32,162 nt of DNA from Limisphaerales bacterium. GTDB lineage: Bacteria; Verrucomicrobiota; Verrucomicrobiia; Limisphaerales; UBA11358. Positions 1-32,162 of this stretch are shown here, piece after piece. Position 1 is the stretch's first letter, and every line of letters begins with the position of its first letter. The stretch is taken from contig PLHK01000099.1 of the NCBI GenBank assembly GCA_003139955.1, forward strand, positions 8,848 to 41,009, given 5' to 3'. The notes under the pieces were generated by a model. It searched no databases, was not told where the DNA came from, and worked only from the letters and a program-made list of their open reading frames with translations. Position numbers and translations under genes: made by a program.

Positions 1-551
1 CGCGACTGGTTGATCATCGTGTCCACGCCAATCGTGGTCTTGCCCGTCGAACGGTCACCGATGATAAGCTCGCGCTGACCGCGACCGATCGGGATCATCG
101 CGTCAATCGCCATGATGCCCGTCTGTAATGGCTGACTCACGGATTTGCGTTTGATGATGCCGGGCGCAATTTTTTCCACGGGATAAAACGCCTCGTTCTT
201 GATCGGACCTTTGCCATCGAGCGGCTGGCCGAGCGCGTTGACGACGCGGCCGAGCAGACCTTTTCCGACCGGCACTTGCAACAGTTTTCCTGTCGTGCGG
301 ACTTCGCGGCCCTCTTTGATCTCGGTGTAATCGCCGAGAATGATCGCGCCGACTTCGGTCTCTTCGAGGTTGAGCGCGATGCCCGTGATGCCGTCGCCGA
401 AATCAAGCATCTCGTTCAACATCGCGTCGGTCAGGCCTTCGATCTTCGCCACGCCGTCGCCGATTTCGCGGACGATGCCGACGTTTTGTTTCGCCGTCGC
501 GGTCTTCGCGCTCGTGATCTGGGCTTCAATTTCCTGTAACAGGTTACTCAT
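1..551 (-). CDS. atpA: F1Fo ATP synthase subunit alpha (partial, 3' end beyond the window)
   Basis: This is the first 183 codons of the alpha subunit of F1, the non-catalytic nucleotide-binding partner of beta in the alpha3beta3 head. The protein begins [12 protein letters not shown] and shows the beta-barrel N-domain ([14 protein letters not shown]), then [36 protein letters not shown] and the P-loop GDRSTGKT near residues 167-174. Most alpha subunits carry Gln where this one has Ser (TCG codon at 48-50). The ATG at 549-551 lies 8 bp after the atpH stop with no clear Shine-Dalgarno. The frame runs open to base 1, so the catalytic-interface arginine and C-domain are not visible. The gene is the last visible member of atpB-E-F-H-A and gamma, beta and epsilon should follow to the left. 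Confidence 0.97.
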
Positions 552-559
552 AAATTTTA

Positions 560-952
560 TTAAAAACTTTGCGCCAACTGGTTCAATTTCGTCTGCACGC
601 TGCCGTCGTAAAGATCGCTGCCCACCTGAATGCGCAGGCCGCCGAGCAGCGCGGGATTCTGGCCGAACACGATGTTCACGCCGTCGCCGTAAATTTTTTT
701 GATGCGGTTCGTCACGTCGTTTTGCAAATCGGCGGGCAATGGCAGCGCGCTTTCCACGCGCGCGGCGCGGCGTTCCAAATCCAGTTTCACCAGCCGGTGC
801 AAACGCGACAAAATCTCAACGTAGCCGCGTGGCTTTTTTTCGGACAACAGCGAAACCGTCTGCCGGACGCGATTTTCGTCCAGCAGATTATTCACCTGAC
901 AATCACGAAATAATTGCCGGGCGTCGCGTTGTGCTTGTTTGGAAATTTTCAT
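560..952 (-). CDS. atpH: F1Fo ATP synthase subunit delta
   Basis: Delta subunit (OSCP type), which clamps the b stalk to the top of the F1 head. The C-terminal signature is clear: [20 protein letters not shown] followed by [12 protein letters not shown], the usual 'GG..(I/V)..GD...DGS' region. I chose the ATG at 950-952 ([15 protein letters not shown]), which gives 130 aa. That is short beside the roughly 175-180 aa of typical delta, and the missing part is in the N-terminal helical domain. The longer open frame to 1045 reads through a palindromic intergenic element and into atpF, so I reject it. The start is 3 nt from the end of that element (956-1006), which leaves no obvious Shine-Dalgarno. 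Confidence 0.92.
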
Positions 953-955
953 TTT

Positions 956-1006
956 TGTAGAGTTGGCGCTTTGCGCCAATTGTCGTCTCAAAGAGCCGAC
1001 ACTACA
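956..1006. repeat. 51-bp palindromic element with three-way-junction potential between atpF and atpH
   Basis: The element has outer arms TGTAG (956-960) and CTACA (1002-1006). They enclose two hairpins: TTGGCGC-ttt-GCGCCAA (963-979) and GTCG-t-CTC-aaa-GAG-c-CGAC (982-1000). Together they can fold as a compact three-way junction in RNA or DNA. It fills almost all of the 58 bp between the atpF stop and the atpH start. I recall similar intergenic palindromes in Verrucomicrobia but see only one copy here, so its status as a dispersed repeat is an inference. Confidence 0.7.
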
Positions 1007-1010
1007 TATT

Positions 1011-1499
1011 TTATGCCGCCAGTTGTTTTTCCGTTTCCTCGGCAAGCCGGCGCTGGTCTTCCGGCGTGAGAATTTTTCCGGTGACCGTCGCCGTGGTTTG
1101 CACCACGAGCCGTCCGACTTCGCGTTTCAATTCAGCCAGCATCTGGGAATGTTCCTGCGCCGCGGCCTCGCGCGCCTTGACGACGATCTGTTCCGCAGAG
1201 GCGATGGCCTTCTGCGTTTCCGTTTCGCGCACGCGCGCGGCGGCCTGCCGCGCCTCGTCAATCAGCTTGTTCGCCTTGTCGCCGGCGTCGGCCAGAATTT
1301 TCTGGCGTTCCACTTCGGTGCGCGCGATGTCACCCTGGATTTTTTCGGCGTTGGCGACAGCTTCGGCGATTTTCTGTTTGCGCGCTTCGAGCATGGCGAA
1401 AATCGGCCCGTAGGCGTATTTCCACAGCACGAAAAAAACGACAGAAAAACTGATTGTCTGCGCAATCAGAATCCGCCAGTCAATGCCTAGTTTGTCCAT
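1011..1499 (-). CDS. atpF: F1Fo ATP synthase subunit b
   Basis: Subunit b forms the peripheral stalk that holds the F1 head against the Fo a subunit. The 162-aa protein has one N-terminal membrane helix (about residues 9-26, LIAQTISFSVVFFVLWKYAY). It continues with a long charged, Ala-rich coiled coil (EARKQKIAEAVANAEKI and onward) and a C-terminal region LVVQTTATVTGKILTPEDQ typical of the delta-binding end. Length matches the family (about 156-170 aa). It begins 7 bp after the atpE stop. No second b or b' gene is present, so the stalk is presumably a b2 homodimer. Confidence 0.96.
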   Translation of the reverse strand: MDKLGIDWRILIAQTISFSVVFFVLWKYAYGPIFAMLEARKQKIAEAVANAEKIQGDIARTEVERQKILADAGDKANKLIDEARQAAARVRETETQKAIASAEQIVVKAREAAAQEHSQMLAELKREVGRLVVQTTATVTGKILTPEDQRRLAEETEKQLAA

Positions 1500-1506
1500 A
1501 ACCGGA

Positions 1507-1725
1507 TTATTTCACGACAAGCCACGCGATAACCGCCCAGCCTTCGGCAAGCGCGATGCCGACGAACATGAACGTCAAAATTTTGCCAAACATTCCGGGA
1601 TTGCGCGCCATGGCGGTAACGCCGCCGGCGGTGGCGATGCCGATGCCGATAGCCGCGCCGCCAAAGGCGAGACCGATGTGGACGTTGCCTTGAATTACAG
1701 GAGCAATTGTATCTGCTAACATCAT
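1507..1725 (-). CDS. atpE: F1Fo ATP synthase subunit c (proton ring)
   Basis: This 72-aa hairpin proteolipid builds the rotating Fo ring. Helix 1 carries the small-residue motif FGGAAIGIGIATAGG, the polar loop is ARNP, and helix 2 contains the ion-carrying Glu61 in GIALAEGWAVIAW. Aligned by eye to Na+-type c subunits, the Gln of helix 1 is Ile and the residues after the key Glu are Gly-Trp instead of Ser-Thr. The ring therefore looks H+-coupled. The start is ATGATG at 1725/1722, and I used the first ATG. A longer frame to 1887 overlaps atpB and is rejected. A 71-bp AT-rich leader precedes the gene. Confidence 0.95.
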   Translation of the reverse strand: MMLADTIAPVIQGNVHIGLAFGGAAIGIGIATAGGVTAMARNPGMFGKILTFMFVGIALAEGWAVIAWLVVK

Positions 1726-1796
1726 AACTTTTTTTCTGGTTGGTTTTGGTTGTCGCAGCCGTTTTATTGTAACGCGACTGCAAATTTTAATTAAAT
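1726..1796 (-). promoter_or_regulatory. AT-rich leader between atpB and atpE
   Basis: This 71-bp spacer is the longest one in the operon without a recognised element. On the coding strand it begins with the near-palindrome AAATTTAATTAAAATTT. A weak GTCGC/GCGAC hairpin follows, then an A-rich run just before ATGATG. By analogy with the U-rich enhancer upstream of E. coli atpE it could raise translation of the multi-copy c subunit. Only the composition and position are seen; the function is inferred. Confidence 0.3.
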
Positions 1797-2759
1797 TTAA
1801 TGGCCGTGTTCTTCTTCCGTGTGCGTGCAAAGCGTGCCGACAAATGCGACGACGAGCATCGCGAACACAAACGCCTGCACGACGCATACGAACGTTTCGT
1901 AAAAATACATTCCCGACGAAAGGATGATTGACCAGAACAACGATTTGCCGTGAAAAATCATGTCCAAAATGCTTTCACCGGCAAAAACATTTCCGTAAAG
2001 CCGCATCGCCAGCGCGACCGGCCGCGCAAAGCCGACGGAAAGCAATTCCATCGCGCCAATGAAAAGAAATAACAGAAAAAACAGCGGATACAACAATTTG
2101 CTCGTCTCCATTTTCACGCCAAAAATGTGCTTGGCCAGTCCCCAGACGCCGTTGTAACGCACCGCCCAAAAAAGGCTCATCAACAAAAAAATTGTCGCCA
2201 TCACGATCGTGAGATTTGCGTCCGTCGTCGGCGGACGAAACAGCGGCGTGAACGAATTGTCCGGCCCGAAAAATCCGATGCTGCCGACGCCCGGAACCAA
2301 ATCCATTAGATTTGAGATGACGATGAAAATAAAAAATGTCGTTGCGAACGGAAAAACCCAGCGCGTGACGCGCTTGTCCAAAATGTCGCCGATCAAACTT
2401 TCCCAGCCCTCGACCATCGCTTCGAGCACATTCTGCATTCCCGATGGAATTTCTTTGATGTTTTTCCAAGTGCTGACGCGCACGACGATTAAAATGATCG
2501 CCGCCACAATCCAAGTGCAAATCATCGAGTTTGTAATTGGCAAACCAATCACATGAAAAACTGCGGGCGCAGCGGAAGGAACCGCTTCATCCGCCGGTGC
2601 GGCGCTAGATGCCGGCGCGATAGAATTTGCCGCCGGTGGCGAAGACGGCTGCGCATTCAAACTCGCCGTGAACATCGCGGCGAAAAATACGCAGACTAAA
2701 AAGATTTTGCTGAATGACTTCAATGTAAAAAATAACTTCTGACGACACCAATTGCTCAA
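1797..2759 (-). CDS. atpB: F1Fo ATP synthase subunit a
   Basis: Subunit a of Fo supplies the proton half-channels. The essential arginine is Arg253 in ALAMRLYGNVFAGE, and Gln295 in VVQAFVFAMLVVAF matches the conserved last-helix glutamine. Several membrane helices follow from about residue 80. The N-terminus is unusual. A hydrophobic signal-like segment (FLVCVFFAAMFTASLNA, about 20-36) is followed by an Ala/Pro/Ser-rich stretch to about residue 67 before the conserved part. The C-terminus is His/Glu-rich (HTEEEHGH). The start is uncertain: the TTG at 2757-2759 is used here, while a second TTG at 2721-2723 would give a classic short signal-peptide n-region (MKSFSK). There is no atpI or other cistron between this gene and the upstream palindromes. 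Confidence 0.94.
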   Translation of the reverse strand: MSNWCRQKLFFTLKSFSKIFLVCVFFAAMFTASLNAQPSSPPAANSIAPASSAAPADEAVPSAAPAVFHVIGLPITNSMICTWIVAAIILIVVRVSTWKNIKEIPSGMQNVLEAMVEGWESLIGDILDKRVTRWVFPFATTFFIFIVISNLMDLVPGVGSIGFFGPDNSFTPLFRPPTTDANLTIVMATIFLLMSLFWAVRYNGVWGLAKHIFGVKMETSKLLYPLFFLLFLFIGAMELLSVGFARPVALAMRLYGNVFAGESILDMIFHGKSLFWSIILSSGMYFYETFVCVVQAFVFAMLVVAFVGTLCTHTEEEHGH

Positions 2760-2792
2760 TTAACCAAACCAATTGTGGGTTTGAGAATTGGA

Positions 2793-2821
2793 AGTTTGCC
2801 TCATCGTGAAAAATTTCACAA
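2793..2821 (-). promoter_or_regulatory. Candidate atp promoter with overlapping Rex-like operator
   Basis: At 2804-2821 the plus strand reads TCGTGAA-AAAT-TTCACAA. This differs at one position from the TTGTGAA-N4-TTCACAA site bound by Rex, the NADH/NAD+-sensing repressor. On the minus strand the half-site TTGTGA (2821-2816) can serve as a -35. With a 17-bp spacer it leads to a weak -10, CAAACT (2798-2793), about 35-70 bp upstream of the candidate atpB starts. The inverted repeat is seen directly. The link to Rex comes from the family consensus. No rex gene lies in this window. Confidence 0.5.
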
Positions 2822-2893
2822 GCACTTTTTTGGAAAATTTTGGATTGGTTTTTTTCGGCTTTCGTCAGAAAGCCCGAAAATTCAGCAGTGACG

Positions 2894-2961
2894 CAATTTG
2901 TTTTTTTGGTGGGGCGAGCGTCCTCGCGAGCCGGCTCGTTCGTAGCCTCGCCACCAAATTG
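2894..2961. repeat. Long GC-rich imperfect palindrome upstream of the atp promoter
   Basis: Nested arms are visible. CAATTT (2894-2899) pairs with AAATTG (2956-2961). GGTGG(GG)CGAG (2908-2918) pairs with CTCGCCACC (2947-2955). The centre contains the perfect 12-mer palindrome CGAGCCGGCTCG (2927-2938). A T-run at 2901-2907 interrupts the left arm. The element lies between the gluQ stop and the atp promoter, so it could end gluQ transcription or be a small non-coding mobile palindrome. Only one copy is present in this window. Confidence 0.6.
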
Positions 2962-3012
2962 AACGATTGCCAAAATTTATTTTGAAAAGCGCTGTGCACT
3001 ATCAGATTGCCG

Positions 3013-3861
3013 CTACGTCGAGATGAAAAACTTTTGCCGCAACGATTCCGGCGTTTCGCCGAGTTCGCGCAATTTCCGCAGACTCAAGGCGTCGTGTCGC
3101 TTGGCCAGCCGCTCGCCTTTTTTGTCCAGCATCAGCGCGCAATGAAAAAATTTCGGCGGCGTCAAACCGAGCGCGCGATAAATTAAAATCTGCCGCGCGG
3201 TGCTGACCAACAAATCCGCACCGCGCACGACTTCGGAAATTTCCATCGCCGCATCGTCCGCGACACACGCGAGTTGATACGCCGGAACGTCGTCGTGCCG
3301 CCAGACGACAAAATCGCCAAAATCTTTTCCGGCAACGAATTTTTGTTCGCCAGAATTTCCGTCTTCGAAGGAGATCGTCTCGCCGTCGGGAACGCGGAAG
3401 CGCCAGCTTAACTTCCGATTTCCGATTTCCGACTCCCGATTTTGCCGGCACGTTCCGGGATAAATCGGCTCGTCATCGTCGTTCGCGTGTGGCGCGCGCG
3501 TGGCGGCCAGAATGTCCTTGCGCGAGCAGGTGCAGGGATAGATAAAATTTCCGGCGCGCAAATTTTCCAGCGCGGCGCGATAGAAGTTCATCCGCTCGCT
3601 TTGATTGTATGGCGCAAATTTTCCGCCAATGTCCGGGCCTTCGCTCCACTCAAAACCGAACCAGCGCAAATCCTCAAGCATCGCGTCCACGAATTCCATT
3701 TTGAAGCGCGTCGCGTCCAAATCTTCGTTGCGTAAAATCAGTTCGCCACCGTTTGCTTTTGCGCGTTGCTGCGCGACCCAAAACGTCCGCGCGTGGCCGA
3801 GGTGCAAATAACCCGTCGGCGATGGCGCGAGGCGTCCGCGATATTTTTCAAAATGGCTCAT
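3013..3861 (-). CDS. gluQ: Glutamyl-queuosine tRNA(Asp) synthetase
   Basis: GluQ is a truncated glutamyl-tRNA synthetase paralogue that attaches glutamate to queuosine at the wobble position of tRNA(Asp). The 282-aa protein has the class I signature HLGH (20-23) and RLAKR in place of KMSKS (251-255). It has the family zinc site Cys110/Cys112/Tyr134/Cys138 (YPCTC ... YPGTC). It lacks the C-terminal anticodon-binding domain, as expected. Residues 141-150 (NRESEIGNRK) are encoded by a tandem heptamer array just after the last zinc ligand. The gene overlaps the RmlD-like gene by 14 bp and ends in TAG, the only intact gene here seen to do so. Confidence 0.93.
   Translation of the reverse strand: MSHFEKYRGRLAPSPTGYLHLGHARTFWVAQQRAKANGGELILRNEDLDATRFKMEFVDAMLEDLRWFGFEWSEGPDIGGKFAPYNQSERMNFYRAALENLRAGNFIYPCTCSRKDILAATRAPHANDDDEPIYPGTCRQNRESEIGNRKLSWRFRVPDGETISFEDGNSGEQKFVAGKDFGDFVVWRHDDVPAYQLACVADDAAMEISEVVRGADLLVSTARQILIYRALGLTPPKFFHCALMLDKKGERLAKRHDALSLRKLRELGETPESLRQKFFIST
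3413..3440 (-). repeat. Heptamer array inside gluQ
   Basis: Four 7-bp units run across 3413-3440 on the plus strand (TTCCGAT, TTCCGAT, TTCCGAC, TCCCGAT). On the coding strand these read as GAAATCG-type heptads. They encode the polar stretch NRESEIGNRK without a stop. They share period and shape with arrays at 13211, 17496, 19141 and 22418. Confidence 0.85.
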
Positions 3862-4735
3862 TGGGATTTTTCACCAGCCATTCGCTCAAACCCGGCAACG
3901 GCGCGGACAAAGATTTTTGCACTTTGGAAATGTCCAGCGACGTGTCCAACGCGCGCGGCGGGCCGGGGAAATCCTTGGCCAAGCCGGATTTGATTTTTGT
4001 CTTAATTTCCGGCCAGCGTTTGATCAGCAGTTCGCCGATTTGCAGACGCGACAATTTTTCCGCGCCCGCGACATGAAAAATTCCTACAAGGTTTTTTTGT
4101 GCGAGCTCCCAAACCGCGCGCGCCGTTTCGACCGCCGGAATCGGGTTGCGAAATTCATCGGTGAACAGCGTCATCCCCTGCTCCGCCGACTGCAACGCGC
4201 GGCGCAAGTGCTCGTTGAATGCACGGTTGCCAGAGGGCGACGCGCCGCCGTTGAGCGACGTGCGGATGACGAGGTGGCGTGGATTTTTCAGGACGACGGC
4301 TTCCGCCGCCAGCTTGGTTTCACCATAGACGTGCAGCGGGTTCGCCATGTCTGTCTCGGCATAATTTCCTTTGCGCCCGTCAAAAACAAGATCGGTAGAG
4401 AAAAATATGAACGGAATTTCCGCCGCCAGTTCTGCGAGCAACTGTGTTAACTCCACATTCACGCGCCGGGCGAGCGCGGGATTTTTTTGCGCGTCGGCCA
4501 CGGTGGAGATCGCGGCGCAATGGATGACAATCTGCGGCTGATCATTTTTAAATTCACGGCGGATGGCGGCGAAGTCAAGCAAATCAAAATCCGCGCGCGT
4601 TAGGGCCCGCACGCGCCAGCGCGGGGCAAACTGTGGCGCGGTCTGGACAAGGTAATTTCCAATCAGCCCATTCGCGCCGGTGATCCACGCGAGCGGTTCA
4701 GTCAACGAGCCGCTTAGTGAGATTGCCATACGCAT
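3848..4735 (-). CDS. RmlD-like NAD(P)-dependent sugar-nucleotide reductase (extended SDR)
   Basis: An extended short-chain dehydrogenase of the dTDP-4-dehydrorhamnose reductase (RmlD) type. It shows the Rossmann motif TGANGLIG near the N-terminus, an HCAAIS segment, FFSTDLVFDG, and the catalytic YGETK with an upstream Ser/Thr. The C-terminal part (GIFHVAGAEKLSRLQIGELL) resembles the substrate domain. No rmlA, B or C gene is nearby, so the true substrate is unknown. It overlaps its neighbours on both sides (38 bp with the amidase, 14 bp with gluQ). The ATG at 4735 adds about 10 residues. A TTG at 4703-4705, overlapping the upstream TGA, would place the Rossmann motif nearer the start as is usual. 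Confidence 0.8.
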   Translation of the reverse strand: MRMAISLSGSLTEPLAWITGANGLIGNYLVQTAPQFAPRWRVRALTRADFDLLDFAAIRREFKNDQPQIVIHCAAISTVADAQKNPALARRVNVELTQLLAELAAEIPFIFFSTDLVFDGRKGNYAETDMANPLHVYGETKLAAEAVVLKNPRHLVIRTSLNGGASPSGNRAFNEHLRRALQSAEQGMTLFTDEFRNPIPAVETARAVWELAQKNLVGIFHVAGAEKLSRLQIGELLIKRWPEIKTKIKSGLAKDFPGPPRALDTSLDISKVQKSLSAPLPGLSEWLVKNPNEPF

Positions 4736-5597
4736 CTATCCGGCGATCGCGCAGGAACGGCCAGTGCGTGCGCGTCACGTCCACTTTGGCGAGGTCAACG
4801 GGCACGATCAAAATTTCTTCCTTGTTCGTCGAGGCCTTCGCCAGAATTTCGCCGGACGTGCCGGCCACGAAACTTTGGCCCCAGAATTCCAAGCCGTCGC
4901 CGCCGACGGCCTTGATGACTTCGTGGCCGATGCGGTTAATGGAAGCGACGAAGCAGCCGTTGGCCACGGCATGTGAGCGCTGGATGGTTTCCCACGCGTT
5001 ATGCTGGCGTTCGCCGTATTCTTTTTTTTCGCTCGGATGCCAGCCGATGGCCGTCGGATAAAATAAAATTTGCGCGCCCTGCATCGCCGTGAGGCGCGCG
5101 GCTTCGGGATACCATTGATCCCAGCAGATCAGCACGCCGATTTTGCCGTAGCGCGTGTTCCAGGTTTTGAAACCGAGGTCGCCGGGCGTAAAATAAAATT
5201 TTTCGTAGAACAACGGGTCATCGGGAATGTGCATCTTGCGGTAGATGCCCAGCAGCGAACCATCAGCGTCAATGATCGCGGCGGTGTTGTGATAAACGCC
5301 GGCGGCGCGTTTCTCGAACAGCGAGGCGATGATGACGACTTTATGTTTCTTGGCGAGTTTGCGGAAAGCGTCCGTCGTCGGGCCGGGAATTTTTTCGGCC
5401 AGTTCAAAATGCTTGTGGTCTTCGCTCTGGCAAAAATATTGCGAGCGGAACAGTTCCTGCGTGCAGATGATCTGCGCGCCGCTCTTCGCGGCGCGTTCGA
5501 TGAGCGCGACCGTTTTCTTGAGATTCGCGTCCGGATTTGTGGAAGCATCTGTTTGGATGAGGCCGAGCTGGATGACGGACGAGGCGGGATGTTTCAT
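4698..5597 (-). CDS. aguB: N-carbamoylputrescine amidase (nitrilase superfamily)
   Basis: This carbon-nitrogen hydrolase converts N-carbamoylputrescine to putrescine, CO2 and ammonia in the agmatine route to polyamines. The Glu-Lys-Cys triad is visible: Glu48 in CTQELF, Lys121 in YRKMHIPDD and Cys158 in LICWDQWYPEAA. The segments FFYP-like ILFYPTAIGWHP and HAVANGCFVASINRIG match the AguB subgroup more than generic omega-amidases. The 299-aa length is typical. The agmatine deiminase partner (aguA) is not in the window. It starts 3 bp from the end of the kinase gene and runs into the RmlD-like gene, so the three probably share a transcript. Confidence 0.88.
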   Translation of the reverse strand: MKHPASSVIQLGLIQTDASTNPDANLKKTVALIERAAKSGAQIICTQELFRSQYFCQSEDHKHFELAEKIPGPTTDAFRKLAKKHKVVIIASLFEKRAAGVYHNTAAIIDADGSLLGIYRKMHIPDDPLFYEKFYFTPGDLGFKTWNTRYGKIGVLICWDQWYPEAARLTAMQGAQILFYPTAIGWHPSEKKEYGERQHNAWETIQRSHAVANGCFVASINRIGHEVIKAVGGDGLEFWGQSFVAGTSGEILAKASTNKEEILIVPVDLAKVDVTRTHWPFLRDRRIDAYGNLTKRLVD

Positions 5598-5600
5598 GGA

Positions 5601-6614
5601 TCAATTCTTGGCGGGCTGCGAACGGGCGGTTTCGTCCAAGATGATGGTCTGGCTATGGGCGTCAACACGCGCGGGCTTGACGGGTTCCTGGCCGAACAGT
5701 TCACGGATGAATTTGCCCAGCGTCTCGTTGGTCGGGCCGTAGCCGCCATGATAAATATAATACTCCAGTTCGGTCAGCAACTGGTCGGCGGTGGCGTAAC
5801 GGTGTCCCAAGTCGCGCGCGAGGCAGTGATGCAGGATGTCGTTCAGCTTGTCGTCAATGCGCGGATCGAGCGAATGGAAATCGGGGATCGGCTGCTGCAT
5901 GATGCGGTTGCGCGACTCCTCGGCGGTCGCACCCTTGAAAATATTCCGGCCGAGCAGCAGATGCGCGAGCACGATGCCGGTGGAAAAAATGTCGGAACGC
6001 TTGTCGGTGATCTGGAAATCCGCCTGCTCGGGACTCATGTAATCCGGTTTGCCGGCGACAACTTCGCCTTCCTGATCGGTGAGAAAACCCTTCGCCTTGG
6101 CGATGCCGAAGTCGGTCAACTTCACGTCGCCCTCGAACGCGATCATGATGTTCTTGAAACTCACGTCGCGATGCACGAGGCCGAGCGGCTTGCCATCTTT
6201 GTCGGCTTTGGAATGCGCATAGGCCAGCCCGCGCGCCACGCGGCTGGTGATGAACACCGCGAGTTCCTTGGGCAAAGATCGTTTCCGGTCGGCAAGCTGG
6301 TGCGTGAACTGTTCCAAGTTGACGCCCCGGATCAGTTCCATGGCGATGAAACAAAGGCCGTTCGCCTCGCCGAGATGGTAGGTCTGGACGATGTTCGTGT
6401 GGATCAAGTCGGCAACGAGCTTGGCCTCGCCGACGAAATTATCCATGAACATTTTCTGGCTGCCAAAGTTGGGCCGGATGACTTTAATGGCGACGCGTTT
6501 CACGAAATCACGCGAGCCGTGCTGCTCCGCCTCATACACGATGCCCATGCCACCCTCAAAAATCTTCCGGGTGATTTCATAGCGAAAATCGTTCTGAATG
6601 GTGAAGAGCGCCAC
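5601..6614 (-). CDS. Soluble Ser/Thr protein kinase
   Basis: A Hanks-type (PknB-like) kinase domain fills nearly the whole 337 aa. It shows the glycine loop with EGGMGIVYEAE, the VAIK lysine (Lys44), HRDVSFKN (148-155), DFG (168-170), the GKPDYMSPEQ segment (188-197) and SDIFSTGIVL. No transmembrane helix or extracellular sensor follows; the last 40 residues are a short polar tail. In the catalytic loop the residue two after HRD is Ser where Lys is usual in HRDLKPEN. The HRDVSxxN form also occurs in other bacterial kinases, so activity is plausible. The start is GTG at 6614. The substrate is unknown, and the gene leads a compact minus-strand group. Confidence 0.9.
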   Translation of the reverse strand: MALFTIQNDFRYEITRKIFEGGMGIVYEAEQHGSRDFVKRVAIKVIRPNFGSQKMFMDNFVGEAKLVADLIHTNIVQTYHLGEANGLCFIAMELIRGVNLEQFTHQLADRKRSLPKELAVFITSRVARGLAYAHSKADKDGKPLGLVHRDVSFKNIMIAFEGDVKLTDFGIAKAKGFLTDQEGEVVAGKPDYMSPEQADFQITDKRSDIFSTGIVLAHLLLGRNIFKGATAEESRNRIMQQPIPDFHSLDPRIDDKLNDILHHCLARDLGHRYATADQLLTELEYYIYHGGYGPTNETLGKFIRELFGQEPVKPARVDAHSQTIILDETARSQPAKN

Positions 6615-6700
6615 GCGCGAATGGTCGGAAATTGTCCCGCGATGTCAAGCCCCACGCGCAGGAACGGCCGAAAAAACTTTGATTTTTTTTACTTTTTCGC

Positions 6701-6796
6701 TTGCACGGCGCGGCCATTGGATTTTAATTCGACACAAGTCTCGTGACTTTTAGAACAACATAACAAACAAACAACAACACAACCAAGACAACAACT
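6701..6796 (+). promoter_or_regulatory. Promoter candidate and CAA-rich leader of the HU gene
   Basis: TTGCAC at 6701-6706 could be a -35, with only a weak TTAATT at 6724-6729 as its -10. From about 6750 to the ATG at 6797 the leader is almost only A and C (repeated AACAAC/ACAAAC units). It has no Shine-Dalgarno and little chance of folding. Such an unstructured leader could favour ribosome entry independent of an SD. Confidence 0.35.
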
Positions 6797-7087
6797 ATGG
6801 CAAAAGCACTCTCCAAAGCCCAGATCGCCTCGCTCGTCGCCGAGAAGAACGGTCTCTCCAAAAAACAAGCCGTCGAGATCCTCGACTTCATCGCCGCGCT
6901 CGCCTACAAGCACGCGAAAGACACTTTCACCCTGCCCGGCATCGGCAAGCTCGTCCTCAAGGACCGCGCCGCCCGCATCGGTCGCAACCCGAAGACCGGC
7001 GAACAAATCCAGATCAAAGCCAAGCGCGTCGTGAAATTCCGCGTCGCCAAAGCTGCGAAGGACGCGATCCTCGGCGTTAAGAAATAA
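6797..7087 (+). CDS. HU/IHF-family DNA-binding protein
   Basis: A 96-aa nucleoid protein of the bacterial histone-like family. The helical dimerisation part (MAKALSKAQIASLVAEKNGL) is followed by FTLPGIGKLVLKDR and the DNA-bending arm with GRNPKTGE, where the conserved Pro intercalates into the minor groove. It ends with KAAKDAILGVKK. The length is typical for HU and the Lys-rich ends are normal. It is a single-gene unit, with its own leader and a strong terminator immediately after it, as expected for an abundant protein. I cannot tell HU from an IHF half by eye. Confidence 0.95.
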   Translation: MAKALSKAQIASLVAEKNGLSKKQAVEILDFIAALAYKHAKDTFTLPGIGKLVLKDRAARIGRNPKTGEQIQIKAKRVVKFRVAKAAKDAILGVKK

Positions 7088-7102
7088 TTCACAGTTTTTC
7101 TC

Positions 7103-7133
7103 AAGGCGCTTCGACTTGTCGGAGCGCCTTTTT
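7103..7133 (+). terminator. Rho-independent terminator after the HU gene
   Basis: A 13-bp stem pairs AAGGCGCTTCGAC (7103-7115) with GTCGGAGCGCCTT (7118-7130), with one T-G wobble and a very short loop. TTTTTATTTTA follows. It sits 15 bp after the HU stop codon. Confidence 0.9.
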
Positions 7134-7138
7134 ATTTT

Positions 7139-7168
7139 ATCCGTGTCCATCCGTGTCCATCCGTGGTT
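7139..7168. repeat. Decamer tandem repeat upstream of gltX
   Basis: Units CCGTGTCCAT (7141-7150), CCGTGTCCAT (7151-7160) and CCGTGG form a 10-bp-period array between the HU terminator and the gltX start. The reverse strand reads as the cycle GWTRMDTDGH without stops. I recall this phrase turning up in many environmental bacterial genomes, often between genes. Function unknown. Confidence 0.65.
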
Positions 7169-7180
7169 AAATAATTCGAA

Positions 7181-8536
7181 ATGAAACCTCGCGTCCGATT
7201 CGCCCCCTCGCCGACCGGCTACCTGCACATCGGCGGCGCGCGCACCGCTTTGTTCAACTGGCTTTACGCCCGCCACACCGGCGGCACGTTTATTTTGCGC
7301 ATCGAAGACACCGATGCCGCGCGCAATTCGCAGGCAGCCGTCGAAGTCATCTTGAGCGGCCTGCGCTGGCTCGGCCTCGATTGGGACGAAGGCCCGCTCA
7401 CCGGCGACGCCACCGGCGCGAGCAAGGGAAATTGCGGCCCGTATTTCCAATCCCAGCGAAAAGACAATTACCAGCGCCGCGTCGAAGCGCTTTTATCACG
7501 CGGCCTCGCCTACGAACACGAAGGCGCGGTGAAATTCAAAATGACCAGCGAGCCGATTACGATCCACGACCTCGTCGTCGGCGATGTCGTCCGCAAACTT
7601 ACCGACCGGGAGGAAGTTGATCCCGACTTCGTCATCCTGCGTTCCGACGGCCAGCCCGTGTTTCATCTCGTCAACGTCATTGACGATCTGGAGATGGACA
7701 TCACACACGTGATCCGCGGCGAGGATCACTTGAGCAACACCGCCAAACACATCGCGCTCTTCCAGGCCTTCGGCGTCAAGCCGCCGCACTACGCGCACAT
7801 CCCGCTCATCCTGAACGGCGACGGCTCAAGGATGAGCAAACGCGACAAAGGTGCGTCACTCGTAAATTATCCTGACGAAGGATTTTTGCCCGAAGCCGTC
7901 GTGAATTATCTCTGCCTGCTCGGCTGGTCGCCCAAGGACAACCGCGAAAAACTGTCGCGCGCCGAAGTCATCGAACGCTTCGACCTGCCGCAAATTCTTC
8001 GGCACAATGCCAAATTCGATTACGAAAAAATGCTCTGGCTGCAAGGGGAATACGCGCGCGAACTCGCCGCTGACCGCTTTTACGAACTCGCCGTCCACGC
8101 CTTTGCGAAAGCCGGAATTGACACCAATAAATTTCCGCTCGCCTACGTAAAAGCCGCGCTCGACACCTGCAAAGGTAAATTTAAATTATTCAACGAACTG
8201 CCCACTTACGCCGGATTTTATTTCCGCGATGAAATCATTTACCAGCCCGACGATGCGAAAAAAGTTTTCATCCCCGAAAACAAACCGCGCCTCGAAAAAC
8301 TCCGCAACGCTTTTGCCGCGCTGAACACCTTCGACGCCGCGACGCTGGAAACCGCTTTGAAAGAAACCGCCAAGCAACTCGGCGTGAAAGCCGGCGTGCT
8401 CATCCACCCGACGCGCCTCGCCGCCACCGGCAATCCCCACGGCCCGAGCCTGTATCATCTGCTCGAAGTTTTGGGCAAAGAAAAATCGCTGGTGAGAATT
8501 GAAAAGGCGATCGGCTATGCTGGATTTATTTGTTGA
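7181..8536 (+). CDS. gltX: Glutamyl-tRNA synthetase
   Basis: This class I synthetase charges tRNA(Glu). The HIGH motif is HIGG (16-19) and the KMSKS loop is RMSKR (217-221). Between them are FILRIEDTDAARN, the stem-contact region and HVIRGEDHLSNTAKH. At 451 aa it is a little shorter than the roughly 470-490 aa norm. The C-terminal half (GVKAGVLIHPTRLAATG, the anticodon-binding helical bundle) is present. Compared with gluQ in the same window it is clearly the full-length enzyme. It starts at ATG 7181 without a clear Shine-Dalgarno, shortly after the decamer repeat. Whether it also charges tRNA(Gln) cannot be judged from this window. Confidence 0.97.
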   Translation: MKPRVRFAPSPTGYLHIGGARTALFNWLYARHTGGTFILRIEDTDAARNSQAAVEVILSGLRWLGLDWDEGPLTGDATGASKGNCGPYFQSQRKDNYQRRVEALLSRGLAYEHEGAVKFKMTSEPITIHDLVVGDVVRKLTDREEVDPDFVILRSDGQPVFHLVNVIDDLEMDITHVIRGEDHLSNTAKHIALFQAFGVKPPHYAHIPLILNGDGSRMSKRDKGASLVNYPDEGFLPEAVVNYLCLLGWSPKDNREKLSRAEVIERFDLPQILRHNAKFDYEKMLWLQGEYARELAADRFYELAVHAFAKAGIDTNKFPLAYVKAALDTCKGKFKLFNELPTYAGFYFRDEIIYQPDDAKKVFIPENKPRLEKLRNAFAALNTFDAATLETALKETAKQLGVKAGVLIHPTRLAATGNPHGPSLYHLLEVLGKEKSLVRIEKAIGYAGFIC

Positions 8537-8574
8537 CGTAATGAAATTAAAATAAATGATTCGCAACTAAATTT

Positions 8575-8855
8575 ATGACAGCAAATTAGGCACTGCTCTT
8601 GTTTATTGTTTTGTTTTGGTTATTGCTTTATTGCGTAGTCAAGTTTGACAATTTTCGACAAGGCAAACGATTTCGCGATGGCCCATCTTTCATTCCAATC
8701 ATTCCATTTTTTCCGTTAATCGCTTTAGTCGTGGGACAAATTATCAATCACATAAAAAACCTTGGGGCACGATTGTAATCATTGCTGTTCATCTAGGATT
8801 TTGCCTGTTCGCTATCATCGGGATTCGGACACATCGTTCAAAACCACCTAAATGA
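8575..8855 (+). pseudogene. Frameshifted small membrane protein
   Basis: Reading from ATG 8575 gives MTAN, then TAG (8587-8589). A continuous hydrophobic frame follows (LLLFIVLFWLLLYCVV ... FIPIIPFFPLIALVVG) until a stop soon after the A6 run at about 8754-8759. Adding one A in that run restores the reading as HIKKPWGTIVIIAVHLG and on to RTHRSKPPK, ending at TGA 8853-8855. The result is a protein of about 93 codons with roughly three membrane helices. The early TAG may simply precede the true start, because a TTG at 8599 lies 8 nt after an AGG. The frameshift is the firmer defect. The rest of 8537-8943 shows nothing clear. I do not recognise the family. Confidence 0.55.
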
Positions 8856-8943
8856 TTTGTGTTTCATCCATATTCAATCCATGGCTAAAAAAACCATCGC
8901 CCCCAACGCGCGCCGCCGCCCCTCGCCCGGTCGCGCAGCTCTC

Positions 8944-9750
8944 TCAAAGCCCAGGCCATTCGGGCAGTGTGTCCAAAAATTCCCGGCGAGCACCCCTGAT
9001 CCAGACATTTTCCTTGGTGATTTTCGTAGCGGCCACGGTGGATGCCCGGATGCCCCCATAGATGCAGCCGAACAGAAACGCCGCCACGCCCGCCAGTACC
9101 GTCCAGCCGGATTTAAAAGCCACGCCACCAATTATTAGGACAATCCCACCGAGCGCGCCAGTCCAGCCGACGGCCAGTCCCACTTTCCGCTGTGCGCGAT
9201 GTTTCTCGCACAGCCCGATATGCACGATGGCTTTCTTGCGCACGATCAAAACGACAATGAGCAGAATGAGCAGGTTGCACAGGAGCAACAGAAGATAGGC
9301 CGGGTGCTGCCAGTAAAGAATCCGCTTGAGCCGGAACCCGTTGGCGGGGGCGTTGCATTTGACGCAGCGATCGGGGAAAACCGTTTCGGAAACGGTGACT
9401 ATTTGTTTTTTCTTCCGCCAAAGTCCGACGGAGGCCGGCACGGCAACGCCTTCGCTCAGCCGTTGGAGAAATATCGGTTTGCACCCGGCACAGACCGATG
9501 AATGGTTTATCTGGATCAGCTCCGATGGCGGAAATGTTTTTCCGCATTCCACGCAGACAAGTATGGATTGCTGGCTAGGAACGGGCGGTGGCGCGCCGGA
9601 GCGAACAATATTCAAAGGTTGCCAGTCAGTCATCCCTTCGCGCCAGACGCTCGTGTCGTGGTTTATCTTTCCCGAACGCAGAAGTTCGTCTAGTTGGGCA
9701 TCGGAGACAGGGCCGTTTTGTCGACCGTCAAGCGAGTAGAACCAGTTCAT
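8944..9750 (-). CDS. GYF_2-domain membrane protein with zinc-ribbon cysteines
   Basis: The first 50 residues match the GYF_2 (DUF4339) fold: WFYSLDGRQNGPVS, then ELLRSGKI and a WREGMTDWQPL end. Two cysteine pairs follow (Cys66/Cys69 and Cys87/Cys90), then another CVKC pair near 129-132 with CEKH near 181. Three membrane helices are likely at about 151-170, 191-211 and 215-233. The C-terminus is short and cytosolic. GYF_2 domains are thought to mediate protein contacts in bacterial membrane proteins, but no substrate is known here. It stands alone, divergent from the lipoprotein gene and convergent with the small pseudogene. Confidence 0.8.
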   Translation of the reverse strand: MNWFYSLDGRQNGPVSDAQLDELLRSGKINHDTSVWREGMTDWQPLNIVRSGAPPPVPSQQSILVCVECGKTFPPSELIQINHSSVCAGCKPIFLQRLSEGVAVPASVGLWRKKKQIVTVSETVFPDRCVKCNAPANGFRLKRILYWQHPAYLLLLLCNLLILLIVVLIVRKKAIVHIGLCEKHRAQRKVGLAVGWTGALGGIVLIIGGVAFKSGWTVLAGVAAFLFGCIYGGIRASTVAATKITKENVWIRGARREFLDTLPEWPGL

Positions 9751-10024
9751 GCCACAGGCTAATACCGGGCTTCAAATAAAGACAACTTGAAAGTGACGTT
9801 GCCGGCAGGTTGTATCGCACTGGAAGTTTTCCCATTTCCATTATAACTCTGGCGCAGTAAATCTGGACAAAAACCTTTGCTTGACCCTTCTCGCGCCACT
9901 TTTGCCAAAACAATCCGCGTTTCATTCATACCCGATACAGATTTGCGATTGAACGCAAACAATTTTTCGGCAATAAATGTTCCGCGATTTGAACATGAAC
10001 CGTGCATTTCAACTCCAATCCCGC

Positions 10025-10453
10025 ATGAAATATCGCCTGCTCGCCCTCGCCCTATTGCTCGTCATCCTGTCCGGCTGTGGCAAGTAGGACGGTTTCAGGA
10101 CGTTGTTTCATGAAGAATCGCTATCGTCCGGCCAGAAAGTCAAAGTTACGATGATGGCGCTGGTCTGGGGCGGCCGACCGGGCGATGACGGCTGCACCAT
10201 GGGCGGAGACTGCTTCCATCTGGAGTTCGTTTCCAACGATCCGAACGCGGAGCTGCCCAAGCGCACGGCGGAAGCGCAGCAAGTTTTTGAGTTGATCCGC
10301 CCGATGTCGGAGCAGTGGGGCTTCACGAACGCGGAAATGCTGGGATTCAAACAAATCGAACGCACGGGCGATTACGATCTGTTCGAGTTCAACCGGGGGA
10401 CGAACGGCAACTGGTCGTGCATGCAAAAGACAATGTCGGTTTTCGCAAAATAA
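10025..10453 (+). pseudogene. Lipoprotein gene interrupted by an in-frame amber codon
   Basis: The first 20 codons encode a textbook lipoprotein signal, MKYRLLALALLLVILSGCGK, with lipobox LSGC. The next codon is TAG (10085-10087). The same frame then continues uninterrupted for 121 codons (DGFRTLFHEESLSSGQKVKV onward) to TAA at 10451-10453. The mature part has Cys pairs (DDGCTMGGDC) and ends QKTMSVFAK. The unbroken frame on both sides suggests a single point mutation, for example from CAG or AAG, or amber readthrough. An in-frame ATG at 9995 would add ten residues. The product family is not recognised. The 274 bp upstream, shared with the divergent GYF_2 gene, show no convincing promoter. Confidence 0.7.
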
Positions 10454-10524
10454 TTTTTGCCAAAACCGTTCACGCCGGAAATTTTTACCATTCGACTCCG
10501 CGCATGGCAAAAATCAGATAGGGC

Positions 10525-10553
10525 TTGACGCCTGCCGCCCGCTTCTAAAAATT
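10525..10553 (+). promoter_or_regulatory. Candidate sigma-70 promoter upstream of the zinc-ribbon/TIM-barrel gene
   Basis: TTGACG (10525-10530) is a near-consensus -35. Seventeen bases later comes AAAATT (10548-10553), or TAAAAA at a shorter 15-bp spacing. The start codon at 10620 is about 65 bp downstream. The -35 is good and the -10 is weak. Confidence 0.4.
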
Positions 10554-10619
10554 GTACGGCCAAAGCCATGAGGAACTCAAAGACATCCAGCGTTTCCGCC
10601 GCCACGCCACCCGCCCGCC

Positions 10620-11714
10620 ATGGCCAAGATTAAAATCAACTGCCCGATCTGCGCCCAGTCGCTTCAGTGCGAGGAACGGTATCGCGGCCGGCGCATCAAA
10701 TGCCCGCATTGCAAACATCTGTTCCGCGTGCCAGTCATTTCCTTTCGCGCTCCGAAAACTTCCGCGACCTCCACGCTGCCGCCGCGACGACGGACGCCGA
10801 AGAAAAAATTATGGCTGGCCGCTGGCATCGTCGTGCTGGTAATGCTGATGATCACAGCAGGAATGCTGTTCGTCTGGCCGTTGCGCATGCACTGGCCGGA
10901 TCGCCGTCCGATTGGCTCGTTGTTTCTGGCCTCGGACTTCCACGCGTCGGCCACCAATCCGCGCGGCTGGTTCAACGACCCCACTCTGGATGTGACCGGG
11001 CCGGGTGGCCAGGCACGCTTCCGCCAGGCGTTGATGGATTACGCCGACCGCAGCATCGCCATCCTGAAACGCGCGGATGCGCAGGGCGCGATTGTGTGGG
11101 ATTTGGAGGGCGAACAATTTCCACACAAGACGACTTACATCGGCGATCCGCGTCTGCTCAACCGGCTCGCGCCGGAAATGGCGGCGGCGGCGGATGAATT
11201 TTTCGCCCGGTTGCGGAACGCCGGCTTGCGCGTCGGCATGACCATCCGTCCGCAGCAACTGGTTTTCGACAATTACGGAGTGCCCCGGCAGACGCAAGTG
11301 TTCGACACTAAAAAAGTTTTGCTCGATAAAATTGATTACGCCCGGAAGCGCTGGGGCGCGACGCTGTTCTATGTGGATTCAAACGGCGGGATTCGCCGCC
11401 CCGATGAAGTGTGGCAACTGCGGCGGCTGGCCGGGCAGCGGCCGGACATTCTGCTGATCCCCGAGCACAGCTATCTGCCCTACGCGGCGTTCACTGCTCC
11501 CTACGCCGCCTTGCGCCGGGGCGATCCGGCGAAATCCTCAAGCCTGACGCAACGGCTATTTCCGGAAACTTTCCGCGTGCTGGACATCGGCGGCGGAGAT
11601 GAGCCGGACAAGATTGTCATCGCACAATCGGAAGGCGACATCCTTTTGTTTCCTGCTTGGTGGTCGAATCCGGCATCCGAACTGATGGAACATCTCGCCA
11701 ACGTAAAGCCGTAA
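10620..11714 (+). CDS. Membrane-anchored protein with N-terminal zinc ribbon and glycosidase-like outer domain
   Basis: Three parts are visible. Residues 8-33 hold a zinc ribbon (CPIC ... CPHC). A single membrane helix lies at about 65-86 (LWLAAGIVVLVMLMITAG). Most of the remaining 280 aa looks like an alpha/beta barrel. It contains SLFLASDFHASATN, the repeated DYADRSIAILKRADAQGAIV region, WDLEGEQFPH, GLRVGMTIRPQQL, LFYVDSNGG and LLIPEHSY. The acidic residues at strand ends (WDLEGEQ, FYVDSN, IPEH) resemble glycoside hydrolase-like proteins, but I cannot name the family and no substrate is indicated. The helix would place the barrel outside the cytoplasm and the zinc ribbon inside. The following phosphatase gene starts 58 bp later. 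Confidence 0.7.
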   Translation: MAKIKINCPICAQSLQCEERYRGRRIKCPHCKHLFRVPVISFRAPKTSATSTLPPRRRTPKKKLWLAAGIVVLVMLMITAGMLFVWPLRMHWPDRRPIGSLFLASDFHASATNPRGWFNDPTLDVTGPGGQARFRQALMDYADRSIAILKRADAQGAIVWDLEGEQFPHKTTYIGDPRLLNRLAPEMAAAADEFFARLRNAGLRVGMTIRPQQLVFDNYGVPRQTQVFDTKKVLLDKIDYARKRWGATLFYVDSNGGIRRPDEVWQLRRLAGQRPDILLIPEHSYLPYAAFTAPYAALRRGDPAKSSSLTQRLFPETFRVLDIGGGDEPDKIVIAQSEGDILLFPAWWSNPASELMEHLANVKP

Positions 11715-11772
11715 AAAATTCAAATCGCATTCGGGCTTGAAACTTGCGGGTCAAAACTCGAAACTCCCCGCC

Positions 11773-12573
11773 ATGTCGTTGCCCGCTGATTTGCATATGC
11801 ATACGCCGCTCTGCCGCCATGCGACGGGTGAACCAGTGGATTACGCGCGGCACGCGGTGGAAATCGGCCTCACGGAAATTGGCTTCTCTGACCATTCGCC
11901 CATGCCCCGCGATGACTTCGATAACTGGCGCATGTCTGACGGTCAACTGGATGAATACGTCGCCAAAGTCCGCCGCGCACAGAAAGAATTTCCACAGCTC
12001 CAAATCCGCCTCGCGCTCGAAGTGGATTACCTGCCCGGCCACGAAGATTGGATTCGCCAGCTCGCCGCGCGGCAGCCGTGGGATTATTTCATCGGCAGCG
12101 TGCACTACGTTTCCGATGCGTGGGACATTGACAACCCGGCCAAACTTTCCGAATGGAAAAAACGCGACGCCTTTGAAGTCTGGCAAATTTATTTCGACCG
12201 GCTCACGCTCGCGGCGGAATCAAAGTTGTTTGAGATCATCGGCCATGCGGATTTGCCGAAAAAATTTGGCATCCGCCCCGCGCAGGATTGCACGCCGCTC
12301 TACGAAAAATTTCTCAACGCCGCCGCGAAGGTCGGTTGTGCGATCGAACTGAACACTGCCGGCCTGCGGAAACCCTGCCAGGAAATTTATCCCAGCCGCA
12401 ACTTCCTGGAGCTCGCCTTTCACAAACATATTCCCATCACCTTCGGCTCGGACGCGCACGCGCCGGAAGAAGTCGGCATGAATTTCAGCGACGCGGTCGC
12501 GCTCGCCCGCAGCGTCGGCTACACCGAGACGTTGCGCTTCAAATCGCGGCAGCCGGAGGCGGTTTGGCTTTGA
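11773..12573 (+). CDS. PHP-domain phosphatase, histidinol-phosphatase (HisJ/HisK) family
   Basis: A PHP-fold metal-dependent phosphoesterase of 266 aa. Metal-binding motifs appear in order: DLHMHTPLCRHA, FSDHSPMP, ALEVDY, FIGSVHY, IGHADLPKKFG, ELNTAGLRKP and FGSDAHAPEEVG. This matches the HisJ family that dephosphorylates histidinol phosphate in the penultimate step of histidine synthesis. No other his gene is nearby, and PHP phosphatases can act on other substrates, so the role is not certain. The ATG at 11773 is preferred; a longer frame from TTG 11737 adds twelve unconserved residues. The next gene starts 3 bp after the stop. Confidence 0.82.
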   Translation: MSLPADLHMHTPLCRHATGEPVDYARHAVEIGLTEIGFSDHSPMPRDDFDNWRMSDGQLDEYVAKVRRAQKEFPQLQIRLALEVDYLPGHEDWIRQLAARQPWDYFIGSVHYVSDAWDIDNPAKLSEWKKRDAFEVWQIYFDRLTLAAESKLFEIIGHADLPKKFGIRPAQDCTPLYEKFLNAAAKVGCAIELNTAGLRKPCQEIYPSRNFLELAFHKHIPITFGSDAHAPEEVGMNFSDAVALARSVGYTETLRFKSRQPEAVWL

Positions 12574-12576
12574 CGT

Positions 12577-14301
12577 ATGACGGACGTGCGCACGGATAAA
12601 AAGTTTTTTTTGTTCGCCTGCCTCGCGCTCGCGCTCGGAACTCTCGCGCTTTACTGGCCAGTCACCAGTTATCCGTTCATCAATTTCGACGATGATGAAT
12701 ACGTCGCCGATAATCCCGTCACCCAAGCCGGGCTGACGTGGCACGGACTCGTCTGGGCGTTCAACGGCATCCACGTCGGCAACTGGCATCCGGCGAGCTG
12801 GCTTTCCCATATGATTGACTGCCAGCTTTTCGGCACCAACGCTGGCGGACACCATCTCGTCAACGTGCTGTTCCACATCACAAACACCCTGCTGCTGTTC
12901 GCGTTTCTGCGCTCCGCCACCGGCTTTGAATGGCGCAGCGCATTCGTCGCCGCGCTGTTTGCGTGGCATCCGCTGCATGTGGAATCCGTCGCGTGGGTCT
13001 CGGAACGCAAAGACGTTTTGAGCACATTTTTCTGGCTGCTCACGATCATCGCCTACGCGGGTTACGCAAATTTTTCAAAAATAAAAAATTCAAAATCAAA
13101 AAACTGTTACGCGCTCGCGCTGGTCCTTTGCGCACTGGCGATGCTGTCCAAACCGATGGCCGTGACGCTGCCGTTCACGCTGCTGCTGGTGGACGTGTGG
13201 CCGCTGAACCGAATTCAGAATTCAGAATTCAGAATTCAGAACTCAAAAAACCTGCTCATTGAAAAAATTCCCTTCTTCCTTTTGTCGTTAGCGCTCTGCA
13301 CGGTGACGTTCTTCGCCCAGCGCAGTGTGGGCGCGGTGAGTTCGGTCGGGTGGTCGAGCCGGCTCGGCAATGTGCCGGTCGCCTACGTTCGCTATCTTGA
13401 AAAAACCTTTTGGCCGGCCGACCTCGCCATCATTTATCCCTACGTCTATCACTGGCCGGTCGCCGCGATCGCCGGTGCGACACTGCTGCTGGGATTCATT
13501 TCCATTCTGGCACTGGTGCTGCTCCGACGCGGTCCGTGGCTGGCGTCCGGCTGGTTTTGGTTTCTCGGCACGCTGGTTCCGGTCATTGGCTTCGTGCAGG
13601 TTGGCGCGCAATCCATGGCGGATCGCTATTTTTATATTCCCAGCATCGGCCTGTTCAGCGTGCTCGTGTGGGGCGCGGCGGAATTTTGCGAGAACCGGCC
13701 AAATGGAAAAATAATTTTATCGCTCATCGGCGGCAGTGCGCTGGTCGGCTGCGTGTTGACCACGTCGTTGCAGATTGCCTACTGGCAGGACAGCGAAACC
13801 CTGTTCCTTCACGCGCTGGCGGTGACACAAAATAATTATGTGGCCGACAACGCGCTAGGTAAAACTTTCGAGCAGGCCGGCGACAATGCCCGCGCCCGCG
13901 CGCTTTATGAGGAGGCTGTCCGCATCGAACCGCGCTACGCCGTCAGCCAGTTCAACCTCGGCGTCTGCCTGATCGGTTTTGGCCTGAAAGACGCGGCTTT
14001 CGAGCATCTCGCCGCCGCCGCGCAGCTTGACCCCGGCAATCCCGACGCGCAGTTCAACCTCGGCGTTTTCTTTTTGCAAAACCAGCACTGGCCGGACGCC
14101 ACACGCTGCTTTGCCGCCACGCTCCGGCTACAGCCTGAATTTGTTCCCGCGCACATCCACCTTGCCGAAACGCTGGTCAAGCAGGGAAAATTTAACGAGG
14201 CCGCCGCACAATACCGCGACGCGCTGCGAATGGATCCGAATTCCGCCAACGCCAAAAATGGATTTGCGACGCTGCTCGCCGCGCATCCCGAACTTAAATA
14301 A
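12577..14301 (+). CDS. Multi-TM membrane protein with C-terminal TPR repeats (TMTC/PMT-like)
   Basis: A 574-aa protein with about ten membrane helices, then at least three TPR units (about residues 420-570; YEEAVRIEPRYA, HLAAAAQLDPGNPDAQFNLG, YRDALRMDPNSANAK). The first loop has the acidic FINFDDDEYV motif. Later HPLHVESVAWVSERKD and MADRYFYIPSIG match the bacterial relatives of TMTC O-mannosyltransferases. Such proteins are thought to use lipid-linked sugars on the outer face of the inner membrane. No acceptor is known here. Two low-complexity insertions lie in loops between helices (DNA 13074-13103 and 13211-13245), the second a clean heptamer array. It probably shares a transcript with the PHP phosphatase. 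Confidence 0.82.
   Translation: MTDVRTDKKFFLFACLALALGTLALYWPVTSYPFINFDDDEYVADNPVTQAGLTWHGLVWAFNGIHVGNWHPASWLSHMIDCQLFGTNAGGHHLVNVLFHITNTLLLFAFLRSATGFEWRSAFVAALFAWHPLHVESVAWVSERKDVLSTFFWLLTIIAYAGYANFSKIKNSKSKNCYALALVLCALAMLSKPMAVTLPFTLLLVDVWPLNRIQNSEFRIQNSKNLLIEKIPFFLLSLALCTVTFFAQRSVGAVSSVGWSSRLGNVPVAYVRYLEKTFWPADLAIIYPYVYHWPVAAIAGATLLLGFISILALVLLRRGPWLASGWFWFLGTLVPVIGFVQVGAQSMADRYFYIPSIGLFSVLVWGAAEFCENRPNGKIILSLIGGSALVGCVLTTSLQIAYWQDSETLFLHALAVTQNNYVADNALGKTFEQAGDNARARALYEEAVRIEPRYAVSQFNLGVCLIGFGLKDAAFEHLAAAAQLDPGNPDAQFNLGVFFLQNQHWPDATRCFAATLRLQPEFVPAHIHLAETLVKQGKFNEAAAQYRDALRMDPNSANAKNGFATLLAAHPELK
13074..13103 (+). repeat. A-rich low-complexity insertion in the TPR membrane protein gene
   Basis: TTCAAAA, ATAAAAA, ATTCAAA and ATCAAAA follow each other with an approximate 7-bp period. 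They encode the Lys/Ser/Asn stretch SKIKNSKSKN in a loop between two membrane helices. It is less regular than the other arrays, so its membership of the same family is uncertain. Confidence 0.45.
13211..13245 (+). repeat. Heptamer array GAATTCA in the TPR membrane protein gene
   Basis: Five 7-bp units are present, four GAATTCA and one GAACTCA, with no spacers. Translation gives the cycle RIQNSEF followed by RIQNS, in a loop between VDVWPLN and LLIEKIPFFLLS. The forward unit has no stop codon in any frame; its complement, TGAATTC, does contain one. Confidence 0.95.
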
Positions 14302-14349
14302 TTTCGCAAGGCTGGACAGCTACGTCGCGTTTTGAAAAACTCCGCGCCG

Positions 14350-14952
14350 ATGAAACAAACCATTGTTACTCTGGACATGGAAGGCGTCCTGACGCCCGAA
14401 ATCTGGATTGCCGTCGCCGACAAAACCAAAATCCCTGAACTGCGTCGCACCACGCGCGACGAACCGGACTACGACAAGCTGATGAATTATCGCATCGGCA
14501 TTTTGGATCAGCACGGTATCAAGCTTTCGCAGATTCAAGAGGTTATCGGCACGTTGAAACCGTTGCCCGGCGGAAAAGAATTTCTCGACGAACTTCGCTC
14601 ACTCGTGCAGGTCATAATCTTATCCGACACCTTCGAGCAATTCGCGCAACCGCTGATGAAGCAACTGAACTGGCCGACGTTGTTCTGCCATCGTCTACTC
14701 GTGACGAACGATCAAATTACCGGCTACGAATTGCGCCAGCCGAATCAAAAACAAAAATCCGTCGCCGCGCTGAAATCACTGAACTATCGCGTCATCGCCG
14801 CTGGCGATTCCTACAACGACACCGCGATGCTTGGCGAGGCGAACGCAGGTTTTCTAATCCACGCGCCCGAAAAAGTGAAGTCGGAGTTTCCGCAATTCAA
14901 AGCCGTCGAGTCGCACGCCGAATTGTTGAAACTCGTCAAGCAAGTATTGTAA
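14350..14952 (+). CDS. thrH: ThrH-type phosphoserine phosphatase / homoserine phosphotransferase
   Basis: A HAD-superfamily enzyme of 200 aa. As I recall Pseudomonas ThrH, it matches along most of its length: MEGVLTPEIWIAVADKT, TTRDEPDYDKLM, ILDQHGIKLSQIQEVIGTLK, VIILSDTFEQFAQPLMKQL and YRVIAAGDSYNDTAMLGEA. The nucleophile is the Asp in TLDMEGV, followed by Glu where most HAD phosphatases have Asp, as in ThrH. ThrH removes phosphate from phosphoserine and can pass it to homoserine. The ATG at 14350 is preferred over TTG 14332. It starts 48 bp after the TPR gene and ends 3 bp before the site-2 protease. Confidence 0.9.
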   Translation: MKQTIVTLDMEGVLTPEIWIAVADKTKIPELRRTTRDEPDYDKLMNYRIGILDQHGIKLSQIQEVIGTLKPLPGGKEFLDELRSLVQVIILSDTFEQFAQPLMKQLNWPTLFCHRLLVTNDQITGYELRQPNQKQKSVAALKSLNYRVIAAGDSYNDTAMLGEANAGFLIHAPEKVKSEFPQFKAVESHAELLKLVKQVL

Positions 14953-14955
14953 TAT

Positions 14956-15858
14956 ATGCCTACGACCAAAGGCTCATTTAAAATTTTTCGGTTGTTCGGC
15001 ATCACGGTATATGTGCATTGGATGTGGTTTCTAGCCGCGGTTTATTCCTTTCAATATCGGACTCATGTTTATTCTTCGCTGGTTTGGAATGTCGTGGAAT
15101 ATCTTTCCCTGTTCGCCATCGTGCTGACGCATGAATTCGGTCATCAGCTTGCCTGCCGTCAGGTCGGCGGCAAAACTCACGACATTGTTCTCTGGCTGCT
15201 CGGAGGTGTGGCCTACGTCTCACCACCGCAACGACCCGGTGCCCAACTCTGGAGCATCGCCGCCGGCCCGCTGGTCAACGTCGTTTTGATTCCCGTGTTT
15301 TCCGTGCTGGTGTCCGTGAGCTCTCATCTAGAATGGTATAACAGCCATCCTGACTTGTATGACTATCTGCATAATGTCTGGTGGATGAATATCGGCCTTT
15401 TGATTTTCAACCTGATGCCGATTTATCCACTAGATGGCGGACAAATCCTACGTTCGCTGCTGTGGTATCCGTTTGGTCGCGCAAATAGTTTGTTTGCGGC
15501 GAGCATCATCGGGTTCATTGGCCTGACGCTGTTGATCATTCTGGTGATTGTAGACCAATCCCTCTGGCTCGGGTTTATAGCAGTTTTCATCGCCATGAAC
15601 TGCTGGAACGGTTTCAAGCAGGCGAGAGCGCTGGCGAAAATTGCCAAAATTCCACGCCGCGCCGACTGCGCGTGTCCGTCCTGCAAAACGGCACCGCCGC
15701 TTGGCGAACTCTGGCGCTGCGGCAAATGCGGTCAGGCGTTCGATACGTTTTTAACACAGGGAATTTGTCCGCATTGCACTGCTCAATTCAATCTCACGCA
15801 ATGCCTCGACTGCGGCGAACGTTTTGCGATTAGCGAATGGGAGTCGCCGCAAAGCTGA
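14956..15858 (+). CDS. Site-2 protease-family membrane metalloprotease with C-terminal zinc ribbons
   Basis: A 300-aa M50-type intramembrane protease. The active-site zinc motif is HEFGH (His59, Glu60, His63) and the third ligand is Asp160 in IYPLDGGQ. The AAGPLVNVV segment between them is also typical. About six membrane helices are predicted. The last 65 residues are unusual: four CxxC pairs (240/243, 255/258, 271/274, 283/286) form two zinc ribbons in the cytosolic tail. There is no PDZ or CBS domain. The ribbons may recognise a substrate or nucleic acid, but no partner anti-sigma factor is nearby. The stop codon abuts the stop of the convergent gpsA with no base between. Confidence 0.88.
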   Translation: MPTTKGSFKIFRLFGITVYVHWMWFLAAVYSFQYRTHVYSSLVWNVVEYLSLFAIVLTHEFGHQLACRQVGGKTHDIVLWLLGGVAYVSPPQRPGAQLWSIAAGPLVNVVLIPVFSVLVSVSSHLEWYNSHPDLYDYLHNVWWMNIGLLIFNLMPIYPLDGGQILRSLLWYPFGRANSLFAASIIGFIGLTLLIILVIVDQSLWLGFIAVFIAMNCWNGFKQARALAKIAKIPRRADCACPSCKTAPPLGELWRCGKCGQAFDTFLTQGICPHCTAQFNLTQCLDCGERFAISEWESPQS

Positions 15859-16836
15859 TTAATCTTCCGCCTTGAACGAACGCGAAATCAAATCGCGCAC
15901 CGCCAACTTCGGATTTTTGTTCTCGTAAAGCATCGCGAAAACCTCGTCAATGATCGGCGTAGAAACATTTTTTTCTTTCGCCAATTTGTGTGCCGATTTT
16001 GCCGTCGGATAACCTTCGGCCAATTTCGGATGCGAGGCGACAATCGCCTCAATCGTTTCGCCGCGACCCAGCCGCTCGCCCAAATCGCGGTTGCGACTTT
16101 GTTTTGAAAAACACGTCAGCATCAAATCGCCGAGGCCGCTCAAGCCCGCAAACGTCTCCGGTTGCGCGCCGCACGCCACGCCGAGCCGCCGCATTTCGGA
16201 CAACGCCCGCGTGACCAGACCGGCCTTCGTGTTGTCACCGTAACCAAGTCCGTCGCTCACGCCCGCGCCGACGGCGATGACATTTTTCAACGCGCCGCCG
16301 TATTCCACGCCAAGAATGTCCGTGCTGCGATAAATGCGAAATTCCGGCCGATGAAAAAGTCCCTGAACCGTTTTGGCCGTGCCGTCACTTTCGCACGCGC
16401 ACACCACCGTCGTCGGAATTCCCAACGCCACTTCGCGCGCAAAGCTCGGCCCGGACAACGCCACGACGCGATCCGCCGGTGCCAGCTCGCGCAAAATCCG
16501 GCTCATCGTATCGCCGGTTTCATATTCAATTCCTTTCGTGACGCTGACAAAAATTCCCGGATGGCCTTTCAGTTTTTCCGAAACTTCGCGGAACGCCTGC
16601 GACGGAATCGCCAGCACCACGCACTCCGCACCGCCGATGGCCGACTTGAAATCCGTTTGCGTTTTCCAATCTTTCGGCAGCGCAATGCCGGGCAGATACT
16701 TTTCATTTTTCCCGCGCTGGACGTGTTGCAGCAACACGCCGTCTTTGTCCCACAAAGTCACGGCATTGCCGTTCTCCTGCAAAATTTTGGCGAGCGCCGT
16801 TCCCCACGCGCCCGCGCCGAGCACGGTGATTCTCAT
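15859..16836 (-). CDS. gpsA: Glycerol-3-phosphate dehydrogenase [NAD(P)+]
   Basis: GpsA reduces dihydroxyacetone phosphate to sn-glycerol 3-phosphate for phospholipid synthesis. The 325-aa protein begins MRITVLGAGAWGTALAKIL, with the GxGxxG nucleotide motif. It also shows VLAIPSQAFREV, SVTKGIE, LSGPSFAREVA, the catalytic-lysine region GGALKNVIAVGAGVSDGLGY and LSGLGDLMLTC. The start is ATG 16834-16836, which overlaps the plsY stop as ATGA, so the two are translationally coupled. A much longer open frame to 17094 lies inside plsY in another frame and is rejected. It supplies the substrate used by the PlsY pathway. Confidence 0.97.
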   Translation of the reverse strand: MRITVLGAGAWGTALAKILQENGNAVTLWDKDGVLLQHVQRGKNEKYLPGIALPKDWKTQTDFKSAIGGAECVVLAIPSQAFREVSEKLKGHPGIFVSVTKGIEYETGDTMSRILRELAPADRVVALSGPSFAREVALGIPTTVVCACESDGTAKTVQGLFHRPEFRIYRSTDILGVEYGGALKNVIAVGAGVSDGLGYGDNTKAGLVTRALSEMRRLGVACGAQPETFAGLSGLGDLMLTCFSKQSRNRDLGERLGRGETIEAIVASHPKLAEGYPTAKSAHKLAKEKNVSTPIIDEVFAMLYENKNPKLAVRDLISRSFKAED

Positions 16837-17498
16837 TTCGTTGTCTCCGTGGTTGAAGCTTTTTTGCCGAGGCGATTTTCCGTTCCGGCCATGAGCCGTT
16901 GGATGTTGGATTTGTGTTTGTAAATCGCCAGCGCACCGAGCGCCGTTGAGACGATGCCGAGAAATATATTTTGCGGCGTCATGATCCAAACTGTCACCGG
17001 CAGCGCAATGGCCGCTGCAATGGAACCGACCGAAACATATTTCGTGAACAGCACCGCCAAAATGAAAACGACCAAGCCCACCAACACCGCCCACGGCGCA
17101 AGCGCCAGATAAACGCCCGCCGTTGTCGCGATGCCTTTGCCGCCTTTGAATTTCAGCCAGCAGGTGTAATTATGTCCGAGCACGGCAAATATTCCGGCAA
17201 GAATTCGACTCGTTTCAATTTGGTTGTCAGTCGCGCCAAAAGCCTTTGAAATGAAATAGCCAAGCCCGACGCCAAAAAAACCTTTTGCGGCATCCATCAG
17301 CAGCACGAAAATCCCCGCCGGTTTGCCGAGGACGCGCATGGCGTTCGTCGCGCCAATGTTGCCGCTGCCGACGTTGCGGATGTCTATGCCTTTAGCTTTC
17401 GCGACGAGAAACCCCGTCGGAATCGAGCCGATCAAATACGCCGCGACTGCGACAAGAATGTAAGCGAGAACTGGCACGGCGACAATGTAACTGTTCAA
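16833..17498 (-). CDS. plsY: Acyl-phosphate:glycerol-3-phosphate acyltransferase
   Basis: PlsY is a polytopic inner-membrane enzyme that moves the acyl group from acyl-phosphate to glycerol 3-phosphate, the first step of phosphatidic acid synthesis. Its motifs are AAYLIGSIPTGFLVAKAKG, RNVGSGNIGATNAMRVLGK and KFKGGKGIATTAGV, with several membrane helices and a basic C-terminus (YKHKSNIQRL). At 221 aa it is typical. The start used is TTG 17496-17498, which lies inside a heptamer array; a GTG at 17475-17477 is the alternative. It precedes gpsA with an ATGA overlap, a natural pairing of substrate maker and user. Any promoter would have to lie in or beyond the heptamer palindrome. Confidence 0.95.
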   Translation of the reverse strand: MNSYIVAVPVLAYILVAVAAYLIGSIPTGFLVAKAKGIDIRNVGSGNIGATNAMRVLGKPAGIFVLLMDAAKGFFGVGLGYFISKAFGATDNQIETSRILAGIFAVLGHNYTCWLKFKGGKGIATTAGVYLALAPWAVLVGLVVFILAVLFTKYVSVGSIAAAIALPVTVWIMTPQNIFLGIVSTALGALAIYKHKSNIQRLMAGTENRLGKKASTTETTK

Positions 17499-17563
17499 AG
17501 TTAAAAGTTGAAAGTTGAAAGTTGCGCTGAACTTTGAACTTTGAACCGCGAACGCTGAACTTT
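17496..17563. repeat. Inverted pair of heptamer arrays between plsY and the Gfo/Idh gene
   Basis: Four units ending in AAAGTT (CAAAGTT, AAAAGTT, GAAAGTT, GAAAGTT; 17496-17523) face five GAAC-type units (GAACTTT, GAACTTT, GAACCGC, GAACGCT, GAACTTT; 17529-17563). AAAGTT and AACTTT are complementary, so the block can form a long imperfect hairpin in the 76 bp between two divergent genes. Unlike the arrays inside genes, its GAAAGTT and GAACTTT units contain TGA when read in all frames. Confidence 0.9.
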
Positions 17564-17574
17564 AAGCTTCGCGC

Positions 17575-18609
17575 ATGGCAAAAGTCAAAGTCGCCGTCCT
17601 CGGCACCGGTTCGCTGGGTCAGCATCACGCCCGCATTTATTCCGAACTCCACGCCGCTGGCGAAGTTGAACTCACCGGCATTTACGATGCGCACGCCGAA
17701 ACCGCCCGCAAAATCGCGGAGAAACACAAGTTGCGCGTTTTCAATTCCGTCGCCGAGGCCGCCGCTACGAGCGATGCGCTGAACATCGCCACGCCCACCA
17801 CGACGCACTTTGACATCGCGAAACAATTGTTGGAATTGGGCAAACACGTTCTCGTCGAGAAACCGATGACCAGCGAATCCGCACAGGCAGCCGAATTGTG
17901 CGAACTCGCGCTGAAGAAAAATCTCGTTCTCCAAGTCGGTCACGTCGAGCGGTTCAATCCCGTTTTCAAATTTCTCCAGACCGCCGCGACCGAACCCAAG
18001 TTCATCGAATGCCATCGCCTCTCGCCCTACCCGGCCCGCTCCATGGACATCGGCGTTGTGCTCGATTTGATGATTCACGACCTCGACATCGTGCTCGCGT
18101 TCGTCAAATCGCCCGTGACCAGCGTGGACGGCGTGGGCATTCCCGTGTTAAGCAAGAGCGAGGACATCGCCAACGCCCGCCTGCGCTTCGCCAACGGCTG
18201 CATCGCGAATCTCACCGTCAGCCGCATCAGCCCTGAACGCATGCGCAAGATCCGCGTGTTCAGCGGCCCGACGAATCCCTGCTACATCTCGCTCGATTAC
18301 CGCGTGCAGGAAGGATTTCTGTATCGCGTCGCGCGCGATGGCGAAGAAGAAACTCCGTTCATCAAAAAAATTCTCGCGGCCAAGCTCGGCATCGGCAAAG
18401 ACTCCGCCATCGTCAGCGAATTTGCCGGACGCAAGATCGTGCGCGAGCCGGTGCCTATCAACAAAGACGAACCGCTCAAGCTCGAACTGCAACACTTCGT
18501 CGAATGCGTCCGCGCGCAGCAAACCCCGATGGTCAGCGGCGAATCCGCCAAACGCGCGCTGGACTTGGCCTTTGAAATCACGCGGCAGATTCAGAATCAA
18601 AAGTCTTGA
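17575..18609 (+). CDS. Gfo/Idh/MocA-family oxidoreductase, possibly acting on a lipid A precursor
   Basis: A 344-aa NAD(P)-dependent sugar dehydrogenase with an N-terminal Rossmann fold (VAVLGTGSLGQHHARIY), ATPTTTHFDIA and the catalytic VLVEKPMT. The C-terminal substrate domain includes LDLMIHDLDIVLAF. Its stop codon overlaps the lpxB start as TTGA, so it is translationally coupled to lipid A synthesis. GnnA, a Gfo/Idh enzyme that oxidises UDP-GlcNAc for diamino-sugar lipid A, is a reasonable candidate identity. The partner transaminase GnnB is not in the window. Sequence alone does not separate GnnA from other members, so the function is an inference from position. Confidence 0.85.
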   Translation: MAKVKVAVLGTGSLGQHHARIYSELHAAGEVELTGIYDAHAETARKIAEKHKLRVFNSVAEAAATSDALNIATPTTTHFDIAKQLLELGKHVLVEKPMTSESAQAAELCELALKKNLVLQVGHVERFNPVFKFLQTAATEPKFIECHRLSPYPARSMDIGVVLDLMIHDLDIVLAFVKSPVTSVDGVGIPVLSKSEDIANARLRFANGCIANLTVSRISPERMRKIRVFSGPTNPCYISLDYRVQEGFLYRVARDGEEETPFIKKILAAKLGIGKDSAIVSEFAGRKIVREPVPINKDEPLKLELQHFVECVRAQQTPMVSGESAKRALDLAFEITRQIQNQKS

Positions 18610-19841
18610 AGCCGAAAACCTTCATGCTCATCGCCGGTGAGGCGAGTGGTGATCTGCTCGCGGCGGAATTGGTGTCCGCCTTGCGCGGCCAGTTGCCAGA
18701 CGCGCAATTCTTCGGCGCAGGTGGCACGAAGATGTCCGCCGCCGGCGTGGAACTGGCGTTCGACCTGACGCAGCACTCGGTCATCGGCATCACGGATGTG
18801 CTGAAAAATATTTTGAAGTTCCGGCGGCTGTTCCACCAGTTGCTCGCGCTCGCCATCGAGCGGAAACCGGACGTGGTGATCGGGATCGATTTCGGCGGGT
18901 TCAATCTGCGCTTCGGTCAGGCGATCAAAAAATACGTCCGCGAAAATCCGTTTTCCAAATGGGATCCGAAAATCGTGCAGTTCGTCTCGCCGCAAGTCTG
19001 GGCGTCGCGTCCGGGCCGCGCGGACAAGCTGGCGCGCGATTACGATCTGCTGTTGAGCATCTTTCCGTTTGAGAAGGCTTGGTATGCGCAGCGCGTGCCG
19101 CAATTGCGCGTGGAGTTCGTCGGCCACCCGATGGTCGAAAGAATGCAGAAGGAAGAATTGAGAATGCAGAAGCTGGAAAATTCTGCACCAACGGTTCTCT
19201 TACTTCCCGGCAGCCGGAGGAGTGAATTACTGAAACATCTTCCGGCAATGATTGAGGCGGCAAAACTGATGGTTTCAAAAGACCCGAAAATCCAATTCAA
19301 AATGGTTTTGCCCAACCAGCAACTTGTCAGTGCTGCGTGGTGGCAATTTGCCAAGAAGACTGGAATAATATATCGAATGGCCGGACCGCCGACCTTAAAA
19401 ACTATTGAAGGGACAGCTTCAAAACTTGGGCTAAATTTAAAAATCCAGATTGGCGAATTGCCGTGGGCGCTGGCGGAAAGCGATGTCGCGCTGGCCTCGA
19501 CCGGCACGGTGACGATGGAATGCGCGTTCTTCGGCGTGCCGACGGTGACGCTCTACAAAACCTCGTGGCTGACGTATCAAATCGCCAAACGCATCGTGAC
19601 GGTGAAATCGCTGACGATGCCCAACCTGCTCGCGGGCGAGACGGTTTATCCTGAATTTGTGCAGCATGAGGCGACGCCGGAAAATTTGTCGCGCGCTGCG
19701 TTGGAATTGTTGCAGGACGAATCGCGCCGTGCAAAAATTAAATCACAGCTCGCCAAAATCATTTCCTCGCTTGGCGAACCCGGCGCAGCGGGACGCGCGG
19801 CGGCGGCGATTTTAAGTTTGTTCAAATCGTCTGACAAATGA
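18606..19841 (+). CDS. lpxB: Lipid A disaccharide synthase
   Basis: LpxB joins UDP-2,3-diacylglucosamine to lipid X at the inner membrane. Recognisable parts of the 411-aa GT-B enzyme are MLIAGEASGDLLAAELV, VIGITDVLKNI, VIGIDFGGFNLRFG, FVSPQVWASRPGRADKL, LLLPGSRRSE, ALASTGTVTMECAFFGVP and LTMPNLLAGETVYPE. It is somewhat longer than E. coli LpxB (382 aa). The start is TTG 18606, overlapping the upstream TGA. Residues about 179-192 (RMQKEELRMQKLEN) come from a degenerate heptamer array. The following 260 bp are visibly more AT-rich than either flank, so the gene looks mosaic. The stop overlaps the next gene as ATGA. Confidence 0.95.
   Translation: MKPKTFMLIAGEASGDLLAAELVSALRGQLPDAQFFGAGGTKMSAAGVELAFDLTQHSVIGITDVLKNILKFRRLFHQLLALAIERKPDVVIGIDFGGFNLRFGQAIKKYVRENPFSKWDPKIVQFVSPQVWASRPGRADKLARDYDLLLSIFPFEKAWYAQRVPQLRVEFVGHPMVERMQKEELRMQKLENSAPTVLLLPGSRRSELLKHLPAMIEAAKLMVSKDPKIQFKMVLPNQQLVSAAWWQFAKKTGIIYRMAGPPTLKTIEGTASKLGLNLKIQIGELPWALAESDVALASTGTVTMECAFFGVPTVTLYKTSWLTYQIAKRIVTVKSLTMPNLLAGETVYPEFVQHEATPENLSRAALELLQDESRRAKIKSQLAKIISSLGEPGAAGRAAAAILSLFKSSDK
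19141..19182 (+). repeat. Degenerate GAA heptamer array inside lpxB
   Basis: Six consecutive 7-bp units all begin with GAA: GAATGCA, GAAGGAA, GAATTGA, GAATGCA, GAAGCTG and GAAAATT. They encode a charged linker between the HPMVE motif and the LLLPGSRRSE motif of LpxB. The 21-bp spacing of the two GAATGCA units equals three heptads. Confidence 0.8.
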
Positions 19842-20656
19842 TTCTTGCCTTTGCATTATTATCTAATTGTTGGGATTTTGCTACACGGCATCCCGGACTT
19901 CTGCTTGTGCTATTGGGAGTAGCAGGCGAAGTCATTTTTGATTGGAAAGAAATGAAGGGAAAAATGGCTTGGGCAAAAAGAATTTCGGCGATTGTTCTTA
20001 TTTCAGGATTGATTCTTGAATTTTATGAAGCTGCTAAATCTGACAAGGTTGTTGCCGCCTCAATTGAACGCGCCGGAAATGCCGAAAAAGCGGCGAAAGA
20101 AGCTGGCTTGCTTGTCGCTAAAATCGGAATGACCAACGTGCAACTTTCATTTCAGATTGAGGAACTTCATTCCAACAATTTTGCAACAGAAAAACAAGTT
20201 GAAGAACTGCGGAAAGAAAATCTGCAACTTGAAACCAGAATGATAACAGGACTATATGCACGTTCACATTTTGAAATTATTTCAATGAATGATGTGAAGC
20301 GAGTAACGATTCAACGCACAGCATGGAATACCCGTATATTCGTTTTGCTGCCAAACGCTCCAGTTCCTGTAAGCATCAATGCGATTCTAAATTGGCATGT
20401 AGGATTTATTCGAGGGTTTGCGGGATTGATTGTAGGCTCTCCATTCAATAGGTCTTTGCCAATGGTCTTTGGAAATAATAAAAATATATTATACAATGAC
20501 ATTGGCGTGCCCGAATGGGACACATTGGAATTTCCGAGCGATGCAAAAATCGTCATTAGATACACGGAACTAGAGCAAGAAACAAATCTATGGAAAAAAG
20601 TTGAAATAAAAGGCCATGATGTTTATTTCGACAACATTAAACAGACAGTTAAGTAA
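19838..20656 (+). CDS. Hypothetical membrane protein with coiled coil
   Basis: I do not recognise this 272-aa protein. It starts with ATG overlapping the lpxB stop (ATGA). Two hydrophobic segments lie near the N-terminus (about 17-33, PGLLLVLLGVAGEVIF, and 48-60, ISAIVLISGLILE). A charged helical region follows (about 65-130; AGNAEKAAKEAGLL, ATEKQVEELRKENLQLE), probably a coiled coil. A beta-rich C-terminal domain contains RIFVLLPNAPVPVS and MVFGNNKNILYN. The gene is clearly more AT-rich than its neighbours, which suggests recent transfer. There is no sign that it takes part in lipid A synthesis. A 91-bp gap with nothing recognisable separates it from the HIT gene. Confidence 0.8.
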   Translation: MILAFALLSNCWDFATRHPGLLLVLLGVAGEVIFDWKEMKGKMAWAKRISAIVLISGLILEFYEAAKSDKVVAASIERAGNAEKAAKEAGLLVAKIGMTNVQLSFQIEELHSNNFATEKQVEELRKENLQLETRMITGLYARSHFEIISMNDVKRVTIQRTAWNTRIFVLLPNAPVPVSINAILNWHVGFIRGFAGLIVGSPFNRSLPMVFGNNKNILYNDIGVPEWDTLEFPSDAKIVIRYTELEQETNLWKKVEIKGHDVYFDNIKQTVK

Positions 20657-20747
20657 TTCACTTAAATAATCGGGGCGTCCGCTGACTTCGTGTCCTTCGC
20701 GCGACAATTTCATTTCCTTTATTCGCCGCGCGTTTTAAGTTTTCCGC

Positions 20748-21233
20748 ATGGACACACTCCACGCGCCGTGGCGCATCGAATATATTTTGTCGCCAAAGCC
20801 GGAACTCAAGGAAGGTTTGTTCGCGCGCATCGCGCAATCGTCCGACGACGTGGAAAATTTCATCGTCGTGCGCGAGCGGACGTGTTTTGCGCTGCTGAAT
20901 CGCTATCCTTACAACGGCGGACATTTGATGGTCGTCCCTTACAAAGAAGTGCCGGATTTGAATGGACTCACGGACGATGAACTCACCGAATTGTGGAAAC
21001 TTGTGCGCCGTTGCAGCAACGCGCTGACGGCGGTGATGAAGCCGGACGGATTCAACATCGGCATCAATCTCGGCAAGGTCGCGGGCGCGGGCATCGCGGA
21101 ACACCTGCACATCCACATCGTGCCGCGCTGGAATGGCGACACGAACTTCATGCCAGTCATCGCGAACACCGGCGTCGTGCCCGATGCGCTGAAGGAGATC
21201 GCGGCGAAACTGCGGACGGAACTTGCCAAATAA
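20748..21233 (+). CDS. HIT-family nucleotide hydrolase or phosphorylase
   Basis: A 161-aa histidine-triad protein. The catalytic motif is HLHIHIVPRW with His119, His121 and His123. The N-terminal strand FIVVRERTCFALLNRYPYN and the segments HLMVVPYKEV and NIGINLGKVAGAGIAE are typical. The length and the PRWNGDTNF tail match the Ap4A-phosphorylase-like branch of bacterial HIT proteins. These enzymes act on dinucleoside polyphosphates or nucleoside phosphoramidates, but the exact substrate cannot be read here. It leads a tightly spaced run with phoH, ybeY, a DUF502 gene and recO. Confidence 0.9.
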   Translation: MDTLHAPWRIEYILSPKPELKEGLFARIAQSSDDVENFIVVRERTCFALLNRYPYNGGHLMVVPYKEVPDLNGLTDDELTELWKLVRRCSNALTAVMKPDGFNIGINLGKVAGAGIAEHLHIHIVPRWNGDTNFMPVIANTGVVPDALKEIAAKLRTELAK

Positions 21234-21240
21234 TTTTATC

Positions 21241-22215
21241 GTGGCCACTGAAACTCTTCATTACGAGAACGCGCGATTTGCGCAGCAACTGTTCAACCAC
21301 GAACCGCGCAATCTGGCAGCGCTAGAAACGGAGCTCGGCGTCAAAGCGACGGCGCGCGAAGGTTGGATCAAACTTGACGGAACGGTTGCGAACATTGCGC
21401 GCGCGAAACATTTTTTTGCGTCGCTGGAAAATTTGCTCAAGGCTGGTTCGCCGGTGAAGAACCGCGAGTTCACACATGCGCTGGAAGTCGTGAAGCACGA
21501 AGGCGCAACGACGTTGAAAGACATGGTGAGTGACCGCGTGCAGACGCACGAGCGCAAGGCGGGCGTGACAGCGAAAACGGTCGGGCAGAAAAAATACATT
21601 GATGCGATCCGCAAGCACGACATCACGTTTGGCATCGGTCCGGCGGGCACGGGCAAAACGTATCTGGCGGTGGCGACGGCGTTGTCGGCGCTGCGCGAGG
21701 GAAAAGTTTCGCGGATTATTTTGACGCGGCCGGCGGTCGAGGCGGGCGAGGCGCTGGGGTTTTTGCCGGGTGATCTTTACGAAAAAATTACGCCGTATCT
21801 GCGTCCGCTGCACGATGCGTTGCAGGACATGATGCCGGCCGAGGAAATCGTGAAGCTCACGGAGCGTGGCACGATTGAAATCGCACCGCTCGCTTATATG
21901 CGCGGGCGCACGTTGAACAATGCATTCATCATTTTGGACGAGGCGCAAAACTCCACGGCCGAACAGATGCTGATGTTTCTCACACGGCTCGGTCACGGCT
22001 CGAAGGCAGTCATCACGGGCGACGAGACGCAGGTGGATTTGCCGACGCATAAACATTCCGGCCTGGTCGAGGCGCATCGCGCGCTCAAGCACACGGAGGG
22101 CATCGCCATCGTGGAATTTTCCAAGCGCGATGTGGTGCGGCACGCGCTGGTGCAACGCATCATCGCAGCTTACGAGACGCATCGCGGCACGGCCAAGACC
22201 ATTGAGGCGGAATGA
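21241..22215 (+). CDS. phoH: PhoH-like ATPase (YbeZ type)
   Basis: A PhoH-family P-loop ATPase commonly found next to ybeY and linked to rRNA maturation. Walker A is GPAGTGKT at about residues 133-140. Walker B is FIILDEAQN, and ITGDETQVDLP follows. The N-terminal domain (LETELGVKATAREGWIKLDG) resembles the RNA-binding part of YbeZ. GTG 21241 lies 7 bp after the HIT stop and is used here; TTG 21223 would overlap the HIT gene. The stop overlaps the ybeY start as ATGA, as expected for partners that work together. A 7-TM HD phosphohydrolase often found between phoH and ybeY elsewhere is absent. Confidence 0.93.
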   Translation: MATETLHYENARFAQQLFNHEPRNLAALETELGVKATAREGWIKLDGTVANIARAKHFFASLENLLKAGSPVKNREFTHALEVVKHEGATTLKDMVSDRVQTHERKAGVTAKTVGQKKYIDAIRKHDITFGIGPAGTGKTYLAVATALSALREGKVSRIILTRPAVEAGEALGFLPGDLYEKITPYLRPLHDALQDMMPAEEIVKLTERGTIEIAPLAYMRGRTLNNAFIILDEAQNSTAEQMLMFLTRLGHGSKAVITGDETQVDLPTHKHSGLVEAHRALKHTEGIAIVEFSKRDVVRHALVQRIIAAYETHRGTAKTIEAE

Positions 22216-22697
22216 ACATCGTCATCGCCAACCGGCAGCGGACGAAAAAAATCAACACGCAGTTGTTGAAAGAAATTATCAGCGCGTCGTTTGCTGAATT
22301 AAAAATTGCCGAAGCGGAACTCGGCATCAATCTGGTCGGCGCAAAGGCGATGGCGAAAGTGAATTGGGATTTTCTCCAGCACGAAGGTTCGACGGATGTG
22401 ATCACGTTCGGCTACGCGAAGCCAGAAGCCAGAAGCCAGAAGTCAGAATTAAAATTGCATGGCGAACTGTTTGTCTGCGTGGACGAGGCGATTTTACAGG
22501 CGAAGAATTTTAAGACAAGCTGGCAGTCGGAAATCGTGCGTTACATTGTCCATGGTATTTTGCATCTGCTCGGCCATGACGATTCGAAACCGCATTTGCG
22601 GTGCAAGATGAAGCGCGAGGAAAACCGGCTGGTGCGGCGGCTGGCGCAAAGATTTACCCTCGCAGAACTTTCCCGGACGGCTAAAATGTCGGCATGA
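22212..22697 (+). CDS. ybeY: Endoribonuclease YbeY
   Basis: YbeY is a metal-dependent RNase for 16S rRNA 3'-end processing and ribosome quality control. In the motif HGILHLLGHDD, His114 and His118 fit the first two ligands of H-x3-H-x5-H. The third position (124) is Asp, with an extra His at 122. STDVITFGY and HGELFVCVDEA match the rest of the fold. Between them, about residues 69-79 (AKPEARSQKSE) are encoded by a heptamer array (22418-22452), placed where most family members have only a short loop. The 161-aa length is near normal. ATGA overlaps join it to phoH and to the DUF502 gene. Confidence 0.92.
   Translation: MNIVIANRQRTKKINTQLLKEIISASFAELKIAEAELGINLVGAKAMAKVNWDFLQHEGSTDVITFGYAKPEARSQKSELKLHGELFVCVDEAILQAKNFKTSWQSEIVRYIVHGILHLLGHDDSKPHLRCKMKREENRLVRRLAQRFTLAELSRTAKMSA
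22418..22452 (+). repeat. Heptamer array GAAGCCA inside ybeY
   Basis: Three GAAGCCA units are followed by GAAGTCA and GAATTAA, with no spacer. The array encodes the polar segment KPEARSQKSEL. Neither GAAGCCA nor its complement contains a stop codon in any frame. Confidence 0.9.
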
Positions 22698-23341
22698 GGA
22701 AGTCTATTTTTTACCGCTGGCGCGCCAGTTTTTTCACCGGGCTGGCGGTGACGCTGCCGGCGATCGTCTCGATCGCGGCGGTGATGTGGCTGTTCAAGAC
22801 GGTCTCCAACCTGACGGATCTGCTGCTATTTTTCGTCCCCAAAACCATCACGCACGCGGAAAATGGCAAGGGCGGAATGTTCTGGTATTGGAGCGCGCTG
22901 GCGCTGTTGCTCGCCGTGGCACTGATCACGGCGGTTGGACTGCTGGCGCGTTATTACATCGGCAAACGCCTCATCGAATGGCTGGACGCGGCGATGATGC
23001 ACGTCCCGCTGTTCAACAAATTTTATGGCGCGATCAAGCAGGTGAACGAGGCGTTCGCGGGCAATAAACATTCGTTCAAAACCGTAGTGATGGTCGAGTT
23101 TCCGAGCGCAGGAATCTATTCCATCGGCTTCATCACGAACGAGCAGCAGGGCGAGGTGCAGCAAAAAACCAAGGAGAACGTCCTCTGCGTTTTTGTGCCG
23201 ACGACGCCAAATCCGACCTCTGGTTTTCTCATCCTCGTGCCGGAAGAAAAAGTGACGAAACTCGACATGAGCGTGGCTGACGGCATCAAATACATCGTCA
23301 GCCTCGGTTCAATCTCGCCGGAACTCCCACCGAAAAAGTGA
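22694..23341 (+). CDS. DUF502 family membrane protein
   Basis: A 215-aa protein of the DUF502 family. Two membrane helices are clear: about residues 13-35 (FTGLAVTLPAIVSIAAVMWL) and 64-87 (YWSALALLLAVALITAVGLL). Then come IGKRLIEWLDAAMMHVPLFN, KFYGAIKQVNEAF, the FITNEQQGE turn and the typical VPTTPNPTSGFLILVPEEKV. The biochemical role of DUF502 is not established. It starts inside the ybeY stop (ATGA) and ends inside the recO start (GTGA), so it is bound to this operon by translation, but that does not reveal its function. Confidence 0.9.
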   Translation: MRKSIFYRWRASFFTGLAVTLPAIVSIAAVMWLFKTVSNLTDLLLFFVPKTITHAENGKGGMFWYWSALALLLAVALITAVGLLARYYIGKRLIEWLDAAMMHVPLFNKFYGAIKQVNEAFAGNKHSFKTVVMVEFPSAGIYSIGFITNEQQGEVQQKTKENVLCVFVPTTPNPTSGFLILVPEEKVTKLDMSVADGIKYIVSLGSISPELPPKK

Positions 23342-23988
23342 ACGTCGAAAACGCCAGCGGCCTCATCCTGCGCACGCGTCCGCTGACGGAAACCAGCCTC
23401 ATCGTTCATTGGCTCACGCCGGAACTGGGGCGCATCGCGACCGTGGCGAAAGGCGCGCGCCGACCAAAGTCGCCGTTCGCTGGCAAGCTCGATCTGTTTT
23501 ACGCGGCGGATTTTTCTTTCAGCCGCAGCCGCCGTTCCGATCTGCACACGCTGCGCGAAGTGAAGTTGAATGAGACGCACGGCGCGATCCGCGCGGACAT
23601 TTTGAAATTACAACAAGCGGCCTACGCAGCCAATTTTCTGGAGCAAACGACGGAAACGGAGACGCCGCTGCCGGATATTTTTGAACTCACGCGCGATTTT
23701 CTTGAGTTTTTGTGCGAACAGAAACCATCGGCGCAAACCATTTTTGCGCTCGAATTGAAATTGCTGCACGAACTTGGACTCGCGCCGGACTTGACACAAA
23801 CACGTTTGACACCGGGTGCGAAGAAAATCGTCGGGGCGCTGGCTGAGGCCGACTGGAAAATGATTTCCCGCCTCCAGTTGAGTCCGACGCAGGGCGGCGA
23901 ACTGCGCGAATGGCTTCATGGCCATTTGATTTTTCACTTGGGCCGACTGCCGCACGGACGATCGGTGGCATTGGCGGTTCAAGATTGA
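23338..23988 (+). CDS. recO: DNA repair protein RecO
   Basis: RecO anneals single strands and loads RecA at gaps together with RecR. The N-terminal OB-fold is visible (ASGLILRTRPLTETSLIVHW, GRIATVAKGARRPKSPFAG, LDLFYAADFSF). It is followed by the helical domain (ALELKLLHELGLAPDL). The 216-aa length is slightly short compared with 240-250 aa, and the zinc-binding CxxC found in some RecO proteins is absent. The start is GTG 23338, overlapping the DUF502 stop. No recR or recF is nearby. Confidence 0.88.
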   Translation: MNVENASGLILRTRPLTETSLIVHWLTPELGRIATVAKGARRPKSPFAGKLDLFYAADFSFSRSRRSDLHTLREVKLNETHGAIRADILKLQQAAYAANFLEQTTETETPLPDIFELTRDFLEFLCEQKPSAQTIFALELKLLHELGLAPDLTQTRLTPGAKKIVGALAEADWKMISRLQLSPTQGGELREWLHGHLIFHLGRLPHGRSVALAVQD

Positions 23989-24036
23989 AATGTATTTTTT
24001 CCGCCGAGGATTTTGATTATAGTCAGCGTATTCAGA

Positions 24037-26421
24037 ATGCTGCCTAAATTCATAAAAAAATTTTACAGCCTGCGCGTGCAACTGGTCGCGAGCGTTTTTC
24101 TTTGGATTTCCCCGGCGTTGGTGCTGACGTTCATCGTTAATCAAGACTGGTTCTGGGCTTACGCGCCGGAATGGCTGCGTTATTATGCGACGAGCGTGCC
24201 GTGGGACAGTTTCATCGTGGGCATGCTGGCGCTGATCGCGGCGTGGTATGGCGGTGAACATTTTATTTTGCGCCAAGTCCGAGCGTTGATGCGCGCGGTG
24301 CAACGGCTGGCGTCCGGTGATTTGCAGGCGCGGTCGGGCTTGAAGGAGGCCGAGGGCGAAATCGGCCAGCTCGCGCAAAAGTTTGACGCGATGGCGGCGG
24401 CTTTGCAGCAGCGCCAGAAGGAGCGCGATGAAATCGAGAAAAAATTCCTCAACCGCGCGATGCAGCAGACTTCCGTGGCAGCCGTGGGCCAGTGCGCGCT
24501 GACGAACCGCGATCTACAGGTCATCTACGAACAAGCGGTCTATCGCGTGGCGGAAATGTTCGCGGTGGAATACGCGATGTTGTTTCAACGGCTGCCGGAT
24601 GGACAGTTATATCCGCTCGCCGTTTTTGGCCTCGCACCCAAGGTCACGGGCGAGACCACGTTGCTGCACCAAAAACCATCGCAGATGTCCTGGACGGCGG
24701 AGACCGGCGAGGTATCGGTGGTGAATGACTGGAGCCAAGAAAATAAATTCGCCAAATCGTCATTGCTGGCGGAGCTTGGCGTGACCAGCGGCGTGGCTGT
24801 GGCGATTCCGACGCGGAACAAACCTTTCGGTGTGCTCGCGGCGCACACGACGCATCAGCGGGATTTTTCGCCCGACGACGTCCAGTTTCTGCTCGCGATC
24901 GCCAACGTCGTCGGCATGGCCACCGAACGCATCAAGGCCGAGACCGAGACGGGCAAACTCGCGGCGTTCGTGAAGGAAAATCCCAACGCCGCGCTGGAAG
25001 TTGCCGCCGACGGCACGGTGACTTATTTCAACGACGCCGCCGAAAAACTCGCCGCCGCGCTCGGCCAGGAACATCCGCAGCAGACGCTGCCGGAGAATTT
25101 TTTGCAAATCGTCAAGGACTGCCTCACATCGAACCAAGGCCAGACCGGTTTGCTCACCAAGATTGGCAGTCACACGGTTTCATGGTCGTTCAATCCGCTG
25201 CCGGATAGCGGCGTGGTGCATTGCTACGGCGAAGAGATCACCACGCGTTTGAATCTCGAAACGCAGTTGCTTCAATCCGAAAAGATGAAGACCTTCGGCC
25301 AGTTCGCCGCCGGCATCGCGCATGATTTTAATAATATGCTGACGATCATCCAAGGTCACACCAGCCGGCTACTCGCCGACGAAACGCTTTCAACGGACGC
25401 GAAAGAGTCCCTCACGCAGGTTTATTCCGCCGGCGACCGCGCGGCGCGGCTGACGCGGCAATTGCTTTTGACCAGCCGCAAAAACGTCATGCAGCCGAAG
25501 CTGCTCGACCTCCGCGAAGTTGTCGGCAGCACCAGCAATATGCTTGAACGCCTCGTCGGCGAAACCATCAAGCTGCGTTTCAAAAGTCCGCTGATCCTGC
25601 CGCTCGTCCACGCCGACCAGAGCATGATTGAACAGATCGTCATGAACCTCGCCAGCAACGCCCGCGACGCCATGCCCAACGGCGGCACGTTGATCATCGA
25701 GATTTCTGAAACCTTTGTCGGTCCCGAGCACGCCGAAATCCATCCTGAATCCGCCTCCGGACATTTCGTCAAACTTGAAGTCACCGACACCGGCTGCGGC
25801 ATGACCGAGGAAACGCGGGCCCATATTTTTGAACCATTTTTCACAACCAAGGATGTCGGCAAGGGCACCGGACTCGGCCTCGCGACCGTATTTAACATTG
25901 CGCGCCAGCACAACGGCTGGGTCGAAGTCCAGAGCCAGCCCGGCTGCGGCTCGACGTTCACAGTCTATCTTCCTGCCAACGCCGAAACTTTGATGGAAAC
26001 CCACCCGTTCGAAACAGCTGACGCCCTGCCCGTCCTCGGCGGTGACGAATTCATTTTGATTGCCGAGGACGAGGAAATGTTGCGCGAGCTCGCACGCGAA
26101 ATCCTCCAAGACGCCGGGTATCGCACTTTGGAAGCCGCGTCCGGTCCCGCCGCCATCGCGCTCTGGCAACAACACAAAGGCAAGATTGATTTGCTGCTCA
26201 CCGACATGGTGATGCCCGAAGGCGTTTCCGGCGTGGAACTCGCCGAACGTCTGCTGACCGAAGCCCCGGAACTCAAGGTCGTCTTCATGAGCGGCTACAC
26301 TTCCGATGACATCAGCCCCCAACTGCTCAACCGCACCAACGCCAGCTTCATCCAAAAACCTTACAGTCACGCCGAACTCATCAAGGTCGTCCGCGAGTGT
26401 CTGGATCGCAATCGAACTTAA
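24037..26421 (+). CDS. Hybrid sensor histidine kinase / response regulator
   Basis: A 794-aa membrane sensor. In order: two membrane helices (about 15-35 and 60-75) with a short outer loop, a HAMP-like linker (LRQVRALMRAVQRLASGDLQ), a GAF domain (about 150-310), a PAS-like domain (315-400), the dimerisation domain with phosphoacceptor His429 (GIAHDFNNMLTII), and an HATPase_c domain (NLASNARDAMPNGG, DTGCGMTEE, GKGTGLGLATV). The C-terminal receiver has Asp723 in LLLTDMVMPEG. No DNA-binding output domain is attached and no separate regulator is adjacent, so the target is unknown. ATG 24037 is preferred over TTG 24013. Its TAA overlaps the TAA of convergent proS inside the tetranucleotide TTAA. 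Confidence 0.93.
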   Translation: MLPKFIKKFYSLRVQLVASVFLWISPALVLTFIVNQDWFWAYAPEWLRYYATSVPWDSFIVGMLALIAAWYGGEHFILRQVRALMRAVQRLASGDLQARSGLKEAEGEIGQLAQKFDAMAAALQQRQKERDEIEKKFLNRAMQQTSVAAVGQCALTNRDLQVIYEQAVYRVAEMFAVEYAMLFQRLPDGQLYPLAVFGLAPKVTGETTLLHQKPSQMSWTAETGEVSVVNDWSQENKFAKSSLLAELGVTSGVAVAIPTRNKPFGVLAAHTTHQRDFSPDDVQFLLAIANVVGMATERIKAETETGKLAAFVKENPNAALEVAADGTVTYFNDAAEKLAAALGQEHPQQTLPENFLQIVKDCLTSNQGQTGLLTKIGSHTVSWSFNPLPDSGVVHCYGEEITTRLNLETQLLQSEKMKTFGQFAAGIAHDFNNMLTIIQGHTSRLLADETLSTDAKESLTQVYSAGDRAARLTRQLLLTSRKNVMQPKLLDLREVVGSTSNMLERLVGETIKLRFKSPLILPLVHADQSMIEQIVMNLASNARDAMPNGGTLIIEISETFVGPEHAEIHPESASGHFVKLEVTDTGCGMTEETRAHIFEPFFTTKDVGKGTGLGLATVFNIARQHNGWVEVQSQPGCGSTFTVYLPANAETLMETHPFETADALPVLGGDEFILIAEDEEMLRELAREILQDAGYRTLEAASGPAAIALWQQHKGKIDLLLTDMVMPEGVSGVELAERLLTEAPELKVVFMSGYTSDDISPQLLNRTNASFIQKPYSHAELIKVVRECLDRNRT

Positions 26422-28193
26422 ACCGCTTTGGCCAATGCCAGAACGGCTTCCACCGCCACGTCAATCTTCACAAACTGAACGGCACCATTGCGCGGCTTGA
26501 TTTCCACCTCGCCTTTCGCCAAAGATTTTTCACCGAGCGCGATGCGAATGGGAAAGCCGACTAAATCCGCGTCTTTAAATTTCACGCCCGGCCGTTCGTC
26601 GCGGTCATCGAGAATCACGTCAATGCTTTTGGCGGAAAGTTCGGCATAAAATTTCTCCGCCAGTTTCATCGCCTCACTTTCCGGCGCGACGGCGAGCGGC
26701 GTGATGCAAACTTGATAGGGCGCGACGCTCAGCGGCCAGACGACACCATCCTTGTCGTTGCCCTGCTCGATGATCGCCTGCAACGTGCGCGTCACGCCGA
26801 TGCCATAACAACCCATCACACTCGGCTTGCGCGCGCCGGCCTCGTCGAGAAACGTGGCGTTCAACTTCTCGCTGTATTTCGTGCCAAGCTTGAACACATG
26901 GCCAACTTCAATCGCGCGGCGAATTTTCAACGGCTTGCCGCATTTCACGCACGGCTCGCCCGCGCTGACAGTGCGTAAATCGAACCACGCCGTCACCTTG
27001 ATGTCGCGTTCGATGGAGACATTTTTCAAATGGAAACCATCTTCGTTCGCGCCGGTGGTCATGTCGTTCGCGCCCTGCAAACGCTCGTCGGCGTAAATTT
27101 TGAAACTATCAAAACCCAAATGTTTCCTTATTTCTAACATTTCATCACGGACTTTTCCCGTAAGATGTTCAAATTGTAAATTTATGGCACCAAGGCTTCC
27201 TGGCTTTGCTCCAAGTGTATCTGAACATTCCTGAGGAGTTGCTGCACGCACGGCAACTGCACCGGTCTTCGCCGCAAATTTGGTTTCGTTCAGTTGGTCG
27301 TCGCCGCGGATCAAAATCAAAACCGGTTTCGAGTCAGCAATATAAACCAATGTTTTTATCTGGCGGTTGGCGGGAATTTTGTAAGGTTCCTTGCTCAACG
27401 CCTCAATCGTCACGACGCCGGGCGTGGCAAATTTTTCAATCGCCGCGCCGATTTCGCGCGCGCCGGTTTTGGGAATTCCACTCGTCGCCTTCTCGATATT
27501 AGCCGCGTAGCCGCACGCTTCGCAAAAAGCGACTTCATTTTCGCCCGTCTCGGCGGGCACCATGAATTCGTGCGAATAATTGCCGCCGATCACGCCGGTG
27601 TCGGCCTCGACGGGAAACGCCTTCAGACCGCAGCGCGCAAAAATATTTGTGTAGGCGTCATACATTTTTTTATAGCTCGCCATCGCCCCTTCGTCCGTGG
27701 TGTCGAACGAATACGCGTCCTTCATGATAAATTCCTTTGCACGCATCAGCCCGAAACGCGGGCGGATCTCGTCGCGAAATTTCAAGCTGATCTGGTAAAA
27801 ATTCTTCGGCAACTGGCGGTAGGAATTGATTTCGTTCGCCGCGAGCGTGGTGATGACCTCCTCGGCGGTCGGACTCAAAAACCATTGGCGGCCGGCGCTG
27901 TCCTTGACCTTGAACAAAACGTTGCTGGCGGTTTCGGCGCGACCACTGGCCTCCCAGATTTCCGGCGGCTGGAGCGCGGGCATGAGCACTTCCACCGCGC
28001 CGGCGCGATCCATTTCTTCGCGAATGATTTTTTCCACCTTGCGCAACGCGCGCAGTCCTAGCGGCAGAAATGTATAAACGCCACCCGCTAATTTGCGGAT
28101 CAGGCCGGCGCGCAATAAAAGTTTGTGCGAAACAATTTCCGCGTCAGCCGGAGCTTCGCGCAATGTGGGAATCAAAGTTTGTGTCCACTTCAT
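26418..28193 (-). CDS. proS: Prolyl-tRNA synthetase (bacterial type with editing domain)
   Basis: A class II synthetase of 591 aa that charges tRNA(Pro). It begins MKWTQTLIPTLREAPADAEI. Motif 2 is the FRDEIRPRFGLMRAKEFIMK region and motif 3 the GCYGIGVTRTLQAIIEQG region. The INS editing domain lies between them (about 225-405; VYIADSKPVLILIRGDDQLN, GANEDGFHLKNV). The C-terminal anticodon domain follows (VILDDRDERPGVKFKDADLVG). At about 27121-27260, inside the INS region, codon choice is visibly more AT-rich than in the rest of the gene. The 173 bp to the divergent DUF4139 gene hold no convincing promoter. Confidence 0.97.
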   Translation of the reverse strand: MKWTQTLIPTLREAPADAEIVSHKLLLRAGLIRKLAGGVYTFLPLGLRALRKVEKIIREEMDRAGAVEVLMPALQPPEIWEASGRAETASNVLFKVKDSAGRQWFLSPTAEEVITTLAANEINSYRQLPKNFYQISLKFRDEIRPRFGLMRAKEFIMKDAYSFDTTDEGAMASYKKMYDAYTNIFARCGLKAFPVEADTGVIGGNYSHEFMVPAETGENEVAFCEACGYAANIEKATSGIPKTGAREIGAAIEKFATPGVVTIEALSKEPYKIPANRQIKTLVYIADSKPVLILIRGDDQLNETKFAAKTGAVAVRAATPQECSDTLGAKPGSLGAINLQFEHLTGKVRDEMLEIRKHLGFDSFKIYADERLQGANDMTTGANEDGFHLKNVSIERDIKVTAWFDLRTVSAGEPCVKCGKPLKIRRAIEVGHVFKLGTKYSEKLNATFLDEAGARKPSVMGCYGIGVTRTLQAIIEQGNDKDGVVWPLSVAPYQVCITPLAVAPESEAMKLAEKFYAELSAKSIDVILDDRDERPGVKFKDADLVGFPIRIALGEKSLAKGEVEIKPRNGAVQFVKIDVAVEAVLALAKAV

Positions 28194-28366
28194 ATGGTAA
28201 AAAGTTTAACAACAAACGAACGACGGAACGAAGAATTTTATTTCACCGGTTTCAACCCGTCCGCTGCAAATCCTGCCGCACGGAAATAAAACTGCTTGCC
28301 ACTGTTTCCACACGGGAGCATTTTTAGACAAGTCCCGTCCAACCCTCTGACGCTATGTCATAACTT

Positions 28367-29809
28367 ATGAAAAAACTGACTCTGACCATCCTGTCTGCCG
28401 CCGTGCTTTCGGCCACCGCCGAGCCCGCGCTCACCATCTACAACCAAAACTTCGCCGTTGTGCGCGACACCGTGCCGCTCGACTTGAAGGCCGGCGCGAA
28501 TGCCGTGGTTTACCCCGGCGCGACGGCACAGGTCGAGCCGGATTCCGTGATTTTGCGCGACCCGTCCGGCAAACATTCACTGCAAATCCTTGAGCAAAAT
28601 TATCGCAACGACCCCGTTTCGCAGGAATTGCTGCTCTCGCTCAACGAGGGCAAGACGATTGATTTCCAAAATCTGCGGATGAAGGACAGCACACAGACGC
28701 CCGAACTGATTCCCGGCAAAATCATCCGCAGCGGCTACGTTCCCGGCGGCGAGGCGCAGTCGCCGATCATCGAAGTGAACGGCAAACTTCAATTCTCCTT
28801 GCCCGGCCAGCCGTTGTTTCCCGACCTCGGCGATGACACGATTCTCAAGCCCGCGTTCAACTGGCTGCTGCAATCCGACAAGCCTGGCGCATTCGACGCC
28901 GAAGTCGGCTACGTCACCGAGGGCTTCGACTGGAGCGCCAGCTACAATCTCGTCTCGCCGGAAAAAGGCGACCTCGTGGATTTGGTCGGCTGGATCACGA
29001 TGAACAACAACAGCGGCAAAACGTTTGTGGACGCAAAAATAAAATTAATGGCCGGCGATGTGAATAAAATTCAGCCGCCGCAGCCAATGGGGTTTTTCGG
29101 CGGAGCGCGAAAAGCGATGGTTATGGAAGCAATGGAGGATAATTCCGCAGCCGTCACTGAAAAAGCTTTCGACGAATTTCATCTTTATTCTATCGCACGC
29201 CTGACCACGCTGCACGACCACGAAACCAAGCAGGTTGAATTTGTCCACGCCGAAAAAATGTATGCGCCGACGATCTACGTTTACGACGGCGCGGCGGGTT
29301 ATCAATTTTACGGTTTGAATTACGACCAGAATTACGGCACGGAAGGAAATAAAAAAATCACCGTCATGCGCGAGTTCAAGAACGCCGAGACGAACCAGCT
29401 CGGCATCGCGCTGCCCGCCGGCAAGCTGCGCTTTTATCGCCGCGACGACGACGGCCAGTTGCAGTTCGTCGGCGAGAACACGATTGACCACACGCCGCGC
29501 AACGAGACCGTGCGCGTGACCACCGGCAATTCATTTGATCTGGTCGGCGAGCGCAAGCAGACCAATTTCCGCGTGGACACCGGCGACAAGTGGATTGACG
29601 AATCGTTCGAGATCAAGCTGCGCAACCGCAAAAAGACTGACGCAGTAGAAATCCGCGTCGTCGAACATCTTTATCGCTGGAGCAACTGGGACATCACCGC
29701 CAAGTCCGACGACTTCGAGAAAAAAGATTCGCAGACCATAGAGTTCCGTATTCCCGTCAAACCCGACGAAGAAAAAACGGTGACTTACACCGTGCATTAT
29801 TCGTGGTAA
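28367..29809 (+). CDS. Secreted DUF4139 domain protein
   Basis: A 480-aa exported protein. Residues 1-18 form a signal peptide (MKKLTLTILSAAVLSATA) with likely cleavage before EPALTIYNQ. The rest fits DUF4139: LTIYNQNFAVVRDTVPLDL, VEPDSVILRD, the ASYNLVSPEKGDLVDLVGW region, KIKLMAGDVNKI, and the beta-rich end KQTNFRVDTGDKWIDESFEI with VTYTVHYSW. It is probably periplasmic or surface-located. The family has no known biochemical role. It stands alone and ends at a strong terminator shared with the convergent smc gene. Confidence 0.88.
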   Translation: MKKLTLTILSAAVLSATAEPALTIYNQNFAVVRDTVPLDLKAGANAVVYPGATAQVEPDSVILRDPSGKHSLQILEQNYRNDPVSQELLLSLNEGKTIDFQNLRMKDSTQTPELIPGKIIRSGYVPGGEAQSPIIEVNGKLQFSLPGQPLFPDLGDDTILKPAFNWLLQSDKPGAFDAEVGYVTEGFDWSASYNLVSPEKGDLVDLVGWITMNNNSGKTFVDAKIKLMAGDVNKIQPPQPMGFFGGARKAMVMEAMEDNSAAVTEKAFDEFHLYSIARLTTLHDHETKQVEFVHAEKMYAPTIYVYDGAAGYQFYGLNYDQNYGTEGNKKITVMREFKNAETNQLGIALPAGKLRFYRRDDDGQLQFVGENTIDHTPRNETVRVTTGNSFDLVGERKQTNFRVDTGDKWIDESFEIKLRNRKKTDAVEIRVVEHLYRWSNWDITAKSDDFEKKDSQTIEFRIPVKPDEEKTVTYTVHYSW

Positions 29810-29827
29810 GACAACTTGCCGTTAAAT

Positions 29828-29859
29828 AAAAAAGGCCGCGCTAACGCGCGGCCTTTTTT
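29828..29859. terminator. Bidirectional terminator between the DUF4139 gene and smc
   Basis: A perfect 14-bp stem, six A-T pairs then GGCCGCGC/GCGCGGCC, closes a TAAC loop (29842-29845). The A-run on one side and T-run on the other allow termination from both directions. It lies 18 bp after the plus-strand stop and 17 bp after the smc stop on the minus strand. Confidence 0.93.
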
Positions 29860-29876
29860 GTTTTCAAAAATAGAAT

Positions 29877-32162
29877 TTACGCAGCGACCGGCTCGGGATT
29901 TTGCGGCAGCACCGACGTTTCGTCCGCCTTGTGGAATTTCACGCTGACGATTTTGCTCACGCCGTGTTCCTCCATCGTCACGCCATAAAGCACGTCCGCC
30001 ATGCCGATGGTGCGCTTATTGTGCGTGATGATGACGAACTGCGAGTGCGCGAGGAACCGCTGCAATATTTTCACAAACCGGATCACGTTCGACTCGTCTA
30101 GCGGGGCGTCCAATTCGTCTAGCACGCAGAACGGACTCGGCTTCACCTGATAAATCGAGAACAGCAGCGACACCGCGACCATCGTCTGTTCGCCGCCGGA
30201 CAACAGCGAAATGCTCTGCAATTGTTTTCCCGGCGGACGCGCGACGATTTCGATGCCGCTTTCCAAAACGTCGTTTTCATCCGACAAAATCAAATCGGCT
30301 TTGCCGCCGCCGAAAACGTCCACGAACATCGCGCGGAAATTGTCGCGGATTTTCTCGAACGTCTCCAAAAACATCGTCCGCGTCTGCGTGTTGATGCGGT
30401 TGATGACTTCGAGTAACTGCGTCTTGGCGTTGACCAAATCATCGTGCTGCGTCGTGAGAAATTGATGACGCTGCTCGGTCTCCTCGTATTCTTCAATCGC
30501 GACGAGATTCACCGGCCCGATTTCATCGAGCCGTTTTTGCAACGCCTCGATCTGCTGCGCGACCGCGTTCCAATCCGTCGCCGCCCCCGCCGCCGCCATT
30601 TCTTCGGGCGAAAGCGTCTGAACTTTTGCCGGCCCTTCGTCGGCATAGGTGATCGTGATGCACTCGCTGCGGATGTCGTCGAGGCTGATGTGGTATTTCT
30701 GCTGGATTTTTTCGCGCAGGTTTTGCACGGACATTTTTTTCTGCGCCAGTTCAACTTCAATCCCGCCGCGCTGATTTTGCAATTCCGTCAAACGGCTGCG
30801 CTGCGAGCGTAAACTTTCGTCGCGCGCCGCGATCTCCATTTCCTGCGAATTTTTTTGCGCGAGCAATTCCGCCGCTTGCGCGTTGACTTGCGCGCGCTCG
30901 TGCGAAATTTTTTCAATCTGCCCGCGCGATTCCTGAATCTCCGATTCCGCCAGTTCCTTGCGCGAAATGAACGACGAACACTCACCCTTGCGCTGCTCAA
31001 TGACTTGCGCAAGTTCGCGGATGCGCTGCGCCAACGATTGCTGCTGCTGGCGGAACGACGCCGCAAGCTGCTCGTCCGATGCGAGCGCGATTTTGCTTTC
31101 GGTCAGCGCGGCGTTCGCGGTGTCACGCTGTTGGCGCAAATTTTCCAATTCGTTTGTCAATGCGGCGACATTTTCCTGCGCGGCGCGTTCGCGCGTTTCC
31201 AATTCGTTCAACTGCGCCGTCAGCGTGTTGCGTTTTTGCAAACCTTCCTGCTCCTGCGCCGCGAGGCTTTGGACTTCAAAAACGACGGTGTCAATTTTCT
31301 GGTGCAGCAGGCGATTTGAATTTTGCAGCGCGTTGAATTCGCCTTCGCGCGTGGCAATGGCGACTTCCTGCTCACGCAATTCCGTCTGCGCGGCCTGCAA
31401 GCTCGCCTGCAATTCCGTCTGCTCGCTCAACAGCGCACCGCGTTTGCGGCTCGCCTCGGCGACGCGATTCTGAATTTCCGCCAATTCATTTTGCAGTTCG
31501 GTGATCTGATTTTTACGGCCAAGAATCGAGCCGGGCGCTTTGGAACTTCCGAGGCCGTTCAAATAACCGCCCGTGTAAATTCCGTGACGGCTCAACAGAT
31601 CTCCAGTCAACGTGACAAAATCGCAGCCCGCGTGGCCATTCTGGATTTGCGCCGTCGCCGTCGGCAAATCCGACGCGATGAATGTGCGGCCAAGCAGCGC
31701 GCGCAAAAGTTTGTCCACGGACGGATCGGTTTGAACCACGTCAAGCGCGCGGACGATCTGACCTTGCTTCAAACCGTTTGTCGCCGCAGTCTTATTTTCA
31801 TCCGCCGACAATTCGCCGCCGAAAACAAGTTGCTTGTCGTCGGGAATTGAAATGGAAAGTGCGGCGACGCTCGCGCGACCGGATTTATTCGCGCTCAAGT
31901 CGGCGAGAATTTCCTGCGCGGATTCCGGTTGCTCGGTCAAAACGAGTTGCAGGTGATGGCCGAGCGCATTTTCAACGGCGACGACAAATTCATCTGGCAC
32001 GCGGATGCGATCCGCGAGCGAGCCGATGACCGAGCGCGACTGGCGCAACGCCGCGACCGCGCCCGCGTCGAAACCTTCGCGCGAACCTTCGAGCTGTTCG
32101 AGCACGGTCAGGCGCGAACGCTTTTCGGCCTGCTGCTGCAAAAATTGATCCTGCTCGACGGA
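29877..32162 (-). CDS. smc: Chromosome segregation protein SMC (partial, N-terminus beyond the window)
   Basis: This is the C-terminal 761 residues of SMC, the ATPase that folds chromosomes with ScpA/ScpB. The hinge is near the visible start (SRSVIGSLADRIRVPDEFV, LGHHLQLVL, GDLLSRHGIYTGGYLNG). About 350 residues of coiled coil follow. The C-terminal ATPase lobe has the ABC signature LSGGEQTMVAVSLLFSIY, Walker B with FCVLDELDAPLDESN, and ITHNKRTIGMADVLYGV. The frame is open to base 32162, so the Walker A lobe and N-terminal coil lie to the right. Its last codons precede the shared terminator. Confidence 0.96.
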   Translation of the reverse strand, partial: SVEQDQFLQQQAEKRSRLTVLEQLEGSREGFDAGAVAALRQSRSVIGSLADRIRVPDEFVVAVENALGHHLQLVLTEQPESAQEILADLSANKSGRASVAALSISIPDDKQLVFGGELSADENKTAATNGLKQGQIVRALDVVQTDPSVDKLLRALLGRTFIASDLPTATAQIQNGHAGCDFVTLTGDLLSRHGIYTGGYLNGLGSSKAPGSILGRKNQITELQNELAEIQNRVAEASRKRGALLSEQTELQASLQAAQTELREQEVAIATREGEFNALQNSNRLLHQKIDTVVFEVQSLAAQEQEGLQKRNTLTAQLNELETRERAAQENVAALTNELENLRQQRDTANAALTESKIALASDEQLAASFRQQQQSLAQRIRELAQVIEQRKGECSSFISRKELAESEIQESRGQIEKISHERAQVNAQAAELLAQKNSQEMEIAARDESLRSQRSRLTELQNQRGGIEVELAQKKMSVQNLREKIQQKYHISLDDIRSECITITYADEGPAKVQTLSPEEMAAAGAATDWNAVAQQIEALQKRLDEIGPVNLVAIEEYEETEQRHQFLTTQHDDLVNAKTQLLEVINRINTQTRTMFLETFEKIRDNFRAMFVDVFGGGKADLILSDENDVLESGIEIVARPPGKQLQSISLLSGGEQTMVAVSLLFSIYQVKPSPFCVLDELDAPLDESNVIRFVKILQRFLAHSQFVIITHNKRTIGMADVLYGVTMEEHGVSKIVSVKFHKADETSVLPQNPEPVAA

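Follow-up and report, generated by a model that had tools for sequence, protein, structure and literature searches.

Upstream of its ATP synthase genes, this uncultured Limisphaerales bacterium carries an 18-nt palindrome, TCGTGAAAAATTTCACAA, at positions 2804–2821 of the analyzed stretch (32,162 nucleotides, hereafter the window), exactly as given in a previous sequence-only reading, and the question that it raises is whether the atp operon could be controlled from this site by the NADH-sensing repressor Rex. The likeness to a Rex operator (ROP) proposed in that reading was borne out, as the palindrome differs from the consensus TTGTGAANNNNTTCACAA at a single one of the 14 fixed positions; on the minus strand, which encodes atpB, it reads TTGTGAAATTTTTCACGA, and its sole departure from the consensus is a G for an A at the penultimate base. 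Around 0.005 sites with up to one mismatch would be expected in the window (equal base frequencies), and a scan of the whole genome (2.79 Mb, ~92% complete) returned 22 matches with up to two mismatches versus 4 for the reversed control pattern. Perfect copies of the operator were present at two other places in the same genome. Based on this single mismatch and on its conservation before atpB, described below, the palindrome, to which no strand was assigned, can with high probability be regarded as a site bound by Rex. The other genomic matches with two mismatches were set aside, since those inspected were mostly within coding frames and their centre was not conserved. An extended palindrome (TGC...GGCA) was also dismissed, as inspection of the promoter alignment by eye showed it to be asymmetric about the centre, and it was read as promoter sequence.

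The operator is located in the intergenic region between a glutamyl-tRNA synthetase-like gene (3013–3861, PF00749; GluQ-type by length, hence a putative GluQ) and atpB, both on the minus strand, ~80 nt upstream of the likely atpB start. The atp operon, with the gene order atpB, atpE, atpF, and atpH on this same strand, begins with the gene for subunit a of the F0F1 ATP synthase (atpB, 1797–2723, matched by ATP synthase subunit A models along these positions), whose start was placed at a TTG at position 2723 from the comparison with relatives; the longest frame starts at 2759, and PF00119 scores 145.6 bits on this 1797–2759 frame. Then come atpE (subunit c, 1507–1887, PF00137; a listed frame with its true start probably inside), atpF (subunit b, 1011–1499, PF00430), and atpH (subunit delta, 560–1045, PF00213). 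Overlap of the palindrome with a candidate −35 of atpB, also claimed from the sequence, agrees with our analysis: the hexamer TTGTGA (2821–2816, minus strand), a perfect operator half-site, is found 17 nt from a candidate −10 hexamer CAAACT (2798–2793, minus strand). Judged by its agreement with the sigma-70 consensus, this is a weak promoter (7 of 12 positions), and a generic scan for promoters and terminators reported none of either. We assigned it to atpB because TTGTGA, the 17-nt spacing, and a GGCAnnnT motif at −10 are conserved across relatives. An alignment of 28 promoters yielded the consensus CTTGTGAAWWWTTTCACGAT.AGGCA..tT, in which the GGCA and the T of this family −10 motif are kept. 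In the same intergenic region, a GC-rich sequence at 2910–2945 (GGGGCGAGCGTCCTCGCGAGCCGGCTCG) is reminiscent of a dispersed repeat.

Conservation of the inverted repeat in relatives, on which the sequence-only reading had made its claim depend, was extensive: among the 24 genus members with an atpB gene, this genome included, 23 keep a site with up to two mismatches upstream of it, usually in the asymmetric form with CACGA. Beyond the genus, the operator precedes atpB in further verrucomicrobial families and orders too. Of 80 further atpB loci, more than half have it, and these positives belong to subdivision 3, Chthoniobacteraceae, and additional Verrucomicrobiota, among them the cultured Chthoniobacter flavus Ellin428, which also carries a rex gene. 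In a relative lacking rex (G032, locus L051), a degenerate version of the site, TTGTGGAATTTTTTACAA, is found before atpB, which suggests decay of the operator following the loss of rex.

A search for the regulator itself, whose absence would have spoken against the proposal, identified one rex gene in this genome. The encoded protein consists of a winged helix (wHTH) domain (PF06971) and a NAD-binding Rossmann domain (PF02629) and scores above the cut-off of the NCBIfam equivalog NF003993 (236 bits). All the relatives found for it in the PDB are Rex proteins, one of them deposited under the older name of AT-rich DNA-binding protein. Compared with the 12 residues described as contacting DNA in Thermotoga maritima Rex (PDB 7WB3, PMC8836258), 11 are identical, including the four base readers R48, K49, R60, and G61, and the single difference corresponds to Ser52, which was called variable in the same work; the row for the T. 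maritima protein was taken from the PDB-match alignment, and its first four residues, added by hand, play no part in the comparison. The GxGxxG motif of NAD binding and Tyr100 are conserved as well. In contrast to this likeness, Asp191, the bonding partner of Tyr100 when T. maritima Rex is in its NADH form (PMC8836258), is replaced by Asn in all the Rex proteins of the genus that were read (L016, L084–L091), whereas it is retained in those of two other verrucomicrobial families (L193 and L194; genomes G226 and G217). As this is a residue of the switch, the response to NADH in the genus could differ from that of the characterized protein.

The presence of rex and that of the sites were associated in the same direction in three sets of genomes, although the p-values given here are too small and overstate the evidence, because the genomes are related by a tree and are not independent. 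In a survey of the class comprising 78 genomes besides this one, with rex scored above the cut-off, the eight rex-positive genomes all carry 6–11 sites, versus no sites in 66 of the 70 rex-negative ones and a single site in the other four (p = 2e-8). Among 50 hand-chosen genomes (31 loci without the operator plus a selection of 19 with it), rex was present in 18 of the 19 with an operator before atpB and in 4 of the 31 without it (p = 7e-9); in these four rex-positive genomes, no operator was found across the whole retrieved atpB locus. The link was weaker among the 40 nearest genomes, where a site was detected in 29/32 rex-positive and 3/8 rex-negative genomes (p = 0.004), the latter three being draft assemblies. 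Many genomes from other classes of the phylum encode a rex-type gene but lack operators of this kind, which raises the possibility that their Rex recognizes a different operator or regulates different targets.

The suggestion that the same site should be looked for before nuo, cyd, or ldh gave a positive result at nuoB and led beyond it to the cytochrome oxidase and alternative complex III (ACIII) operons. In this genome, perfect or near-perfect copies precede nuoB, the alternative complex III operon, a class V aminotransferase gene, and a cytochrome oxidase operon made up of a carboxypeptidase-regulatory-like gene, ctaA, ctaB, and coxA. NuoB of this genome, as well as NuoD, was identified by NCBIfam and the remaining Nuo subunits by Pfam; the label of alternative complex III is based on an NrfD-family subunit and on the reading of an ActB-like N-terminus, as the operon matched no curated ACIII model. 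A copy of this kind, CTGTGAAAAATTTCACAG (L020:5803–5820), also precedes a gene for an OmpR-type response regulator, which may belong to the regulon as well. Most sites in two distant rex-positive genomes precede nuoB, nuoD, nuoF, nuoG, nuoH, ACIII, atpB, a polyprenyl synthetase gene, and an NDH-2-like gene. The last of these passed no NDH-2 equivalog and was so labelled because it encodes a pyridine nucleotide-disulphide oxidoreductase domain and from sequence reading. An operator is also present upstream of rex itself in several relatives; before the rex gene of this genome, a half-site was detected and no full operator. Since the same protein and operator would serve all these operons, the aerobic chain and the ATP synthase would constitute one NADH-responsive regulon, and in these bacteria, the entire respiratory chain and ATP synthase seem to be under Rex control. 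Both here and in relatives, fewer than 10 nt separate the end of the class V aminotransferase operator (L018:6869–6886) from the start codon, so that a Shine–Dalgarno sequence would hardly fit between them.

Taken together, these data make it quite likely that the palindrome is a Rex operator through which the atp operon would be repressed in the NAD+ state and released by NADH, as part of a shared respiratory regulon. When NAD+ predominates, a Rex dimer would bind the palindrome at 2804–2821 and cover the −35 and spacer of the candidate atpB promoter, in such a way that RNA polymerase would be kept off the atp operon; a rise in NADH would make Rex leave the operator, allowing expression. Complex I, alternative complex III, cytochrome oxidase, and the class V aminotransferase would be governed by the same pair of protein and operator. 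Exclusion of the polymerase would follow here from the position of the site, and Rex binding, release by NADH, and repression are extrapolated from characterized Rex proteins. Elsewhere, the operator stops short of the probable −35, which likely begins with a TTG: it ends 4–7 nt upstream at the cox, nuo, ACIII, and rex promoters, and 4–8 nt upstream when one group of atpB promoters is counted as well. Occlusion would be less direct at these promoters, and activation there is conceivable.

Control of ATP synthase by Rex is already known. In Streptomyces avermitilis, Rex binds an operator before atpI, TTGTGATACGGTTCACGA, from −50 to −22, its binding is lowered by NADH, and atpI, which it represses, is upregulated in a rex deletion (PMC5355995). 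This operator has the same asymmetric form as the one described here (TTGTGA...TTCACGA) and also covers the −35 region, and Rex operators precede the nuo and rex operons of S. avermitilis as well as atp (PMC5355995). The two systems differ in that the oxidase target of S. avermitilis is cytochrome bd and its rex gene is cotranscribed with hem genes (PMC5355995), whereas the predicted targets here include an operon for a haem-copper oxidase and the one for alternative complex III, and atpB is the first gene of the atp operon. Rex of Caldicellulosiruptor bescii and of Thermotogales also uses the operator TTGTGAANNNNTTCACAA (PMC6391272 and references therein), and class V aminotransferases of the alanine-glyoxylate or serine-pyruvate type are among its targets: C. 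bescii has a class V aminotransferase under Rex, and Thermotogales have a serine-pyruvate aminotransferase (PMC6391272); in contrast to the regulon predicted here, the other targets there are hydrogenases and fermentation genes, with no aerobic chain (PMC6391272).

Three other explanations of the palindrome were weighed against Rex repression. That it arose by chance or has a non-regulatory role, such as that of a structural element, could be argued from the shortness of a single motif beside a promoter that is weak by consensus, and it has a negligible probability in our opinion, given that the motif is near-universal before atpB despite diverging flanks and recurs at other respiratory operons. 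A regulator of the CRP/FNR type is a more serious candidate, as its consensus, TGTGA-N6-TCACA, is contained in that of Rex, and the TGTGA/CGTGA-N6-TCACA core is compatible with both families; moreover, the site is found just 5′ of the likely −35 at several targets, where activators bind, and proteins with a cNMP-binding domain are present in 40 of 40 relatives. However, the inner AA/TT of the operator, required by Rex and not by CRP, is conserved, relatives have the operator upstream of rex, and across the class, the sites follow rex, whereas cNMP-domain proteins also occur in relatives devoid of both rex and sites. Searches of this genome (~92% complete) with PF13545 and PF00027 detected no regulator of this type: the only match to HTH_Crp_2 (PF13545) is a 143-aa protein that its sequence assigns as MntR/DtxR-like, and the three proteins with a cNMP-binding domain (PF00027), one resembling a histidine kinase and the others ending without an HTH, have no DNA-binding domain by sequence reading. 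As a consequence of this search, a CRP/FNR-type regulator is disfavoured, and we consider its action at this site very unlikely.

The last explanation accepts Rex as the ligand and proposes either that it activates instead of repressing or that its NADH switch was lost in the genus. The location of the operator upstream of the likely −35 at the non-atp targets would be in accordance with activation, and the Asn at position 191, unlike the residue of the two other families, with a lost switch. Against activation, the site at atpB lies over both the candidate −35 and the spacer, which is the position of a repressor, as in atpI of S. avermitilis, and the distance between site and −35 differs by 3 nt among targets, which fits occlusion better than contact by an activator. 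Thus, we regard activation or a lost switch as improbable, though less so than a CRP/FNR-type regulator, and maintain repression by Rex as the preferred reading.

What this analysis adds is the prediction of a conserved Rex regulon in Verrucomicrobiota that would include the whole respiratory chain, in a phylum for which no study of Rex was found in the open-licence full-text literature, the scope of our search. The supply of ATP synthase would be tied in this distant phylum to the redox state via an operator of a form like that of Streptomyces, and the regulon is testable in the cultured C. flavus Ellin428. It can be speculated further, with considerable doubt, that Rex of Verrucomicrobiota might be a single master switch for the entire aerobic chain, comprising complex I, alternative complex III, haem-copper oxidase, and ATP synthase, with its NADH switch retuned in the genus by the change from Asp to Asn and the atpB promoter rebuilt in such a way that an operator half-site serves as its −35. 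Finally, extra Rex-type genes were observed in some relatives (G006, G002, G003, G017, and G021), often as a divergent pair beside a perfect operator, and at one locus (L066), such a gene adjoins one for a 2Fe-2S/pyridine-nucleotide oxidoreductase.
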